Source: Selenomonadales bacterium (lineage in GTDB: Bacteria > Bacillota > Negativicutes > Sporomusales > UBA7701). Taken from it: DNA of 64,000 nt. Within the stretch, counting starts at the first letter, position 1. Every line of letters starts with the position of its first letter. Positions 1 to 64,000 of the stretch are shown in pieces. Made by a program: the position numbers and the translations under genes. The stretch is from positions 62,001 through 126,000 of the forward strand of contig JARKPR010000078.1 in the NCBI GenBank assembly GCA_029975165.1. The letters are read 5' to 3'. A model generated the notes under the pieces. It did not search any database. It was given only the letters and a program-made list of their open reading frames with translations, and was not told where the DNA came from.

Positions 1-786
1 GACATTCTCGGCGAACTCCTTCAGCGCGTATTGCTGGCAGGCTTTCTGGCCGAGCGACTCCATGCTCTTGCGCAGGCTGGGCGGGATGGGCACCACCACC
101 ACCCCCGTACGGTCGAGCTGCTCGTGGATCTCCTTGGCCAGCGAATCCTTGTGCAGCTTGCACGAACCGCTCATCGCCCCCAGCGTCCCGTCGGCCTTCT
201 GGCCCAGGATCTCCGGCACTCCGGCCTTGGCGGCGATCGAGAACCGCGGCCCGAACGTCGGACAGCGGTAGATGCACATCGCGCAGCCGTTGCCGTACTT
301 CATGCAGTTGCCCTGCGGCCCGGCCGTGCCGGCCGCGTCCACGAACACGTCGCCCGCGGCCACGACATCGGGCTCGCCGTGGTGGCCCTCGCCGATCACC
401 TTCGTTATCCTGGCGCCGTCCTTCTCGATATCCTTCACCCGGCAGTAGATATGCAGCTTGACCCCCGCCCCCTCCACCGCCTTGCGCACCGCCGGCTCGA
501 TCAGCGCCACGTCGTACAGCGTGGCGTGCTTGTGGCCGGGGAACTCGATATTCTTATGGCGGGCGTTCGCGTCCGCCACCTGGAATAAATCGCCGCCGCC
601 CATCGCGATCATTTCCTCGGTCGCGGGAAAACGGCCGTTGTTGCGCATGATGCCGCCCACCAGCCCCGTTCCCAGCAGCATATCGGCCCGTTCGAACAAC
701 TCCACGTCGCAGCCGGCCTTGCGGGCCGCCAGCGCCGCCGCCGAGCCGGCCCAGCCGCCGCCGACGATTACGACCTTCTTAGCCAT
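1..786 (-). CDS. FAD-dependent oxidoreductase with Cys cluster (partial, C-terminus off window)
   Basis: The first 262 residues of a flavoprotein that runs off the left edge. It starts with MAKKVVIVGGG, a Rossmann FAD-binding GxGxxG fold, behind a strong AAGGAGG site. Around residues 162-176 it has four cysteines spaced C-x6-C-x2-C-x3-CP, a pattern that could hold a 4Fe-4S cluster. It is the last visible gene of the minus-strand operon with the SelA-like PLP enzyme (17 bp upstream), RidA and the B12 mutase. A role in oxidising an amine or amino acid, or in reducing an enoyl or imine bond, is inference. The substrate cannot be read from the sequence. Confidence 0.8.
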   Translation of the reverse strand, partial: MAKKVVIVGGGWAGSAAALAARKAGCDVELFERADMLLGTGLVGGIMRNNGRFPATEEMIAMGGGDLFQVADANARHKNIEFPGHKHATLYDVALIEPAVRKAVEGAGVKLHIYCRVKDIEKDGARITKVIGEGHHGEPDVVAAGDVFVDAAGTAGPQGNCMKYGNGCAMCIYRCPTFGPRFSIAAKAGVPEILGQKADGTLGAMSGSCKLHKDSLAKEIHEQLDRTGVVVVPIPPSLRKSMESLGQKACQQYALKEFAENV

Positions 787-803
787 ATCCTTACCTCCTT
801 CCG

Positions 804-2267
804 TCAAATCATGCCGACGTACTTGGCCACGATCTCCATCAGCCTAACCTGCGCCTTGAGGCCGTAGCGGAACACGTCCTTGAGCAGGTTGCCCTTGCTG
901 TCGGTCGTCGCCAGGTCGGGTGAGATGTAGATGTTGCCGTCGTAGGCCACCGTCGGGATGACGCCCATCTGGGCCATGCCGGTCTGGAAGATGTTCGTGC
1001 CGGAATACATGTCTTCGATCGCGAAGATCGGCAGTCCCAGCTCGCCGTCCTTCCAGGTGCCCTCGTAGTTGACCTCGACGGCGCGGGAGTTGTACGACTT
1101 GGTGATGATCAGCCCCGCCTTGATGGCCGGATGGATCTTGTCGAACTCTTCCTTGACCACGTCATACAGATCGTCGACCGACTTGGTGTATACGGACGGA
1201 TTGTCGCGCAGCACCTTCAGGGCCTGGATCTGGGTGGCCAGCGCCTCCTTGCCGGGGTCGAAAGTCACGTACGCCGCCTTGCCGTAAGAAGCAGTCGTGC
1301 CCCAACGGTCGCCGTGCATGCCCATCGCCCGGCGGATGGGGACCATCACGTCCTCCTTGCCGATGATCAGTCCGCTCGTCGCTGCGCCGCTCGCCTTGTC
1401 CATCGAATAGATGATGACGTCGGCGCCCGACTTGCGGATATCGTGGCCGATGCCCGGCACGCCCCAGGCGTTGTCGAGCACATAGGGGATATTATACTCC
1501 TTGCACAGCTTGGCGTACAGCTTCTGCAACAGCGGCGTGCCGTCCTTGTCCTTGACGGCGTAACCGTAGCCCGGCGTCTCGTAGGCCAGCGACGTCATGC
1601 CGGTCAGCATGCTGGCGTGCCGCTCAGCGACCTTCTTCATCGCCTCATAGGTCGCCTCCGGCTCCACCTTCGTCAAGAGCGGCACCGGATGGAACTTTAT
1701 GCCGTGGACGGGGTAGCAGGCGCCGACCAGCGGCACGATCAGCGTGTCGAGGTTGTTCTGGCGCTTGCCGTAGAAGCCCAGCTCGCCGGGCGTCGAGCCG
1801 CGGTCGGCGATGATGTCCTTGTACTTGCCGGGGAACGGCCGGCCGTAGCCGCCCTGGTGGTGGAAATGCTTCTCCAGCGGCGCGATGTAGCGGGCGCGGT
1901 AATTGTCGCCCCGCCCGAGGGCCGGCGGCGTGAACAGGGAATCGAACGCCACCCACAGGCCGGCCTCGCACGTACTGGTCGGCGCGGCGTCGTACTCGTC
2001 GCCGTAAAGGTCCTTGACAAGCTCACGGATCTGGTCGACCATCCCGGCCAGCGGGATAACCTCCTTGCCCGCCTCCTCGCCGGCCCTCATGATGTCCTCC
2101 CTGAGCGGCGCCGGGCAGCCGGAAATGCCGCCCGTCATGCCGAACTTGCCGCGCAGCTCCTTGGGGATGCCGATCTCGTCGGCGGCCGCCTTGGCCTCGG
2201 CGTAGATATTCGGGATATTCAACTGCAAATGCTTGTACATCTGGAACTTATACTTGAACTTGGCCAC
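804..2267 (-). CDS. SelA-like fold-type I PLP-dependent enzyme
   Basis: A 487-residue PLP enzyme of the aspartate-aminotransferase fold. The probable Schiff-base lysine is K291 in YSMDKASGAATSGLIIGK, which matches the SelA / D-glucosaminate ammonia-lyase pattern (SxDKxxGxxxxGLIxGK). D265 in VLDNAWG is the likely partner of the pyridine nitrogen. It is longer than a usual SelA-like lyase, and residues 110-180 hold an extra Gly/Tyr/His-rich segment. It lies between ridA and the flavoprotein gene in one operon. A lyase or aminotransferase step on an amino acid in the mutase pathway is inference. It could also be a relative of cysteine desulfurase. Confidence 0.75.
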   Translation of the reverse strand: MAKFKYKFQMYKHLQLNIPNIYAEAKAAADEIGIPKELRGKFGMTGGISGCPAPLREDIMRAGEEAGKEVIPLAGMVDQIRELVKDLYGDEYDAAPTSTCEAGLWVAFDSLFTPPALGRGDNYRARYIAPLEKHFHHQGGYGRPFPGKYKDIIADRGSTPGELGFYGKRQNNLDTLIVPLVGACYPVHGIKFHPVPLLTKVEPEATYEAMKKVAERHASMLTGMTSLAYETPGYGYAVKDKDGTPLLQKLYAKLCKEYNIPYVLDNAWGVPGIGHDIRKSGADVIIYSMDKASGAATSGLIIGKEDVMVPIRRAMGMHGDRWGTTASYGKAAYVTFDPGKEALATQIQALKVLRDNPSVYTKSVDDLYDVVKEEFDKIHPAIKAGLIITKSYNSRAVEVNYEGTWKDGELGLPIFAIEDMYSGTNIFQTGMAQMGVIPTVAYDGNIYISPDLATTDSKGNLLKDVFRYGLKAQVRLMEIVAKYVGMI

Positions 2268-2284
2268 AAACCTTTCCCCCTTTA

Positions 2285-2746
2285 TTACTCTTTAACCTTC
2301 ACGATCATCTCCACCTCGCAGGCCGCGTCCAGCGGCAGTTCGTTAACGCCCACCGCCGAACGGGCGTGCAGGCCCCGGTCGCCGAACAGCTGACCGAGCA
2401 GCTCGGACGCCCCGTTGATCACCTTCGGCTGGCCGTTGAACCCGGGGGCGCTGGCCACGAAGCCCGTCACCTTCACCACCTGCTCGATATTGTCCAGGTC
2501 GCCGATCTGGGCCTTGATGACGCTCAGGCAATTCAACACGCACGTGCGGGCCGCCTCGTACCCCTTGGCCTCGTCGAGGTCGGCGCCCACCTTGCCCTTG
2601 TACTTCAGCTCGCCGCCCACGAACGGGATCTGCCCGGCGGTGTACACATACCCCCCGGACTTGACCGCCGGCACATAGGCCGCCACCGGCTTGGGGGCCT
2701 CAGGCAGCGTCAGCCCCAGTTCCTGCAATTTGCTCTCGATACTCAA
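2285..2746 (-). CDS. ridA: RidA/YjgF-family enamine/imine deaminase
   Basis: A 153-residue protein of the Rid family, which hydrolyses reactive 2-aminoacrylate-type enamines and imines released by PLP enzymes and amino-acid oxidases. The C-terminal segment HARSAVGV..LP...CEVEMIVKVKE carries the family's active-site arginine and the usual valine/glutamate end. Length is slightly above the usual 125-130 residues because of an N-terminal extension. Its ATG overlaps the stop of the upstream gene by four bases, so translation is probably coupled. In this operon it would clear or process the imine made by the PLP enzyme or flavoprotein, which is inference from position. Confidence 0.88.
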   Translation of the reverse strand: MSIESKLQELGLTLPEAPKPVAAYVPAVKSGGYVYTAGQIPFVGGELKYKGKVGADLDEAKGYEAARTCVLNCLSVIKAQIGDLDNIEQVVKVTGFVASAPGFNGQPKVINGASELLGQLFGDRGLHARSAVGVNELPLDAACEVEMIVKVKE

Positions 2747-3198
2747 TGCTCCTCACCTCCTTCGCCCGGCAGCCGGAAGCTCACGGTCACGCCCAGCGGC
2801 GCCCCCTGCTCCACCCCGGTCAACAGCCGGTCGGTCCTGATGACGATATTCAGATGATTGGGCATGTGGGTCTCGTCGAACCCGGCGAGAACGCCGATTT
2901 TACGGCCGCCCAGGCTCACCTCGTCGCCGCTCACGATCACCCCGCCCCGGGCCACGGCGAAAAAGCCGAGATAGGCGATGCGGTTCACCTTGCCGCCGGG
3001 GGCGGCCTCGGCCTCGTCGGTGAGGATAAGCTCATGCACATCGTGGCGCCGCAGGCAGCGGGAGATCGGCGTTATCAGCGCCAGCCCCCGGTCCTCCATC
3101 CGCCCCTGCAGCAGCACCACCAGCTCGCCCTCGACCACGCTCTTGCGCGCATAAGGATTGGCGGCAAACTTCCCCGCCGCATACGGATCAGTACCCAT
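2743..3198 (-). CDS. conserved hypothetical protein of the B12-mutase operon
   Basis: A 151-residue soluble protein, predicted mostly beta, with no signal peptide or membrane segment. I do not recognise it with certainty; it may belong to the DUF6917 group, but that is memory, not a search. The ATG follows a strong GGAGGGGGGG site. It begins 72 bp after the mutase gene and overlaps ridA by four bases (ATGA), so it is firmly part of the operon. Glycine-rich hairpins and a conserved-looking ETHMPNHLNIVI segment give no catalytic signature. It may be a small enzyme or accessory subunit of the pathway. Confidence 0.7.
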   Translation of the reverse strand: MGTDPYAAGKFAANPYARKSVVEGELVVLLQGRMEDRGLALITPISRCLRRHDVHELILTDEAEAAPGGKVNRIAYLGFFAVARGGVIVSGDEVSLGGRKIGVLAGFDETHMPNHLNIVIRTDRLLTGVEQGAPLGVTVSFRLPGEGGEEH

Positions 3199-3270
3199 GT
3201 CAGCCCCCCCCTCCGGCCGTTTCCCGTTTTATCATCCCTCGCCGCCGGGAAAATATGTGCCCCGGGGCCG

Positions 3271-5088
3271 CTACTTCGCCGTCCGCACCGTATCCTTGCC
3301 GGCCCGGCCGGGGTAAGCCCCCTCCTCCCGGCTGCCCAGCACCCCGGCGTGCAACGCGGCCACGAAGTCGCCCGTCCTGAGCACCTCGTCCAGCACCCGC
3401 TCGATGCCGTCCGTAATCGCGGCCGCATAATCGTCCGCCTTGGCCGTAGGCGTGATGGCCGCCTGGCCGAGGAAACGGAAGCACTCCTGCACCGCCCGCA
3501 GCGTATCCACCTTCGCCGGCGCCGAAATCGGCCCGCCCGAATACGCCTCGTCCGTCGACGCTATCGAGATGGCGTCCACCTCCAGCGCCGCCGCTAGGCA
3601 GGCATGGAGGGCGGTAGCCATCGCCGACTGCACCCGGTCCTCGGTGTGGGTCAGAAAGCCGATCGGCGCCCCCGGCCAGATCGGCGCGTTCACGATCCCC
3701 CGCAGCGCCTGCACCTTGGCGGCGTTGAAATCGATATAATTATCCTCCATCAGCCCGTGGATCATCACCTCCGGCGAATACGCGAACAGCGGCTGGAGAA
3801 TGGGCCGCGCCCCCAGCCGCACCGCCAGGTCGGCCACGATCAGCATGCCGGCGAACGCCTTATGGGCCGGCACGCCGGCCAGCTCCTCGTTCGTCACCAC
3901 GTCGAACGGCAGGTTGTACTTCTTGGCATACAAAATGGCGTGGTACCCGTCCACCGTCAGCCGTTCGGGGTCGGTGCCGGCCCCCAGGGACCCGTAGCAG
4001 ATATTGATCTTCGTCAGGTCGGCGCCCAACTTGGCGGCCAGCACCACCGTCTCCGGCGTATTCAGGCCGCGGTGGGCCCGCACCTGCCACAGCGTCGACT
4101 TCTCCAGCCCGGCGCCGATGCGGTTCAAATTGGCCGCCGTTATCACCGTGCCGTCCTCCTGGTGGGTCAGGAACCCGTCGAGGAACCCCTCCGTCCGCGC
4201 CCCCCACGACGGGTCGAAATGCACCACCCCGTCCGCCCCCCAGGCCTCGCTGGCGAGAATGTGGCCGATATCCATGAACGGGCAGCCTGTGCCGTACTGA
4301 TTGAACACCAGCGGCCGCCGGCGGGTATGCTGCAGCTTCAGCACCGACATGCGGGCCTTGGCCTCGGCCAGGTAGTTCTCCAGCCCCGTCACCTCGTCCT
4401 TCGTGAACCGCCGCGTCTTGGGGTGGAGCTCGCCGCTCTCGTAAAACTTGCGCGGCACGTCGCCGCACAGCGCCGGGTAATGGTCGAACAGCGCGCCGTT
4501 GCCCTCGCGGCTGCGCCACCGCTTCACGTCCCACAGCTCGTCCCGCAGCCTGGCCCGCTCCACCCCCGGCGACGTCTTATCCTTCACCCAGTCCATGATC
4601 AGCGCGCTGATGCCCGCCAGCTTCGCGGCGATGCCGGGGTGGCGGTAGCCGTAGTCGTAGCCGGCCGTCATATCCGCCTTCTCCTTGTGGGTCCGTGTCG
4701 GGTCGGGCACATACTCGCGCCGCTCGACGAAACACGCCACCTCCTCCACCGTCGTCCCCGGCCCGAAGCCGGCGTCGAACCCCAGCTCCGCCGCCAGCTC
4801 CCGCCGCACCGCCATGCCGCCGATGCCGATGCGCGCCTTCTCGCGCAAGCCGGCGGCGTCGGCCAGGTCGATGAACCGGGCCAGCAGCTCGGCCACGCCA
4901 TAGCCCAGCGTCCGGCTGATCAGCAGCGTCTGGGCCTCCTTCACCAGCGCCTGGCTCACGATCTCCTCCGGCGTCAGATCGGGCGGCAGCAGCACCGTCT
5001 CGTGCCCTGCTTCCTCCAACCCGCGGGCGATCATCTTCAGGCCGATATCGTGCACCGGATCGAGCGGCGCCAGAAGCACCCTGCTCAT
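3271..5088 (-). CDS. B12-dependent mutase, N-terminal cobalamin domain fused to TIM-barrel
   Basis: A 605-residue protein in which residues 1-125 form a cobalamin-binding domain like glutamate mutase MutS: PVHDIG (lower-axial H13), SRTLG at 58-62 and IGGM at 89-92. Residues about 140-570 resemble the substrate-binding barrel of glutamate mutase MutE or ornithine mutase OraE. Aspartate of the standard DxHxxG motif is proline here. MutS and MutE are normally separate chains, and OraE/KamE carry the B12 domain at the other end, so the N-terminal fusion is unusual. It overlaps the small upstream gene by ATGA. Carbon-skeleton or amino-group migration on an amino acid is the inferred reaction. Substrate unknown. 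Confidence 0.8.
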   Translation of the reverse strand: MSRVLLAPLDPVHDIGLKMIARGLEEAGHETVLLPPDLTPEEIVSQALVKEAQTLLISRTLGYGVAELLARFIDLADAAGLREKARIGIGGMAVRRELAAELGFDAGFGPGTTVEEVACFVERREYVPDPTRTHKEKADMTAGYDYGYRHPGIAAKLAGISALIMDWVKDKTSPGVERARLRDELWDVKRWRSREGNGALFDHYPALCGDVPRKFYESGELHPKTRRFTKDEVTGLENYLAEAKARMSVLKLQHTRRRPLVFNQYGTGCPFMDIGHILASEAWGADGVVHFDPSWGARTEGFLDGFLTHQEDGTVITAANLNRIGAGLEKSTLWQVRAHRGLNTPETVVLAAKLGADLTKINICYGSLGAGTDPERLTVDGYHAILYAKKYNLPFDVVTNEELAGVPAHKAFAGMLIVADLAVRLGARPILQPLFAYSPEVMIHGLMEDNYIDFNAAKVQALRGIVNAPIWPGAPIGFLTHTEDRVQSAMATALHACLAAALEVDAISIASTDEAYSGGPISAPAKVDTLRAVQECFRFLGQAAITPTAKADDYAAAITDGIERVLDEVLRTGDFVAALHAGVLGSREEGAYPGRAGKDTVRTAK

Positions 5089-5333
5089 CGCCCCGCCCCC
5101 CCGTCCGCCTCGGTCAGCAGCCAGCGGTACCGGTCGGCCGGGCGGTAAACGTACGCCCGCCCCCGCACCCGCACCCCCGGCCCCTCGTACTGGGCGAAAA
5201 CGATATCCACATCCTTGAACCCGAACCCCTTCAACAGGCCTAGCATATAATTGCGGCCCGCCTCCTCACTGCCGCAGACGAAAAACGTCTCCACGTCCAG
5301 CGCATCCATCACCCGTTCCAATGCCTTATCCAT
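5085..5333 (-). CDS. small protein leading the B12-mutase operon
   Basis: An 82-residue soluble protein of unknown family, first gene of the operon. The ATG sits six bases after GGGAGG. The first half has a helix followed by the sequence FFVCGSEEAGRNYMLGLL; the second half looks like beta strands ending in a charged tail. Its stop overlaps the mutase start by four bases, which suggests a partner made in equal amount. It does not look like the small OraS or KamD-type subunits that I know. A small mutase subunit or chaperone is a guess from position only. Confidence 0.65.
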   Translation of the reverse strand: MDKALERVMDALDVETFFVCGSEEAGRNYMLGLLKGFGFKDVDIVFAQYEGPGVRVRGRAYVYRPADRYRWLLTEADGGAGR

Positions 5334-5479
5334 GGCAAACCTCCCTACAGCGCCTCGTGGCTAGTATTGAACGCCCCCCGGCGCTTTATTCGCCCCGCCG
5401 GCCGCAAGGCGCTGCCGTCGCCGCCACGCGCGACTATCGCCGGCAGCTTGCGGGCAGAATACTCCCGGGAGGGGCGGAC

Positions 5480-6097
5480 ATGTATCTGGACTACAGCCTG
5501 GAAATGTACATCACCATCCTGGCCATCGCCACAGCCTTCGCCGGCTGCCTGCTCATCGTCAGAGCAGACTGGCGGCATTGGGGGCCGCTGTTCCTCTCCG
5601 CCTCCCTCCTGGCGATAGTATTATGCTACATCTTCGTCAGACTCCATTTTTACTCGTTCCCCTATAACCTGCTCAAAAACTATTTCCTGTTTCCCATTCT
5701 CGTCGTAGGCCACGTTTTTCCCCTGCTGGTGCTGCTCGGCGTCAAATACAGCCCGGCCAAGTGGAGCCACAAAATCGCCTTCTACTGGGTCTTCGTCGTT
5801 TCCGGCATGGCCGGCGAAACCCTTGCCCACAATTATACCCGGCTGATCAAATACGAACTCTTCTGGGACTTCTGGGATTCCCTCACAGCCTGGTGGCTCT
5901 ATTTGCTCCTCTTCGAATGGATCGGGGGAAAGCTCATTCCCCCCCGCCTCCGCCGGCCCCTTCCCGACCAGGCCTTTGCCTTCGGCGGCTGGGCCTGGCT
6001 GATAGTCCACTTCTTTATGGTCGCCGGCTTCATCCTGGCCGGCGTTTACCTGGGCTGGCAACTGGGCAAGGAAATGTTTGCCGCCCCCAAAAGCTGA
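5480..6097 (+). CDS. CBO0543-like multi-pass membrane protein
   Basis: A 205-residue membrane protein with about six hydrophobic segments, rich in Trp, Tyr and Phe, ending in a short polar tail. The ATG at 5480 follows CCGGGAGGGG. A frame open further upstream to 5321 has no good start and codes proline/arginine-rich sequence, so I reject that extension. The pattern of helices and the conserved-looking GMAGETLAHNYTRLIKYELFWDFWDSLTAWW region fit the CBO0543 family of Firmicutes, whose function is unknown. It is a lone gene between the divergent mutase operon and the convergent gdhA. Confidence 0.7.
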   Translation: MYLDYSLEMYITILAIATAFAGCLLIVRADWRHWGPLFLSASLLAIVLCYIFVRLHFYSFPYNLLKNYFLFPILVVGHVFPLLVLLGVKYSPAKWSHKIAFYWVFVVSGMAGETLAHNYTRLIKYELFWDFWDSLTAWWLYLLLFEWIGGKLIPPRLRRPLPDQAFAFGGWAWLIVHFFMVAGFILAGVYLGWQLGKEMFAAPKS

Positions 6098-6171
6098 CAA
6101 CCGCCGCCTGTCGGTTCCCGGCCGTCCGGTCTTGTTCACGCGGCGGCCCTCGCGCCCAGCCTGCGCCCGCA

Positions 6172-6212
6172 CAAAAAAAAGCTCCCCGCCCGAAACCGGG
6201 CAGGGAGCTTGC
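6172..6212 (-). terminator. rho-independent terminator of gdhA
   Basis: On the minus strand a GC-rich stem (AAGCTCCCTGCCCGG paired with the GGGCGGGGAGCTT side) is followed directly by a run of eight T residues. It lies 11 bp past the gdhA stop codon and also faces the end of the plus-strand membrane-protein gene. Confidence 0.85.
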
Positions 6213-6222
6213 CTGTCTCTTA

Positions 6223-7754
<1,532 letters not shown>

Positions 7755-10700
7755 CTACTTGTAGATTATCCCCCTGAATCCCCGCCCGTCGATCTTGGCC
7801 ACGAACGGCTCCTCCCGCCTCACCAGCCGTACGCGCCCCGTCCGCTCCAGCACAGGCTGGGCCAGCAGCCAGTCCCAGTCGAGGCCGGTGTCTTCCCCGC
7901 CGTCGGCCTTGATATGAAAATAGCCCATCCGCGTCGCCGTCAAGTTGTGAAAAAAATGGCTGCCCAGCGACGGCTCGGGGCGCAACTCCTTGCGGTCCAC
8001 CTCCACGATCACGCGGGCCTGGGACATCTGCGACCACGACAGCGGGATGCCCAGCCACCGGTCCGCGGTGCCCATGCGGCCGAAACCGATGAGGATGCAG
8101 CGGCGCCCCTCCTTGAACAGCCGGCCGTTCAACGCGCCGATCTCGGCCGCGATTGCCATGCTGTCCTTCAGCGCGAACGCCCCCGGGTCGACAAATATTA
8201 TATCGCGGATATCCTCGTACAGTCCGTTGCCCACCGTGCGGCTGCTGTGGCACCACGCCGCCCGCGCATCGTCCAGCCTCACCTGGACTGCCTCGCCGCC
8301 GGCGACCATCGGCCGGATCTGCAGGAAATAAAACTCCTTGGGCTTGCTGCCGTCGGGGGGTATATTCACCGCGAACTCGATCTCCACATCGGCCCCAAAC
8401 GACTGCTTGCCCAGCCGCAGCAGATCCCTCACGACGCCGGTCAGCGGCAGGCGGTTATGCTTGAGGATGGGCGCAAACGTCACCAGCTTGGGGCCGTCGC
8501 GGTCGACACTGTCGTGGATGCAGTCGTCCTCGGGAGAATACGTGCTGCCCGCATATTCCAGCGTGCCGTCCGCCAAAGCCCGCGAAACCGGCAGCTTCTC
8601 GTAATTGGCCTCGTCGTCCGCGCCCAAGTCGGCCGCCGCCGCTTCCTGCAGATTGACGGCGTAAAAATAACGCTGCGACTTCTGGAAATACTCCGCCGGG
8701 CCGGCGTACGGCGGATTCATCTTCGGATGGGCCGGCGAAAAGCGGTGCACCTGCTCGCCGTTCACCACCGCCTTGCCCAGCCCCAGGGCGAGGTTCACCG
8801 TCCCCTCCTCCGGCTTCATCGGGCTGTACGGATAAAAATTGTACGACTGAGCCACCCCGGAGATGGCCGGGTAATAAAGATCGCCGTACCGTTCCCCCAC
8901 AAGCTCCTGGATGAGGACGGCCATCTTCTCCTCCTCGATGCGGATGCCGGCGTTCTTGGCGTACTGCACCGGCGCGGCGTAGAAAACGGACGCGAACACC
9001 AGCCGGACCGCGTCGGACAACTGCTTTACGCGGACGGCCCGGTCCTCGTGGCTGTTCGGCACCACATACGTCTTGTATATGCCGGCAAACGGCAGCACGC
9101 GGGAATCCTCGAGGATGCTCGACGAGCGAACGGCCAGCGGGCAACTCACATACTGGGTCAAAACCTCCAGGTTGTGCTGGATGGCGTCCGGCAGGCAGGC
9201 GGCCAGGAAGCGGGCGGCGATCTCCCCTTCGTCCTTCGTGCCGGCCGTGAATTCGTACAGGCCATTTTCCTCCAGGAACTGGACGAAAACATCGCTGCAA
9301 ATGACGAACGACCGCGGCACCTTCACTTTCAGCTCCTCGTACTTGTCCGTAAGCTGGGCCTTGGTGAGCAGGGAATTGACGAACGCGATCCCTCTGGCCT
9401 TGCCGCCCAGCGACCCCGTCCCCAGCCTGATGAACGCGTTCGCCATATCCTTCTTCGCCAGGCCCTCGAAATCGAGGATGACGCCGGACTGGTAGCGCTG
9501 GAAATAGGCCCTGAGCACATCGAGGATATACTCCCTGACCGTCGCCACGCTGGCAAACTCCGCCGCGTCGAAATACCGCAGCTTGTCGGCCACCTCGACC
9601 TCGGCCCGGGCCCGGAACCAGCGGGAAAAATGGTTGTGGGCGGCGTGATAGTACAAGCTCTCGTCCGGCAGCTCGCGGAGAATGCGCTCGAAACTCGTTA
9701 TGTCGGTGGCCTCGGCGATCACCCGCCCGTCCGGGTAGCGGAAAATGAACGACCCGAAGCCGTAGTTATCAAAGATGAACGACCGCAACTCGTGCAGCAG
9801 ATTCAGCGAATTCTTGTTCAGGAAATGGACGCTGAGCTCTTCGGCCTTGGCGGCGTTCTCGGCCTGCTCCGACTGCAGCAGGAAGGGGAAGTCGGTTATC
9901 ATCTCCCGCAGCCGCTTGGCCAGCTCGATGCCGGCCGCCGGGTCCTGCTCGCCGTCCCTGGGGAAGCTCACATCGGAGATGACCCCCAGCAAATTATGGC
10001 GGTAGCGGAGAACGATCGCCATCGCCTCCTCGTACGTCTCCGCCAGCAATATCTTCGGCCGCAGCCGCACCCGGAGCTGCCCGTGGCTGATATTCATCGC
10101 GTGCTTCACCAGGTAGCGGGTCTGGGTGAGAATCTCCGTATACAGGATCGGCAGGATCTGCGAATAATAGACCGGCGAATCGTCCACAACCAGGATGACC
10201 TGCACCCCCTGCCTCACGTCTGCCTCGACATTTTTCAGATCCTCGACATACTTGAAAATCGCCAGAAGAATCTTACTGTCCCCCGACCAGTGGAACACCC
10301 GGTCGATAGCCTTGGTCCGCCTGATCTTCGCGATCATCTCCTCGGTCAGGCGGTCGTACGACAGCATGATGATCGGCACGTCCGGCCGAGCCGCCTTCAG
10401 CGCCTTCTCGAACTCGAACGAGCTCAGGTCGCTGACCCGGGACATCGTGAGAATAAGGTGAAACGTGCGCCGCTCCAGCGCCGCCAGCGCCTCCTCCTGG
10501 CTGGAAACCCGCTCGATGCGGGGGATGAACGGGATATTCAGATCGGAAAACTGATTGTAGACCTGCTCCGACAACTGCCCGTCCTCCTCAAGCACGAAGC
10601 CGTCGTAAGGCGTCGAAATCAGCAATATCTCCGTCACCCGGAACTTCATCAGCTCGTGCACGCTCGAAAAGCGGCTCTTCAGATCCGTGAACCGTTTCAC
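7755..10700 (-). CDS. receiver-like / PEP-pyruvate-binding (PPDK N-terminal type) protein
   Basis: A 981-residue cytoplasmic protein. I choose the GTG at 10700 because TAAGGAGGAG lies just before it; the frame is open upstream without a site. Two response-regulator-like segments come first (about 20-130, and a second beginning VQVILVVDDSPVYYS near 165). A long C-terminal part carries phosphoenolpyruvate-synthase/PPDK ATP-grasp features: LGTGSLGGKARGIAFVN, CPLAVRSSSILEDS and EIEFAVNIPP....LQIRPM. The swivelling phospho-histidine and PEP-binding domains of PPDK are absent. Such proteins occur in anaerobes without known function; a nucleotide-dependent phosphotransfer or signalling role is inference. 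Confidence 0.7.
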   Translation of the reverse strand: MKRFTDLKSRFSSVHELMKFRVTEILLISTPYDGFVLEEDGQLSEQVYNQFSDLNIPFIPRIERVSSQEEALAALERRTFHLILTMSRVSDLSSFEFEKALKAARPDVPIIMLSYDRLTEEMIAKIRRTKAIDRVFHWSGDSKILLAIFKYVEDLKNVEADVRQGVQVILVVDDSPVYYSQILPILYTEILTQTRYLVKHAMNISHGQLRVRLRPKILLAETYEEAMAIVLRYRHNLLGVISDVSFPRDGEQDPAAGIELAKRLREMITDFPFLLQSEQAENAAKAEELSVHFLNKNSLNLLHELRSFIFDNYGFGSFIFRYPDGRVIAEATDITSFERILRELPDESLYYHAAHNHFSRWFRARAEVEVADKLRYFDAAEFASVATVREYILDVLRAYFQRYQSGVILDFEGLAKKDMANAFIRLGTGSLGGKARGIAFVNSLLTKAQLTDKYEELKVKVPRSFVICSDVFVQFLEENGLYEFTAGTKDEGEIAARFLAACLPDAIQHNLEVLTQYVSCPLAVRSSSILEDSRVLPFAGIYKTYVVPNSHEDRAVRVKQLSDAVRLVFASVFYAAPVQYAKNAGIRIEEEKMAVLIQELVGERYGDLYYPAISGVAQSYNFYPYSPMKPEEGTVNLALGLGKAVVNGEQVHRFSPAHPKMNPPYAGPAEYFQKSQRYFYAVNLQEAAAADLGADDEANYEKLPVSRALADGTLEYAGSTYSPEDDCIHDSVDRDGPKLVTFAPILKHNRLPLTGVVRDLLRLGKQSFGADVEIEFAVNIPPDGSKPKEFYFLQIRPMVAGGEAVQVRLDDARAAWCHSSRTVGNGLYEDIRDIIFVDPGAFALKDSMAIAAEIGALNGRLFKEGRRCILIGFGRMGTADRWLGIPLSWSQMSQARVIVEVDRKELRPEPSLGSHFFHNLTATRMGYFHIKADGGEDTGLDWDWLLAQPVLERTGRVRLVRREEPFVAKIDGRGFRGIIYK

Positions 10701-11032
10701 CGTACTCCTCCTTATGCCTGCGCCGGTCCCTCGTACGAATAGTCTGTCTATTACTAGCATACAACAACAACAGCCCTGCGTCCATCGCCCCGGAAACGGA
10801 AGTTCGCTCCGTCCGGCGGGACAAAAAAACAGCCGTCCACTGCCGGCTCGGGACCGGGGTCGCCGCCGGACCAGATCAGGAACCCCAGCCTAGCGGCCGG
10901 AAGCCGCCGTCATCCTCCGGAAACAACCCCCGACTCCATACCATCACACCGCCTTAACATAACCTGTTCCTTTTTAGTGTATTCGCCTGCCGTTCCGAAT
11001 GCGCCTGCTAGGCCGCCGGAACCGGGTCGTGA
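10701..11032 (-). promoter_or_regulatory. leader of the PEP-binding-domain gene with attenuator-like hairpin
   Basis: No gene is visible here. On the minus strand a short AGCCG/CGGCT stem at 10831-10848 is followed by seven T residues (10823-10829), preceded by a GC-rich, foldable stretch (10850-10930). It lies about 125 bp before the GTG start and could end a leader transcript. The stem is only five pairs, so confidence is low. Confidence 0.3.
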
Positions 11033-11102
11033 CGCCGGCGGGGCCGCAGCTGTTGCTCCGATGCTCCGGCCGAACGCGTCGCAAACTCGCGCCGACTCCG
11101 CC
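11033..11102 (-). repeat. interspersed intergenic repeat, family 2, copy A
   Basis: Read on the minus strand, this copy shares the blocks GTCGGCGCGAG, CGCGTT, GGAGCATCGGAGCAACAGC and CCGCCGGCG with copies on the plus strand at 11772-11902 and 28948-29020. It carries no open frame of note. Confidence 0.6.
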
Positions 11103-11171
11103 GTGCCGACGTCACTCGTACTCGTACTCTTGGATTGTTGAAGCTGAAATATGTTACTTGGATTAATATAC

Positions 11172-11200
11172 TGGAAAGCACATGGATGCAATGGTAGAAT
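11172..11200 (+). promoter_or_regulatory. promoter of the secreted orphan gene
   Basis: TGGAAA (11172-11177), a 17-bp spacer and an extended -10 TGGTAGAAT (TAGAAT at 11195-11200) lie about 75 bp before the TTG start at 11275. This is a good sigma-A-type match in an otherwise AT-rich patch. Confidence 0.5.
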
Positions 11201-11274
11201 ATTGCTGCAAACGTCAAAACACGTCGTAAAATGCGACGATTGAATCGCGGCGTAACTTAAGGAGGGATTCGGCC

Positions 11275-11766
11275 TTGAGAAGCATCACCCTCGCGGTCCT
11301 ATTCTTACTCTTCGGCATCGTCCATTGTTTCGCCCAGCCCAACGAGCCCACCGGCTACGGCGGCTACCCCTGGGGCACCAGAGCCGAGGCGATCGCCGGC
11401 CTGGATATGGATGCAGGCGGTTCAATCATCGCCGCGGGCACGCGGCCGGCCGACGGCAGGACCTTTGTTGTCGGCGAACACGCCTTTACGGCGAATAAAG
11501 AAGTCATCTGGATTTTTTTCGAGAAGCGCTTTGGCGGTGTCTTAACGACGTTTACAACCGCCGCCTTTCCGCCTGTGCGCGACGCGCTCGTCAAAACGTT
11601 TGGCCAGCCTAACCTCGTCAACAGCGACGACAAATTTATCTACTACTACTGGCGCGGGACCGTTGGCCGCGTCATGGTCACGATGCCTAAAAACAAGGGA
11701 GAGGAAATAGGCGTCGGCTACTCCAGCTATGAGTTCCTTCTGAACAAAACCAGCGGCTTAAAGTAG
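11275..11766 (+). CDS. secreted hypothetical protein
   Basis: A 163-residue protein that starts with TTG eight bases after AAGGAGGG. Residues 1-20 are a signal peptide (positively charged start, hydrophobic core, cleavage after CFAQ or just before). The mature part begins with GYGGYPWGT, a motif seen in many small periplasmic proteins that track a conserved WG turn, and ends in a beta-rich region. I do not know its function. It is transcribed alone and flanked on both sides by family-2 repeats. Confidence 0.7.
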   Translation: MRSITLAVLFLLFGIVHCFAQPNEPTGYGGYPWGTRAEAIAGLDMDAGGSIIAAGTRPADGRTFVVGEHAFTANKEVIWIFFEKRFGGVLTTFTTAAFPPVRDALVKTFGQPNLVNSDDKFIYYYWRGTVGRVMVTMPKNKGEEIGVGYSSYEFLLNKTSGLK

Positions 11767-11771
11767 CCCGG

Positions 11772-11902
11772 CAGTGTCGGTCCGAGTCTTTACACCGGCC
11801 GCTTGCGCCATCCATGGCGCGGCCGGTGCTAGGCCGTCCGGGGCCGCCGCGGCGCGTTAGGCCGGAGCACGGAGCAATGCGCCTGTACCCTCGCCGCGGG
11901 GA
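11772..11902 (+). repeat. interspersed intergenic repeat, family 2, copy B
   Basis: The most diverged copy. GTGTCGG, CCGAGTC, GGCGCGTTAG, GCCGGAGCA and CGGAGCAA blocks appear in the same order as in the copy at 28948. The middle carries an inserted inverted repeat around CCGGCCGCTTGCGCC / GGCGCGGCCGG. Confidence 0.5.
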
Positions 11903-12300
11903 AGTGCGCCAAGCCCCTAAGCCAAATCCGTGCCCAACCAAAAACGCAGGCCTCCCGGCCTGCGTTTAAAATGTAGATAAAACCCGCTTTCAGGGCGCAA
12001 GGCAAGGAAGCGGGTTTTGGTATGCGCCGGATACTTTACCAAATCTAGATAACAGGATAGTAAAAACAGTGGGAGAAGGCGGCAGCAGCCCCCGCCATAT
12101 CCTTTCCTGTACTTGTCTTATATATTTCATTATACCGGAAAGATCGGTGACCTATAGTCCTTCGTGCATAAAACAAGGCTATAGACATTGACTTTGTCTA
12201 CAGCCTGGGGCGCCGCTGTCGCGGCGCCCTTGTCTTGGCCCGGCAACGCGGCCAGGAATAAGCGAATGGAAGAGCGAACTAATGCCGCTTTCCAGGCAAA
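11903..12300. other. non-coding stretch with hairpins
   Basis: No gene is visible. It holds a hairpin identical in its stem to the one at 12996 (AAACGCAGGCC-4-GGCCTGCGTTT, 11942-11967), probably the terminator of the secreted orphan. A second is built on AAAACCCGC (11981) and GCGGGTTTT (12010), and a perfect 9-bp GGGCGCCGC hairpin with loop TGTC lies at 12208-12229. The last may terminate the minus-strand SdpI-like gene. Confidence 0.5.
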
Positions 12301-12642
12301 CTATCTATTATTATATCTTCTGGATAAGTAACGCTCGGTTAAATAAATGCTAAAAATTATGCCAAAGATGAAAAACAGAAAATTTATTCCATAAATGATA
12401 GCGTGACTGTGGTGGTCATAGGCGGTCAACCCTTCCCCGACTCCCAATGATAAATCCAATGCCCCGGCAATGCCAAAAAATTTTCCAAAGGTACGGTTGG
12501 CGTATATCCAGGACTCTTCGCTCGCCATAGCCCGTTCCGTCCTATAACCAATGAAAAAGTTTCTTTTTATTCTTACATAATAAGCAAACAATCCCAAAAC
12601 TATCTGTAGAGTGCCTATGGCAATCATCACGAATGGCGGCAC
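12301..12642 (-). CDS. SdpI-like membrane protein
   Basis: A 113-residue protein with three hydrophobic segments. The signature GYRTERAMASEESWIYANR between the first and second segments is the SdpI-domain motif, GYRTxxAMxSExxWxxAN. In Bacillus SdpI is the immunity protein against the SdpC killing factor, but many bacteria carry solitary SdpI-like proteins of unknown role. No toxin gene or SdpR-like regulator is next to it. It starts with GTG after GGAAGG and lies downstream of an AT-rich region with a Fur-like box. Base composition is lower in GC than its neighbours. Confidence 0.75.
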   Translation of the reverse strand: MPPFVMIAIGTLQIVLGLFAYYVRIKRNFFIGYRTERAMASEESWIYANRTFGKFFGIAGALDLSLGVGEGLTAYDHHSHAIIYGINFLFFIFGIIFSIYLTERYLSRRYNNR

Positions 12643-13028
12643 TTTCCTTCCCCATCTCCTTTTGAAAATTTAAAAGATCCAAGCTCGACAAACACCTTGA
12701 ATATCTTCCAAAATAATTTTATTATTTAATCATGTAATTGAAAATGATTATTTTTCTCATTTTAAAAATATATTTCCCTCCTACCCCTCCCTTACGGTTG
12801 GCTATGCGGATTATTCATAACGGGCGGCCATGGACGGCCGCGCGAACCGCCCCATGCGCATGGACGCGCATGGGGCGGCGCTACGGTATTGTCGGCGACA
12901 AACGTAGCAAGACCGCCGCCCACAGAGCGTGGGGGTAACCCCATAGGCCAGCGGCATCGCGACAAGAATATCGCAAACGACTTTGTATACACTCTAAACG
13001 CAGGCCTCCCGGCCTGCGTTTTTTCGTC
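12643..13028. other. AT-rich promoter region, palindromes and possible small RNA
   Basis: No protein gene. The left third is AT-rich and contains a Fur-like box. A perfect 13-bp inverted repeat with a 6-nt loop (arms CCGCCCCATGCGC) lies at 12847-12878. On the plus strand the hairpin AAACGCAGGCC-4-GGCCTGCGTTT at 12996-13021 ends in six T residues, a proper terminator although no plus-strand gene precedes it. A short non-coding transcript from the AT-rich promoter is possible. Confidence 0.35.
12739..12753. promoter_or_regulatory. Fur-like box
   Basis: TGAAAATGATTATTT matches the 7-1-7 Fur consensus TGATAATNATTATCA at most positions. It is about 100 bp before the SdpI-like start on the minus strand, and could also act on a plus-strand transcript. 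The region is AT-rich, so chance is possible. Confidence 0.3.
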
Positions 13029-13796
13029 CTACCGCCCGCCCACGCCCACCGGGCACGACTTCAGGCAGTTGAAACACATATACTGGTTGCCCAGGTGGGC
13101 GGACAGGCGCAGCCGCGCGTAGCGCTCGCTGCGCAGCAGCGCCTGCTGCTCCGCCGGCGCGCCCCCGGCGACCTCCGTCCAAAAAGCGATATCCGCCCCC
13201 AGGCCGTACGGCTGGGAATGCTTCATACACTTCATCACATCGGTCCTGCCCGCCTCGTCAAGGGCCCCGCTCGGGCAATTCTGCACGCACAGGCCGCAGT
13301 GCAGGCAGTAGTCCTCGCCGCTCCGCGGCGACGGCGCAAGCTCCAGATCGGTGACGATGCTCGCGAATTTTACCCGCGTGCCGAAGCGGGGATGGATGAC
13401 GAGGTTGTGGCGGCCGAACGACCCCAGTCCGGCGGCCACGGCCGCGTGCCGCTGGGAGAACTCGGCCACGGCCCGCCGGTCGTAGCGGATCTCGAACGGG
13501 AAGGTATGAGGCATGCTCACGACCTTGGCGCCGTATCTGCTTTCCAGGAAGCGCGCCGTCCGGTAGGAGGCCGACCTGGCGAACGCCGCCAGGTCCATGT
13601 AACCGTTGAGGGCGGCGCTCCAGCTCGGGCTCTCGCAGCTCGACAATGCCCGGAACGCCAGCACGACGATCGCCTTCGCATCCGGCAGGAACTTCGCGAC
13701 CGGGTCCGACTTCGGGCTGTTATAATCGCCCGCCCGCGCGAAGCCCACGTCATCGACGCCCAGATCCAGGATGAAATCGCGGATTGCTTGCTCCAT
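13029..13796 (-). CDS. 4Fe-4S protein related to epoxyqueuosine reductase
   Basis: A 255-residue protein. I take the ATG at 13796 behind AGGAGAGGGG rather than the earlier ATG at 13820. The C-terminal third carries a ferredoxin motif CLHCGLCVQNCPSGAL and a later CFNCLKSCPVG group, and the N-terminal part resembles the corrinoid-binding region of QueG-like proteins. It is much shorter than true QueG (about 380 residues) and lacks its C-terminal HEAT part, so an unknown reductase is more likely. It follows the cupin gene by 25 bp and probably shares its MarR-controlled transcript. Confidence 0.7.
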   Translation of the reverse strand: MEQAIRDFILDLGVDDVGFARAGDYNSPKSDPVAKFLPDAKAIVVLAFRALSSCESPSWSAALNGYMDLAAFARSASYRTARFLESRYGAKVVSMPHTFPFEIRYDRRAVAEFSQRHAAVAAGLGSFGRHNLVIHPRFGTRVKFASIVTDLELAPSPRSGEDYCLHCGLCVQNCPSGALDEAGRTDVMKCMKHSQPYGLGADIAFWTEVAGGAPAEQQALLRSERYARLRLSAHLGNQYMCFNCLKSCPVGVGGR

Positions 13797-13821
13797 GCGG
13801 CCCCTCTCCTTTATCGGCATA

Positions 13822-14247
13822 TCAGCCGTTCATCCACGAAGCCTTTGTCTGCAGCCGCACCCCGTCTTTCAGCGTCGCCTGGGTCAGACTACCCGCCGCG
13901 GCCTGGATGCAGATGTAGTACAGGTCGCCCTCCCCGGCCTGCAATGCGCGCCCGCCGGCCGGGGCCACCCGCACCACGCTCCCTTCCCGGACCGGGAACT
14001 CGCTGCCGTCCACATGGAACCTCCCTTCTCCTCCTATTATTATGTAGACTTCCTCGTTCTCCTTGTGGGCGTGGACGAATGGCGCCCCTTTCCCGGCCGG
14101 CAGCTTGTTCAGCGACACCTCGCAGCCCGTGAGGCCGAGCTCCCCGCCTACGAAAAACTTGCCCTTCACGCCTCCGAAGCCCTTCTCCAACAGCGCCGCG
14201 AACGGCCCGGCGTCGATCGCCGCATAGTTTTTATCCTCTTTTTTCAT
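13822..14247 (-). CDS. small cupin protein
   Basis: A 141-residue single-domain cupin. The metal-binding motif is present as HAHKENEEVYIIIGGEG, followed by PVREGSVVRVAPAG, with the usual beta-barrel spacing. I choose ATG at 14247 (MKKEDKN) after AAAGGGG; the frame extends upstream but without a site. The gene sits between marR and the Fe-S protein, with a perfect palindrome 22 bp before its start that is probably a MarR operator. Substrate unknown; sensing or detoxifying a small molecule is plausible. Confidence 0.8.
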   Translation of the reverse strand: MKKEDKNYAAIDAGPFAALLEKGFGGVKGKFFVGGELGLTGCEVSLNKLPAGKGAPFVHAHKENEEVYIIIGGEGRFHVDGSEFPVREGSVVRVAPAGGRALQAGEGDLYYICIQAAAGSLTQATLKDGVRLQTKASWMNG

Positions 14248-14269
14248 GCCGATACCCCTTTCTCTTTTA

Positions 14270-14281
14270 GTGTATATACAC
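14270..14281. promoter_or_regulatory. MarR operator, cupin side
   Basis: The perfect palindrome GTGTATATACAC lies just upstream of the cupin gene. A nearly identical copy, GTGTATATGCAC, lies upstream of marR itself. Two copies at the two start regions of one locus point to binding by this MarR. Confidence 0.65.
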
Positions 14282-14323
14282 ATATTTGCGAAAAATAAAC
14301 CCGCCGCAGGCGCCGGCCGCCGC

Positions 14324-14767
14324 TCACGGCGCGAGCGCCTCCAGCTTCGCCAGCAGCGCCGTAAGCCTGGCGAGGTCCTCCTCGCCGAGGTACTCCTTCA
14401 GCGCCGCCTGCGCCTCCCGCCACAGCACCTTGCCCTTGGCGGCCGCCTCCCGGCCGGCGTCGGTCAGCGCCACCTGCCGGGTGCGCGAATCCCCTCCTGG
14501 GCTCACGGTCAGCAGGCCGGCATCGGCCAGCGGCTTAAGGTTGCGGTTCATCGTCGTCCGATCGATCCGCGTCACCGCGGCCAGGCCGCCGATCGTGGCC
14601 GGCTCCGCCGCTTTGAGGTTGAGCAGCAGCGACAACTGGGCGACCGTCAGCCCGCTCGGCTTCAAGACCGTGTCGTAAAAATCGGTGACGGCCCGCGACG
14701 CCCGCCGCACGTTCAGGCAGTTGCAGGGGCTGGGCTTCTTGGGATAAACCGTGTCGATATGCTTCAT
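14324..14767 (-). CDS. MarR-family regulator with N-terminal CxC
   Basis: A 147-residue winged-helix regulator. The wHTH region is ATIGGLAAVTRIDRTTMNR, followed by the beta wing PGGDSRTRQVALTDAGR. The N-terminus has CNC at residues 15-17, which could sense oxidants or metals. Twin palindromes (14270 and 14801) suggest it represses both itself and the cupin/Fe-S genes downstream. The ATG follows AGGAGGTGCT. Ligand unknown. Confidence 0.85.
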   Translation of the reverse strand: MKHIDTVYPKKPSPCNCLNVRRASRAVTDFYDTVLKPSGLTVAQLSLLLNLKAAEPATIGGLAAVTRIDRTTMNRNLKPLADAGLLTVSPGGDSRTRQVALTDAGREAAAKGKVLWREAQAALKEYLGEEDLARLTALLAKLEALAP

Positions 14768-14800
14768 AGCACCTCCTCATGTCTTCTGCCGGCGATTAAC

Positions 14801-14812
14801 GTGTATATGCAC
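14801..14812. promoter_or_regulatory. MarR operator, autoregulatory site
   Basis: GTGTATATGCAC, one base off the perfect palindrome at 14270, lies 34 bp before the marR start. Confidence 0.6.
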
Positions 14813-14867
14813 ATTATCTGCCGTAATTATACTCCCCCCGCCGTCGCCGGTCAAGCGCCAAAAAAAA

Positions 14868-14885
14868 CAGGCCGCTTGGCCTGTT
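14868..14885 (-). terminator. terminator of the 33-aa ORF
   Basis: On the minus strand the stem AACAGGCC-AAGC-GGCCTGTT is followed by eight T residues. It begins directly after the stop of the small gene at 14886. Confidence 0.75.
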
Positions 14886-14987
14886 CTAGGGAAGACTCGA
14901 CATTACATCCGTAATCTCGGCCTGCTGCTGCGTATCGGCCATCTGGTCGGGCCGGTGGGTCACAACGTCCTTATTCTTCTCGTCCAT
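14886..14987 (-). CDS. 33-aa small protein
   Basis: A short frame with an excellent site (GCAGGAGGTGACGGC before ATG) and its own terminator. The 33-residue product is hydrophilic, begins MDEKNKDVVTHRPDQMADTQ and contains three consecutive glutamines. No family is recognised. Its tight start and stop signals make it more likely than chance, but nothing shows its role. It resembles in style the 42-aa gene at 56166. Confidence 0.5.
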   Translation of the reverse strand: MDEKNKDVVTHRPDQMADTQQQAEITDVMSSLP

Positions 14988-15057
14988 GCCGTCACCTCCT
15001 GCAGTTCGATCTTACTATAGGCTGTGACAGCCGGCCGCAAGGTATACGTTAAATAAA

Positions 15058-15087
15058 TGAAAAGCTTGGCGCAAGCCAAGCTTTTCA
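15058..15087 (-). terminator. terminator of TRAP operon 1
   Basis: A 13-bp stem (TGAAAAGCTTGGC) with a GCAA-type loop lies directly after the dctM stop. The downstream side on the minus strand is T-rich. Confidence 0.7.
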
Positions 15088-15088
15088 T

Positions 15089-16372
15089 CTATTTCGGCAT
15101 GAACATATGGGGCAGGAAGGTACTGAGCCACGGGATATAAGTGATGAGCACCAGCACGGCGATCGCGATCCAGAACGGCGCCCAGATAGCCTTGCTGAGC
15201 TTCTCCAGCGACATGTTCGTTATCCCGCACACCGCGAACAGCACCGCGCCCACCGGCGGCGTTATCAGGCCGAGCACCAGGTTGAAGCACACCACGACCC
15301 CCATATGGATGGGATCGATATGCAGCTGCTCCGCCATCGGCGCGAGCACCGGGGCGACGATGACCAGCGCCGGCGCCGTCTCGATCGGGATGCCGATGAT
15401 GATGAGAGCGATATTGACCAGCGCCAGCACCACCAACGGCGAATCGCTGATAAGCCTTATGGCCTCGATCATCATCTGGGGGATCTGTTCGACCGCCACC
15501 ACCCACGAGAAAGGCTCCGACAGGCCGAGCAGCAGCATGATCATCGCCGACTCCAGGCCGGCGTTCAGCAGGACGTCGGGCAGCCGCCGCCACTTCAGCC
15601 GCCGGTAGAAGAACATCCCGACCAGGAAGGCGTACACCGTCACCACGCCGGCCGCCTCGGTGGGCGTGAACGCGCCGCCGAGGATGCCGCCCATGATGAT
15701 GATCGGCATCAAGAGCGCCGGCAGCGCCTTCCAGGCGCCGACAGCCACCTCTTGCAGCGTCGCCCGCTTTTCGGTCGGGTAATGGCGCTTGCGGGCGATG
15801 TACCACATATAGCTCATCAGGCCGAGGCCGAGCAGGATGCCGGGAATGACGCCGCCGAGAAACAGCGCGCCGATCGAAACGTTGGCGATAACCCCGTACA
15901 CGATGAACGGGATGCTCGGCGGGATGATCGGCCCCATGCACGACGCCGTCGCCGTCACGGCCGCCGACACATCCTCCTCGTAGCCGGCCTGCTTCATCGC
16001 CGGGATCATCACCATGCCGATGGCCACCGCCGTAGCCACCGCCGCCCCTGAAATGGCGGCGAAGATGGCGCTCGCCAGGATGGTGGCCAGCCCCAGGCCG
16101 CCGCTTATATGGCCGAGCAGCAACCTGGCGAACCGCACCAGGTCCTGGGTCAGGCCGCCCTCGTTCATCAGATTGCCGGCCAGCATGAACAGCGGGATGG
16201 CCAGCAGCGGGAACGACGCCATTCCGGCGAACGTCGTCTGCGTCAGGATGGTCAGCGAAATGTCCTCGGCCGACATCACGATATAAGCCAGCGCCGAGCC
16301 GCACAGGCCGATGGCGATCGGTATGCCCAGCGACAGCAGGATTACGAACGCAGCCAGAAATATCCAGATCAT
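15089..16372 (-). CDS. TRAP transporter large permease (DctM), system 1
   Basis: A 427-residue membrane protein of 12-13 helices, the permease of a tripartite ATP-independent periplasmic transporter. Family marks include IGLCGSALAYIV near the start, IPLFMLAGNLMNEGG, AGYEEDVSAAVTATASCMGPIIPPSIPFIVYG and the glycine-rich LVLGLITPPVGAVLF near the end. The start overlaps the dctQ stop (ATGA). TRAP systems take up organic acids with sodium; the substrate here is not readable. Confidence 0.93.
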   Translation of the reverse strand: MIWIFLAAFVILLSLGIPIAIGLCGSALAYIVMSAEDISLTILTQTTFAGMASFPLLAIPLFMLAGNLMNEGGLTQDLVRFARLLLGHISGGLGLATILASAIFAAISGAAVATAVAIGMVMIPAMKQAGYEEDVSAAVTATASCMGPIIPPSIPFIVYGVIANVSIGALFLGGVIPGILLGLGLMSYMWYIARKRHYPTEKRATLQEVAVGAWKALPALLMPIIIMGGILGGAFTPTEAAGVVTVYAFLVGMFFYRRLKWRRLPDVLLNAGLESAMIMLLLGLSEPFSWVVAVEQIPQMMIEAIRLISDSPLVVLALVNIALIIIGIPIETAPALVIVAPVLAPMAEQLHIDPIHMGVVVCFNLVLGLITPPVGAVLFAVCGITNMSLEKLSKAIWAPFWIAIAVLVLITYIPWLSTFLPHMFMPK

Positions 16373-16863
16373 GCTTGGTCCTCCTTGCCGCGTCCCTTAC
16401 GCACGAATTGGACGAAATCCTCCAGCGTGATCAGGAACATCAGGAAAAAACCGAGCGGCAGGGCGGCGTACGGGTAACACATCGGGATCTGCATCGCCGG
16501 CGAACGCTGGGCAGCGTTGAACAGCGTCTGATCTGTACCGAAAAAAATCATCAGGCCGAGGAAAAAGAACATGAACAAGAAGCCGGCTCCCTGTATAAGG
16601 CGGGCAACCCGGGGCGGCACTATCTCCAGCACCGCCACCATCCCGACCTGGTAGCCTTTCTTCAGGCCGACCGCAGCCCCCAGCATGGTCGCCCACACCA
16701 GCGAATACGTCGCCACCTCGCCCGACCAGGTGGACATCCTTTCCAGCACATAGCGGCCGAAGACCTCGTACGGGATGACGATGGCGATGACGGCCATGAA
16801 CAATATGGTTCCCCAACTGGCCGCCTTGAGGAGAATGGCGTTGATTGTCTGCAAAAACTGCAT
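16369..16863 (-). CDS. TRAP transporter small permease (DctQ), system 1
   Basis: A 164-residue protein with four hydrophobic segments. The conserved DctQ core EVFGRYVLERMSTWSGEVATYSLVW and the arrangement between DctP and DctM identify it. The ATG follows GGGAGTGATAAG. It lies about 100 bp after dctP, with a strong hairpin between them. Confidence 0.9.
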   Translation of the reverse strand: MQFLQTINAILLKAASWGTILFMAVIAIVIPYEVFGRYVLERMSTWSGEVATYSLVWATMLGAAVGLKKGYQVGMVAVLEIVPPRVARLIQGAGFLFMFFFLGLMIFFGTDQTLFNAAQRSPAMQIPMCYPYAALPLGFFLMFLITLEDFVQFVRKGRGKEDQA

Positions 16864-16900
16864 TTAACTTATCACTCCCGGGTTTATTGCTGAAAAACCT

Positions 16901-16932
16901 CTTACCGGGCGCCCTTCCGGGCGCCCGGTAAG
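16901..16932 (-). terminator. intercistronic hairpin between dctP and dctQ
   Basis: A perfect 14-bp inverted repeat (CTTACCGGGCGCCC) with a four-base loop and no strong T run. It is placed where expression of abundant binding proteins is often separated from the permease, so partial termination or 3' mRNA protection is more likely than full termination. Confidence 0.6.
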
Positions 16933-16962
16933 ACGGCATTGTACCACACTTAGTTTATGTCG

Positions 16963-17973
16963 TTACTTCGTGTTTATAATGGCATCGATCTTGTCTTTGC
17001 CAAATTCTTTGGCGAACTCGTCGAACGCGGGCTGCATGGCTTTCTGCCAGGCCTCCTTGTCGACGTCGCGGATTACCGTCAGGCCCTTGCCCTCCATTTC
17101 CTTCAGCTTGGCCTCTTCGGCGTCGCGGTTGACCTTGCGCTGGAACTGGGCCACCTCCATGGCCGTCTTGCGGAACAGCTCCTGGTCGGCCTTGGGCATC
17201 TTATCCCAAGTCCGCTTGCTGACGATGAAGGGCGCCGGCGAATAGACATGCTGGGTCAGCGAGAAATACTTCTGCACCTCCCAGAACTTGGACGCATAAA
17301 ACACGGCCACCGGGTTCTCCTGGCCGTCGATGACCTTCTGCTGCAGTGCGGGATAAACCTCGCCCCACGCCATCGGCGTCGGGTTCAGGCCGGCAGTCTT
17401 CCAGGCCAGCAGGTGAACCTTGTTTTCCATGACGCGGATCTTCAGGCCCTTGCCGTCTTCAGGCTTCTTGACGGCGGTCCGCGAGTTGGTCAGATGGCGG
17501 AAGCCGTTCTCCCAGAAGGCCAGGCCGATCAGATTGGCCTTCTCCAGGTCGGCCAAGAGCTTCTGGCCGATCGCACCGTCGAGCACCTTATCGACATGGG
17601 CGAAATCGCGGAACAGGAACGGGATGTCCAGGATGTTCATCGACGGGCTGAAGTTGCCCACCGGGCCGGTGGAACCCACGTAAATATCGATGGTCCCCTG
17701 TTGCAGCCCTTCGAGCATCTCCCGTTCGCCCTTGCCAAGCTGACTGTCGGGATAGATCGTGATCTGGATGCGGCCGTTGGTCCGCTCCTTCATAAGATCG
17801 GCGAATTTCTGGGCGCCGACGTTATAAGGATGGTCCTTCGTCTGGGTCGAAGTCAGCTTCATGGTGGCTTTGAATTCGCCGCCTTTGTCGGCAGGAGGCT
17901 TGCTTCCCCCGCCACAGCCCGCCACCACGATGACGAAGACGAGCAGGAGCATAATCGCGACCAGTTTCTTCAC
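16963..17973 (-). CDS. TRAP transporter solute-binding lipoprotein (DctP), system 1
   Basis: A 336-residue exported binding protein. The GTG at 17973 is preferred: GAAGGGG lies eight bases before it, while the GTG nine bases further upstream abuts the site. A lipoprotein signal ends in VVAGCGGGSK. The ligand-contacting arginine motif GLKIRVMENKVHLLAW and the GNFSPSMNILDIPFLF region are typical of DctP. It is the first gene of the TRAP operon, giving the specificity of the system. Confidence 0.92.
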   Translation of the reverse strand: MKKLVAIMLLLVFVIVVAGCGGGSKPPADKGGEFKATMKLTSTQTKDHPYNVGAQKFADLMKERTNGRIQITIYPDSQLGKGEREMLEGLQQGTIDIYVGSTGPVGNFSPSMNILDIPFLFRDFAHVDKVLDGAIGQKLLADLEKANLIGLAFWENGFRHLTNSRTAVKKPEDGKGLKIRVMENKVHLLAWKTAGLNPTPMAWGEVYPALQQKVIDGQENPVAVFYASKFWEVQKYFSLTQHVYSPAPFIVSKRTWDKMPKADQELFRKTAMEVAQFQRKVNRDAEEAKLKEMEGKGLTVIRDVDKEAWQKAMQPAFDEFAKEFGKDKIDAIINTK

Positions 17974-18204
17974 GCTGTTCACCCCTTCATAAAAGTAGGA
18001 TCAACCGTGCGCCCTACCGACGGACCCCCGATGGTCCCCCTCCCCCCTTTGGGCCGGCCGGACGCGGGCGCATCGCATATCCGCCGGCTCGTGAAACATT
18101 GAACAATTCTGAATTTTTCATACTGCCTAATTGGTTTCAACATCCTGGCGAAAATTCCTGCGCCGACCAGATAATCTTGCCTTTTTTTACAATCCGCCCG
18201 GGCC

Positions 18205-18248
18205 GAAAAAGAAAGAGCCGGGCTTTCGGCCTGAGCCCAAAACCCGGC
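18205..18248 (-). terminator. terminator of MFS gene 1
   Basis: On the minus strand GGGCT-9-AGCCC, nested in a larger GCCGGG/CCCGGC pairing, is followed by a T-rich tail. It is 25 bp past the stop codon. The rest of 17974-18204 holds no gene that I see and should contain the TRAP operon promoter. Confidence 0.65.
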
Positions 18249-18272
18249 AATCTTGACTGCGGATGTCGATAA

Positions 18273-19568
18273 TCAATATTTCTGCGCCGAGAGGATCGCC
18301 ATGCAGACAAAGCCCAAACCGCCGCAACCGACCAGGAACATCAGGCCGCCGACATAGCCGCCGGTCATGGCGATGAAAACGCCTATCAGCCAGGGAGAAA
18401 AAGCCGACCCGCCGTTGGCCACGCCGTTCATCATGCCGGCGCCGGCGCCGATGGCCTTGCCAGGGACGATCTTTTGCAGCAGCGACCAGGACGACGGCAG
18501 GGCGATGGCGATCGCGCCGATGCCGAACGAGATCAGCAGCGCGGCCGCATAGTTGTTGGTGGCGTGGGCGCCGAAGTAGATGCCGGCGGCCGCCAGCAGG
18601 TGGGACACGGCCACGAACGGCGCCCGGCGGCCGAGTTTGTCGGAAATATGCCCGAAATACAGGATACTGATCGTGCCGATGAAATACGGCAGCGAGGACA
18701 GCGCGCCCATCTCGGCCCAGGAAAAGCCGCGGGCCGCCTTGAGGTACGACGGCAGCCAGGCCATCGTCCCCCACCAGATGGAGGCGATGCAGAAATAGTT
18801 GACCGTCAGCAGCCAGAAGCGGTAGTTGCCGCAGAAAGACCCGAGGCGCTGCCAGAGGCTTTCCACCTTCATGGTCGCTTCGGCCTCGGCCTCGACCTTG
18901 AGCGCCGACTCGATATGCTCCAGCTCGGCCTTGTTCACGCCCTTATGCTGGTGCGGATGGTCGGTGGTGAAGAACCAGATCAGGATCAGGGGGATTATAC
19001 CGAGGGCGGCGAGGACGAAGAAACTGGGCCGCCAGCCATAAGAGCCGATAATCCAGGTGAAGAACGGCATGGCCAGCATCGGGCCGGACATCAGGCCGAT
19101 CAGCCAGACGGCGTTGGCCTTGCCGCGCTCGTTGGGCGGGAACCAGTTCTTGACGAACGAACTCTGCATCGGCCAGTGCATGCCTTCGCCGATGCCGAGG
19201 ATGACGCGGGCGACCAGCATCGTCGTGAAGGTCATGGCGAAACCGCCCATAATTACCGATAATGCCCACAAAAAAATCGAAGCGGCCATGGCTTTGCGGG
19301 GACCGAAGATGTCGCCCAGCGGGCTGAGCGCCACGTTGGCCACGCCGTAGGCGATCAGGAACCACGTCATCAGCAGGCCCATCTCCGCCGGTTTGCCTTC
19401 GATGCCCATATCGGTGAGGAACGCCTTATCGGCCAGCAGCACCGATACGTTAACCCTGTCCAGATAAGCGACCAATAGGGTCAGAAGCAAAATAGCTACC
19501 AGAATCACGCGCTGGCGGGTTGGTTTCATTGTTGCGGTGGCCTCGGGAACCGCTTTCTCTGTTTCCAT
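18273..19568 (-). CDS. MFS transporter, anion:cation symporter type
   Basis: A 431-residue carrier with 12 predicted helices. I take ATG at 19568 (METEKAVPEA); a long upstream extension of the frame codes for low-quality sequence. AYLDRVNVSVLL in helix 1 and GDIFGPRKAM in the loop between helices 2 and 3 are marks of the hexuronate/glucarate/phthalate-type family. It is transcribed just ahead of TRAP operon 1 in the same direction, so both may serve related organic acids. Confidence 0.88.
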   Translation of the reverse strand: METEKAVPEATATMKPTRQRVILVAILLLTLLVAYLDRVNVSVLLADKAFLTDMGIEGKPAEMGLLMTWFLIAYGVANVALSPLGDIFGPRKAMAASIFLWALSVIMGGFAMTFTTMLVARVILGIGEGMHWPMQSSFVKNWFPPNERGKANAVWLIGLMSGPMLAMPFFTWIIGSYGWRPSFFVLAALGIIPLILIWFFTTDHPHQHKGVNKAELEHIESALKVEAEAEATMKVESLWQRLGSFCGNYRFWLLTVNYFCIASIWWGTMAWLPSYLKAARGFSWAEMGALSSLPYFIGTISILYFGHISDKLGRRAPFVAVSHLLAAAGIYFGAHATNNYAAALLISFGIGAIAIALPSSWSLLQKIVPGKAIGAGAGMMNGVANGGSAFSPWLIGVFIAMTGGYVGGLMFLVGCGGLGFVCMAILSAQKY

Positions 19569-19755
19569 TGGAATAAACCCCCTCCAAATATAATAAAATG
19601 CCGGTAATAGTCTAATTTTACTTGGCCGGCGACAGTTGGTCAAGCTGATAGTGAGAAGATTTGGAAAGGAAATTTTGTAATTTTCTGTTTCTCCTGCCGC
19701 TACATTTTTCTTTTCCTTGAGACCAACAGCGATAATCCGACAACAAGTCTTATAT

Positions 19756-19784
19756 TTGCATCCGGGAAATATATTGTCTATAAT
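19756..19784 (+). promoter_or_regulatory. promoter of the CsoR-family regulator
   Basis: TTGCAT (19756-19761), a 17-bp spacer and TATAAT (19779-19784) form a near-ideal sigma-A promoter, with a GC-tract operator just downstream. Confidence 0.75.
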
Positions 19785-19790
19785 ATGGAT

Positions 19791-19810
19791 ATACCCACCC
19801 CCCATGGGGG
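19791..19810. promoter_or_regulatory. CsoR/CstR-type operator
   Basis: ATACCCACCCCCCATGGGGG is a C-tract/G-tract element flanked by AT sequence, the style bound by CsoR-family repressors. It overlaps the expected transcription start of the regulator gene, which fits autorepression. Confidence 0.55.
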
Positions 19811-19834
19811 CGTTGGCAGGAGAGGGGTGTATCT

Positions 19835-20107
19835 ATGGTAAACCCGTCGGTTCGCCTGGAGGTTCTCAACCGGCTGCGTAACGTCAAAGGACACGTCGCC
19901 GGCATCGAGCGCATGGTGGAGGACGAGAGCGAATGCAGCAATGTCCTCGTGCAGCTCGCCGCCGTCAGGGCGTCCATCGAGAAAATCGGCATATTCATCC
20001 TGGAGCAGAATGCGCTCGAATGCCTGCTGGGCGGCGTGGAAACGCGACCGGAGGACAGGGAAAGGGTCGAGCAGGTCGTGCGCCAGATGCTTTCTTTCCT
20101 GAAATAA
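19835..20107 (+). CDS. CsoR/CstR-family regulator lacking the metal histidine
   Basis: A 90-residue all-helical repressor of the DUF156 family. Cysteines C34 and C63 sit where CsoR has its copper ligands, but the histidine between them (expected at 59) is asparagine (EQNALEC). That loss argues against copper sensing and favours a persulfide-sensing CstR-like or other thiol role; this is inference. The ATG follows AGGAGAGGGG. It converges with the TlpA/CcdA thiol-redox genes across a shared terminator. Confidence 0.88.
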   Translation: MVNPSVRLEVLNRLRNVKGHVAGIERMVEDESECSNVLVQLAAVRASIEKIGIFILEQNALECLLGGVETRPEDRERVEQVVRQMLSFLK

Positions 20108-20201
20108 TCCGTAAATAATCCGTCTGGCAAAGCACTGGCATTATCTACCATTAGCCGGCATTCATACTGACATTTTCATCTGACATCGGTCTGACAAAAG
20201 C

Positions 20202-20228
20202 GACAGGCGGGGCTCAGCCCCGCCTGTC
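20202..20228. terminator. bidirectional terminator between csoR-type gene and ccdA
   Basis: A perfect 12-bp stem GACAGGCGGGGC with a TCA loop stands between two convergent genes. Tails are only moderately T-rich on either strand. Confidence 0.6.
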
Positions 20229-20231
20229 TTG

Positions 20232-20927
20232 TCATAGCGGCCAATATCCGTAGATGATTCCCAGAAGCTTCTGCACCAGGTCGAAGAAGAGCAGCACGCC
20301 GGTGGCGACCAGGACGGCGCCGGCCGCCCGCTGGATGACCGGCAGCCACCGGTAGCGCGCGCGGATGCGGGCGGAAAAGCGCCGGTAGAGCAGGGTGAAG
20401 AGCAGGAACGGCAAGGCGAAGCCGGCGGCGTAGGCCGTGAGGAGGAGGACGCCGTGGCTGACGGTGCCGTCGATGCCGGCGTAGGCGAGGATGGCGGCCA
20501 GGATGGGGCCGACGCAAGGCGTCCAGCCGGCGGTGATGGCCAGGCCGAGGACAAAGGCGCCCAGCGGCCCGCCCAGGCGGCCGCCGGGCGCGAGGCGCCG
20601 CTCGCGGTCGAGGCCGGGCAGGCGCAGCAGGCCGATGAGCTGCAGGCCCATGAGGACGATGAAGACCGCCCCGACGCGGCGGACGGTGTCCTGGTGTTCG
20701 AGGAAGAGCTGCCCGAGGAGCGAGGCGGTCGCCCCCATGGCGACGAAGACGACGGTGAAGCCGGCGAAGAAGCAGACGGTGCGGACGGCGAACTGGCGCC
20801 GCGCACCCGTTTCGCCGCCGGCAAGGACGGCGAGGTAGGCGGGCACGACCGGCAGGACGCAGGGGGACAGGAAGGATACCGCGCCGGCGGCGAAGGCGGC
20901 CAGCAGCGAAATGTCGTGGCCGTGCAT
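20232..20927 (-). CDS. ccdA: CcdA/DsbD-type thiol electron-transfer membrane protein
   Basis: A 231-residue protein of six membrane helices that passes electrons from cytoplasmic thioredoxin to extracytoplasmic thiol proteins. The two redox cysteines lie in SPCVLPVVPAY and GWTPCVGPI, as in CcdA. The second of two adjacent ATGs is chosen because AGGAGGG is too close to the first. It follows the TlpA-like gene by 10 bp in one operon, so it probably reduces that thioredoxin-like lipoprotein. Confidence 0.9.
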   Translation of the reverse strand: MHGHDISLLAAFAAGAVSFLSPCVLPVVPAYLAVLAGGETGARRQFAVRTVCFFAGFTVVFVAMGATASLLGQLFLEHQDTVRRVGAVFIVLMGLQLIGLLRLPGLDRERRLAPGGRLGGPLGAFVLGLAITAGWTPCVGPILAAILAYAGIDGTVSHGVLLLTAYAAGFALPFLLFTLLYRRFSARIRARYRWLPVIQRAAGAVLVATGVLLFFDLVQKLLGIIYGYWPL

Positions 20928-20937
20928 CATAGCCCTC

Positions 20938-21450
20938 CTAGAGGTCGCGGATGAGGCCCGCCAGCTCGGCGTCGGTCACCGGTCCGGTGCGGCGGAATTT
21001 GATGACGCCATCCTTGTCGACGACCACGGTGGTGGGGATGGCGGTCACGCGATAGGTCTGGGCGACGTTGCCGCCGGCGTCGAGGAGGACGGGCATGGTA
21101 TAACCCTGCTGGTTGAGGAAGGCCTGCACCTTGGCGGCCGGCTCCTGGATGTTGACGGCGTAGAAGGCGACGGCGGGATTGGCGGCGGCGAATTTTTGCA
21201 GCTCGGGCATCTCTTCGCGGCAGGGCGGGCACCAGGTGGCCCAGAAGTTGACGACGGTCACCCGGCCTGGGGCCGGGACGGCGACGGCGTTGCCTCCCAG
21301 GTCTTTCAGGGTGAAGCGGGGGGCGCTCTTGCCCGGCGTCACCCCGGTATCGGCCGCCGGGGCGGCGGGCGGCTGCTGCGCCAGGCCGGGGGCGCAGCCG
21401 GCGACGGCGACGGCCAGCAATATGATGAAAATGGCCAGTGTTTTACGCAT
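20938..21450 (-). CDS. TlpA/ResA-like thioredoxin lipoprotein
   Basis: A 170-residue exported thiol-disulfide protein. A lipoprotein signal ends in AVAGCAPG, a proline/alanine linker follows, and a redoxin domain carries VNFWATWCPPCREEMPEL with the CPPC active site and the cis-proline loop AIPTT. The ATG follows TTGGAGG. Acting with CcdA it would reduce cysteines outside the membrane, for example in cytochrome or metal-centre assembly. Confidence 0.92.
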   Translation of the reverse strand: MRKTLAIFIILLAVAVAGCAPGLAQQPPAAPAADTGVTPGKSAPRFTLKDLGGNAVAVPAPGRVTVVNFWATWCPPCREEMPELQKFAAANPAVAFYAVNIQEPAAKVQAFLNQQGYTMPVLLDAGGNVAQTYRVTAIPTTVVVDKDGVIKFRRTGPVTDAELAGLIRDL

Positions 21451-21612
21451 CGGATTGCCTCCAAGTTGTTGATATCATATTTATTCGCCGGGGCCGCCGC
21501 CCATTCCTCCGGGCTTTGCCGCCGGCGATTTCCCTCCGGCGGAAAGATTTGCTATAATTAGTGCTATAATAATTGGGTGAGCAAGCGACCGTTTAGGGCA
21601 GGAGGTTTTCCA

Positions 21613-22401
21613 GTGCATCAATACCTTTTCTTCATCGGCGATTTCCCCATCCGCGCTTACGGGCTGATCCTCAGCCTGGCGATAATCCTGGCGGTGGGGA
21701 CAGCCTATTTCCTCGCCAGGCAGGACGGGCGCTGGCACCGCCATATCCTCGACATGGGCATCTACTGCGGCCTGGCCGGCATCGTCGGCGCCCGCCTGTG
21801 GGACGTGTTCTTCTTCGACTGGGGCTATTACCACGACCACTTGTTGGAGATACCGTTCGTGTGGCAGGGCGGCATGGCCATCCAGGGCGGCGTGATCGCC
21901 GGGGCGCTCGTCGGCTATATCTATACGAAAATCCACAAGATTGATACGTGGGCGTTCGCCGATATCGTGGCCGCGCCGGCGGTCATCATGGGCCAGGCCA
22001 TCGGCCGGGCCGCCAACCTGATGAACGGCGACGCCTTCGGCAACCCGACCGGCGGCAGTTTCGGCCTCCTCTACCCGTCCACAACCCTGGCGCACGCCAC
22101 GTACGGCAACCAGCCGCTGTGGCCGGCCGAGGTGTGGGAGGGCCAGATCGATGTCGTGATCTTCTGCCTGCTGCTGCTGTTCCGCTGCACCGACCACCGC
22201 AAGGGACAGGTGTTCATCCTCTATGTCATGCTCTACTCGCTGGCGCGTTTCTGCCTCGAATTCCTGCGCGGCGACTACGGCACGCTGCTTTGGGGCCTCA
22301 AGTCGGCCCAGCTCACCAGCCTGGCGGCTTTCGCCGTCGGCCTGGCGCTGTTCGCGTGGGTGGGTTTCAAGGGCGAAAAGATCAGCGTGCGGAAGTATTA
22401 A
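21613..22401 (+). CDS. lgt: prolipoprotein diacylglyceryl transferase
   Basis: A 262-residue membrane enzyme that moves diacylglyceryl from phosphatidylglycerol to the lipobox cysteine of prolipoproteins. The GTG at 21613 follows GGCAGGAGG; an upstream open stretch is rejected. Family marks are HQYLFFIGDFPIRAYGL, the arginine motif GQAIGRAANLMNGDAFG and RFCLEFLRGD. The lipoprotein signals of DctP and TlpA in this window are its expected substrates. It stands alone and is followed by a strong terminator. Confidence 0.95.
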   Translation: MHQYLFFIGDFPIRAYGLILSLAIILAVGTAYFLARQDGRWHRHILDMGIYCGLAGIVGARLWDVFFFDWGYYHDHLLEIPFVWQGGMAIQGGVIAGALVGYIYTKIHKIDTWAFADIVAAPAVIMGQAIGRAANLMNGDAFGNPTGGSFGLLYPSTTLAHATYGNQPLWPAEVWEGQIDVVIFCLLLLFRCTDHRKGQVFILYVMLYSLARFCLEFLRGDYGTLLWGLKSAQLTSLAAFAVGLALFAWVGFKGEKISVRKY

Positions 22402-22420
22402 GAGGTACCTAGGAAGAGCG

Positions 22421-22451
22421 AGGCTGCCAAGATGTTCTTGGCAGCCTTTTT
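22421..22451 (+). terminator. terminator of lgt (shared-sequence hairpin 1)
   Basis: AGGCTGCCAA-GATGTTC-TTGGCAGCCT followed by TTTTT. Nearly the same hairpin ends the transcripts at 23853 and 27811. Confidence 0.88.
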
Positions 22452-22506
22452 GTGCGGCATCGGCCGGCAGGCGTCCGGTAGGCGCAGATTTTCCGGCGGC
22501 TCTCAT

Positions 22507-22851
22507 TCATGCACGCCGGATGCGCTGCAGCCCCTCATTAAGATAACAATAGTTATTGATCAGCTCTTCCAGTACTTTAAGCTTTTTGATATTGTGCGGC
22601 GCGGATAATTCGGCCGTATCAACGGACGCCAGCACTTTTACCCGCTCCCGCTTGATCGCGTTCAGCATTGTCATCAGTTTTCTTTTTCGCGCCTCCAGGA
22701 TAACCGCCAGGCTAGCGATCAACTGTTCGACGTCAGGGAAGTCCCCGCTTTGGAAGGCATCCGGGCCGGCGCTTTCTCTGCTCTTGCCGCTGATTATGAT
22801 TAAATATTCCATTTCCCGGATGGAAAGATTTTCGCGCCTGAACTTCTTCAT
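22507..22851 (-). CDS. hypothetical protein
   Basis: A 114-residue soluble protein that I do not recognise. It is largely helical and charged, with a probable coiled-coil from about residue 40 to 70 (LIASLAVILEARKRKLMTMLNA). The ATG follows AAGGATG. It converges with lgt and is transcribed alone. Codon use is less GC-biased than that of its neighbours, so it may be a recent arrival. Confidence 0.55.
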   Translation of the reverse strand: MKKFRRENLSIREMEYLIIISGKSRESAGPDAFQSGDFPDVEQLIASLAVILEARKRKLMTMLNAIKRERVKVLASVDTAELSAPHNIKKLKVLEELINNYCYLNEGLQRIRRA

Positions 22852-22959
22852 TCACAACATCCTTTGTAAATTTTTAATTGTTTATACGACAAAATAATTA
22901 TGCCAAAAGGGTGATATATTAACAATCTCCCCGGGAGGAAGGCTTTGGGATAAATAATA

Positions 22960-22992
22960 GTCCCGCACTATCTTGGCGAGATAGTGCGGGAC
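22960..22992 (-). terminator. terminator of acyl-ACP thioesterase gene
   Basis: A perfect 14-bp stem GTCCCGCACTATCT with a five-base loop lies 11 bp past the stop codon. The tail on the minus strand is TATTATTTATCC. Confidence 0.75.
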
Positions 22993-23002
22993 GCCGTCCA
23001 GG

Positions 23003-23749
23003 TTATCCCTTCACCCAGGTTGTCTCTAAGCGACTGAGTTCCTTGCCGTTATGATCGACAATCCGGTGAAGGTATATAAGGCCATTAGCCTTGGGAAAGC
23101 TTTGTGTGTAAGCTTTTATCGACTTGCCATATGCAGCTTCTGCTTTATAGATCGCCTTGACCCTGGCCAAATGGTAGCCGGCAATAGTATTTAGGGGTAC
23201 TGTTTCTATCGCCCAGTCCACATATTTGACGTTGTTGACATGCCGGTTGGTGTCGATATCGCTGTATCTTACTTTGTATTCACTTTCGCTGTCTACTTTC
23301 GTCCCTTCCGCCAGATCATCGAATTCCACGGGGTTGCTTGTGTTAGCATCGACGCCAAACGCCGCGTACATATGGTCGTTTATTTTAACAGGCTTCTTTT
23401 TAGCGGTGTCCACCAGGAACCACGCCGTATCGGCAGTTGCCACGGTTTCCCCGCTGTCGTCCAAGACCGCGAATTTCCTGTAGGCGTAGAACTTTACAAA
23501 GGAATAGGCATAGGTACTGATTTTTATTTTCTCATGGTACTGAGGATATTTGCTAACCTTAACATCCAATCGGTACAATACCCAGGCCAAGTTTCGCTCG
23601 GCCAGAAAGTCTATGCCGGCTCCCTGCAGGTCGCTTTGCAGAAAGGCCAGGTCCTGAAAATAATTGAGCAGGCTGGTTATAAGGCATCTTTTCTTGTAAT
23701 CTATCTCGTAGTAATGTACCAGGTATTCCTTAGCGGCTATATATCCCAT
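23003..23749 (-). CDS. acyl-ACP thioesterase
   Basis: A 248-residue double-hotdog thioesterase that releases free fatty acids from acyl carrier protein. I take the second ATG (MGYIAAKEY) because GGGGAG is seven bases before it. The C-terminal half holds the catalytic-type segment RYSDIDTNRHVNNVKYVDWAIE; the N-terminal half has YEIDYKKRCLITSLLNYFQD. Length fits the bacterial FatA-like family. It is a single gene with AT-richer codons than its neighbours. A part in membrane-lipid or branched-acid metabolism is possible. Confidence 0.88.
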   Translation of the reverse strand: MGYIAAKEYLVHYYEIDYKKRCLITSLLNYFQDLAFLQSDLQGAGIDFLAERNLAWVLYRLDVKVSKYPQYHEKIKISTYAYSFVKFYAYRKFAVLDDSGETVATADTAWFLVDTAKKKPVKINDHMYAAFGVDANTSNPVEFDDLAEGTKVDSESEYKVRYSDIDTNRHVNNVKYVDWAIETVPLNTIAGYHLARVKAIYKAEAAYGKSIKAYTQSFPKANGLIYLHRIVDHNGKELSRLETTWVKG

Positions 23750-23852
23750 TCGCATTCTCCCCGATAAATTAGCATTTGTAGTTTTATAGTAACATACTTT
23801 GTTTAAACAGGTTAGCGTATAAAGTGTTTAATAATTGATACTATAGGGCGAC

Positions 23853-23885
23853 AAAGGCTGCCAAGATGTTTCTTGGCAGCCTTTT
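23853..23885. terminator. terminator of lysR gene (shared-sequence hairpin 2)
   Basis: A 14-bp stem AAAGGCTGCCAAGA with a TGTT loop and T runs on both strands. It stops the minus-strand lysR transcript and shares its stem with the hairpins at 22421 and 27811. Confidence 0.7.
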
Positions 23886-23912
23886 GGGTATGCGGGAACG
23901 GCCGGGTCCGGA

Positions 23913-24800
23913 TCAGGAGGCGAAATGGTCGCGGGTGTATTTGCAGAACGCGGTTACGGCGGGAGAATGCTGACTTCGCGGAACGGCTAAAGCCGTTATT
24001 CGTTTGGGAGCATTATGAAGCTTAACGATAGCGATGGATTGCCGCTTCAGCGCCTTAGCCACCCGTGAGGTGAGCAGGGTGACGCCTACTCCTTCGGCTA
24101 CGAGGGATGCGATGGTTTCGACCTGGCTGCTCTGATAAACGACGGCGGGCTCGAAGCCGGCGCTACGGCAGGCGTCCTGGCTAACTCTGAGCATGCCGTA
24201 GTTTGCTTTCATCAGAATAAATTTTTCCTGACGCGCTTCGCCCAAATCAATGATCCTTTTTTTGCTCAACGGGTGTCCCTGGTTGACGATCAACACCAAT
24301 TCATCACTAAGCAGGCTGTAAAAATGAAAGTCTTGAAATTGTTCGCAGTTTTGCGGCGGAGTCATTAAAGCCACGTCTATCTCCGAACCCTGCAGGGCCT
24401 CCCAAAGCCGGTCGCTCGCATCTTCCCTGATGTCCAAATGCAAATTGGGATAGGCGTTTTGAAAGGAAACGATCACGGACGTCAGGCCCAATATACCGAT
24501 TATCGGGATTGCTCCGATTATCACTTCGCCCCGTTCGACGGTGACATGCTCCTGCATCGCCCGTTTGGCGCGATCTATTTCCGTGAGAATATTCGCTGCG
24601 TACGACACGAATTCTTTTCCCGCCGGAGTGAGGCTGACCGACCGGGTCGAACGCTCGAACAACCGGATGCCGAGCTCTTCTTCGAGTTTGGCTACCTGGT
24701 GGGAGAGGGTGGATTGGGAAATGCTGATGGCGGCGGCAGCATGCGAGAAATGATGGTGTTTTACCACCGCCATCACATATTCCAACTGATGTATTTCCAT
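23913..24800 (-). CDS. LysR-family regulator
   Basis: A 295-residue regulator with the N-terminal winged helix MEIHQLEYVMAVVKHHHFSHAAAAISISQSTLSHQVAKLE and a periplasmic-binding-protein-like effector domain from about 90. It is divergent from the oxidoreductase-MFS-aroH operon, across a 19-bp dyad with the T-N11-A form. Control of that operon by a substrate or product of it is the usual LysR logic, not shown directly. Confidence 0.9.
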   Translation of the reverse strand: MEIHQLEYVMAVVKHHHFSHAAAAISISQSTLSHQVAKLEEELGIRLFERSTRSVSLTPAGKEFVSYAANILTEIDRAKRAMQEHVTVERGEVIIGAIPIIGILGLTSVIVSFQNAYPNLHLDIREDASDRLWEALQGSEIDVALMTPPQNCEQFQDFHFYSLLSDELVLIVNQGHPLSKKRIIDLGEARQEKFILMKANYGMLRVSQDACRSAGFEPAVVYQSSQVETIASLVAEGVGVTLLTSRVAKALKRQSIAIVKLHNAPKRITALAVPRSQHSPAVTAFCKYTRDHFAS

Positions 24801-24829
24801 ACGTCTCCTCCCTCCTATTAATCGTTTTT

Positions 24830-24848
24830 ATAGATTAATTATATCTAT
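24830..24848. promoter_or_regulatory. LysR-type operator
   Basis: ATAGAT-N7-ATCTAT is a perfect dyad in the divergent intergenic region. A TATAAT for the plus-strand operon lies downstream at 24867-24872. Confidence 0.6.
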
Positions 24849-24918
24849 ATAAATCGATTGTGTCTATATAATATCCGGTATATATTGGGTGCAGAAATAA
24901 GTGAATTGGGGGATTTGC

Positions 24919-26187
24919 TTGAAAACAAAAAAATTGGCTTACGATGTCGTTGTGGTTGGCGGGGGATCGGCAGGGATAGGCGCTGCCGTAGGCGCCTCGC
25001 TGGCGGGCAAACGGGTATTGCTCATGGAACGTAATCCGTACCTGGGCGGCCAGGCCACGCATAGTTCGTTGCCTGCGTACTGCGGCTTTTTTACGCAGGC
25101 GGACCCGTTCGAGCAAGCTGTGGGCGGGGTTGGCCAGCTGGTGCTGGATAAGATGGCGAGTTTGGGTTTTTATCAGGGCCCGCGCCGCACGGCCAAAACG
25201 GGGACGGTAATCGTGGTGCTCGATACGGAGGCGATAAAATATGCTTTGGATTCGTTCATCGGCGATTATGATGTCGACGTCTTGCTCGGCGCCCAGGTAA
25301 TTTCGGCAGCTTCCGGCAGCGGTACGATCCGCTCGCTTGAATGCCATGACGACGAGGGCGGCTTCACGGTGAGCGCCGAGGTATTTGTCGATGCTTCGGG
25401 AGAGGCGAATGTCGCGGCGATGGCGGGCGGCAGATATCTGCTGGGCGATGAACGGGGGCATCTGCAGTCCGGGACGCTGATGCTGCGTGTCGGCGGCGTT
25501 TCGCCGGCGGCGGATGTGCATCCCGACAAGGTGGCGGAAGCGGTACGCAAGGGGAAGGCTAACGGCATCGGCCCCATGACCAAGGAACTCGGCACGGTAA
25601 TCCGGGCGCCGGGATTGTCCGGCGATGTGATGTTCATATTACCCGACGAGGCGGTAAACGGACTCGATGCCCAAAGCATCACGCAAGCCGAGATGTCGGC
25701 CCGCCGCCAGGCGTGGGCATACCTGGAAACATTCCGCCGGTTTTTGCCGGGGTGCGAAAAGTGCTATATCGTTCAGACCGGACCCAAGATCGGTATTCGC
25801 GAGACTCGCCGGATAATCGGCGACTACACGCTTACGGCCGAGGACGTTCTTGAGGCGGGACGCTTTCCGGACGCGATCGCCAGAGGCGCCTGGCCGGTGG
25901 AGTCGCATCCGGAGGCGGGCGGGGCGAATGTGTGGCAGCCGATTCGCGACCAGTCCTATTACGAAATCCCCTTGCGCTGCCTGAAAGTACAAGGCGTGAA
26001 AAACCTTTGGGCGGCCGGCAGAATTATTTCCTGCGACCCGACAGCTTTCGCGTCGGTAAGGGTAATGGGCACCTGTTTCGCTACCGGCCATGCCGCCGGT
26101 ATCGCCGCCGCCCTCTATTCCGGCAATTCATCCGCAGATGCGGAGACGGTGCGCCAGGAGCTGCTTCGCCAAAAAGCGATTATCTAG
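24919..26187 (+). CDS. FAD-dependent oxidoreductase
   Basis: A 422-residue flavoprotein. TTG at 24919, six bases after GGGGGAT, is preferred; a GTG at 24901 without a site is the alternative. The FAD fold starts VVVVGGGSAGIGAAVGASLAGKR, and a second FAD contact is seen in EVFVDASGEANVAAMAG. The C-terminal AAGRIISCDPTAFASVRVMGTCFATGHAAG closes the flavin site, as in the family that includes tricarballylate and fumarate-reductase-like enzymes. It is the first gene of the LysR-controlled operon with an MFS carrier and a chorismate mutase. Dehydrogenation of an imported cyclic or carboxylic acid is inference. Confidence 0.85.
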   Translation: MKTKKLAYDVVVVGGGSAGIGAAVGASLAGKRVLLMERNPYLGGQATHSSLPAYCGFFTQADPFEQAVGGVGQLVLDKMASLGFYQGPRRTAKTGTVIVVLDTEAIKYALDSFIGDYDVDVLLGAQVISAASGSGTIRSLECHDDEGGFTVSAEVFVDASGEANVAAMAGGRYLLGDERGHLQSGTLMLRVGGVSPAADVHPDKVAEAVRKGKANGIGPMTKELGTVIRAPGLSGDVMFILPDEAVNGLDAQSITQAEMSARRQAWAYLETFRRFLPGCEKCYIVQTGPKIGIRETRRIIGDYTLTAEDVLEAGRFPDAIARGAWPVESHPEAGGANVWQPIRDQSYYEIPLRCLKVQGVKNLWAAGRIISCDPTAFASVRVMGTCFATGHAAGIAAALYSGNSSADAETVRQELLRQKAII

Positions 26188-26207
26188 CAAAGAAAGAGGT
26201 GCGATTC

Positions 26208-27416
26208 GTGAAGATTAAGGGTTTTGAAGTATCGTATACTCAATTGGGCGTGCTGCTGATATTGTGGCTGGCGTTCTTGCTGTCGTTCGTGGACCGTTTG
26301 TCGTGGCCGCCGATCATGCCTACGGCGACGAAGGAGCTCGGGATGACCGCCAAGCAGGCCGGCAGCTATATGACCGCATTTTATGCGGGCTATGTATTTA
26401 CGCAGCTTCCCGGGGGGCTGCTGACCGACCGTTTCGGTTACCGCAAGGTGTTGCTCGTATCCTTTGGTGTCATGGGCTTATTTACCGCGTTGATGGGGAC
26501 GGTAAATTCCTTCGAACAGGGCTTTATCTACAGAATTCTTGCCGGGATAGGCTCGGGCGCGATATTCTCGGCGTGTATCCGGGCGATATTCGACTGGTTC
26601 CCCGCCAAGGGGCGCGGCACGGCGATAGGTTTCTTTATGACGGCCTCCTCTCTGGGGGTGACGGTGGTGAATTTATTCGTGCCGACGATCGCCAAAGATT
26701 ACGGCTGGCATACTTCTTTCCTCGTCGCCGGGGTACTGCCGCTAATCGCGGCGGTGATGGCGTATTTCATCCTCAAGGAACGCACCACTTTCGCGGAGAG
26801 GATGCAGGCGCGGGCAGCGGCCAATTTCTGGGCGGACATACGGACTCTTTTGGGCAACCGCAATCTGATGCTCACGGGATTCGCCGGTTTTTGCGCCATG
26901 TGGGCGACGTGGGGCACGGCCACCTGGGCCAACAGTTATATGAACAAGGCGCTGAACATACCACTGGTCCAGGCTGGATTCATCATGTCGCTGTATGGCA
27001 TTGCCGCGCTGTGGTGCAAACCCATCGCCGGCCTTCTGGCCGATTTCTTCGGCGGCAAAAAACGGCTTCTCCTGTTCTGGATGCTGATTTTCTTCGGGCC
27101 GCTCCTCATTTTATTCGGCACCAGCACCAATTTGACCATGCTTTATATAATCACGCCGCTGGTCGGTATCGCGGCCTTCGTGTACAGCCCGGTAATGAGC
27201 ACGTACATCGGCGAGCTGGTGGAACCCCGCCTGGTCGGGTCGGCGACGGGGTTGGTTAATACCATCTGGCAATTGGGCTCGCTGATTTCTCCCCTGGCGG
27301 CAGGCGCTGTCCTGGACGCCACCCGTAATTATGCGTATGTTTTCGTCATCCTGGCGTTGGGGCCCATAATGGGGGCGCTGATCATACTGGCGGTAAAGGA
27401 GAAAGCCGCGAAATGA
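26208..27416 (+). CDS. MFS transporter
   Basis: A 402-residue carrier with 12 predicted helices. The GTG at 26208 follows AAAGAGGTGCG. Helix 1 holds FLLSFVDRLSWPPIMPT, and the loop 2-3 motif is GGLLTDRFGYRKVLL. It lies 20 bp after the oxidoreductase gene and its stop overlaps aroH (ATGA), so the three form one transcript. Probable uptake of the compound oxidised by the neighbour; organic anions are typical for this branch. Confidence 0.9.
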   Translation: MKIKGFEVSYTQLGVLLILWLAFLLSFVDRLSWPPIMPTATKELGMTAKQAGSYMTAFYAGYVFTQLPGGLLTDRFGYRKVLLVSFGVMGLFTALMGTVNSFEQGFIYRILAGIGSGAIFSACIRAIFDWFPAKGRGTAIGFFMTASSLGVTVVNLFVPTIAKDYGWHTSFLVAGVLPLIAAVMAYFILKERTTFAERMQARAAANFWADIRTLLGNRNLMLTGFAGFCAMWATWGTATWANSYMNKALNIPLVQAGFIMSLYGIAALWCKPIAGLLADFFGGKKRLLLFWMLIFFGPLLILFGTSTNLTMLYIITPLVGIAAFVYSPVMSTYIGELVEPRLVGSATGLVNTIWQLGSLISPLAAGAVLDATRNYAYVFVILALGPIMGALIILAVKEKAAK

Positions 27417-27778
27417 TCCGCGGAGTACGCGGGGCAACAACCGTAACCGGCAACGATTCGGCGGAGGTTGCCGAACGGGTGAAGGAACTCCTCCAATCGC
27501 TAACGGAAGAAAATGCAATCTTAGCTGAAGATATCGGCGCAGTTATCTTCAGTTCCACCCCGGATCTGAATGCCGCCTTTCCGGCTGCCGCCGCCCGACA
27601 ATTAGGCTGGAGCGAAGTACCGCTGTTCGGCACGCAGGAAATCGATTGCCCGACAGGACTTATGCACTGTATAAGGGTTTTAGTCTTATGGAACACCGCC
27701 AAACCCCAGGCATCCATTAAACATATTTACCTGCGAGGGGCCACGGTTCTCCGGCCGGACATCGTGTCCGGGAAATAA
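27413..27778 (+). CDS. aroH: chorismate mutase, AroH class
   Basis: A 121-residue chorismate mutase of the Bacillus AroH fold, turning chorismate into prephenate. MIRGVRGATTV at the start, SSTPDLNAAFPA and CIRVLVLW...HIYLRGATVLRPD match the active-site and trimer regions, including the conserved R7 and the C-terminal arginine. The start overlaps the MFS stop. The coupling of aroH to a carrier and a flavoprotein, under LysR control, instead of to other aromatic-amino-acid genes, is unusual. Confidence 0.93.
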   Translation: MIRGVRGATTVTGNDSAEVAERVKELLQSLTEENAILAEDIGAVIFSSTPDLNAAFPAAAARQLGWSEVPLFGTQEIDCPTGLMHCIRVLVLWNTAKPQASIKHIYLRGATVLRPDIVSGK

Positions 27779-27810
27779 GCCTTTCAATAATGGTGGGCAT
27801 CATGAACAAA

Positions 27811-27840
27811 AGACTGCCAAGGTGTTCTTGGCAGTCTTTT
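27811..27840 (+). terminator. terminator of aroH operon (shared-sequence hairpin 3)
   Basis: AGACTGCCAA-GGTGTTC-TTGGCAGTCT then TTT. Relative to the lgt terminator both arms carry the matching change (GG/CC to GA/TC), so the pairing is kept. Confidence 0.85.
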
Positions 27841-27943
27841 GTCCGGCAATTATACCCTGCGGCGCAAGTGCTGCGGACTTTTCGTGACGCTGCGGCCTGG
27901 CGGTGCGCGCGAGGGACGGATAATCAAGGGCGCACGCTGAAAA

Positions 27944-27973
27944 AAACCGAGGCCCACCGCTAGGTGGGCCTTT
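27944..27973 (-). terminator. terminator of HTH regulator 1
   Basis: On the minus strand AGGCCCACC-TAGC-GGTGGGCCT is followed by CGG and a T run. It ends the XRE-like gene. Confidence 0.75.
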
Positions 27974-27975
27974 CG

Positions 27976-28299
27976 TCAGCCTTTGCTCATGGTCTCCAGC
28001 AACTTTTGCAGGTGCTCCCGCTGCTCCGGGGTCAGCTTCCGGGCAGTTTCCAGCAGGCGCATCAGTTCGGGGCCGAGTTCCTCCGGGGGCTCGGCGAAGA
28101 ACCCGGCCAGGGTGACGCCCAAGACCTGGCAAATGCGCTCCAGGTTTTCCAGGGAGCATTTATCGGTATTCCTCTCGATTCCGGAGATGAAGCTGGCAGA
28201 TACGCCCAGGGAGATCGCTATTTCCTTGGCGCTTATGCCGCGTTCCTTGCGCAGTTTGCGAATCCGACCGCCGACATCGAACAGGGTAATCAACTCCAC
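27976..28299 (-). CDS. XRE-family HTH regulator 1
   Basis: A 107-residue protein. Residues 10-65 form a Cro/CI-type HTH (IRKLRKERGISAKEIAISLGVSASFISGIERN). A short helical tail rich in Glu and Leu (LTPEQREHLQKLLE) probably dimerises. It starts with GTG. It is divergent from the small gene at 28469, across a region with two 21-bp direct repeats, a likely operator. Accessory-region regulator of unknown target. Confidence 0.82.
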   Translation of the reverse strand: MELITLFDVGGRIRKLRKERGISAKEIAISLGVSASFISGIERNTDKCSLENLERICQVLGVTLAGFFAEPPEELGPELMRLLETARKLTPEQREHLQKLLETMSKG

Positions 28300-28307
28300 G
28301 CGTTAAC

Positions 28308-28381
28308 CTATAACTAAATTATACCTTGCTGCATAAGTCGCAAAGAGACATTCTATCAGGCTATAACTTGATAATACCTTG
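28308..28381. promoter_or_regulatory. direct-repeat operator between HTH regulator 1 and small gene
   Basis: CTATAACTAAATTATACCTTG (28308-28328) recurs as CTATAACTTGATAATACCTTG (28361-28381), centres 53 bp apart, about five helical turns. An inverted half site, GTTATAGC, follows at 28392. They sit directly upstream of the regulator, as expected for autoregulation. Confidence 0.5.
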
Positions 28382-28468
28382 ATTTTATTCTGTTATAGCT
28401 GTATTATTAGTATGGGCAGTCAAGCCGGCACTTAATTCGGGTATTTTTGCATATAGCGAGGGTGACGG

Positions 28469-28675
28469 ATGGCGAAGGATTATCGGAGCGATTTCGCGCG
28501 GGGCTACGAGTATGCGCGGCGGCGGTACGGGGAGTTGGCGGCCTCTTTCGGCCGGGCGGCGCTGCTGGATTTGGCGGCGGCCCTCGCCAGGACGGACGGC
28601 GGCAATGCGGAGCTGGCGCGGGGGATGGCGGCCGGCCTCGCCGCAATGGCGCGGGCGGATAGGCGCGGCAGCTAA
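28469..28675 (+). CDS. duplicated small Arg/Ala-rich protein, copy 1
   Basis: A 68-residue soluble helical protein (begins MAKDYRSDFARGYEYARRRYGEL). It has a good site (GAGGGTGACGG). A second copy at 29571 is about 98 percent identical at DNA level over roughly 215 bp, including the ribosome binding site. The YRSDFARGYEYARRRYGEL segment could bind nucleic acid or a partner. Family unknown. Each copy is divergent from an HTH gene, but the two HTH genes are not alike. Confidence 0.6.
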   Translation: MAKDYRSDFARGYEYARRRYGELAASFGRAALLDLAAALARTDGGNAELARGMAAGLAAMARADRRGS

Positions 28676-28947
28676 GAGAGCGAGGCGTGCGTGGCGCCGG
28701 GGGCGGTGATGCGGCAGGGTGGCGGAGTACTCCCCTACCCTTCTGCGGGCAACGTGGGGCAAGCCTGAACCGCCGCAAAGACCGGACGGGCAACAGATTC
28801 CGCCGGCGGGGCCGCAGGCGCGTTGCGACTTTGCGGAGGGCTTTACGCGCCGTTGGCGAAGCAGGCCGGTAACACAAACGTGCGCCCGACCGCGGATGGT
28901 CGGGCGAGTCCGCAAGGAGCCGGATGCGACTTTTGCGGACGCCACGG
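28676..28947. other. non-coding GC-rich stretch
   Basis: No convincing gene. Open frames here have no ribosome site and code for Arg/Pro-rich sequence. It contains reduplicated blocks (TTGCGACTTTGCGGA and ATGCGACTTTTGCGGA) that lead into the family-2 repeat. Confidence 0.5.
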
Positions 28948-29020
28948 CAGTGTCGGCGCGAGCCTTATGGCGCGTTAGCTGGAGCATCGGAGCAACAGCC
29001 TGCAGCTCCGCCGGCGGGGG
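28948..29020 (+). repeat. interspersed intergenic repeat, family 2, copy C
   Basis: CAGTGTCGGCGCGAG, GGCGCGTTAG, GGAGCATCGGAGCAACAGC and CTCCGCCGGCGGGG match copies near 11033 and 11772 block by block. The stretch to 29170 has no gene. Confidence 0.6.
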
Positions 29021-29170
29021 ACAGCAGCAAAAAACGGTGCGCTCGCAAGGGCGAACAGCCAAGGGCGCCGCGCCGGGCACCGTTTGGGTAAGGCATAACA
29101 AAAATAGAGACCGGTTCCCTGCCGCAGGGAATCGGCCTTGTACGCTACGCAGAGCGGGCCCGCTTGGGCC

Positions 29171-29434
29171 TTATTTTTTCAGGTAGGGGCCGCTTATTTC
29201 GATCGGGTTAAAAAAAGCGGCGACGTCGATGTCCAGGCCTTCGGCAATCAGGTACAGCATATCCAGCGAAAGGGAAGTGGTCGCTTGGGGAGCTTCGATT
29301 TTGCTGATATGGCTTACGCTGACTTCGATTTTCTCGGCGAGCTCTTCTTGGGTCAAGCCGCGGAGGTTGCGGTAAAAAGCGATTTTTCTGCCGATTTCCC
29401 GATATTGTTCGGTGAATTTCCTGGGTCTGCGCAA
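29171..29434 (-). CDS. XRE-family HTH regulator 2
   Basis: An 87-residue HTH protein that starts with TTG behind a G-rich site. Residues 12-70 form a Cro/CI HTH (IGRKIAFYRNLRGLTQEELAEKIEVSVSHISKIE). It is shorter than and only distantly like regulator 1. It is divergent from the second copy of the duplicated small gene. The intergenic region has an AGTG-N6-CACT dyad (29472-29485) that may be its operator. Confidence 0.78.
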   Translation of the reverse strand: MRRPRKFTEQYREIGRKIAFYRNLRGLTQEELAEKIEVSVSHISKIEAPQATTSLSLDMLYLIAEGLDIDVAAFFNPIEISGPYLKK

Positions 29435-29526
29435 TGCCCCGCCCCCCCTGCGTTTATTATATGGGGGAAAAAGTGCAATTACACTTCATTATAAATGCAA
29501 TATAGTTTCATTCATTTTGAAATTAA

Positions 29527-29535
29527 TGGTATAAT
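29527..29535 (+). promoter_or_regulatory. extended -10 promoter of small gene copy 2
   Basis: TGGTATAAT is a consensus extended -10 element about 36 bp before the ATG at 29571. No clear -35 box is present. Confidence 0.5.
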
Positions 29536-29570
29536 ACGGGCAGAATGATAGCTAGGTGCGAGGGTGACGG

Positions 29571-29804
29571 ATGGCGAAGGATTATCGGAGCGATTTCGCG
29601 CGGGGCTACGAGTATGCGCGGCGGCGGTACGGGGAGCTGGCGCCCTCCTTCGGCCGGGCGGCGCTGCTGGATTTGGCGGCGGCCCTCGCCAGGACGGACG
29701 GCGGCAATGCGGAGCTGGCGCGAGGGATGGCGGCCGGCCTCGCCGCAATGGCGCGGGCGGATAGGCGCGGCGCCGGGAAAGCAGGCGAAGGGGCCGGGGG
29801 TTGA
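29571..29804 (+). CDS. duplicated small Arg/Ala-rich protein, copy 2
   Basis: A 77-residue protein almost identical to the copy at 28469 through residue 67, then with a different C-terminal tail (AGKAGEGAGG) where the duplicated block ends. About four base differences separate the copies over the shared 215 bp, so the duplication is recent or kept alike by gene conversion. Role unknown. Confidence 0.6.
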   Translation: MAKDYRSDFARGYEYARRRYGELAPSFGRAALLDLAAALARTDGGNAELARGMAAGLAAMARADRRGAGKAGEGAGG

Positions 29805-29811
29805 GGCAATA

Positions 29812-29847
29812 AGAAAACAGGCGCGAATATTTTCGGGCCTGTTTTCG
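29812..29847. terminator. bidirectional hairpin between small gene 2 and hydrolase gene
   Basis: GAAAACAGGC is paired with the GCCTGTTTTC side over a 13-base loop. It lies between convergent genes. Confidence 0.55.
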
Positions 29848-29865
29848 CTTTCATTGTGCCGTTAC

Positions 29866-30987
29866 TTATTCGACTTTTTCCCACCAGGGGGGAAATGGCG
29901 GCGGCGGCGGCGCAAGGTCGACCGGCTCGCCGATAATGGGGGTGAGAAGGCGGTATTCCTGGTTTTGGCTGGCCCGGGTTATGCGCCGGAACGGTTCGTC
30001 CCACGGGTGGTTGGCGATGGCGAATTTGCCGGCGTGGCCCGGCAGCAGGGCCTTGGCTTTCAGGTCGGCGGCGGCCAGCGCCACTTCTTCGGGCAGCATG
30101 TGGATGTACGGCCAATTTTGGTCGTATTGGCCGTTTTCCAGAATAGCCAGGTCGAAGCCGGCCAGCATGTCGCCGATCTGCTTGAAGTGCGGCCCGTAGC
30201 CGCCGTCGCCGCCGTAGAATACGCGGCGCTCCGGGGTCACGAGGGCGAAGCCGGTCCAGAGGGTCTTGTTCCTGGTGAGCAGGCGGCCGGAGAAATGGCG
30301 GGCCGGCAGTACGTGGACGGTGAGGCCGTCGGTAAACTCCAGGGCCGTGAACCAGTCCGCCTCGTGGATAAGTTCGGGCGCAAAGCCCCAGTGTTCGAAG
30401 TATGCGCCGACGCCCAGCCCGCAGACGACGTTTTTGATTTTCGGTTTCAGGGCGGCGACGGTGGGGTAGTCCAGGTGGTCCCAATGGTCGTGGGAGATGA
30501 GCAGGTAATCGATGTCCGGCATGTCGCCGGCCGCGTATCGGTTTGTTCCGGGGAAAGCCTTGTTGGCGAAGGGAACGGGGGCCGCGTAGGTGCTGAACAC
30601 CGGGTCGACGAGGAGCCTTTTGCCGCCGAGCTGGATAAAGTACGAGGAGTGCCCCAGCCAGACGACCGTGTCGCGGTCTTTGTCCAGGGCCGTAAAGTCG
30701 ATTTTCCGCGCGGGGATGGGAGCGGCCGGTATCAGCCGCTCTTTTTTGGCGAACAGGAAGTACCACCATACGGAGGCGATATTGTTGCCCGGGCTGAATT
30801 GCGGGGTGGGAACGAGGTTCTGAAATTGGCCGTCGGCGTAATGGGGGGAGCTTTGGATTCTGGCGAGGCGGTCCCCGCGGGGCGGCGTCCCGAACTGCGG
30901 CTGCTGCAGGTAAAGACCTACGGCGAGGGCTAATATGACGATGATCGCTATCACGGTCAACAGCATTTTTCTCAACCAACTTTTCAT
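29866..30987 (-). CDS. metallo-beta-lactamase-fold hydrolase, NAPE-PLD/UlaG-like, membrane-anchored
   Basis: A 373-residue protein with an N-terminal membrane anchor (residues 8-28). The metal motif HDHWDHLD near residue 166, WLGHSSYFIQLGGKRLLVDPVF before it, PARHFSGR and the final LPGHAGKF are typical of the NAPE-PLD-like branch that cleaves phosphodiester lipids or lactones. The proline-rich C-terminus is odd. It has its own site (GGAGAATTCC) and stands alone. The substrate may be a membrane lipid, since the active domain would lie outside the cell. Confidence 0.85.
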   Translation of the reverse strand: MKSWLRKMLLTVIAIIVILALAVGLYLQQPQFGTPPRGDRLARIQSSPHYADGQFQNLVPTPQFSPGNNIASVWWYFLFAKKERLIPAAPIPARKIDFTALDKDRDTVVWLGHSSYFIQLGGKRLLVDPVFSTYAAPVPFANKAFPGTNRYAAGDMPDIDYLLISHDHWDHLDYPTVAALKPKIKNVVCGLGVGAYFEHWGFAPELIHEADWFTALEFTDGLTVHVLPARHFSGRLLTRNKTLWTGFALVTPERRVFYGGDGGYGPHFKQIGDMLAGFDLAILENGQYDQNWPYIHMLPEEVALAAADLKAKALLPGHAGKFAIANHPWDEPFRRITRASQNQEYRLLTPIIGEPVDLAPPPPPFPPWWEKVE

Positions 30988-31200
30988 GGAATTCTCCGCT
31001 ATCCGCTATTGTTTCATTTGATATCCGCAATTATATCACCTGGAGCCTGCTCCAAGTCAAGAGCGGAGGCGAATTTTCCGCCGGGCGGCGCGAGGGGGGC
31101 GGAAAGGAAGGGGGCCGGCTGGCGGTGGGGCGGCGACCAGTGGTATAATTATACTATTTAGATCAACCTTGAAAATAACAGCGATAAGGGAAGGGCCGTT

Positions 31201-32004
31201 GTGGAAAAAGCGAAGCTGCTCGAGATGATAAGGAATAACCCCCAGGCCATCGCCTATGTAGATAGTCCTACGGACGAGATGAAGCTGCTGGCCGTGAAAA
31301 AGAACGGCCTGGCGTTGAAACATATCGACAAGCCGACCAGGGAGATGCAGGCGGCGGCCGTAGACAACAACGCCCGGGCGATCGAGTTTATCGACGACCC
31401 TACGGAAGAGATGATGATGAAGGCCGTGAACGGCGGCTGGATCAACCTGGAGCATATCAAGAACCCGACCGCCAGGGTGGTTGAAGCGGCGATAAATCAG
31501 GCCGGCTGGGCTATCCAGTATGTCGCTGAGCCCGGTGAGGAATGGCAATTGCTGGCGGTGAAAAAAAATTACGATTCGCTGAGGTTTATAAAGGAGCCTT
31601 GCGGCAGCGCGCAGGAAGCGGCCGTAAGGATAAGCTACGAGGCCTTGCGGTATATCAAGTCGCCCACGCCCGAGGCCGAGCTGATAGCGGTCAGGAATAA
31701 TTCGAGCGCGGTTACGCTTATAAATGATTTGGCTAAAGATAAAATATTGGCCTTTCTGAAAGTCAATATTTTCGTGATCAAATATATTGCCAAGGAGATA
31801 TCCCCGGATGAATTGGGACAGGTGCTGAAGGAAGCATTGGCAAGTGAAGAGGTCGAGGAAAAATATGTCCGGGACTTTTTGAATTGCGGCCTTATCGATA
31901 AGAACAGCGAGGTTTTTCCGCTGGATAAGCTGATGTTTATTTATAAGTACGGCAGCAAGAAAGCGAAAAGGGTCGCTGTGGACGAAAAGCTGAAGCTGCT
32001 ATAG
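31201..32004 (+). CDS. helical-repeat protein (DUF4116-like repeats)
   Basis: A 267-residue protein whose first 175 residues are about seven repeats of 22-24 residues, pattern N-x2-A(I/L)-x(Y/F)I-D-x-PT-x-EM-x3-AV. They resemble DUF4116-type repeats, which fold as stacked helices and bind proteins. The last 90 residues are helical without repeats. GTG start behind AAGGGAAGGG. It lies 12 bp before the AAA ATPase gene, so it is likely the substrate adaptor or regulated partner of the ATPase/VWA pair. Confidence 0.72.
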   Translation: MEKAKLLEMIRNNPQAIAYVDSPTDEMKLLAVKKNGLALKHIDKPTREMQAAAVDNNARAIEFIDDPTEEMMMKAVNGGWINLEHIKNPTARVVEAAINQAGWAIQYVAEPGEEWQLLAVKKNYDSLRFIKEPCGSAQEAAVRISYEALRYIKSPTPEAELIAVRNNSSAVTLINDLAKDKILAFLKVNIFVIKYIAKEISPDELGQVLKEALASEEVEEKYVRDFLNCGLIDKNSEVFPLDKLMFIYKYGSKKAKRVAVDEKLKLL

Positions 32005-32016
32005 GAGGACGATGCG

Positions 32017-33147
32017 ATGAATTATGTGGACACGCTGCAAGGTGTCGATTTGGTGCTGGCTACCGGCGAGGTGCCTTTGATCGTCGGGGAGAGCGGCATC
32101 GGCAAAACGGCTTTGGCCGAGGAGCTTGCCGGCAAAAATAATTGGAGCCTGATCGTCATTAACGGGAATCTCCTCAAGGAGGGGGAAATAGGCGGCCTGC
32201 CGACGATAGAGACTTATACGGCGATCGACGATAACGGCGACCGGGTCGAAAAGAAGACGACGATATATGCGGTGCATACCAAGCTGCGGGAAATCGACGC
32301 GGAGATAGCCAGGGGGAAAACGGTGCTTTTGTTCATCGACGAGATTAACCGCTGCGAGCATACGGTGCAGCAGGAGCTTATGAATTTGATTTTAAACCGG
32401 GAGATCAACGGCTATAAGCTGCATCAGGATGTGAAGATACTGGCGGCCATGAATCCTTCCAGCAAATACGGGGCGGATTTCGATTACCAGGTTGTGGATA
32501 TGGATGCGGCGCAGGAAAACAGGTTCGTGTGGTTGTATATGGAGCCCGATTATATCCAGTGGCTGGACTGGGCGGTGGACGCGGGCCTCGAGCAGAAGGT
32601 CGTCGAGTTTATCTCGACTTTCCCGGAATATCTGCATAGGATAAACGAGGACGATATACGGGCCACGCCGCGCAGCTACGAGAGGATTTCCGGCCTGTAT
32701 AAGATTTATAAGGAGCAGAGGGCTTCGATCCCCCGGGCGGTGTTTGTGAATCTTATCAGGGGCAATGTCGGCAGATTCATCGCCGAGGAGTTCGTCAGCT
32801 TCGTCGAGGCGGATTACCGGGCGCTGATCTCTTATGAGGAGGTTTTCGCCGGGGATTCTCTGCCTGAAGCGGTCGCAGAAAAAATAAAAAGCGAGAGCCA
32901 TACGAGGCTTTATCTGGCCGCCAAGAATATCCTGATAAATCTGGAGGCCAATATGAAGGATTATAATGCTGCGGCGGGTTTTTATATCGGCCGGCTTATC
33001 GAGTTTTTGCAAGTATATCCCGTGGATTTGATGATCGGCATCATGAAGGATATTAAGAACAGTTATCCCGGGGTATACAAGCAGGCCATCGAGAATGAGG
33101 CCTTTGTGGAAGCGTATTTCGCGGCTTACGGTTCGATAGGGTCGTGA
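32017..33147 (+). CDS. MoxR-like AAA ATPase
   Basis: A 376-residue ATPase. Walker A is GESGIGKT (24-31), Walker B is LLFIDEIN (104-111), and a sensor-1 segment AAMNPSSKYG follows near 145. The layout and the pairing with a VWA protein place it in the MoxR branch, which remodels partner proteins. The C-terminal 150 residues are helical and specific to this type. It is followed four bases later by the VWA gene, so the two are surely co-expressed. Confidence 0.9.
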   Translation: MNYVDTLQGVDLVLATGEVPLIVGESGIGKTALAEELAGKNNWSLIVINGNLLKEGEIGGLPTIETYTAIDDNGDRVEKKTTIYAVHTKLREIDAEIARGKTVLLFIDEINRCEHTVQQELMNLILNREINGYKLHQDVKILAAMNPSSKYGADFDYQVVDMDAAQENRFVWLYMEPDYIQWLDWAVDAGLEQKVVEFISTFPEYLHRINEDDIRATPRSYERISGLYKIYKEQRASIPRAVFVNLIRGNVGRFIAEEFVSFVEADYRALISYEEVFAGDSLPEAVAEKIKSESHTRLYLAAKNILINLEANMKDYNAAAGFYIGRLIEFLQVYPVDLMIGIMKDIKNSYPGVYKQAIENEAFVEAYFAAYGSIGS

Positions 33148-33151
33148 TGCT

Positions 33152-34558
33152 ATGGAAACGGGTTTCGACAGCCGGGCCAAAGAGCTTTATGAGCAGGCGC
33201 AAAGGATCGTCGGCACTTTTTACGCAGCCAGACATATCGACGACCAGGCTGAGATAAATATACCGCAAGCTTTTCGGGAAGAGTTTTTCCACCTGGTGGA
33301 CAAGGTCAATGTAAGCCTCATGGCGGACAAGGATAATTTCTACGGTTATTTTTTGCTGCAAATGGCACGGGAGATAGATTTTGCGGTAAGCAGCCCGACG
33401 GCCGTGAATTTCAAGGGCGCCCAGTATGTTATTTATTTTAATCCCCTGCTTTTTCTGACCCTCGATATCCGGCAAATGGCGAGCGCCGTCAAGCACGAGA
33501 TACTTCATATATTGTCCCTGCATCTGATAAGGGCGAAGGAATTGACGACCGGCTACAGCGCCTTGGCGGTCAATATGGCGATGGATATAGTGGTGAATGC
33601 GTATTTGGACAATCTGCCGCCGTATGCCGTTACCTTGGGCTGGGTAAATGCTAATTATGCTTTGCAGCTCCTGCCGTTCGAGCCGTTCGAGTATTATGCG
33701 GAGAAGCTGCAGACGGCCATGGATTTGCAGGCGGAGGACAAGGACGGCGCAGAGGTTGAGGGCAATGGGGAGGAAAGGATAGCGGCTGATTATGATCCGG
33801 CAAGAACCCATGACCTGTGGGCGGAGTCCGGCGATGTGGACGAAAAAACCCTCCGCGAGTTTACCGCGAAGGTTGTCGATAATGCGCAAAAGGGCGCTGT
33901 CCCCGCTTATTTGGCAAGCGTGATAGCGGCCCTGAAAAACAGCCGGGGTGAATTGCCGTGGAATTTGTATCTCCAGCGGCTGATGGGCGCGGTGGAAAGC
34001 GACCGCAAGAAGACTGTCGCCCGCAGAAGCCGGCGGCAGCCCGACAGGCTGGATTTGAGGGGCGAGCTCAGGAGCCATAAGGCCAAGGTGGTCGTGGCTC
34101 TCGATATGAGCGGCAGCATCAGCGACGAGGAGTTTTATCAGGCGATCAAGGAAGTGCTGGCGATAGTGAAAAATCACCGGCAGGAAATTACGGTCGTCGA
34201 GTGCGACAGCGAGATCAGGCGCGTGTATAAGGCCGGAGCGGTGAAGGATATCAAGGAGCGGCTCGCTATAAGGGGCGGCACGAGGTTCACCCCGGTTATC
34301 GAGTATGCCAATGCTAATAAGGTTGATCTGCTGGTGTATTTTACCGACGGCAAGGGCGAGGATCGACTGCTGTCGCGACCCAGGGGGTATAAAACTTTAT
34401 GGGTCATTTCCGGGCGCGGCGATAGGCTTTCGCTGCAAGAGGCTTACGGAGCGGTGAAAAAGCTCAGGGATGTCGAAATACAGGATGACGGATTAAAGAT
34501 GAGCGATATCAGGAGAGACGGCTATTCGATGAACGACCAGGAGAGAAGGCATATTTGA
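33152..34558 (+). CDS. DUF2201 metallopeptidase-like/VWA protein
   Basis: A 468-residue protein with two parts. The N-terminal peptidase-like domain has HEILH at 115-119 and NMAMDIVVN at 141-149, fitting a zinc site with a downstream aspartate. The C-terminal VWA domain begins VVVALDMSGSIS, with an intact MIDAS D318-x-S-x-S and a later FTDGKGED. The middle (190-240) is acidic and probably unfolded. It is the usual partner of MoxR-like ATPases. Whether the peptidase is active is unknown, but the metal residues are present. Confidence 0.88.
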   Translation: METGFDSRAKELYEQAQRIVGTFYAARHIDDQAEINIPQAFREEFFHLVDKVNVSLMADKDNFYGYFLLQMAREIDFAVSSPTAVNFKGAQYVIYFNPLLFLTLDIRQMASAVKHEILHILSLHLIRAKELTTGYSALAVNMAMDIVVNAYLDNLPPYAVTLGWVNANYALQLLPFEPFEYYAEKLQTAMDLQAEDKDGAEVEGNGEERIAADYDPARTHDLWAESGDVDEKTLREFTAKVVDNAQKGAVPAYLASVIAALKNSRGELPWNLYLQRLMGAVESDRKKTVARRSRRQPDRLDLRGELRSHKAKVVVALDMSGSISDEEFYQAIKEVLAIVKNHRQEITVVECDSEIRRVYKAGAVKDIKERLAIRGGTRFTPVIEYANANKVDLLVYFTDGKGEDRLLSRPRGYKTLWVISGRGDRLSLQEAYGAVKKLRDVEIQDDGLKMSDIRRDGYSMNDQERRHI

Positions 34559-34565
34559 CTGCCGC

Positions 34566-35243
34566 TCATTTGGACCACAACAGGTCGGTGGCCTTGAGGA
34601 CCCGGAAGCATTCGCAGTAGGTGCCGCCGCCGGTGGTTATGCCGCGAAAGCGGTTGAGGCTGCGCACCGCTTCGCCGTAATCCAGGTTGTGCAGTTGCGA
34701 GGCATGGAGCGCCAGCGCCCGGAGCTTGACATCGATGAAGGCGGTGATGTCTTCGATATAGCTGCAATCCTGCACCGGCGTCCCGACTTCGTAGCACAGG
34801 ATGGTGCCGACTCGCCACAGGTGTTGCCCGCAGACCGGGGCCCGCGGGCTGCCTGCCCAGCTGCAGGCTTCGACTACCAGCTCGTAGGTCTGGCGGTGGT
34901 CGCGATGTTTGTCGTCCCCGTGCGGGATGTAGATGATATCGGGCCGGAATTCCCGGAGCAGAGTCGTGATGCGGACGAGGTTGTCCCAGGTACAGTTGAG
35001 ATACCCGTCGAGGTTTTTAAAGAAGTGGACCGAGGAGATATGCAGAAGCTCGGCCGCCTGCCGCGCTTCCGCTTCCCTGATGGCGGCGATCTCGTCCGGC
35101 AGGTGGGCCAGGCTGCCGATATCCCCCGACGTCATGTATACGACCCCGACCGTATTGCCTTTGGCTATATGTTTCGCGATACTGCCGCCGCAGCCGATCA
35201 CGTCGTCGTCCGGATGGGGCGCGAAAACTAAAACATTGGCCAT
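34566..35243 (-). CDS. PIG-L (LmbE-like) deacetylase
   Basis: A 225-residue zinc deacetylase of N-acetyl sugars. The motif APHPDDDVIGCGG (zinc ligands H10, D13) and the later HGDDKHRDHRQTYE (H-x2-D-H) are intact. The family includes BshB of bacillithiol synthesis and LmbE. ATG after GAAGGAGG. It converges with the VWA cassette and starts 27 bp below a small membrane-protein gene. Likely substrate is a sugar conjugate, possibly the product of the glycosyltransferase upstream. Confidence 0.88.
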   Translation of the reverse strand: MANVLVFAPHPDDDVIGCGGSIAKHIAKGNTVGVVYMTSGDIGSLAHLPDEIAAIREAEARQAAELLHISSVHFFKNLDGYLNCTWDNLVRITTLLREFRPDIIYIPHGDDKHRDHRQTYELVVEACSWAGSPRAPVCGQHLWRVGTILCYEVGTPVQDCSYIEDITAFIDVKLRALALHASQLHNLDYGEAVRSLNRFRGITTGGGTYCECFRVLKATDLLWSK

Positions 35244-35270
35244 ATGTCCTCCTTCGCCGGGCCGCGGCGT

Positions 35271-35450
35271 TTACGCCAGAACAATTATGAGCGCGGCCGC
35301 GAAAAACAGAAAGATTTCCACAAAAAGGCCCAGACCAGCAGGAAGGGTGAATTGCAGCCCGGCGTCGATACCATAGCTGCTCCAGCAGACAGCCATGGTG
35401 AGCAGCAGCAAGTATAGCAGCAGCTTGAAAAGCCGTCTCCGCTGTCGCAT
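35271..35450 (-). CDS. small two-helix membrane protein
   Basis: A 59-residue protein starting at ATG 35450 after CGGAGGTGACG. After five charged residues it has two hydrophobic segments (LFKLLLYLLLLTMAVCWSSYGI and about 38-59), so it is probably inserted in the membrane as a hairpin. No family known. It sits between the GpgS-like and PIG-L genes in the same direction, probably in one transcript. Confidence 0.55.
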   Translation of the reverse strand: MRQRRRLFKLLLYLLLLTMAVCWSSYGIDAGLQFTLPAGLGLFVEIFLFFAAALIIVLA

Positions 35451-35500
35451 TATCGTCACCTCCGTTTTCGCGAACCGCCGGGAAGGATTGCTCCGGATAA

Positions 35501-36928
35501 TTAAAAGGCGCGCCAGATGGTGGCAAATTTCTTCGTGCCGATCTCGAACCGGCCATGGGCCGAATAAACCCTGCGCAGGACGTTTTGCCGGCTGTCCCCG
35601 TACAGATCGCCCATCTCCGCCAGTACCTGGATTATTTGAAAAGCCATTTCGCTGAGGCCCAGGACGTTTTTCGATTTATGTTTTACCTCGCCCAGGTTTA
35701 CCTGGCAGGTCGCCCACAGGCCCTCCCTTTCCACCGCCTGGATGAGCATGGCCATCTCTACGCCATAGTTCACCGGCACGCGCATTTTCATGAAGGCGTC
35801 GCGGTATACCGCTACCGTTCCCGCCAAGGGCTGAATGTAGCCGGCGAGCTGGGGCATGAAGGCATTTATCCACGGCCGGGCGAGGATCTCGGTCACCCGG
35901 CCGCCGCCGAGTTCGACCCCGGAGGCTTCCACGGTGATGGGGCGGGCGAAGTATCCCTTGGAAAATCTTATGGCCGGGTTTGACAGCATCGGCCCCAATA
36001 AGCCGTAGAAGAACCGCGGGGCAATGCTCGCGATGTCGGTATCCACCCAGGCGATAATGTCGGCGTCGGTCACAAACGCGCTCTTGAACATCGCCTCGCC
36101 TTTGCCGCGGTGGCTCCCCAGCTCGGGTCTTATATCGCGGTGGAGAAAAACGGGTATGCCGTAGGACCTGGCAACGTCTACGGTTCCGTCCGCCGACGCC
36201 GAGTCGATCAGGATGACCTCGTCGATTATGCCGGCTTTTTGTACTTCCAGGGCGGTTTTGATAACATTGCCCACCGTTCGCTCCTCGTTCAGGCTGGGCA
36301 GCAAGACGGCGATTTTTTTGCCGAGTTTGCGCTTGTAGTTTTTAAGAACGGCCCGCAGGGAAAAGTCGGCGGCGTCAAAGGTTCGCGCCCGGACCCAGGA
36401 GTATATCTCGTCTCCTTCGTCGATTTCGATCTCTTTCATGGGCCCCCGGACGATGGTGACGCTGCCGCCGTAGACCGCCCTGATTCTTCCGTAAAATGGC
36501 AAAAGTTCCGAATGGGCGAGCGGGGCCCCGAAGAACAGCATGGCGTAATCGGCGCCGATGCTGTGTACCAGTTCTTCTATGGTCGGGTCGCGCCGCCAAA
36601 TAATGGTGACGCTTTCAAACATCGCATTGGCCGGCGCGACGACTGTCGAGAGAAAAAGTTCTCCCAGCTCCGGAAGCCTCTCCTCCAGGTGGATGATGGT
36701 AATGTCGCGCACGCCGGACTTGGCCAGCAGTTCCAGGACCGCCCAAGCGTTTGTGCCGCCCCGCAGCACCGCCGCGACGGCACCGTCCCGCCAGCCGTCG
36801 GAGATGGCGAATATGCCGTCCTGGCCGATGTCTTCTTCTTCGTATTCGGCTATCGGTCTGATTTCGACCGCAGGATATTCTTCCCGGGCCGCGTCGATAA
36901 GCGGCCATTTTTCATTGTTCAGAGCCAT
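35501..36928 (-). CDS. glucosyl-3-phosphoglycerate synthase-like glycosyltransferase
   Basis: A 475-residue protein. Residues about 205-475 form a GT-A transferase close to GpgS: IAVLLPSLNEERTVGNVI, the DSASADGT loop, GSHRGKGEAMFKS, the metal motif WVDTDIASI, GGGRVTEILARPWINA and a C-terminal QVNLGEVKHKSK. GpgS joins glucose from a nucleotide sugar to 3-phosphoglycerate, the first step to the osmolyte glucosylglycerate. The first 200 residues are an extra domain of unknown role that looks like a nucleotide-binding alpha/beta fold. I see no GpgP phosphatase beside it. Confidence 0.78.
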   Translation of the reverse strand: MALNNEKWPLIDAAREEYPAVEIRPIAEYEEEDIGQDGIFAISDGWRDGAVAAVLRGGTNAWAVLELLAKSGVRDITIIHLEERLPELGELFLSTVVAPANAMFESVTIIWRRDPTIEELVHSIGADYAMLFFGAPLAHSELLPFYGRIRAVYGGSVTIVRGPMKEIEIDEGDEIYSWVRARTFDAADFSLRAVLKNYKRKLGKKIAVLLPSLNEERTVGNVIKTALEVQKAGIIDEVILIDSASADGTVDVARSYGIPVFLHRDIRPELGSHRGKGEAMFKSAFVTDADIIAWVDTDIASIAPRFFYGLLGPMLSNPAIRFSKGYFARPITVEASGVELGGGRVTEILARPWINAFMPQLAGYIQPLAGTVAVYRDAFMKMRVPVNYGVEMAMLIQAVEREGLWATCQVNLGEVKHKSKNVLGLSEMAFQIIQVLAEMGDLYGDSRQNVLRRVYSAHGRFEIGTKKFATIWRAF

Positions 36929-37086
36929 CGCCTCCCAGCGGACTTTTCGCCGAAAATGGCAAGGGCGAAGCCAGTTTGCCAGCTCCGCCTCGTTGCTGCG
37001 CCTATTATCCGTTCATAGTCAAGCCCGACAAGCGTTCCGCCAATGGCGGTTCGCCGGAACCGCAAGCCGCAAAACTAAAAACTCTA

Positions 37087-37116
37087 TTGATGCAAGCAGG
37101 TTGTATGTAGTATAAT
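37087..37116 (+). promoter_or_regulatory. promoter of the HPP gene
   Basis: TTGATG (37087-37092), an 18-bp spacer and TATAAT (37111-37116) lie about 75 bp before the HPP start. Confidence 0.6.
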
Positions 37117-37191
37117 TTTACCTTGGATAGGGCTTGTAAGCAAGTTTTTTTATATGCGGTCCGGGGAATTTATGGGGAATGAGGGGCGGCA

Positions 37192-37704
37192 ATGGCAGGC
37201 GCGAAGGGATTCCATATGACGAAGAATAGGGTGCGCAGATTACACGCCCTCAAGATAATGGGTTCGTCCTTCGGCTGCCTCGCCGGCATTTGCCTGGTAG
37301 CCTTCCTGTCGGCGATGTCCGGCTTCGCTTTTCTGATTCCGTCGTTCGGCGCCAGCTGCGTGATTCTGTTCGTCATCCCGGCGAGCGCGTACGCCCAGCC
37401 CCGCAGCGTTATCGGCGGCCATCTCGCAGCGAGCCTGGTCGGGTTGCTCTGTTACCTGTGGCTGGGAACGACCTGGCTGTCCCTGTCGCTGGCGGTCGGC
37501 GTCGCCGTCGCCGCGATGCAGGTGTCGCGGACGCTCCATCCCCCGGCGGCGGCCGACCCGCTTTTTTTTATGATGCATGGCGGCGGCTTGTCGTGGCAGA
37601 CCGTGTTGCTGCCTGCCCTAGCGGGAAGCGTCGTGCTGGTTCTGTTTGCGCTCGTCTACATCAATTGGGTGTTGAAACGGCCCTATCCGGGATACTGGCT
37701 ATAG
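37192..37704 (+). CDS. HPP-family membrane protein
   Basis: A 170-residue protein with four to five membrane helices. The family motif appears as SRTLHPPAAADPLFFM, with the preceding FGASCVILFVIPAS loop. HPP proteins are known in cyanobacteria and plants as nitrite transporters of the plastid type, but in anaerobes the role is open. ATG at 37192 after GAGGGGCGG; a second ATG at 37216 is possible. It converges with the BusR-like gene. Confidence 0.85.
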   Translation: MAGAKGFHMTKNRVRRLHALKIMGSSFGCLAGICLVAFLSAMSGFAFLIPSFGASCVILFVIPASAYAQPRSVIGGHLAASLVGLLCYLWLGTTWLSLSLAVGVAVAAMQVSRTLHPPAAADPLFFMMHGGGLSWQTVLLPALAGSVVLVLFALVYINWVLKRPYPGYWL

Positions 37705-37708
37705 GTAC

Positions 37709-37733
37709 GGCCGGCGGACGATGTCCGCCGGCC
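37709..37733. terminator. bidirectional terminator between HPP and BusR-like genes
   Basis: A perfect 10-bp stem GGCCGGCGGA with a five-base loop lies between two convergent genes; the plus-strand tail is TCTGTTTC. Confidence 0.65.
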
Positions 37734-37741
37734 GGTCTGTT

Positions 37742-38365
37742 TCATTGTTTAGGTCGTTGCAGATATGCGCTCGTATAGCGCAGGGAGTCGGTGCTGCCGA
37801 CGATGACGATGCGGTCCAGAGGCTCGATCATCGCGCCCGGCCCGGGCGAGACGGCTATCTCCGCCCCGCGCCTTATCGCCACGATGGTGGCGCCGGTGTG
37901 CTGCCAGAACCGCATTTCGCTTATGGTCTTGCCTGCCACATGGCTGTCGGCGCCGACCTCGATCTCGACGGGGTTATACGGCGTGAGATTCCGCAGGCGG
38001 TCGGAGTAGTGTATTATATCTTGCAGGATCCGTTCCAATTTGGCGTCGAGTTCCTGCTTCTGGCGCAGGATTATCTCCAGGTCCTGGCGCAGTGAATATA
38101 CCGACTCGACGTCTTGGAAGCGTTCGATGAATCTGTAGGCATTCTCCTTGGAAACGATGACGACCTCCTTGCCCTGCGAAACGTCGACGACTTCTTCGTC
38201 CTTCAGGAGGGCGATCGCCTTTCTTACTGTTTCGGGAGAGGTGTTATACTGGCTGGCCAGGAGGGTCCGCCCCGATATTTTGGCCCCTTCGGGAAAGTCG
38301 TCGTTGATGATCCTGCGCGCTATATCGATTGCGATCGACCGATATACGGGCTTTTTCAATTCCAT
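37742..38365 (-). CDS. BusR-like GntR/RCK_C regulator
   Basis: A 207-residue protein with three parts. It has a GntR winged helix (VYRSIAIDIARRI...SGRTLLASQYNTSPETVRKAIALL), a coiled-coil (about 95-125) and a C-terminal RCK_C (TrkA_C) domain with the end DRIVIVGSTDSLRYTSAYL. This order and length match BusR of Lactococcus and Streptococcus, where c-di-AMP on the RCK_C domain controls osmolyte uptake. I start it at MELKKPVYRS; an upstream open stretch lacks a site. The neighbourhood of an osmolyte-type synthase supports an osmotic role. Confidence 0.82.
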   Translation of the reverse strand: MELKKPVYRSIAIDIARRIINDDFPEGAKISGRTLLASQYNTSPETVRKAIALLKDEEVVDVSQGKEVVIVSKENAYRFIERFQDVESVYSLRQDLEIILRQKQELDAKLERILQDIIHYSDRLRNLTPYNPVEIEVGADSHVAGKTISEMRFWQHTGATIVAIRRGAEIAVSPGPGAMIEPLDRIVIVGSTDSLRYTSAYLQRPKQ

Positions 38366-38580
38366 TGTCGTCCCCCGCTGACTTGATTCCGTGATTGTAC
38401 TATTCCTTGCCGGCCGGCGTAATCCTGCTAAACGCGGCTGCCGCGAGGTCTTTATGGGCCCCGGAGCGGCAGCCGCTACATAACGGCCCGGCAAACGCGC
38501 GCCCAGCAGGAAGCCGCAGGGACTCCGGCGGGGCGTTTTTTCGCGTGTCTTTGCAGGTCTGAGGCAAGTACGCCGCGGGA

Positions 38581-38790
38581 TTAGTCCAGCCGGACGTCGT
38601 CGATTTTTTCGAGGAATTTGTCGATCTTGCCGGGCGGGCCGGAGACTTCGAAGTCGTTGAGCCATTTGCCCTTGCCGGCGAAGCGCGTCTCAATGTGGGC
38701 CAGGCCGACCCCGGAGGCGTCGGCCAGCAGCCTGACCTTGTCCACCGCCAGCGTGGTCGTCAGGGCCTTCGTCACCGTCAGTTTGCGCAT
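38581..38790 (-). CDS. small conserved hypothetical protein
   Basis: A 69-residue soluble protein behind a GGGGGGAGC site. The pattern of two beta strands, a helix and a KFLEKIDDVRLD end resembles a small ferredoxin-like or ACT-like fold, but no family is sure. The 215 bp between it and the BusR-like gene hold no gene that I see. Confidence 0.55.
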   Translation of the reverse strand: MRKLTVTKALTTTLAVDKVRLLADASGVGLAHIETRFAGKGKWLNDFEVSGPPGKIDKFLEKIDDVRLD

Positions 38791-38924
38791 AAGCTCCCCC
38801 CGTCGCTGGATACCGTCCTTATTTTATCATATCGCCAGCGGCGAATACACGGGTGGAGGGTAGGAAAACGGCCGCCGATGGCGAAAAAGGGTACTGGATA
38901 AAAATACCGCCAGGAGACAAGGCG

Positions 38925-40217
38925 ATGGATCTGGACAGGTTTATCGGCGACGAGACGACTTTCCCGCTGGAACACAGGATCCTTAATACCGTTTTGCTGA
39001 TGTGCATGGGCATAACATTTTTCGCCTGCTGGTCCGATCTCCTGATCGGCCTGTATGCGTCGGCGGCCATCAATGTGGTTTCGTTCATCGCCGCCGGCAT
39101 GCTTTATTACGCGTCGCTTGTGCGGCGGGCCTACAAGGCGGCGCTCCGGACGGCGATAGCTTGCGTTTTTGTCGTCATTCCGGCGGTGTGGTACACTAAC
39201 GCGGGCATAGATGGCGGCACCTTGTTCATCGTCGTGGTCTTCGGGGCGATGATAGCGATCAGCGTCAGGGAGACGCGGTCGATCTTCATCCTCGTCGGCT
39301 GCCTGGCGGTGGAGACCTTGGCGCTGATGACGGGGCAGTATTATTTCCCGCACCTGATCCAGGATTACGAAAGCTGGGGCTTTTTGTACGCGGACAGGTT
39401 CGTCGGCCTGGCCATCGCCTTGGTGGTCATCACTTCCTTATATGTCATCATCCTTAATTTCTACCGGCGGGAGCACCGGCGGGCTACGGACTACCGGGTG
39501 AAGATCGAGAAGCAGGAGACCGAGCTGGAGATGGCCCGCCTCGACCGCCTGAACCTCATCGGCGAGATGGCGGCCAGCATCGGCCACGAGGTGCGCAATC
39601 CGCTGACGACTATAAGGGGCTTTCTGCAGTTGTTCCGCAACAAGCCGGAATACGACCGGCACCGCGAGCATTTCGACATGATGATCGGCGAGCTTGATCG
39701 GGCGAACTCGATCATCACGGAGTTCCTGAGCCTGGCGAAAAACAAGGCCTTAACGCTGGAGCCGTGCGACCTCAATGTGGTGCTGCAGCGGCTGTTGCCG
39801 CTCATCCAGGCGAGTGCGCTGGAGGCGGGGAAGGATGTCGTGCTCAAGCCGCGGAGGGTGCCGCTGGTCAAGGCGGACGAACGGGAGATGCGGCAGCTGG
39901 TCCTGAACCTGGCCAGCAACGCGCTGGACGCGATGGAGCCGGGCGGCGTGATGACGATCGGCACGTACCGGGAGAAGTATCAGGCGGTGCTGTTCGTGAG
40001 CGATACCGGCCGGGGCATACCCGCGGAGATTTACCCGAAGCTGGGCACGCCGTTCCTGACGACGAAGGAGAGCGGGACCGGCCTGGGGCTGGCGATCTGC
40101 TACCGGATAGCGGAGCGGCATAAAGCCAAGGTGGAGGTGGAGACCGGCCCGCAGGGGACGACGTTCCGGTTCCGGTTCGCCGTCCTCCGGACGGAGAAGC
40201 CGGCGGTGACGGCGTGA
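38925..40217 (+). CDS. membrane sensor histidine kinase
   Basis: A 430-residue kinase. ATG at 38925 after AGGAGAC. Six or so membrane helices span residues 20-195 without a large outer domain. Then come the phospho-acceptor box MAASIGHEVRNPLTTIRGFLQLF and the ATP-binding domain (VLNLASNALDAMEPGG, FVSDTGRGIP, GTGLGLAICYRIAERH). It is of the KinB/orphan type seen in sporulation and stress phosphorelays. No response regulator is next to it. Confidence 0.92.
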   Translation: MDLDRFIGDETTFPLEHRILNTVLLMCMGITFFACWSDLLIGLYASAAINVVSFIAAGMLYYASLVRRAYKAALRTAIACVFVVIPAVWYTNAGIDGGTLFIVVVFGAMIAISVRETRSIFILVGCLAVETLALMTGQYYFPHLIQDYESWGFLYADRFVGLAIALVVITSLYVIILNFYRREHRRATDYRVKIEKQETELEMARLDRLNLIGEMAASIGHEVRNPLTTIRGFLQLFRNKPEYDRHREHFDMMIGELDRANSIITEFLSLAKNKALTLEPCDLNVVLQRLLPLIQASALEAGKDVVLKPRRVPLVKADEREMRQLVLNLASNALDAMEPGGVMTIGTYREKYQAVLFVSDTGRGIPAEIYPKLGTPFLTTKESGTGLGLAICYRIAERHKAKVEVETGPQGTTFRFRFAVLRTEKPAVTA

Positions 40218-40346
40218 GGCGGGCCTACCCAGATCGAGATCAGAAGGAGAACGGCAAGGCATTGGTATGTGAGGAAATCAGCGAGGCAACAAACAAATTG
40301 CAAACTCCATGCATTTGAGTGTGTAGTTTGGCTGCAAAAAAACACA

Positions 40347-40383
40347 CCCTTTGGAGCCTTGTGCAGCAAGGTTTCAAAGGGTT
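40347..40383. terminator. imperfect hairpin after the kinase gene
   Basis: ACCCTTTG...CCTTG-TGCAG-CAAGG...CAAAGGGT is a bulged but long stem between convergent genes; no long T run. Confidence 0.4.
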
Positions 40384-40398
40384 GCGGGAAAAGACCTG

Positions 40399-40764
40399 TC
40401 ATTCATCCTGATTACAGGCCATTGGTGGGCTTTTTTTACCAGGGTTGTATCTGATTATGTACTCGTCACCCCAAGTTTTCATAGTTTTTATAATTGGTTT
40501 AAACTTATCTCCCATATCACTTAACGAATATTCAACTTTGGGCGGAATCTGATTGTATACTGTCCTAATTATCAATCCATTCTTTTCTAATGCTCTTAGC
40601 TGCTTCGTCAGAGTGGCTTGAGTAAGGTTTGGAAGTTCTCTTAGTAATTCATTAAACCTCATAGTTTTTCGCGATAAAAGGAATAAAATGATCAATGTCC
40701 ATTTCCCTGAAAGCAGTTTCTGTACCGTAACATACGGGCATATGCCAAAATCCTCTTCGTTCAC
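40399..40764 (-). CDS. HxlR-family regulator
   Basis: A 121-residue winged-helix regulator. A cysteine at residue 9 (GICPYVTVQKLLSGKWTLIILFLL) precedes the HTH LPNLTQATLTKQLRALEKNGLI, as in HxlR/HypR-type sensors of thiol stress. GTG start after AGGAGGATAAC. It is divergent from a flavin-binding protein gene. Both genes are clearly more AT-rich than their surroundings, which suggests horizontal gain. Confidence 0.9.
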   Translation of the reverse strand: MNEEDFGICPYVTVQKLLSGKWTLIILFLLSRKTMRFNELLRELPNLTQATLTKQLRALEKNGLIIRTVYNQIPPKVEYSLSDMGDKFKPIIKTMKTWGDEYIIRYNPGKKSPPMACNQDE

Positions 40765-40899
40765 GTTATCCTCCTACAGTATCTATCTATATACTTAGTA
40801 TTATATAAAATCGTACTTGAGTATTTTTTTATACATACTAGAATAATATTAGACGGCAGGCAAAAGGTCAAGTAAATAAAATAGCAGGGAGGCTTTTCC
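40765..40899. promoter_or_regulatory. AT-rich divergent promoter of hxlR/flavoprotein pair
   Basis: TACTTAGTATT and GTACTTGAGTAT half sites repeat in this short AT-rich stretch; they are likely HxlR operators. Confidence 0.4.
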
Positions 40900-41295
40900 G
40901 TGAAGGAAGTATATGATTTTTTAAAAAAGTGTAAGACTTATTATCTTGCTACGGTTGACGGTGACCAGCCAAGGGTGCGTCCTTTCGGAACTGTAGATAT
41001 GTTCGAGGACAAACTCTATATCCAGACAGGCAAAGTCAAAAATGTCTCCAAGCAGATGCAGGCAAATCCCAAAATTGAAATCTGCGCTTTTGATGATGGC
41101 GAGTGGATTCGTGTGGCAGCAACCGCTGTAAGAGATGACAGGGTAGAAGTAAAACAGCATATGTTGGATGCATATCCGAATTTGCAGAAAATGTATAAGG
41201 CAGACGATGATAATACCGAAGTGTTATATCTGAAAGATGCCACCGCCACGATTTACTCATTCGCCGCCACCCCCCGCGTGATAGTCAATCCCTAA
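40900..41295 (+). CDS. pyridoxamine 5'-phosphate oxidase-like flavoprotein
   Basis: A 131-residue split-barrel FMN/F420-type protein. TYYLATVDGDQPRVRPFG and DKLYIQTGKVKNVSKQM mark the flavin-binding region. GTG start behind GCAGGGAGG. Such small proteins reduce quinones, nitro groups or haem-like compounds; the substrate is unknown. Probably induced through the divergent HxlR. Confidence 0.87.
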   Translation: MKEVYDFLKKCKTYYLATVDGDQPRVRPFGTVDMFEDKLYIQTGKVKNVSKQMQANPKIEICAFDDGEWIRVAATAVRDDRVEVKQHMLDAYPNLQKMYKADDDNTEVLYLKDATATIYSFAATPRVIVNP

Positions 41296-41634
41296 AACCG
41301 CTAAAGGTAACTGTCAAATAGGTTAGGGGCATCACCCGCAATTTTTTGATAGATTTTTTATTGTACGGTAAAAGCCGGAAAGCCAGCGAACTCGCGTGGC
41401 TCCCGGCTTTCTTTGCTTTATGGTACAGCCATTATCGGGGCCTTATGACAAGCGCGCAAAAAAGACCGGAAAGCCGGTCCATTTTTATAGGGCGGGAAAC
41501 GGCACCATTGGTAGGCTGCGAAAAAATGCGGATTATTTTCGCGGACGAGGATAAAAATGACTGGGCAGTCATTTTTTTGTCATACTTCCAGCTTATACTG
41601 AGGCCAGGAAATAAACCGGCAGGAGGTATGAGGA
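41296..41634 (+). terminator. intergenic stretch with two terminators
   Basis: No gene is visible. A stem built on AAAGCCGG and CGGCTTT with TGGCT/AGCCA inside it (41371-41411) ends the flavoprotein transcript. A second, GACCGG-AAAG-CCGGTC followed by ATTTTTAT, lies near 41465-41490. Confidence 0.6.
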
Positions 41635-42102
41635 ATGAACGCCCTGGTCAAGAAGGCGATCGTGTATGCGCTGATCGGCAGCCTGCAGCTCGGCACGGGG
41701 GCGGCGGTGGTGGAGGCGGCCGCGCTGCGGCACGACGACAACCGTCAACGGCAGGAGCAGCGGGTGCGGGAGCAGCGCGAGCAGGAACGGCGGCAACAGG
41801 AGCAGCGGGCACGGGAGCAACGGGAACGGCAGCAGCAGGAGCAACGGATGCGGGAGCAGCGGGAACGGGAACGGCGCCACCAGGAGGAACAGCGGATGCA
41901 TGAGCAGCGCGAGCGCGAGCGGCGCCATCGGGAGGAGATGGCGCGGCACGAGCGGGAGATGCAGCGCCGCCACAACGAGAGCGAGCGCGAGTGGCACGAG
42001 CGGCAGCGCCGCGAGAACGAACGCCACGACAACGCGCTGCGGGATATCGGCATTGCGGTGATTATCCTGTCGATCCTGGCGGGGGCGGCGGACGGGAATT
42101 AG
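41635..42102 (+). CDS. exported low-complexity Arg/Glu/Gln repeat protein
   Basis: A 155-residue protein with a signal-like N-terminus (KKAIVYALIGSLQLGTGAAVVEAAA). It then has over 90 residues made almost only of R, E, Q, H and M in REQRERxxQEQR-type repeats, ending in a hydrophobic C-terminal segment (IGIAVIILSILAGAA). The repeat would form a long highly charged single helix or coiled-coil. The ATG follows AGGAGGTATGAGGA and a strong terminator follows the stop, so it is a real gene. Function unknown; a periplasmic spacer or metal-binding rod (many His) is a guess. Confidence 0.65.
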   Translation: MNALVKKAIVYALIGSLQLGTGAAVVEAAALRHDDNRQRQEQRVREQREQERRQQEQRAREQRERQQQEQRMREQRERERRHQEEQRMHEQRERERRHREEMARHEREMQRRHNESEREWHERQRRENERHDNALRDIGIAVIILSILAGAADGN

Positions 42103-42117
42103 GCGTGAAGAAAAGCC

Positions 42118-42153
42118 AAAGGGGCTTAACGGCGATCCGTTAAGCCCCTTTTT
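42118..42153 (+). terminator. terminator of the repeat-protein gene
   Basis: AAAGGGGCTTAACGG-CGAT-CCGTTAAGCCCCTTTTT is a long perfect stem with a T run. The rest of 42154-42505 holds no gene that I can support. Confidence 0.88.
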
Positions 42154-42505
42154 GTGATATTTTTTTACGCCCGTGATAGCGTTCCCGGTATGTCCATACC
42201 CGCTCCTCGCAGGTGGGTGTCCTGGCCGTGCTTTTGCCATCCGCTCGGCGGCGGCCCGACAGCCGCGGCGGCACCGGACTCCCTTGTATTCGATGTAGGT
42301 TGGACATATTCAAGTGACGCGTATCCCAGGCAGTTTCGCCGTTTGACGACATAACTCATGTTAACACAACGGCCGCCGGGAGGCAACGGCGGCTAAAGGC
42401 CGCCAGGGGCGCCGGCAGCGTTTCCTGTCCCGCCCCGCCCGGTTATGCGCCGTTATGCGCGGCCGCACGCGGGCGGCGGCGGCTTGACGCGGACAGGACT
42501 TCCGG

Positions 42506-43453
42506 CTAGTCTTTGCCGGCGCCGTCGGGGGTGCGCTTGGCCCACCACGAGGCCAGCGACGGGCCGGAGATGTTGTGCCAGACGCTGAATACGGCGCTGG
42601 GCAGGGCGGCGACGGGCGAGAGGTGGACGAGGGCCAGGGCGGCGCCGAGGCCGGAGTTCTGCATGCCGACTTCGAAGGAGATGGCCCGGGCTTTGTATTC
42701 GCTCATGCCGCAGACTTTGCGGGCGACGAGGTAGGCGACGAGGTAGCCGCCGAGGTTGTGGAGGATGACGCCGATGAAGACGACGCCCGCGACGGCGGCC
42801 AGGCGCGCGGCGCTGGCGCCGACGACGGCGGCGACGATGGCGATGATGGCCAGGACGGAGATGAGGGGCACGATTTTGATGAATTTCTGGACGGTGGCGG
42901 CGAAGAGCTGGCGGATGACAACGCCGGCGATGATGGGCACGAGGACGATTTTGAGGATGTCGATGAGGAGGGCGGTGGCGTTGACGGGGATGTATTTGCC
43001 GCCGAGCCACAGGAAGAGGTAGGGGGTGACGAAGGGGGCGATGAGGGTGGTGATGGAGCTGACGGTGACGGAGAGGGCGACGTCGCCTTTGGCGAGGTAG
43101 GTCATGACGTTGGAGGCGGTGCCGCTGGGGACGCAGCCGACGAGGATGAAGCCGGCGGCGAGCTCGGGGCTCATGCCGAAGGAGGCGGCGATGAGGAGGC
43201 CCAGAAGGGGCATGATGACGAATTGGAGCAGGACGCCGACGGCGACGTCGCGCGGCCTTTCGAATACGGCTTTGAAGTCGTCTTTGGTGAGGGTGAGGCC
43301 CATGCCGAGCATGACGAGGCCGAGGAGCTGGGGAATGAACGGTACGATTGCTTTGAAAGGCGGCGGGTCGAAGTAGGCCGCGGCGGCGGCGAGGATGACG
43401 AGGACGGCGAAGTAGTCGCTGAGGAATTTCACGATTTTCTCGACGGTTTTCAT
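42506..43453 (-). CDS. bile acid:sodium symporter-family transporter (BASS)
   Basis: A 315-residue membrane protein with nine to ten helices. LGLVMLGMGLTLTKDDFK and AAGFILVGCVPSGTASNVMTYLAKGD are the sodium-binding marks of the family, and FEVGMQNSGLGAALA is the second crossing motif. The ATG at 43453 after AAGGAGGAGG is right; a longer upstream frame is not coding. BASS proteins carry organic anions such as pantoate or keto acids. It follows ilvD in the same direction (109 bp gap), so a keto-acid or pantoate substrate fits. Confidence 0.92.
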   Translation of the reverse strand: MKTVEKIVKFLSDYFAVLVILAAAAAYFDPPPFKAIVPFIPQLLGLVMLGMGLTLTKDDFKAVFERPRDVAVGVLLQFVIMPLLGLLIAASFGMSPELAAGFILVGCVPSGTASNVMTYLAKGDVALSVTVSSITTLIAPFVTPYLFLWLGGKYIPVNATALLIDILKIVLVPIIAGVVIRQLFAATVQKFIKIVPLISVLAIIAIVAAVVGASAARLAAVAGVVFIGVILHNLGGYLVAYLVARKVCGMSEYKARAISFEVGMQNSGLGAALALVHLSPVAALPSAVFSVWHNISGPSLASWWAKRTPDGAGKD

Positions 43454-43562
43454 AGATCCTCCTCCTTTATTCGGGCAGCCGGATGCGAAGGACGGCAGCC
43501 GGCGGGAGCCGCGCCGTTCGCGGCCGCGGCTCCGCCGGCAGCATGCGAGCTGCGGGGCGTGT

Positions 43563-45215
43563 TTATTCGAGGACAGCGCCGCCGGCGGCGGATTTGACCA
43601 GCCGGGCATAGCGGGCGAGGTAGCCGGAGGTGACTTTGGGGGCGGGCCTCTGCCAGGCGGCTTTGCGCTCGGCGAGTTCGTCGTCGCTGACGGCGACGTT
43701 TAGGGCCCGGCCGGGGATGTCGAGTTTTATTATGTCGCCTTCGCGGATAAGGCCGATGGGGCCGCCGGCCATGGCTTCGGGGGAGATGTGGCCGACGCAG
43801 GCGCCGCGGGTGGCGCCGCTGAAGCGGCCGTCGGTGAGGAGGGCGACTTTGAGGCCCATGCCGGCGATGACGGCGGTGGGGTTGAGCATTTCGCGCATGC
43901 CGGGGCCGCCTTGGGGCCCTTCGTAGCGGATGACGACGATGTCGCCGTCTTTGATTTTTCTGGCGATGATGGCGTCGATGGCGGCTTCTTCGGAGTCGAA
44001 GACGCGGGCCGGGCCGGTGAAGACGAGCATGTCTTCGGCGACGGCGCTTTCTTTGACGACGGCGCATTCGGGGGCGAGGTTGCCTGTTAGGATGGCGATG
44101 CCGCCGGTTTTGCGGTAGGGGTCGTCGACGCTGCGGATGACGTCGGGGCGGGCAATGGCGGCGTGTTCGAGCCGGTCGGCGATGGTGCCGGTGACGGTGA
44201 GGGCGTCGGCGTGGATGAGGCCGCGCTTGGCGAGTTCCTTCATGACGGCGGGGATGCCGCCGGCTTCGTTGAGGTCTTGGAGGTGGTGGGTGCCGCCGGG
44301 GCTGAGCTTGGTGATGTAGGGCGTCTTGGCGCTGATGGCGTCGAAGAGGGTGAGGGGCAGTTCGACGCCGGCGTCGTGGGCGATGGCGGGCAGGTGAAGG
44401 GCGGTGTTGGAGGAGCCGCCGATGCCCATGTCGACGACGATGGCGTTTTCGAAGGCTTTGGCGGTCATGATGTCGCGCGGTTTGATGTCTTTGGCGATGA
44501 GGTCCATGACGGCCTGGCCGGCTTGTTTGGCGAGGGCGCGGCGGGCGCCGAAGTTGGGGGCGGGGATGGTGCCGTTGCCGGGCAGGCCCATGCCGAGGGC
44601 TTCGGTGAGGCAGTTCATGGAGTTGGCGGTGAAGAGGCCGGCGCAGGAGCCGCAGCCGGGACAGGCGGCCTTTTCCATGGTGTCGAGCTGGTCGGCGGTG
44701 ATTTTGCCGGCTTCGTAGAGGCCGGCGGCTTCAAACATCTGGCTGACGCTGATGTCTTTGCCGTTGTAGCGGCCGGCCATCATGGGGCCGCCGCTGACGA
44801 CGACGGCGGGGATGTTGAGCCGGCCGGCGGCCATGAGCATGGCGGGGATGATTTTGTCGCAGTTGGGGATGAGGACGAGGCCGTCGAAGCCGTGGGCGAT
44901 GGCCATGGCTTCGATGGAGTCGGCGATGAGTTCGCGGCTGGCGAGGGAGAATTTCATGCCTTCGTGGCCCATGGCGATGCCGTCGCAGACGCCGATGGCG
45001 GGGAATTCGACGGGGGTGCCGCCGGCGGCGGTGACGCCGAGTTTGACGGCGTCGGCGATGTCGCGGAGGTGGAAGTGGCCGGGGATGATTTCGTTGAAGG
45101 AGTTGACGACGCCGACGAGGGGCTTGTTGAGGTCTTCGCTGGTGTAGCCCATGGCGTAGAAGAGCGAACGGTGGGCGGCCCGGGTGGAGCCTTTTTTGAC
45201 GATGTCGCTGCGCAT
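43563..45215 (-). CDS. ilvD: dihydroxy-acid dehydratase
   Basis: A 550-residue Fe-S dehydratase making 2-keto acids in branched-chain amino-acid synthesis. [19 protein letters not shown], the cluster cysteine regions LIPNCDKI and [19 protein letters not shown], and the C-terminal [21 protein letters not shown] are all present. Length is normal for IlvD and differs from sugar-acid dehydratases of the same superfamily. It is apart from other ilv genes and downstream of a TRAP operon, so a catabolic role on an imported acid cannot be excluded. Confidence 0.93.
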
Positions 45216-45316
45216 TGTATCCTCTCCTTTGCTTACTTTTGTCTTAATATTACCGGAAGTTATTGGATAATTCTTTCAATTTTTTGCCGATTATTTTTGA
45301 AATTATGCGCATAAAC

Positions 45317-45568
45317 CCTAGGTTGGATAGAAAGGTCCAGATGCACGTTCTGATTACACGGGCCTTGTCAGCGCATAAGTTTAATGGCGATTGCCGAACG
45401 AACAGTGTGCGGGGCGCACCGGAGGCTGACACCACCGTTTCCTCTGTGACCAAGTATGTATATATGGTTTGCAGAGGCCCGGTGTAACAGCATCGCGCGT
45501 ACACGGGACGTACGCTGAGGATGGCAGTCGGGCAGAGCGCCGCAGATGGGCCTTTATCGCCAACCTGG
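45317..45568. repeat. TIR element, family 1, copy A
   Basis: A 252-bp element with imperfect terminal inverted repeats: GGTTGG.....AAAGGTCCAGATG at 45321-45343 against CAGATGGGCCTTTATCGCCAACC at the right end (reverse complement GGTTGGCGATAAAGGCCCATCTG). Its core GGGACGTACGC...GCCGCAGATGGG matches copies at 56028 and 58102. The right end supplies the last codons (PGWR) and stop of the response regulator. The rest of 45216-45553 should hold the ilvD promoter. Confidence 0.7.
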
Positions 45569-46276
45569 CCGCTGCTTGCGGTATTGGGCGGGGGACAGGC
45601 CGCGCTTGTTTTTGAAGCAGGTGGTGAAGTAGGCGGCGTCTTTGAAGCCGACCCGGCCGGCGATTTCGGTGACGGACAGGTGGGTGGCGGCGAGGAGGTC
45701 GGCCGCTTCGGCGAGGCGCAGGTCCTGGACGAAGGCGGTGACGGACTGGCCGGCGAGGTGCTTGAAGGTGCGGCTGAGGTGGCTGGGGCTGAGGTAGACG
45801 GCGGCGGCGATGTCGCCGAGGGTGAGGGGGTGGCCGAGGTTGGCGCGGATGTATTGTTCGACTTTGGCGACGAGGGGCGGCTGCCCGGCGCCGGTCGGAG
45901 CCGGGGCGGCGGCGGTTTTGGCGATGAGGGCGGCGATTTCGGCGGGACGGACGGGTTTGAGGAGGTAGTCGGCGACGCCGGCCCGCAGGGCGGCGCGGGC
46001 GTAGTCGAATTCGCCGTAGGCGGTGACGATGACGATGTTGGCGCTAGGGCGGTCGGCGAGGATGAGTTCGGCGGCTTTGAGGCCGTCGCAGCCGGGCATG
46101 CGGATGTCGAGGAATATTAGGTCGGGGCGGTGTTCTTTGGCGAGGCGGACGGCCTCTAAGCCGTCGTCTGCCTCGAGGCAGGCGGCGACGGGGAGGCGTT
46201 CTTTGGCGACGACGGTTTTGATGAAGGCGCGGACGGTGATTTCGTCGTCGGCGACGAGGATTTTAACGGTCCGCAT
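45554..46276 (-). CDS. response regulator, receiver-AraC type
   Basis: A 240-residue regulator. The receiver domain (KILVADDEITVR; phospho-acceptor in LIFLDIRMPG; LKPVRP) is followed by an AraC HTH pair (LTLGDIAAAVYLSPSHLSRTFKH and SVTEIAGRVGFKDAAYFTTCFKN). It overlaps the kinase gene end and lies at the end of TRAP operon 2, so it presumably controls that operon. Its last four residues and stop codon lie inside a TIR repeat, so the original C-terminus may have been changed. Confidence 0.92.
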   Translation of the reverse strand: MRTVKILVADDEITVRAFIKTVVAKERLPVAACLEADDGLEAVRLAKEHRPDLIFLDIRMPGCDGLKAAELILADRPSANIVIVTAYGEFDYARAALRAGVADYLLKPVRPAEIAALIAKTAAAPAPTGAGQPPLVAKVEQYIRANLGHPLTLGDIAAAVYLSPSHLSRTFKHLAGQSVTAFVQDLRLAEAADLLAATHLSVTEIAGRVGFKDAAYFTTCFKNKRGLSPAQYRKQRPGWR

Positions 46277-47852
46277 GGTGGTCACCGCCTGTCGCCGGGA
46301 AGGATAGTTCGACGGCCGTCCCCTCCCCTGCCCGGCTGTGGATGGCGAACAGGTAGCGGCCGCGGAAGTAGTATTCCAGTCTGTTTTTGACGCTGTCGAG
46401 GCCGATGCCGCCGCCTTTGCCGCCGGCCGGGTTGAGTTCGGGATCGAAGCCTTGCCCGTCGTCTTCGATCCGGCAGTACAGCCGGTCGCCGTCGCGGCGG
46501 ACGGTGACGCCGATGGCGCCTGCGCCGCCGCCGGGCTCGAAGCCGTGGACGATGGCGTTTTCGACGAGGGGCTGGAGAAGCATGCAGGGGATGAGGGTTT
46601 CGTCGAGGCCAGGCTCGACGGCGACGGTGACGCGCAGCCGGTCGCCGAATCTGGTCTGCTGGATGTGGAGGTAGTTGGCGAGCATTTTGAGTTCGTCGCG
46701 CAGGGGGACGAGTTCTTCGCTTTTGCGCAGGGCGACGCGGAGGAGGTCGGATAGGCTCCAGACGAGGCCGGCGACCCGTTCGGCGCCGTCGATGTAGGCC
46801 ATTTGGGCGATGGCGCCCAAGGTGTTGAAGAGGAAGTGGGGGTTGATGCGCGACTGGAGGAGTTTGAAGTCGGCTTCGCGCAGGGCCTGTTCGAGTTTGG
46901 CGGAGGCGATCTGTTCTTTTACGAGGGAGAGGCGGCTGTTGTCGAGTTCTTTTTGCCGCAGGGCGGCGACGGCCATTTCGGTGATGCAGTTGGCGATGGC
47001 GAAGGTGGCTTCGGCGGCGGCGTAGAGGCGGCTTTTGGGTTCGATGCGGATGGCGGCGGCGCCGGCGAGGAGGGCGGCGAGGGGGATGGCGTGGTCCGCG
47101 GCCAGGGCGGCGAGGTTTTGCCGCAGGCGGACGGTGTCGGGTTTGCTGAGGAAGACTTGGCCGCAGCGGATGTAGCCGATGACGGTGCTGCCGTCGAAGA
47201 CGGGGATGATGATGCCGGCGACGTCGTTGCAGCATAGGAAGAGGTGCGGCCCGTCGATGCGGTCGAGTTCGCCGATGGCTTTTTTGATGTGGCGGCTGCA
47301 GTGGCCGTCGCCGGCGGCGCCGCCGAGGAGGGCGCAGAGGGCTGGGTAGTTGTCGCTTTTGGCGAGGTATTCGCCGGCGGTGTCGATGAGGGAGAGGCTG
47401 AGGCCGATGGCTTCGGAGAGTTTGTTGAGCAGGCCGCCGATGGCGCCCATGTCGAGGAGGGCGCGCAGGTCGGCCTCGCCGGGGGGACGGAGGGAGGCCG
47501 GCGGCCGGGCGAGCAGGCGCTGGAATTTGGAGGGGCTGTAGACGATGATGAGTTTGAGTTCGCCGGCGGTGTCGTTTATTACTTTGTGGCTGGTGTAGGG
47601 GGGAAGGTGTTTGATGTCGCCGGGGCGGAGGGGGTAGGTTTGGCCGTCGATGATCTGGGTGCCGGCGCCGGCGACGACGTAGATGACCTGCTCGTCGCCG
47701 GAGTGGAGGTGCTCTTCCTGGACGGTGCCGGGGTAGAAGGTGACGAGGCCGACGCTCATCCGTTCGAGGTCGAGGTCGCCGGGTTCGACGAACCAGAGGA
47801 TGGTGCCCCATTCGAAGGATTGCGTTTTGCCGAGCCGGCTGATTTCGGGCAT
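46263..47852 (-). CDS. cytoplasmic cupin-PocR-LytS-type histidine kinase
   Basis: A 529-residue kinase without membrane segments. Residues 15-110 form a cupin with the HLHSGDEQVIYVVAGAG metal motif and PPYTSHK. Residues about 130-265 are a PocR ligand-binding domain with cysteines at 173, 185, 207, 208 and 230. The transmitter is of the LytS/YesM class: phospho-acceptor H339 in RINPHFLFNTL, and an ATPase with PLVENAIVHGF and DDGQGFDPE. A cupin fused to this kinase type is rare to my knowledge. It is in the TRAP 2 operon, so it likely senses the imported carboxylate inside the cell. Confidence 0.88.
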   Translation of the reverse strand: MPEISRLGKTQSFEWGTILWFVEPGDLDLERMSVGLVTFYPGTVQEEHLHSGDEQVIYVVAGAGTQIIDGQTYPLRPGDIKHLPPYTSHKVINDTAGELKLIIVYSPSKFQRLLARPPASLRPPGEADLRALLDMGAIGGLLNKLSEAIGLSLSLIDTAGEYLAKSDNYPALCALLGGAAGDGHCSRHIKKAIGELDRIDGPHLFLCCNDVAGIIIPVFDGSTVIGYIRCGQVFLSKPDTVRLRQNLAALAADHAIPLAALLAGAAAIRIEPKSRLYAAAEATFAIANCITEMAVAALRQKELDNSRLSLVKEQIASAKLEQALREADFKLLQSRINPHFLFNTLGAIAQMAYIDGAERVAGLVWSLSDLLRVALRKSEELVPLRDELKMLANYLHIQQTRFGDRLRVTVAVEPGLDETLIPCMLLQPLVENAIVHGFEPGGGAGAIGVTVRRDGDRLYCRIEDDGQGFDPELNPAGGKGGGIGLDSVKNRLEYYFRGRYLFAIHSRAGEGTAVELSFPATGGDHHADR

Positions 47853-47921
47853 GAGGGTCGCCTCCTTATGAGAAAAGACCGGATCGACGATCCGGTCTTT
47901 GCCTGGGCCGCGATTACGTCG

Positions 47922-49223
47922 TCACTTGATCATCATTTTGGGGATGAAGAGGACGATGTCGGGGTAGATGGTGATGAGGGCGGTCATGGCGACCATGATG
48001 AGGAAGGACGGCAGGGCGTAGAGGGCGATCTTGAAGAGGTCGTCGCCGACGAGGCCGTTGATGACGAAGAGGTTGAAGCCGACCGGCGGGGTGATCTGGG
48101 CGAGTTCGATCATGATGACGAGGTAGATGCCGAACCAGACGGGGTCGAAGCCGGCGGCCTTGATGAGCGGGGCGGCGATGGGCAGGCTCATGACGATCAT
48201 CGAGAAGCCGTCGAGGAGGCAGCCCATGACGAGGTACATGATGGAGAGGATGGCGATGAGCGTGTAGGGGGAGACGCCGAGGGTGGCGATGTATTTGGTG
48301 ATGGCGGCGGGGATGCCGAGGTAGCCGACGGCTACGGAGAGGAAGGAGGCGCCGGCGACGATCCACATGATCATGCAGGAGGTTTTGACCGAGCCCATGA
48401 GGGCGGATTTGAAGATGTCCCGGTTCATGCTGCGGGAGAGGAAGGCGAAGAAGATGGCGCCGACGACGCCGACGGCGGCGGCTTCGGTGGGGGTGGCCCA
48501 GCCGACGTAGATGCTGCCGAGGACCATGACGATGAGGAAGACGACGGGCAGCAGCTGGGGGATGGATTTGAGGCGGTCCTCCCAGGTGTAGTTGAGGTCG
48601 CTGGGTGGAGCCAGCCTGGGGTTTATGAGGCAGCGGACGAGGACGTAGCCGCTGAAGCCGGCGGCGAGGATGGCGCCGGGGATGATGCCGGCGATGAAGA
48701 GCTTGCCGATGCTGACGTCGGCGACGATGCCGTAGACGAGCATGACCATGCTGGGGGGGATGAGGAAGCCTAGGGTGCCGGCGCCGGCCAGCGAGCCGAG
48801 GCAGAGGCCGCGGTCGTAGTTGCGCTTCAGGAGCTCGGGGAGGGTAATTTTGCCGACGGTGGCGGTGGTGGCCGCCGAGGAGCCGCTGACGGCCGCGAAG
48901 AGGGTGCAGGCGCAGATGTTGACGTGGACGAGGCGGCCGGGCAGTTTATCCATCCACGGGGATAGGCCTTTGAAGAGGTTTTCGGAGATCTTGCTTTTGA
49001 AGAGGATCTCGCCCATGAGGATGAACAGCGGCAGGGCGATCATGGTCGAGCCGCTGGTGTTGTTCCAGACGATGTTGGCCATGACGGCCATGGGGTCGAC
49101 GCTGGTGAAGAAGAAGAAGCCGATGGCGCCGACGAGGAAGAGGGTGATGCCGATCCAGATCGTCGAGGTGAGCAGGAAGGCCAGGCAGGCCAGTAGTATG
49201 CAGGAAACGGTCAATATGTCCAT
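47922..49223 (-). CDS. TRAP transporter large permease (DctM), system 2
   Basis: A 433-residue permease with 12-13 helices. MGEILFKSKISENLFKG, AAVSGSSAATTATVGKITLPELLKRNYD, AGAGTLGFLIPPSMVMLVYG and QITPPVGFNLFVINGL are family marks. It differs clearly in sequence from system 1, so the substrates probably differ. It lies between dctQ and the kinase gene. Confidence 0.93.
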   Translation of the reverse strand: MDILTVSCILLACLAFLLTSTIWIGITLFLVGAIGFFFFTSVDPMAVMANIVWNNTSGSTMIALPLFILMGEILFKSKISENLFKGLSPWMDKLPGRLVHVNICACTLFAAVSGSSAATTATVGKITLPELLKRNYDRGLCLGSLAGAGTLGFLIPPSMVMLVYGIVADVSIGKLFIAGIIPGAILAAGFSGYVLVRCLINPRLAPPSDLNYTWEDRLKSIPQLLPVVFLIVMVLGSIYVGWATPTEAAAVGVVGAIFFAFLSRSMNRDIFKSALMGSVKTSCMIMWIVAGASFLSVAVGYLGIPAAITKYIATLGVSPYTLIAILSIMYLVMGCLLDGFSMIVMSLPIAAPLIKAAGFDPVWFGIYLVIMIELAQITPPVGFNLFVINGLVGDDLFKIALYALPSFLIMVAMTALITIYPDIVLFIPKMMIK

Positions 49224-49266
49224 GCGAGTTCGCCTCCCCTATTGATGTGTGCGCGCTCCATCCGGG

Positions 49267-49794
49267 TCACCGGCCCAGGGTGCTGGACTCGGCCTCGCCG
49301 GTTTCGCCGGTGCGCAGCCTGAGGAGCGAACGGCAGAATTCGGCGGCAAACTGCAGCGTGAGGATGAGCGAACCCAGGGGCATGAAGAAGTTGGGGATGG
49401 CGAGGTAGGTCGCCGATATTTGCATCGAGCGGCTGCCCGTGCGGATGGCGTCGAGGAAGAAGTCGACGCAGGTGTAGGTGAGGACGGCGCAGAAGAGGAA
49501 GCCGACGGCGAAGGCGTAGATGTCGACGAGGGTGCGGGCCCTGCCTTTGAGGATTTCGTGGAGGAAGACCATGCGGATGTGGCTTTTGTCCCGCAGGGTG
49601 TAGGCGAGGGCCAGGAAGGTGAGGGCGGCCATGAGGTAGCCGGTGTATTCCTCGGTGATGTAGAGCGTTTTGGAGAACATCGTGCGGACCACCATTTCGG
49701 CGCACACGAGGACGAGGGCGACGATAGTGAGGACGCCGGAAACTACGCCGCCGTAAAGGGAAAGGCGGTCGCAAAAGCGGATGAATGCTTCCAC
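49267..49794 (-). CDS. TRAP transporter small permease (DctQ), system 2
   Basis: A 175-residue protein with four membrane segments. The core ICAEMVVRTMFSKTLYITEEYTGYL-type segment near residues 30-55 (VCAEMVVR, ITEEYTG) identifies DctQ. GTG start after AAAGGAAG. It lies between a strong intercistronic hairpin and dctM. Confidence 0.88.
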   Translation of the reverse strand: MEAFIRFCDRLSLYGGVVSGVLTIVALVLVCAEMVVRTMFSKTLYITEEYTGYLMAALTFLALAYTLRDKSHIRMVFLHEILKGRARTLVDIYAFAVGFLFCAVLTYTCVDFFLDAIRTGSRSMQISATYLAIPNFFMPLGSLILTLQFAAEFCRSLLRLRTGETGEAESSTLGR

Positions 49795-49824
49795 AGGTTT
49801 AACTTCCTTTCGCTTTCAGTAGTA

Positions 49825-49856
49825 AAGAACCGGCGGCTGTTGGGCCGCCGGTTCTT
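49825..49856 (-). terminator. intercistronic hairpin between dctP and dctQ, system 2
   Basis: AAGAACCGGCGGC pairs perfectly with GCCGCCGGTTCTT over a six-base loop. It takes the same place as the hairpin in TRAP operon 1 (16901), though the sequences differ. Confidence 0.65.
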
Positions 49857-49864
49857 CGCTGCCT

Positions 49865-50911
49865 TTACTGACGACCGACTTTTTTGTTGAATTCGTCGAT
49901 GATCTGTTTAGCTTCCGGGGGAGCGGTCTTCAGCCATTCGTCGCGGATGGGCTTGGTGACCTTGGAGAGGTCGTTGAGGAATTCTTTGCTGGGCTGGACG
50001 GTGGTTATGCCGTTCTTGTTGGAGATGGCTTCCTGGTCCTTGTCGAGTTTGGCGACCTTTTCCCACATTTCTTTTTCGAGGTCTTTGCCGAGTTTGACCA
50101 GGGCGTCCTGGGTTTCCTTGTCAAGCTTGTTGAATTCCTTGAGGTTGACGGTGATGAGGTCGGTGGCCATGGTGACGTTCTGGGGCGAGTAGAATTTGAG
50201 GACTTCCCAGAACTTGGCGTCGACGGCCGTCGGGGTGGAGGTGAGGACGGAGTCGATTACGCCGGTGGCCAGCGAGGAGTATACTTCGCTGAAGGGCAGC
50301 GGATAGGGGGTGCCGCCCACGGCCTGGATGACGAGGCCGCCGTTTTTGTCGTAGGTGCGGGTTTTGAGGCCTTTCATGTCGGCGACGGATTTGACTTCTT
50401 TTTTGGACCAGATGCCGGCGGCCGGCCAGGGGGCTATGTAGAGGATCTTCTGGCCCCATTTGGTTTCGGCCGCTTTGTCGAAGTGCGGACGGGCGATGTC
50501 GTTGAGGATTTTGCCTTCTTCGAAGCTCTGGATGAGGAAGGGCAGGGTTACGACGTTGAAGAGGGGCTCGTCGCCGGCCACGCCGCTGGTGAGCATGTCG
50601 GACACGGGGACGAGGCCGTCGCGGACGACTTTCAGGAGCTCGGGGCCTTTGTAGCCGAGGGCGCCGCCCGAGTTGACGGTGATTTCGACTTTACCCTTGG
50701 TGACATCCTTGGCCCGTTTGGCGAATTCTTCGAGGCCCTGGGTCTGATGGTTGTTCGGCGGCCAGACGGAGTTGGCCATCCATTTGACGGGACCGGCCGC
50801 TTTCTGGGGTTCGGCCGCTTTTTGGCCGCCGCAGCCCGCCAGGACGAGGGAGAGGATGATTACGGCGGCGAGGGCGACGGTGAGGAAACCGGATTTGCGG
50901 AAGGAACGCAT
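49865..50911 (-). CDS. TRAP transporter solute-binding lipoprotein (DctP), system 2
   Basis: A 348-residue exported binding protein. The lipobox is LVLAGCGGQ. MKGLKTRTYDKNGGLVIQAVGGTPYPLPFSEVYSSL holds the ligand arginine and the usual GG-TP-P turn, which is typical of carboxylate-binding DctP proteins. The ATG follows AAGGGGG. First gene of the five-gene TRAP-kinase-regulator operon. Confidence 0.92.
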   Translation of the reverse strand: MRSFRKSGFLTVALAAVIILSLVLAGCGGQKAAEPQKAAGPVKWMANSVWPPNNHQTQGLEEFAKRAKDVTKGKVEITVNSGGALGYKGPELLKVVRDGLVPVSDMLTSGVAGDEPLFNVVTLPFLIQSFEEGKILNDIARPHFDKAAETKWGQKILYIAPWPAAGIWSKKEVKSVADMKGLKTRTYDKNGGLVIQAVGGTPYPLPFSEVYSSLATGVIDSVLTSTPTAVDAKFWEVLKFYSPQNVTMATDLITVNLKEFNKLDKETQDALVKLGKDLEKEMWEKVAKLDKDQEAISNKNGITTVQPSKEFLNDLSKVTKPIRDEWLKTAPPEAKQIIDEFNKKVGRQ

Positions 50912-51314
50912 TAACTAACCCCCTTAAAATTAATGTACGGAACGCTTCGCGCGCTGGGTCCCGCGGGGGGAGGCCGCCCGCCGCGCTCTATCTATATGTA
51001 GCCTCCCGGGGAACAATGATGACACCGGAGGTGTACATCGCTATACATTAATATTTTAGGGTATCGATGGCGGTCTGTCCACAGGCTTGCACAAAAAAAC
51101 CGTTTACGCCGTATAAAAAAAAACGAAAGCGCTCCGCCGGGAAACGCGACTGCCCGCTTAAAGGGGCGTCCGCCCCTGGGGGAAGGGGCTTGGAGGTTCA
51201 TCCGGCGACGGCTTTGGCCGACATTGGCGTGTTTGTTTATTTTGTTTATATAGATTTCGCTACGCGGACAATTTATCCTGCCGGAGGGAATAATTTTTCC
51301 TCCGCAGGTTTCGC
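50912..51314. other. intergenic stretch, promoter of TRAP operon 2
   Basis: No gene is visible; short open frames lack sites. It should hold the dctP promoter on the minus strand. A hairpin CCTGCGGAGG..CCTCCGGCAGG at 51277-51308 is the likely terminator of the DUF1848 gene. Confidence 0.5.
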
Positions 51315-52175
51315 TTATCGCCGGCCGTAGCAGTAGGCGCATTCAAAATCGCATCTTTGGCCGTAGCCGCCGATGTCGACGCTTTTCGTGCAGCCGCAGG
51401 CGGCGCGCTGGCCGGCATCGCGGGCCAGCGAGGCTTTCTCGCCGGCGAGGGCGGCGAGGAGGGCGCCGTCGATGCATCGCCCGGGGGCGAGGCCGGGGAC
51501 GGCGGCGAGGCGGGGCGAGGCGCAGGCGTGGAGGGCGAGGCCATGGCCGGCGGCGATGGCGGCGAGGCGGGCGAAGAAGAGGGGCAGGGCGTCGCCTTCG
51601 AGGGGAACGAGGCCGAGGCCGGGAAGGGTGGCGAGGCGCTTTTTGACGTGGGGGTAGAGGGCGATATGGGAGGTGGCGAGGCGGCAGCCGCGCATGCCGA
51701 GGGCGACGAGGTCGCGGCAGAGGCGGTCGAAGGCGGCGAGACGCGCCTGGCCGGGTTTTTCCGGGGTGGGCTGAAGTTCGCCGCCGGCGGAGACGACGAC
51801 CGGGTCGAAGCGGATGGTGAATTGGGCGGGACGGTAGCGGGCCAGCAGGCCTTCGAGGGTGCGGAGGGCGGCGGCGTAGGGGGGGACGTGCGGTTCGAGG
51901 AGGGGCGCGTAGTTGTTGACGGTGTAGTGGAAGTAGAGTTTGTAGTCGGCGAGGGCGCCGGGGGCGGCGAGGAGGTTGGCGAAGTCCTTGCTCCAGAGGA
52001 CGATGGTGTGGACATTTTCCGGGCGGAGGTCGACGCGGTAGCGGGCGTCCGGGAAACGGGGATTGGCGACGAGCGCCCCGCCGGCGCGGAGGGCGTCCTG
52101 CAGCCAGCGGTAGTGGAAGCGCGGCAGGTCGGTGCGGCGGGAGGCGGAGATGACGGTTTTCATTTTAGCGGGCAT
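51315..52175 (-). CDS. DUF1848 protein with C-terminal Cys cluster
   Basis: A 286-residue protein. It opens with VISASRRTDLPRFHYRWLQDAL, the DUF1848 signature. The C-terminus has two Cys groups, AACGCTKS and QRCDFECAYCYG, the latter CxxxCxxC as in radical-SAM-like Fe-S sites, but a radical SAM barrel is not certain. ATG at 52175 after CCGGAGG. Function of the family is unknown. It is 44 bp below the polysaccharide deacetylase gene. Confidence 0.85.
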   Translation of the reverse strand: MPAKMKTVISASRRTDLPRFHYRWLQDALRAGGALVANPRFPDARYRVDLRPENVHTIVLWSKDFANLLAAPGALADYKLYFHYTVNNYAPLLEPHVPPYAAALRTLEGLLARYRPAQFTIRFDPVVVSAGGELQPTPEKPGQARLAAFDRLCRDLVALGMRGCRLATSHIALYPHVKKRLATLPGLGLVPLEGDALPLFFARLAAIAAGHGLALHACASPRLAAVPGLAPGRCIDGALLAALAGEKASLARDAGQRAACGCTKSVDIGGYGQRCDFECAYCYGRR

Positions 52176-52219
52176 GGCGCTGACCTCCGGGGTGCCGGGC
52201 GGAATGGCGGATAGGCGGA

Positions 52220-52963
52220 TTAGGGCAACAGGTCGGCGAGGCGGCGGCCGGAGCGGAAGACGCCCAGGCGGTTCATGGCGAGGAGGTCGCCCCCGAGGTC
52301 GGCGTAGCCCCGCCGGCAGGTGAGCCCGCCCCAGTAGCCGATTTCGCGGGCGGCGTCGAGGGTGTCCCGGCTGTAGCTGCCGTAGGGGTAGGCGACGATT
52401 TCGACCGCCCGGCCGGTGATTTCTTCGATGTCGGTTTTCGAACGCATGAGCTCGGCGACGTTTTCCCATTTTTCCAGTTGCCCCAGCGGCCGGTGGCTTA
52501 CGGTATGGGAGCCGAAATACATGCCGGCGGCGGCCATTTCGCGGATTTGGGACGCGGACAGCCGGCCGGGCTGGCCGAGCAGGGCGCTGATGACGAAGAA
52601 GCTGGCCGTCATGCCGCAGGACTGGAGGAGGGGGAAGGCGTTCAGGTAGTTGTCGGCGTAGCCGTCGTCGAAGGTGAGGAAGACGGTGTCGCCGGCAAGC
52701 GGCCGTTCGCCGGCCAGGTGGGCTTTGATTTTGTCGACGGTGTGGGTGCGGTAGCCGCGGTCGGTGAGGTATTGCAGGTCTTCCCGGAAGCGGTCGACCG
52801 ATATTGTGAGGGGGTCTGTCTGCGGACCCACCCGGTGGTAGACGAGGATGGGAAACCGGCCGGCGGCGGCGCGGGCCGGCGGCGGGGGAAATAAAAAAGG
52901 CGCGGCCATGCCCATGGCCACGGTGAGCGCACATTTCCGCAAAAATTGCCGTCTGGTTATCAT
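52220..52963 (-). CDS. Tat-exported polysaccharide deacetylase
   Basis: A 247-residue protein with a twin-arginine-type signal (TRRQFLRK, then a hydrophobic stretch ending ARAAAG). The catalytic domain has the NodB motifs FLTFDDGYADN, FGSHTVSHRPL and VAYPYGSYSRDT, so it is a metal-dependent deacetylase of surface or peptidoglycan sugars. Export in folded form through Tat is unusual for this family and suggests cytoplasmic metal loading. Confidence 0.87.
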   Translation of the reverse strand: MITRRQFLRKCALTVAMGMAAPFLFPPPPARAAAGRFPILVYHRVGPQTDPLTISVDRFREDLQYLTDRGYRTHTVDKIKAHLAGERPLAGDTVFLTFDDGYADNYLNAFPLLQSCGMTASFFVISALLGQPGRLSASQIREMAAAGMYFGSHTVSHRPLGQLEKWENVAELMRSKTDIEEITGRAVEIVAYPYGSYSRDTLDAAREIGYWGGLTCRRGYADLGGDLLAMNRLGVFRSGRRLADLLP

Positions 52964-53284
52964 GCCCGGTCTCCCCTGCCCGCCGGTGGCGATGTACTAT
53001 TTCGATTTTACTCCGCCCGTGGCGACGGAACAAGCCTGTTTTACAAATTTGTGCAGAAATTTTTCCCGGACGGAGCGGACGGCGGCCGCGCGCGCCGCAG
53101 CGCCGATTTACTAACCGGCCGAGTTGTGATACATTGGAAAGGGAGGAACAGGCCCGCCGCCCGCGGCCGCACCCGGCCGAGTGGCGGTTTTTTTGCCATC
53201 GGTCCGACAGCAGGGCAACGGCCATTCTAAGTTGTTTCATTTTTCTAATATATTCATATATATCGATAAAAGGAGGAGGAGAAG
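52964..53284. other. divergent promoter region
   Basis: No gene is visible. The right end (53220-53270) is AT-rich and should hold the promoter of the glycolate-oxidase-like genes; I cannot assign clear -35/-10 boxes. Confidence 0.4.
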
Positions 53285-54667
53285 ATGGACAGGGGATTGA
53301 TCGACGCTTTGCGGCAGGCCGTAGGGGCGGAGCATGTCCTGACCGGCCGGGAGGACCTGTTGCGCTATGCCGGCGACGCGACTCCTGGGCTTTCCCGGCT
53401 GCCTGCGGCGGTGGTCGTGCCGGCTTCGGCGGCCGAGGTCGCGAAGGTGCTGGCGTTAGCCAATGAAGCCAATGTGCCCGTGTATCCCCGCGGCGGGGTC
53501 ACCGGCCCGGGCGCCGGCGCCGTGCCTCCGCAGGACGGCATCGTGCTGCTGACGGCCCGCATGAACAGGATCGTGGAGATCGACGCCGCCAATTTGGTGG
53601 CGGTGGCCGAGCCGGGCGTGGCGGTGGGCGACCTGAATAAGGCGGTGGAGGAGTTCGGCCTGATTTATCCTCCCGATCCGGGCACGGTGGCGACGGCGAC
53701 GCTCGGCGGCACGGCGGCGGAGAACGCCGGCGGGCTGCGGGGCCTCAAGTACGGGGTTTCGAAGCATTATGTGCTGGGCCTGGAGGTGGTGCTGGCCGAC
53801 GGCAGGATCCTGCATACCGGCGGCAAGACGGTGAAGGATGTGGCCGGCTACGATCTGACGAAGCTGTTCACCGGCGCGGCGGGGACGCTGGGGGTGATAA
53901 CGCAGGCGACGGTGAAGCTGGTGCCGGCGCCGGAGGCGCGGCAGACCATGCTGGCGGCGTTCGCCGGCCCGGAGGACGCCGGCCGGGCGATCGCCGCCAT
54001 TATCGCGGCCAGGGTCATCCCGGCGACGCTGGAGATCATGGATGGCGCCACCGTCCGCGCGGTGGAGGAATACGCCCGGACGGGGCTGCCGGCGGATGCG
54101 GCGGCGGTGCTGCTGATCGAGGTGGACGGCATCGCCGAGGCGGTGGCGAAGGAGGCTGCCAAGGTGATCGAGGCGCTGACGGCGGCGAACGCCGCCGCGA
54201 TCCGCACGGCCACGGACGCCGCGGAGCGGGAGAAGCTCTGGGCGGCCCGCCGGGCGGTCCTGCCGGCGCTGGCGGGACTGCGGCCGGCGATGTTCGTGGC
54301 GGACGCGATGGTGCCGCGCGGCAAGGTGCCGGCTATGATCGGCGCGGTGAAGGCGATCGCGGCGCGAAATGGCGTGACGATCGGCACGTTCGGCCATGCC
54401 GGCGACGGCAACCTCCATCCGACGGTCGTGTACGATAGCAGCGATGCGGCGGAGATGGAGCGGGTCCATAAGGCGATGGACGAGATCGCCGCCGCGGCCC
54501 GCGAGCTGGGGGGCGCGCTGTCCGGCGAGCGCGGCGGCGGCGGCCAGCTCAAGTATAGGGAGGACCAGCTCGGTCCGGCGGCGCTGGGGGCGATGCGGGC
54601 GATCAAGAAGGCCCTCGATCCCAACTGTATCCTGAACCCGGGAAAACTTGTCGGGGAGTGTGGCTGA
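53285..54667 (+). CDS. GlcD-like FAD-linked 2-hydroxyacid dehydrogenase with altered active-site motif
   Basis: A 460-residue flavoprotein of the VAO fold. FAD-binding marks are VYPRGGVTGPGAGA, PPDPGTVATATLGGTAAENAGG and KTVKDVAGYDLTKLF. The C-terminal domain has FGHAGDGNLHP, the metal/substrate histidines. The family's GEHGIG motif is GERGGGG here (R416 replaces the catalytic-site histidine), confirmed in the DNA at 54530. It forms an operon with the GlcF-like Fe-S subunit one base later. Probable oxidation of lactate, glycolate or a related acid; the altered residue makes this less sure. Confidence 0.9.
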   Translation: MDRGLIDALRQAVGAEHVLTGREDLLRYAGDATPGLSRLPAAVVVPASAAEVAKVLALANEANVPVYPRGGVTGPGAGAVPPQDGIVLLTARMNRIVEIDAANLVAVAEPGVAVGDLNKAVEEFGLIYPPDPGTVATATLGGTAAENAGGLRGLKYGVSKHYVLGLEVVLADGRILHTGGKTVKDVAGYDLTKLFTGAAGTLGVITQATVKLVPAPEARQTMLAAFAGPEDAGRAIAAIIAARVIPATLEIMDGATVRAVEEYARTGLPADAAAVLLIEVDGIAEAVAKEAAKVIEALTAANAAAIRTATDAAEREKLWAARRAVLPALAGLRPAMFVADAMVPRGKVPAMIGAVKAIAARNGVTIGTFGHAGDGNLHPTVVYDSSDAAEMERVHKAMDEIAAAARELGGALSGERGGGGQLKYREDQLGPAALGAMRAIKKALDPNCILNPGKLVGECG

Positions 54668-54668
54668 A

Positions 54669-55955
54669 GTGAGCGCTGACAAACAATTGCTGGCCGAGGT
54701 GGCGGATGCGGTTGCCAACTGCATGAAGTGCGGCAATTGCATGGAGGTCTGCCCGCTGTACAAGGAGCTGAAGACCGAGGCGTCGGTGGCCCGCGGCAAG
54801 ATCGCCCTGCTGGAGGCGGTCTTAAGCGGCAGGACGGATATCACCGCCGGCTTAGACAAGCGGCTGGCGATGTGCGTGAGCTGCAAGGCGTGCACGGCCA
54901 AGTGCCCGTGCGGCGTGAAGGCCGACGAGCTGATCATCAGGGGCCGGGAGGCGGTCGTTAAGGCCCGCGGCCTGCATCCGGTCAAGAAGGCGGCGTTCTC
55001 GCTGCTGAAGGCTAGAGCGCTGTTCGACTTCGGCCTGCGCCTGGCCGGCCTGTTCGGGCCGCTGGCGTTCAAGAAGCTGCCCGGCCGCCTGGCGACGGTG
55101 GCCCGTTTCCCGATGCCCGGCCTGGACCGCAAGCGGATCATGGCGCCGGTCGCCGCGACGCCGCTCAGGAACCAGTACCCGGAGGTGGTCAGGGTCGATA
55201 ATCCAAAGCTGCGGGTGGCTTTTTTCACCGGCTGTACGATCAATTATATTTATACCGATGTCGGCCAGGCGGTGATCAACGTGCTGAAGGCCAACGACGT
55301 GGAGGTGACGCTGCCGGCGCTGCAGCACTGCTGCGCGGTGCCGGTTTACATGTCGGGCGACGCCGAGCTGGCCAGGGCGTTCGCCAGGCACAATATCGAG
55401 ACGTTCGAGCGCTATGACCCGGACTATATCGTGGCGGCGTGCGGCTCGTGCACGATGGCCTGGAAGCACGAGTACCCGCAGATGTTCGCCGCCGATCCAG
55501 CGATGAAGGCCAGGGCGGAGAAGCTGGCGGCCAGGGTGTACGAGATCAGCCAGTTCCTGGTGGATGTGGCGAAGTTCCGCCGCGACAATCTCGGCGAGGT
55601 GAGGGCGACGGTGACGATGCACGACCCGTGCCACATGGCGCGCGGCATCAATGTGACGGCCCAGCCGCGCGAGGTGCTGAAGGCCATCCCGGGGCTGAAG
55701 TTCGTGGAGATGAAGGAGCCGGCCCGCTGCTGCGGGGCGGGCGGGTCGTTCAGCCTGGCCCATTACGACGTGGCGCGGCTGGTCAACGACCGCAAGGTGG
55801 CCGATATCGCGCAGACGGGCGCGGCAACGGTGGCCACCGGCTGCGGGATGTGCCGCATGCATATCACCGACGGCCTGGTGCAAAGCGGCCGCAGCGAGGA
55901 GGTCGTGCACACGGTGCAGCTGCTCGACAGGGCCTACCAGGCGGGCCGCAAGTAG
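54669..55955 (+). CDS. GlcF/LldF-like Fe-S subunit of 2-hydroxyacid dehydrogenase
   Basis: A 428-residue electron-transfer subunit. I choose the GTG at 54669 after GGGGAG. Two 4Fe-4S motifs, NCMKCGNCMEVCP and CVSCKACTAKCPC, come first. Then two CCG domains follow (HCCAVPVYMSGD and RCCGAGGSFSLAHYD) with cysteines GSC and CGMC, which hold further clusters in this family. It would pass electrons from the GlcD-like subunit to quinone, ETF or another carrier. Confidence 0.92.
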   Translation: MSADKQLLAEVADAVANCMKCGNCMEVCPLYKELKTEASVARGKIALLEAVLSGRTDITAGLDKRLAMCVSCKACTAKCPCGVKADELIIRGREAVVKARGLHPVKKAAFSLLKARALFDFGLRLAGLFGPLAFKKLPGRLATVARFPMPGLDRKRIMAPVAATPLRNQYPEVVRVDNPKLRVAFFTGCTINYIYTDVGQAVINVLKANDVEVTLPALQHCCAVPVYMSGDAELARAFARHNIETFERYDPDYIVAACGSCTMAWKHEYPQMFAADPAMKARAEKLAARVYEISQFLVDVAKFRRDNLGEVRATVTMHDPCHMARGINVTAQPREVLKAIPGLKFVEMKEPARCCGAGGSFSLAHYDVARLVNDRKVADIAQTGAATVATGCGMCRMHITDGLVQSGRSEEVVHTVQLLDRAYQAGRK

Positions 55956-55973
55956 CCATGGCAAGGTGTCGCA

Positions 55974-56001
55974 AACCCCCGGACGTTGTCCGGGGGTTTT
56001 G
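55974..56001 (+). terminator. terminator of glcDF-like operon
   Basis: AAACCCCCGGAC-GTT-GTCCGGGGGTTTT is a long perfect stem with a T run 18 bp past the stop. Confidence 0.88.
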
Positions 56002-56027
56002 GTTTGCACGTTCCTTTTCTGCGAGCG

Positions 56028-56145
56028 GACGTTCAGAAGCCCCCAGATGCAAGGCAGGTCGAGGAAGCGCAGCGCCGCGTACTCGGACGTACGCAAGCAA
56101 GCTCCCGCAGACCTAACGCCGCAGATGGGGGCTTATCAACGGACG
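56028..56145. repeat. TIR element, family 1, copy B
   Basis: Ends GAAGCCCCCAGATG and CAGATGGGGGCTTATC are inverted repeats. The core CCGCGTACTCGGACGTACGCAAGCAAGC matches copy C. Relative to copy C, the arms differ by matching changes on both sides (GTCC/GGGT to CCCC/GGGG), which keeps the pairing. Confidence 0.7.
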
Positions 56146-56165
56146 CCACCGTTTCGGCCCCAGGC

Positions 56166-56294
56166 TTAAGGGCCGCCGGATAGGCGGAGTAAGGTATCCT
56201 CAATCTCCGGGTCCACGCCGCCAAGGCCGTCGTTGACGCCGCCCACGTGCGCGGGTTTGGCCTCTTCCCCGCCCTGCCGCTTTTCCTGCGTCAT
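56166..56294 (-). CDS. 42-aa small protein
   Basis: A short frame with a very strong site (AAAAGGAGGTGAAGGAG before ATG). The product is acidic and glycine-rich (contains HVGGVNDGLGGVDPEIED). No family is recognised. It is flanked by the TIR element and the divergent YdjM-like gene. Confidence 0.5.
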   Translation of the reverse strand: MTQEKRQGGEEAKPAHVGGVNDGLGGVDPEIEDTLLRLSGGP

Positions 56295-56325
56295 CTCCTT
56301 CACCTCCTTTTCCAGAAAACGGTCA

Positions 56326-56354
56326 TGGACCGCGCGGTATCGCCGTGGTATAAT
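56326..56354 (+). promoter_or_regulatory. promoter of the YdjM-like gene
   Basis: TGGACC (56326-56331), a 17-bp spacer and an extended -10 TGGTATAAT (TATAAT 56349-56354) precede the ATG at 56391. Confidence 0.6.
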
Positions 56355-56390
56355 TTCTACTTGTTATGCTGCTAGGAGGAGGTTCCGCCA

Positions 56391-57332
56391 ATGGACACAC
56401 TGACACACGCGCTCGTCGGCGTGGCTGTCGCCGGCCTGTCCGGCCACCAGCCCGCGCTCGGCGACCCGATATATATCGCCGCCGCCCTGGGCGCCCAGGC
56501 CCCGGACTTCGATATTGTCGCCCAGGCCTGGGGCAATATGGCCTACCTGCGACAACACCGGAGCTTTTCCCATTCGCTTCCCGGCATCGCCCTGTTCGCG
56601 GCGGTCATCGCCGGGGGGATGAAGCTGGCGATGCCGCAGGCCGATGTCGGCCAGGTGCTGCTGTGGGCGTTCGCCGGCGGCCTGTCGCATGTCGCCTTAG
56701 ATTATTTTAACTCGCATGGGGCGGCAATATTATGGCCGTTCCGCCGCGAGCGGAAAAGTTATCCCCTTTTGAACGTTTTCGATCCCATCATTGTCATTAT
56801 GCTGCTGGCCGCTTACGCCACCGGCCTGCCGATGCAGGAGGTGTCGTACGTCAGCTTCGCCGCCCTGGCGCTGTATATTTTCGCCCGCTACTGCCTGCGG
56901 CGGCAGGCGGTGGAATGGCTGACCAACCGCTACGCCGGCGAGCTGGCGACCCGCATCTGGGTGATGCCGTGCCTCCAGCGCCTCTTCTACTGGGATTTCG
57001 TGGTGGAAACCGACCGGCGTTATGTCAACGGACGCCTGGGGGCGTTCTTCCCCCTGCCGGACATCAAGGCCGACCTGCCCCGGCAGGCGCTGTCGCCGCT
57101 GGCCGCGCAGGCGAGCAAGACGGCGCTGGGCGAATTCTTCACCACCTTCACGCCTTTCAGCTATTTCGAAGAACAGGCCGGCGGGGACGCCGGCAGGGTC
57201 AATATCTACGATCTGCGCTACTACAGCGGCGACAGGTTCGTGCACAGCGCGACCGTCTCCTTCGCCGCCGACATGACGCTGCGGGATGCGTACATCCATT
57301 CGCTGGGCCGCACGGTGAAGGTAACGGAATAG
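56391..57332 (+). CDS. YdjM/DUF457-like membrane-bound metal-dependent hydrolase
   Basis: A 313-residue protein. MDTLTHALVGVAV at the start, APDFDIV, QHRSFSHSLPG and GLSHVALDYFNSHG are the His/Asp motifs of the family, set between four to five membrane helices. The C-terminal 130 residues are soluble. The family is annotated as LexA-regulated in E. coli (YdjM) without known substrate. No SOS-like box is seen here. Confidence 0.87.
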   Translation: MDTLTHALVGVAVAGLSGHQPALGDPIYIAAALGAQAPDFDIVAQAWGNMAYLRQHRSFSHSLPGIALFAAVIAGGMKLAMPQADVGQVLLWAFAGGLSHVALDYFNSHGAAILWPFRRERKSYPLLNVFDPIIVIMLLAAYATGLPMQEVSYVSFAALALYIFARYCLRRQAVEWLTNRYAGELATRIWVMPCLQRLFYWDFVVETDRRYVNGRLGAFFPLPDIKADLPRQALSPLAAQASKTALGEFFTTFTPFSYFEEQAGGDAGRVNIYDLRYYSGDRFVHSATVSFAADMTLRDAYIHSLGRTVKVTE

Positions 57333-57444
57333 TGGTCACCGGCGGCACAACCGGGTCTTTTGCCCTTGCAAAACGGCCCGGTTGTGTTATAATATTATCA
57401 GTTATATCCCCTCCCCTGGGGGATGGGTTATGGAGGTCAATAAA

Positions 57445-58113
57445 ATGCGCAACCGGTGGCAGCCGTACCTGTTTTGGCTTTTGCTCGCCTTTCTGGCGAT
57501 CGGATTCGTTTACCCGGCGATCGGGGCGATCGCGCTCGTCTGCATGCTGGCGCCGGTGGCGCTCGCGCCGTTCCGGGGCCGTTACTGGTGCGGCAATTTC
57601 TGTCCCCGCGGCAGCTTCTACGACCATGCGCTGGCCCGCTTTTCGCCCCGGCGGCCTATCCCGCCCTTTTTCCGCAGCAAGGGGCTGCGGGTGTTCATGG
57701 TGGCGTTCATCATGACGGTGTTCACGGTGCAGATGTACTACGCCTGGGGCGACCCGGCGGCGATGGGGCTGGTGTTCGTCAACCTGATCTTCGTGACGAC
57801 GGTGGCGGGCGTCATCCTCGGGCTGGTCTTTCACCAGCGGACGTGGTGCGCCTTCTGCCCGATGGGGACGCTGGCGTCGTGGCTGAGCCGCGGGGCGATG
57901 CCGCTCCGCGTGGCGCCGAGCTGCGTGAGCTGCGGGCTGTGCACAAGGGCCTGCCCGCTGCAGCTCAAGCCATACGACGGCAAGGAGGCCGGGACGTTCG
58001 CGCCCGGCGACTGCCTGAAGTGCGACCGCTGTACGGCGGTCTGCCCGCAGAAGGCGCTGGGGTTCGGCGATGGCGGCGAACCTGCGGCAACGGTGAAAAA
58101 CTCAGGCTGGTGA
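57445..58113 (+). CDS. membrane ferredoxin-type protein (NapH/YccM-like)
   Basis: A 222-residue protein. The start ATG at 57445 follows TGGAGG. Three membrane helices carry CGNFCPRGS and CAFCPMGT motifs, and the C-terminal part has two 4Fe-4S motifs, SCVSCGLCTRACPLQL and DCLKCDRCTAVCPQKAL. It would move electrons across or along the membrane. The last three codons and the stop lie inside a TIR repeat, so the natural end may have been replaced. A hairpin before the gene (57341-57390) with TATAAT after it may combine a terminator and the promoter. Confidence 0.88.
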   Translation: MRNRWQPYLFWLLLAFLAIGFVYPAIGAIALVCMLAPVALAPFRGRYWCGNFCPRGSFYDHALARFSPRRPIPPFFRSKGLRVFMVAFIMTVFTVQMYYAWGDPAAMGLVFVNLIFVTTVAGVILGLVFHQRTWCAFCPMGTLASWLSRGAMPLRVAPSCVSCGLCTRACPLQLKPYDGKEAGTFAPGDCLKCDRCTAVCPQKALGFGDGGEPAATVKNSGW

Positions 58114-58229
58114 TAAAGGTCCAGATGCAAGGCGCACCGGAAAAGCGCGCCGCGCCGTGTACATCGGGACGTACGCAAGCAAGCGCTTTGAGGAGCAACG
58201 CCGCAGATGGGTCTTTATCGCCAGCCTGA
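58102..58229. repeat. TIR element, family 1, copy C
   Basis: A 128-bp element with 26-bp terminal inverted repeats (TCAGGCTGGTGATAAAGG... against TCAGGCTGGCGATAAAGA... of the opposite end, few mismatches). The core holds GTACATCGGGACGTACGCAAG. The left end includes the stop of the membrane ferredoxin gene. A hairpin GAAGCCC...GGGCTTC with a T-rich tail follows at 58227-58257. The stretch to 58396 is AT-rich promoter DNA without a gene. Confidence 0.75.
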
Positions 58230-58396
58230 AGCCCGCGTAGCGATACGGGGGCTTCTTCTTTTTGCTCCGAACGAACAAAATTTGTTGCCGACCCATACTT
58301 TTTTGCCGGCAAATCGTATATTATTACTGTGTATTTCTTCCTATTAAGATAAAAAAGTTGCCTTTATGCGTTATTAGGTGCAAAATATAAGAAGAG

Positions 58397-59746
58397 TTGC
58401 GCCAATTGAAGCAACCTTTCCGCAGTTTTAACCGGGAGCTGACCGTCTTGGACCACGCCGGGAGCCTGATAAGGGCTCTGTATCGCAAGTATAAAGACCG
58501 GGACATCGTCTGGCTTGTGCCGCTCGCCGCCGCGGCGACTTATAGAATCCTCGACCATTTCTTCTGGCTGCTCCGCTCGGGGCGCGGCGTCCCGCCCAAA
58601 TGCGACGACACCATCTGGTACTTGAACTACGCCAACAATCTGCTCGCCAACCTGCTGAACGGGCTCGATATCGACGATACCCTGTATTTCGGCTATAACA
58701 TTCTCCTCAGTTTCCTGCTGGCGGTCTTCCGCGACCCGGTCACCGTCGTCCTGATCCAGGGGACGGTCGCCGGCCTCAGCGTCATTCTCGTGTACAAGAT
58801 CGCCCGCATGCTGTTCACCAAAACCACCGCCATCATCGCGTCGGTTTTTTACATCGGCGCCTGGGACGTCATCCTCTGGGCCATGTACCTGTTGTCCGAC
58901 AGCTTCTTTCTCAGCCTCCTGCTGCTGACCGTCTACAGCATGCTGCTGGCGCTCGAGACGGGGCGGCGCAGCCACCGGCTCCTCTTCGCCGCCGCTGCCG
59001 GTTATCTGTTTATCTTCCGGCCCACCGGCATTCCGATTGTCCTCGTCCTCATACCTTATGTAATCTACCGCCTGCCCCGCCCGGCGGTGGCCGCCTTTCT
59101 GGCGAAATACCGCCTTTTCCTGGGCGGCCTGGCCGCCGCCCTCGTGCTCGGCGGCGCCGGCCTTTACTGGCGCGGCGCCTTCGATCCTTTCTTCAGTTCT
59201 TTGCAGGCCAACGTCAATAAAGTCCTTTACACCGTCTACGCCAACGGCCGGGTGTACGACTATCCCCATCCCGGCGACCTCCACTTCCTCCCCGATTATA
59301 CCGTCACTGTCGGCGACAGCTTGCTGCTCAGCTTCCTGGTCAACAACTGGGATTATGTCTCCGTCCTCTACCTTAAGCGGGCCGTCGCTTTCCTCGGCCA
59401 CTGGGTATGGAAAACCGACCTCGGCACCCTGAGCGGCGCCTTGACTTTTCTCGCCAACTTCTGGCCGGCGGCCCTCTTCGCCGTCGGCACGGCCGCCGCC
59501 GTCGCCGACCGCCGCTTCGCGAAAGCCGCGCCTCTGTGGCTCATCACGTTCGCCGTCTTCGCTTTCTGCACGCTGCTGTTCATCGACTGGATGTACCGCT
59601 ACCGCCTGCCGGCCATCCCCTTCATTGCCATCGTCGCCGCCTACGGCGCCGAGCGGCTCGCCGTCCTGGTAATAAATACGAGGTTGATAACGCATGGAAA
59701 AAGGCAAAACGCTGATTGTCATCCCGGCCTACAACGAGCAGAATAA
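58397..59746 (+). CDS. membrane glycosyltransferase (GT39/ArnT-like)
   Basis: A 449-residue protein with 10-12 helices. The first outer loop DDTIWYLNYANNLL, with an aspartate pair just after helix 1, is the catalytic feature of polyprenyl-phosphate-sugar-dependent transferases. TTG at 58397 is a weak start (a TTG at 58448 is the alternative). Its end overlaps the next gene by 53 bp. First gene of the surface-glycan operon; it likely adds a sugar from a lipid carrier to a glycan or lipid outside the membrane. Confidence 0.75.
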   Translation: MRQLKQPFRSFNRELTVLDHAGSLIRALYRKYKDRDIVWLVPLAAAATYRILDHFFWLLRSGRGVPPKCDDTIWYLNYANNLLANLLNGLDIDDTLYFGYNILLSFLLAVFRDPVTVVLIQGTVAGLSVILVYKIARMLFTKTTAIIASVFYIGAWDVILWAMYLLSDSFFLSLLLLTVYSMLLALETGRRSHRLLFAAAAGYLFIFRPTGIPIVLVLIPYVIYRLPRPAVAAFLAKYRLFLGGLAAALVLGGAGLYWRGAFDPFFSSLQANVNKVLYTVYANGRVYDYPHPGDLHFLPDYTVTVGDSLLLSFLVNNWDYVSVLYLKRAVAFLGHWVWKTDLGTLSGALTFLANFWPAALFAVGTAAAVADRRFAKAAPLWLITFAVFAFCTLLFIDWMYRYRLPAIPFIAIVAAYGAERLAVLVINTRLITHGKRQNADCHPGLQRAE

Positions 59747-60401
59747 TATCCGCGGGGTGATCGGCGATATCCGCGCCAGCCTGCCCGGCGCCGACATCCT
59801 CGTCGTCAACGACGGCTCGGTCGACGCCACCGCCCGCAATGCCCGGCAGGCGTGCGGCGTCAAGGTGGTCGATCTGCCCTGCAACCTCGGCATCGGCGGC
59901 GCCGTCCAGACCGGCTTCAAGTATGCCCGCGACCACGGCTACGATTATATGGTCCAGATCGACGGCGACGGCCAGCACCTGCCCGGCGAGGTGACCAGGC
60001 TTGCCGCCGCCATGGCCGCCGCCGGCAGCGATATGGTCATCGGCTCGCGCTTTTTGGACATCCGCTCCTTCCGCACTTCCTGGCAGCGGCGCCTGGGGAT
60101 AATCATTTTCCGCTGCCTGTTCCGCCTGCTCCTCGGCCTGCGCATCACCGACAGCACCTCCGGCTTCCGCCTCTACAACCGGAAGAGCATTGAGGTCCTG
60201 GCCCGCTTTTATCCCAGCGACTATCCCGAGCCCGACGCCATCGTCCTCCTCCACAAGCACGGCCTGGCGATTTCCGAGGCCGGCGTGGCCATGCGGGCCC
60301 GCGAAAGCGGCCGTTCTTCCATCACCGCCATCAAGAGCCCCTACTACATGGCCAAAGTCACCTTGTCGATTATCTTCGCCTGCCTGCGGACGCGGTGGTG
60401 A
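59694..60401 (+). CDS. family 2 glycosyltransferase (polyprenyl-phosphate sugar synthase type)
   Basis: A 235-residue cytoplasmic GT-A enzyme. LIVIPAYNEQNNIRGVIGDI, VVNDGSVDATARNA, VQIDGDGQHLPGEV (the DxD-like metal site) and DSTSGFRLYN match dolichyl-phosphate-mannose-synthase-like proteins. Without membrane helices of its own, it may work with the DUF2304 partner after it. It would make the lipid-linked sugar used by the transferase upstream. Confidence 0.9.
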   Translation: MEKGKTLIVIPAYNEQNNIRGVIGDIRASLPGADILVVNDGSVDATARNARQACGVKVVDLPCNLGIGGAVQTGFKYARDHGYDYMVQIDGDGQHLPGEVTRLAAAMAAAGSDMVIGSRFLDIRSFRTSWQRRLGIIIFRCLFRLLLGLRITDSTSGFRLYNRKSIEVLARFYPSDYPEPDAIVLLHKHGLAISEAGVAMRARESGRSSITAIKSPYYMAKVTLSIIFACLRTRW

Positions 60402-60406
60402 GCCTT

Positions 60407-60787
60407 ATGCATATGCACATCGATAAAATCCACCTCCTCGGCGCCATCTTCAGCTTCGTCATCCTCGCCGCCGTCTTCGTCCTCGTCCGCGAGCGCCATC
60501 TCCAGGAAAAATACTCCCTCGTCTGGTTCCTCATCGGCTTTTTCATCCTCGTCATGTCGGTCTTCGAAGGCCTGATGGACTGGTTCGGCGATTTCATCGG
60601 CGTCTACTACGCCCCCTCGGCCTTTTTCGGCCTGCTGATCGCCTGCGCCTATCTCCTCCTGCTCAACATGAGCGTCAGCATCTCCCACCTCAAAACGCAC
60701 AACAGAGCTCTCTCTCAGGAGCTAGGCCTGGCCAAGCTGCGGCTGGAGGAGCTCGAAGAGAAGGTGAACGGGTCCGGCCATGATTAA
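60407..60787 (+). CDS. DUF2304 membrane protein
   Basis: A 126-residue protein with three membrane helices and a C-terminal coiled-coil (SQELGLAKLRLEELEEKV). LVRERHLQEKYSLVWFLIG is the DUF2304 signature. It starts at ATG 60407 after GGTGAG. DUF2304 genes almost always sit next to a GT2 gene, as here, and probably anchor it. Confidence 0.88.
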   Translation: MHMHIDKIHLLGAIFSFVILAAVFVLVRERHLQEKYSLVWFLIGFFILVMSVFEGLMDWFGDFIGVYYAPSAFFGLLIACAYLLLLNMSVSISHLKTHNRALSQELGLAKLRLEELEEKVNGSGHD

Positions 60788-61133
60788 ATACTTCGTGCTG
60801 CTCGCCAGCGTCGCCATGACGGTCGCCGCCAGCACCCTGCTCAAGATCGGCAGCGCCGCCGTCGATTTCGACGGCGGCCTTGGCGCTATTTTCAAGGGCT
60901 ACCTTATGTCGCCGCTCATCGTCGCCGGCTTCGCCTCCTACGCTTTGGCCGCGCTGCTGTGGGTCTACTGCCTGGCCAACTTCGACCTGGGCTACGCCAC
61001 GTTCGTCGCCAGCATCCAGTACATAATGCTGCTGGCCGTGGCCATTTTCGTCTTCCATGAGAACATCGGCCTCCTCAAGTGGCTCGGTAGCTTGCTCATT
61101 ATGGTCGGTGTATTCTGCTGGCTGAAAGGATAA
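60780..61133 (+). CDS. small EamA/SMR-type transporter
   Basis: A 117-residue protein with four helices of the SMR/EamA half-transporter type, ending FVFHENIGLLKWLGSLLIMVGVFCWLKG, which resembles ArnE/ArnF flippase subunits. It overlaps the DUF2304 stop by eight bases. In this operon a flippase for the lipid-linked sugar is the likely role. Confidence 0.83.
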   Translation: MIKYFVLLASVAMTVAASTLLKIGSAAVDFDGGLGAIFKGYLMSPLIVAGFASYALAALLWVYCLANFDLGYATFVASIQYIMLLAVAIFVFHENIGLLKWLGSLLIMVGVFCWLKG

Positions 61134-61140
61134 CGGCAAG

Positions 61141-62196
61141 ATGCTCACCTGCGTACCTTATACCGACGCTTTGCAGGACGAGTGGGACGAGCTCGCCCTG
61201 GCCCGCGGCACCGTCTATCACACCACCGCTTTCCGGCGCATCCTCGCCGACGCCTTCGGCTACACCGCCGCCGACCATGCCGTTCTCGACGCCGCCGGCC
61301 GCATCGCCGCCCTCGTCCCGCTGGTCGTCGGCCGCAATCTCCGCCTCCGGCGGGTGGGCGTCTCCCTCCCCTTCGCCAACCACGCCGATATCTGCGCCGT
61401 CGGTCCCGCCGCGCAGCAAGCGGCCCTGGCCGCCCTGCCCGGCATTGCCGCCGCCCTTCGCCTCGCCTACCTGGAGGTCCGCCTGACGGAAGTGGCCGAC
61501 GGCCTGCCGCCGGCCGTCGCCGGCTGGGCCGTGAGCCGCGCCAACTACACCTTCCGCCTGCCCCTCGCCGGCGGCGAGGAGCAGGTGCTGGCCCTCTCGA
61601 CCGCGAGCAACCGCAACCACATCCGCAAGGCCGTGAGAAACGCGCTCTTCACCGTTTCCTTCGACCCCGGCCGCCTGGACGGCTTTTACCGCGTCTATTG
61701 CCAACGGATGAAGGAGCTGGGCTCGCCCGCTCCCGCGATCCGTTTTTTTGAAGCCTTTTTCCGCCATCTCCCCGGCCACGCCGCCCTGCTCACCGTCGCC
61801 GACCGCGCCGGCGGCGCCGTCGTCGGCGGCATGCTGCTCCTCGCCAGCCCCGGCGACCGCACGCTTTATTATCCTTACGGCGCCACCCTCGTCGAGTACA
61901 ACAGCCGCTACTTGGGCAATTTCATGTACTGGGAGGCGGTGAAATACGCCATCGCCCACGGCTTCGACCGCCTCGACCTCGGCCGCTCGCCGGCCGGCTC
62001 CGGCACGTACCGCTACAAGGAGCAGTGGGGCGCCCGCCCCGTACGGCTCGCCTACCTGACCTACAGCCCATCCGGCGCTCCCGCCGGGCCCCCCGACCGT
62101 GGCCGCCTCGGCCCCCTCATCGAGCTGTGGCGGGTCATGCCCGCTTTCGTTACCGACCTGGTCGGCCCCCGCCTGATAAGCTATCTCCTGCCCTGA
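61141..62196 (+). CDS. FemAB/GNAT-like acyltransferase
   Basis: A 351-residue protein with tandem GNAT folds. NRNHIRKAVRNALFTVSF, LLLASPGDRTLYYPYGATLVEYNSRYLGNFMYWEAVKYAIAHG-type C-terminal GNAT (residues 240-285) and FDLGRS-like DRLDLGRSPAGSGTYRYKEQWGA match the FemAB-related proteins of polysaccharide loci. It may add an amino-acyl or acyl group to a sugar. ATG after AAAGGATAACGG. Confidence 0.82.
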   Translation: MLTCVPYTDALQDEWDELALARGTVYHTTAFRRILADAFGYTAADHAVLDAAGRIAALVPLVVGRNLRLRRVGVSLPFANHADICAVGPAAQQAALAALPGIAAALRLAYLEVRLTEVADGLPPAVAGWAVSRANYTFRLPLAGGEEQVLALSTASNRNHIRKAVRNALFTVSFDPGRLDGFYRVYCQRMKELGSPAPAIRFFEAFFRHLPGHAALLTVADRAGGAVVGGMLLLASPGDRTLYYPYGATLVEYNSRYLGNFMYWEAVKYAIAHGFDRLDLGRSPAGSGTYRYKEQWGARPVRLAYLTYSPSGAPAGPPDRGRLGPLIELWRVMPAFVTDLVGPRLISYLLP

Positions 62197-62224
62197 CCAA
62201 ATCCGCTCCCTCACGGAGGACCCC

Positions 62225-62887
62225 ATGACCAAACCGGACTGGCAGAACTACTTCGACCAGAAGGCCGCCACCCACGGCGCGTCCGTAAAAGCATCCGACT
62301 ATTATGACGAGGCCAGCTTCTTCATGCAGCGGGACAATATCCTCCGCTGGATCGGCGACCTAAGCGGCGCCCGCATCCTCGACGCCGGCTGCGGGGTCGG
62401 CGCCTTCAGCGAACCGCTGGCGGCGGCCAACACCGTCCATGGCGTCGATTTTTCCGCCAGGAGCCTCGAATACGCCGCCGCCCGCGGCCTTGAGACGCAT
62501 GTCGGCGATCTCGCCGCCCTGCCGTTCGCCGCCGGCTTTTTCGACCTCGTGCTCTGCATCGGCGTCATCCAGCTGATCGACGACCACCGGCCGGTGCTGC
62601 GCGAGCTGGCCCGCGTCACCAAGCCCGGCGGCACGGTCCTCGTCCAGACCCTCCACCGGGTCTCCCTCCAGCGCCAGCTGCTCGCCTTCTTCGAGAAGAG
62701 CCATAAATTCGACAAGATGTATGCCATGGACGAGCTGGCCGCCGACTTCGCCGCCTGCGGTCTCGGCAGCCTCGAGTTCCTCAAGCTGTACCACCCGTTC
62801 CGCTTCGCCGTCACCGGCGGGGCGGGCGAGGCGGGCGATTTTCTCTGCACCTCGTTCGCGCTGAAAGGACGGAAAGAGCGTGGCTGA
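62225..62887 (+). CDS. class I SAM-dependent methyltransferase
   Basis: A 220-residue methyltransferase. Motif I is ILDAGCGVGAFSEPL, followed by VHGVDFSARSLEYAA, the acidic loop DLAALPFAAGFFDLVLCIGVIQLI and the post-motif KPGGTVLVQT. No membrane part. It lies between the FemAB-like and deacetylase genes and overlaps the latter by eight bases. Methylation of a glycan or its lipid precursor is inferred from context. Confidence 0.88.
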   Translation: MTKPDWQNYFDQKAATHGASVKASDYYDEASFFMQRDNILRWIGDLSGARILDAGCGVGAFSEPLAAANTVHGVDFSARSLEYAAARGLETHVGDLAALPFAAGFFDLVLCIGVIQLIDDHRPVLRELARVTKPGGTVLVQTLHRVSLQRQLLAFFEKSHKFDKMYAMDELAADFAACGLGSLEFLKLYHPFRFAVTGGAGEAGDFLCTSFALKGRKERG

Positions 62888-63737
62888 GCGGCCGGCCGCC
62901 AATTTCCTGACCTTCGACACCGAAGAATGGTACCACGCCAATTACGACGGCATGGACCCCGCTGCCCTGCGCGGCCGGGGCTCGAACTTCCCCGCCCAGA
63001 TGGAAGACCTTTTGGCGCTGTGCGCCGCGGCCGGCGCCAGGGCGACCTTCTTCGTGCTGGGCGCGGTCGCCGAGGACCACCCGGGCGTCGTCCGCGCCAT
63101 CGCCGCCGCCGGCCACGAGATCGCTTCCCACGGCTACGGCCATGCGCTCGCTTACCGGCAGACGATTGACGAGTTCGCCGCCGATGTCAGGAGGTCGGTC
63201 GCCATCCTCGAAGACGTCGCCGGCGCCGCCGTCCGCGGCTACCGGGCCCCGTCCTGGTCGATCGTGGCCGCCAACTACCACTATCTCGCCGTTCTGGAGG
63301 AGCTCGGCCTGGTCTACGACGCCAGCGTCTTCCCTGTCCGCACTTTCCTGTACGGCATCCCCGATGCCCCCGCCCATATCCACCGCCCCGTCGTCGCCGG
63401 CCGGACGCTGAATCTCTGGGAGATCCCCACGTCCGTCGTCCGCCTCGCCGGGCGCAATATGGGCTATTCCGGCGGCTTTTATTTCCGCCTCTTCCCCGGC
63501 TTGTTCATCGCGTACGCCATCCGCCGCGCCAACCGCCGCGGCCGGCCGGCCGTCGTGTACCTCCACCCCCGCGAGCTCGACCCGGGCGAGCGCCGGCTCA
63601 CGCTGCCCGCCAAGGAAGCCTTCATCCACTACCACGGTATCGGCGGCGCGCGGGCCAAGCTCGTTTCGCTGCTGCAAAAATTCACATTTACGTCGGTGAT
63701 CGACCACCTGCGGACGCTAGACCCGACGCTAAAATGA
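62880..63737 (+). CDS. polysaccharide deacetylase, DUF3473 type
   Basis: A 285-residue deacetylase. NFLTFDTEEWYHANY is the metal motif of the branch, EIASHGYGHALAYRQ the histidine motif, and VRGYRAPSWSIV the third. The C-terminal VVYLHPRELDPGE is the DUF3473 extension common in exopolysaccharide loci with exosortase. No exosortase or PEP-CTERM gene is seen here. Starts with GTG. Last gene of the glycan operon. Confidence 0.9.
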   Translation: MAERPAANFLTFDTEEWYHANYDGMDPAALRGRGSNFPAQMEDLLALCAAAGARATFFVLGAVAEDHPGVVRAIAAAGHEIASHGYGHALAYRQTIDEFAADVRRSVAILEDVAGAAVRGYRAPSWSIVAANYHYLAVLEELGLVYDASVFPVRTFLYGIPDAPAHIHRPVVAGRTLNLWEIPTSVVRLAGRNMGYSGGFYFRLFPGLFIAYAIRRANRRGRPAVVYLHPRELDPGERRLTLPAKEAFIHYHGIGGARAKLVSLLQKFTFTSVIDHLRTLDPTLK

Positions 63738-63769
63738 GAAGCCCGCGTGCTTGGACACGCGGGCTTCTG
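63738..63769. terminator. terminator after the glycan operon
   Basis: AGAAGCCCGCGTG-CTTGGA-CACGCGGGCTTCT is a perfect 13-bp stem between two convergent genes. Confidence 0.82.
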
Positions 63770-63774
63770 TGCGT

Positions 63775-64000
63775 CTAGTGGACTGGCCCCGAAGACAGGC
63801 CTAGCTCTTTGCGCTTCTGCTCGATGTGGTCGGCGTAGATGGCGACGGTTTTGTCGGCGGACAGCTCGACCATGAGCTTGCCGAGGCCGAGGGTGGCGGT
63901 GGTTTCGGTGAGGGTTTTGACGACGAGGTCGCTGCCGGTGACGGACGGCACGGGGGCGACGTGGACGAGCCAGCCGAGGGCGATGGCGGTGCAGGCGTCG
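63775..64000 (-). CDS. probable carbon monoxide dehydrogenase catalytic subunit, C-terminal fragment (partial)
   Basis: The last 75 residues of a gene that enters from the right. The end PVPSVTGSDLVVKTLTETTATL..GKLMVEL....IYADHIEQKRKELGL follows the pattern of the CooS C-terminus (PPVxGSxLVxxxLTE...GGKFIVExD...IEEKRKxLGL). The rest is outside the window, so this rests on a short stretch. If correct, it supports an acetogenic or CO-using anaerobe. Confidence 0.5.
   Translation of the reverse strand, partial: DACTAIALGWLVHVAPVPSVTGSDLVVKTLTETTATLGLGKLMVELSADKTVAIYADHIEQKRKELGLSSGPVH

What the first reader, a model, noticed from the sequence alone, without database searches (positions are those of the whole stretch)
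31201..34558. Helical-repeat protein + MoxR ATPase + DUF2201 peptidase/VWA cassette
Three tightly linked genes. MoxR-VWA pairs work as protein-remodelling machines, and computational work has described ternary vWA-MoxR conflict systems with a third variable protein. Here the third protein is a DUF4116-like repeat array and the VWA protein carries a peptidase-like HEILH site. A defence, stress or maturation function with a proteolytic output is possible and, to my knowledge, not characterised.
Basis: partly seen in the sequence, partly recalled or inferred. Interest (0 to 1): 0.65.

Follow-up and report, generated by a model that had tools for sequence, protein, structure and literature searches.

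The report
Conserved three-gene ATP-driven protein-remodelling operon
Three neighbouring genes that recur together in relatives of Clostridium and Pelosinus appear to build one ATP-powered protein-reshaping machine with a repeat-protein arm; its built-in 'peptidase' site has been lost several times while the rest was kept, so cutting is probably not its essential job.

Summary
The trio is real at the stated coordinates: DUF4116 repeat protein, AAA_5/MoxR-like ATPase, DUF2201 metallopeptidase-VWA protein, 12 and 4 bases apart. It is a fixed operon of Negativicutes and Clostridia. The DUF4116 gene sits beside the ATPase in 80 of 80 listed genome loci; all 60 of 300 class-mates with an orthologous VWA gene have all three genes. 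The third protein is constant (265-271 aa in 79 of 79), not 'variable'. A promoter-proximal DNA element recurs across classes; in 14 trio-bearing genomes its 7 pattern matches all lie at trio operons (the window's genome gave none at that threshold). ATPase and MIDAS residues are intact in every row read, but HExxH is degenerate in 19 of 122 distinct proteins, in at least five changes on a quick tree. Peptidase activity is thus dispensable in some lineages. Defence gets no positive support. Best reading: a dedicated remodelling machine, like NorQ/NorD or RavA/ViaA, with the DUF4116 solenoid as client receptor; client unknown. Outside the orthologues, the closest pairs seen are phage pairs (AR9 gp028/gp029), also uncharacterised. 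New variant of a known kind.

The parts
31140..31175 (+). Promoter-proximal conserved element: extended -10 (TG-N-TATAAT) followed by a conserved block just downstream, near the expected transcription start
   Evidence: 28 of 33 specified positions against null maximum 24 in 1580 Markov shuffles; the seed was drawn from the same data. Single site in the window. In 14 genomes the 28-base pattern (up to 3 mismatches) gave 7 sites, all at trio operons, none in the window's own genome.
31201..32004 (+). DUF4116 repeat protein, 267 aa, GTG start: alpha-solenoid of 22-residue repeats plus C-terminal cap
   Evidence: Pfam DUF4116 42 bits; AlphaFold mean pLDDT 96.4, helix pairs every 22 residues; 265-271 aa in 79 of 79 full-length orthologues among L031-L110
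32017..33147 (+). AAA_5 (MoxR-like) ATPase, 376 aa
   Evidence: Pfam AAA_5 36.9 bits; Walker A/B, sensor 1, arginine finger and sensor 2 residues intact in 111 of 111 rows, some of them the same genome twice
32086..32109 (+). Walker A GESGIGKT (residues 24-31); Walker B D108/E109 lies at 32338-32343
   Evidence: sequence; conservation
33152..34558 (+). DUF2201 protein, 468 aa: N-terminal zincin-like metallopeptidase domain plus C-terminal VWA domain
   Evidence: Pfam DUF2201_N and DUF2201; VWA fold by structure comparison, Z about 12
33494..33523 (+). HEILHILSLH, residues 115-124 (HExxHxxxxH putative zinc site); degenerate in 19 of 122 distinct proteins
34103..34117 (+). MIDAS DxSxS (residues 318-322); T377 and D399 complete it
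   Evidence: 122 of 122 distinct proteins intact

Best explanation
The operon encodes one dedicated protein-remodelling machine. SHOWN by sequence: a conserved three-gene unit; intact ATPase and MIDAS sites; a repeat protein of fixed length; repeated loss of the peptidase motif. INFERRED: the ATPase forms a hexameric ring; the VWA protein docks on the ring and transmits ATP-driven force to a client through its MIDAS metal site, as worked out for NorQ/NorD; the DUF4116 solenoid is the client receptor or adaptor and works with the VWA protein. The zincin-like domain is a structural or peptide-binding module that may trim a client in most lineages but is not essential everywhere. The client is probably a conserved cellular protein complex of these Firmicutes; it is not identified.
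For: Trio linkage: rep and ATPase side by side in 80 of 80 listed contigs, VWA at least in part in 78 of 80, the other two contigs ending first; all 60 class-mates with an orthologous VWA gene (E <= 2e-65; 60 of 300 sampled) have all three genes, though 30 of the stretches read hold only part of the repeat gene; in the phylum sample 9 of 398 genomes (own included) carry the repeat protein and 9 of 9 have the ATPase beside it. ATPase residues intact in 111 of 111 rows and MIDAS in 122 of 122 distinct proteins, but HE of HExxH lost in 19 of 122, at least five changes on a quick tree, with open frames. Constant repeat length. In one genome a second copy keeps only rep + VWA, pointing to a rep-VWA partnership. 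ATPase tree broadly follows class. NorQ/NorD mechanism: PMC9976466 (passages), PMC13036017 (abstract and section list). Giant-virus DUF4116 proteins that match the model include two titled F-box proteins, which fits a receptor role.
Against: No client, no conserved extra neighbour and no expression or biochemical data. Classical MoxR model AAA_3 not reached; the ATPase profile finds only short Clp/VCP matches among solved structures. VWA model confidence is moderate (pLDDT 72.5), so the ring-docking 'finger' could not be checked. 103 of 122 proteins keep HExxHxxxxH, so catalysis may be under selection in most lineages. Presence is patchy, which fits a dispensable function. The F-box clue is a title-level lead.
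Confidence: 0.55

Rival explanations
1. ATP-dependent protease: the DUF4116 protein delivers a substrate, the ring unfolds it and the zincin domain cuts it; proteolysis is the output.
For: HExxHxxxxH kept in 103 of 122 distinct proteins; phage relative AR9 gp029 also has it; adaptor + AAA + peptidase in one operon.
Against: In genus g47, 13 of the 14 sampled carriers have R at H115 (the fourteenth, G174, keeps H), and six other proteins have Q, D or QQ at H115/E116, with open frames for all three genes where the stretch allows. At least five changes on the tree.
Confidence: 0.2
2. Enzyme maturation factor: the trio opens one specific (metallo)enzyme for cofactor insertion or reactivation, as NorQ/NorD, CbbQ/CbbO and CoxD/CoxE do.
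For: Known MoxR/VWA pairs often do this (PMC7159879 passages; PMC9976466 passages; RavA/ViaA and CbbQ papers in the listing). ATPase tree broadly follows class. The 80 listed loci carry titles of Clostridia, Negativicutes or unclassified Bacillota, mostly anaerobes (recalled).
Against: Such factors often sit beside their client (recalled); here no neighbour is conserved: besides the trio no cluster is in more than 15 of 98 loci, and among 134 flanking proteins no Pfam family matches more than 8.
Confidence: 0.25
3. Phage-defence or conflict system, as the first reader suggested by analogy with the MoxR-vWA ternary systems.
For: Patchy presence: VWA orthologue in 60 of 300 class-mates, 1 of 5 in its own genus. 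Absent beside the PIG-L gene of genus-mate G087. Homologous pairs in phages. A few PADLOC matches among the neighbours.
Against: No PADLOC model beyond weak matches to the ATPase, none to the other two proteins. PADLOC matches among 134 neighbours are scattered: mad2 in 8 (probably generic methyltransferases), the rest in 1-2 each. No fused effector in 64 full-length VWA frames of 440-509 aa, constant repeat number, ATPase tree that broadly follows class.
Confidence: 0.1

Closest known systems
Phage AAA ATPase + metallopeptidase-vWA pair (Bacillus phage AR9 gp028/gp029; N4 gp24/gp25; jumbo-phage group 2.2 pair, PMC7824862)
   Same: AR9 pair is collinear over nearly full length: ATPase 31% over 361 columns, VWA 33% over 394, E about 1e-47; same gene order, HExxHxxxxH and MIDAS.
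   Different: No DUF4116 match in AR9, Machias or Pollock. The published proposal for jumbo phages is virion assembly (PMC7824862 passages), while AR9's pair follows an annotated early promoter and N4 gp24/25 are middle transcripts (PMC4193335 passages). No function shown in what I read.
NorQ/NorD, RavA/ViaA, CbbQ/CbbO (MoxR AAA+/VWA remodellers)
   Same: ATPase plus MIDAS VWA partner in one operon; AAA+ and MIDAS residue sets.
   Different: N-terminal zincin domain, a dedicated DUF4116 third protein, no conserved neighbour as client; not close in sequence.
Other bacterial AAA + DUF2201-type pairs (Synechocystis plasmid, Arcobacter plasmid; distant pairs in L141, L191, L192)
   Same: AAA ATPase with a VWA-like partner; 24-27% identity of the ATPase.
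   Different: Synechocystis has the two genes alone, Arcobacter a different 330-aa protein between them; none of L141, L190, L191, L192 has a DUF4116 match.
MoxR-vWA ternary conflict systems (VMAP, iSTAND, FtsH, beta-propeller; PMC7159879, passages read)
   Same: Three-gene logic; the paper also reports many catalytically inactive peptidase domains on the vWA component.
   Different: Third protein is none of the four kinds; no effector fused to the vWA protein; constant rather than diversifying. DUF2201 is not in that text; DUF4116 is in only two other papers.
DUF4116 repeat proteins of giant viruses and jumbo phages
   Same: Same solenoid: best BFVD match E 2.4e-8; tblastn 38% to Atu_ph07 and 35% to SCTP-2.
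   Different: There they are multigene or variable-length families (31 matches in SCTP-2), not a single fixed operon gene.

Membership tests
MoxR-like AAA+ ATPase | Walker A/B, sensor 1, arginine finger, sensor 2 | tested here: met
   111 of 111 aligned rows, some the same genome twice; residue roles assigned from recall
MoxR-like AAA+ ATPase | match to the classical MoxR model AAA_3 (PF07726) | tested here: not met
   18.7 bits, cut-off 27; AAA_5 is the best model, 36.9 of 22. Hence 'MoxR-like', not filed as classical MoxR
MoxR-like AAA+ ATPase | helix-2 insert and hexameric ring | not testable with these tools
   no structure of the ATPase predicted
MoxR-like AAA+ ATPase | operon partner with a VWA domain | tested here: met
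   78 of 80 loci at least in part, the other two truncated by contig ends
DUF2201 metallopeptidase-VWA | PF09967 and PF13203 over cut-off | tested here: met
   64.3 and 37.9 bits
DUF2201 metallopeptidase-VWA | HExxH site | tested here: met
   met in the window; lost in 19 of 122 distinct orthologues
DUF2201 metallopeptidase-VWA | peptidase activity | not testable with these tools
   needs biochemistry
MoxR-vWA ternary conflict systems | third protein is VMAP, iSTAND, FtsH or beta-propeller | tested here: not met
   Pfam DUF4116, predicted helical solenoid with a small cap
MoxR-vWA ternary conflict systems | variable effector domains fused to the vWA protein | tested here: not met
   440-509 aa in 64 full-length frames among L031-L110; VWA is the C-terminal domain. 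Frames in family f30 are open to 549-590 aa, extra length mostly N-terminal, not scanned for domains
MoxR-vWA ternary conflict systems | bias to multicellular prokaryotes | not tested
   -
Known anti-phage defence system | PADLOC model match over the protein | tested here: not met
   only weak short matches to the ATPase (best E 0.00055); none to the other two at E <= 1
Phage ATPase + metallopeptidase-vWA pair | collinear two-gene pair with both domains | tested here: met

The most novel reading that the evidence does not exclude
A further class of MoxR-vWA ternary machine: a fixed 22-residue-repeat solenoid acts as dedicated client receptor for an ATPase/VWA remodeller whose zincin domain has become a pseudo-peptidase several times. 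It would be a broadly vertical cellular function of anaerobic Firmicutes, controlled by its own conserved operon-specific element, and related to the functionally unknown N4 gp24/gp25 pair.
Probability: 0.45. Interest if true: 0.65.

Novelty: new variant of a known kind. Interest (0 to 1): 0.5.

Why it matters
MoxR/VWA remodellers are widespread but few have known clients (recalled). This one comes with a constant client-receptor candidate, so a pull-down could reveal the client directly. Natural peptidase-dead relatives give a ready-made test of whether the zincin domain is an enzyme or a scaffold. The result would bear on homologous pairs in N4-like and jumbo phages for which I found no shown function.

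Tried and rejected
Variable third component: rejected, one orthologue of constant length. Hypervariable sensor: rejected, 265-271 aa in 79 of 79. Defence island: 134 flanking proteins scanned, no concentration, though single ShosA, PsyrA, AbiGi, JetC and Leo matches occur. Conserved fourth gene: none; besides the trio the largest cluster covers 15 of 98 loci. Sporulation link: not tested. A phage counterpart of the repeat protein next to the AR9 pair: AR9 gp031 gave probability 0.5%; gp030 was read but not compared. Rfam element upstream: none at gathering score. Close relatives in viral contigs: none for the ATPase or the repeat protein. Clean empty site: not obtained. Genus-mate G087 keeps the PIG-L and glycosyltransferase genes without the trio, but the gene on the other flank (metallo-beta-lactamase fold) has only weak matches there.

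Fold searches: no solved structure matched the repeat protein at E <= 0.001. The zincin domain was barely tested because the VWA domain filled the list. Neither absence shows a new fold. The promoter scan found no consensus -35/-10 pair on the + strand at the element; it lists one on the - strand at 31175-31148.

Full report
OBSERVATION. Pfam assigns DUF4116 to the first, AAA_5 to the second, and DUF2201_N (putative metallopeptidase) plus DUF2201 (VWA-like) to the third, each over its cut-off. The classical MoxR model AAA_3 stays below its cut-off, so 'MoxR' is used here in the wider sense of MoxR-like. NCBIfam has no match for proteins 1 and 3; for protein 2 the 25 matches shown of 54 are all below their cut-offs. 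PHROGs hold relatives of all three.

DISTRIBUTION. The VWA gene is single copy in its own genome. A scan of one genome per GTDB species with the ATPase found 115 relatives, of which the best 80 were kept: Pelosinus, Desulfosporosinus, Gracilibacter, Romboutsia, Clostridioides, Clostridium, Megasphaera and others, 63-80% identical. In these 80 contigs the DUF4116 gene lies directly upstream of the ATPase in 80 of 80 (in L104 cut by the contig end). At least part of the VWA gene follows in 78 of 80; the other two contigs end first. I read a stretch around the orthologue in all 60, and all 60 show all three genes, 30 of them with only part of the repeat gene inside the stretch. The four distant genomes show no DUF4116 match beside their AAA gene. 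In a phylum-wide sample, 9 of 398 genomes (own included) carry the repeat protein and 9 of 9 have the ATPase next to it. So the third protein is not variable; it is a fixed member.

NOT PART OF ANYTHING LARGER. Across 98 loci the only broadly shared gene clusters are the trio; the next covers 15 loci (the window's own repeat gene was masked there by a longer antisense frame). Among 134 proteins flanking the L031-L110 trios (73 upstream, 61 downstream) no Pfam family matches more than 8 and PADLOC matches are scattered. The ATPase tree separates Clostridia from Negativicutes with one change of label (80 rows, 5 of them in no group and not counted, quick method, support 93); the window's own row is one of the five and falls weakly beside Desulfosporosinus (support 84), so one transfer is possible. 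Presence is patchy: in the window's own genus 1 of 5 genomes has an orthologue, and genus-mate G087 keeps the neighbouring PIG-L and glycosyltransferase genes without the trio.

ANATOMY. The repeat protein is predicted with high confidence (pLDDT 96.4) as an alpha-solenoid of helix pairs repeating every 22 residues, closed by a C-terminal cap; DUF4116 had been modelled as an alpha-solenoid before (PMC8078820, passages). Its length is 265-271 aa in 79 of 79 full-length orthologues among L031-L110. No solved structure matched at E <= 0.001. Predicted viral proteins did: DUF4116 proteins of giant viruses, two titled F-box proteins, and one of Agrobacterium phage Atu_ph07. The VWA model is of moderate confidence (pLDDT 72.5); its residues about 309-441 match VWA domains at Z about 12.

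THE KEY RESULT. I aligned 122 distinct VWA proteins (window included; rows with partial VWA were dropped: L040, L058, L082, L085, L086; three of 151 loci had no match at E <= 1e-20). HExxHxxxxH is intact in 103. It is degenerate in 19: R at H115 in 13, Q at H115 in 2, D at E116 in 2, Q at E116 in 1, QQ in 1. The 13 belong to one genus, code g47, in which 14 sampled genomes carry the orthologue; the fourteenth, G174, keeps H. The later histidines H119 and H124 and the MIDAS set D318/S320/S322/T377/D399 are intact in 122 of 122. In the ATPase alignment GKT, DE, N146, R169 and R219 are intact in 111 of 111 rows, some of which are the same genome twice; the additional orthologue loci keep them too, with GKS for GKT in two. 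The degenerate loci have open frames for all three genes where the stretch allows. One search reported a stop inside the match in five rows (G096, G159, G065, G180, G183); only one best match held a stop, at residue 464, the natural end. On a 122-row tree (quick method, long branches warned of, L169 and L189 among them) the intact/degenerate label needs at least five changes. The peptidase site is thus repeatedly dispensable, the ATP- and metal-dependent core is not.

A SECOND CLUE. Genome G080 has one complete trio and a second copy in which the repeat gene is followed directly by the VWA gene with no ATPase between them or elsewhere in the 4-kb stretch. If both copies work, the repeat protein partners the VWA protein and the ATPase can be shared.

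CIS ELEMENT. Upstream of the repeat gene an extended -10 followed by a conserved block recurs across Negativicutes, Desulfosporosinus and Peptostreptococcaceae. Scored against 33 specified positions, 28 of 79 upstream regions reach 25 or more against a maximum of 24 in 1580 first-order Markov shuffles; the window scores 28. The seed was drawn from these sequences and some rows are close relatives, so this is a description rather than an independent test; the other 51 of 79 lie at 24 or below, within the shuffled range. Searched with up to three mismatches in 14 trio-bearing genomes, the 28-base pattern occurs 7 times in 6 genomes: six sites lie, by their coordinates, just upstream of the known trios, and the seventh upstream of a second trio copy in G135. 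Eight genomes, the window's own included, gave no hit at that threshold. The element looks operon-specific; its regulator is unknown. On the + strand of the window the consensus scanner found no -35/-10 pair there. No Rfam family matches.

PHAGE AND OTHER RELATIVES. tblastn finds the VWA protein in 159 phage records. The top-ranked are Bacillus phages PBS1 and AR9; AR9 has the same two genes in order, collinear over nearly full length, with the same motifs. AR9 gp029 and the PHROG that our protein matches best are labelled 'HNH endonuclease', which the domain content noted in the record itself contradicts. N4-like phages carry the pair as gp24/gp25, middle transcripts of unknown function (PMC4193335 and PMC2784036, passages). 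A published proposal for the jumbo-phage pair is virion assembly with peptidolytic processing (PMC7824862, passages). DUF4116 is absent from AR9, Machias and Pollock but present in SCTP-2 and Atu_ph07, which also have distant VWA matches; none is adjacent, the nearest being about 6 kb away in Atu_ph07. On plasmids the ATPase has only distant matches in 45 records: Synechocystis has the ATPase and a VWA-like gene alone, Arcobacter a different protein between them.

MECHANISM. For NorQ/NorD, published work describes a hexameric NorQ ring with one NorD, a VWA 'finger' in the pore, and a MIDAS that is needed for an active client but not for binding NorQ (PMC9976466, passages; PMC13036017, abstract and section list). 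I infer the same logic here, with the DUF4116 solenoid as an added receptor. The ring, the docking, the receptor role and the client are all inferred. The alternative, ATP-dependent proteolysis, remains possible in the 103 proteins with an intact site.

COMPARISON WITH THE TERNARY CONFLICT SYSTEMS. Kaur et al. (PMC7159879, passages) name four kinds by their third protein; this is none of them, and no fused effector was seen, so it is not filed as a member. It may still work on the same chaperone/co-chaperone principle. That paper also notes that many peptidase domains on the vWA component are inactive, a parallel to the losses seen here.

LITERATURE LIMITS. Searches for DUF4116 (2 papers), DUF2201 (4), family accessions and names (3), MoxR with VWA and C. 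difficile (0), DUF4116 with MoxR (0) and MoxR/vWA/metallopeptidase/chaperone (4) gave no study of this operon, judged from listings and the passages cited; the library holds open-licence papers only. The one C. difficile paper naming a DUF4116 protein concerns an amyloid-like motif (PMC13119156, passages). A Delftia phage paper lists an AAA gene and a DUF2201_N/VWA gene (PMC5735904, one passage).

VERDICT. A real, conserved three-gene machine for which I found no characterisation; ordinary in its chaperone logic, new in its fixed DUF4116 partner, its apparently operon-specific element and its repeatedly lost peptidase site.

Noticed in passing
PHROG phrog_1314; AR9 gp029 (L142:5899-7323): Labelled 'HNH endonuclease' although the AR9 record itself notes metallopeptidase and VWA-like domains; the same name stands on several Pseudomonas and Klebsiella phage records that match our VWA protein.
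   Followed up: partly
L176 (G080:C2:1313000-1317000): Second copy in this genome has the repeat gene directly followed by the VWA gene, without an ATPase between them.
   Followed up: partly
L161 (G135:C151): A second trio copy in genome G135 (estimated contamination 9%) with the same upstream element.
   Followed up: no
L058:9135-10534 and L046:2372-3769: VWA gene split over three frames in Clostridium celatum DSM 1785, and a VWA frame that is not one open frame in a Terrisporobacter MAG.
   Followed up: no
L145 and record MF360958.1 (Salicola phage SCTP-2): 31 DUF4116 matches spread over one phage genome that also has a distant DUF2201-type VWA match.
   Followed up: no
window 34566-36928, - strand: PIG-L deacetylase and family-2 glycosyltransferase genes next to the trio, kept together in genus-mate G087 without the trio.
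   Followed up: partly
L138, L139, L178-L188: In 10 of these 13 REHH loci the repeat protein also departs at D261 or E262 (G, S or Q), positions conserved in 81 of 81 rows; a possible coupled change.
   Followed up: no
L162:2862-6106 (Arcobacter plasmid): ATPase and VWA-like gene with an unrelated-looking 330-aa protein between them, perhaps another three-gene variant.
   Followed up: no
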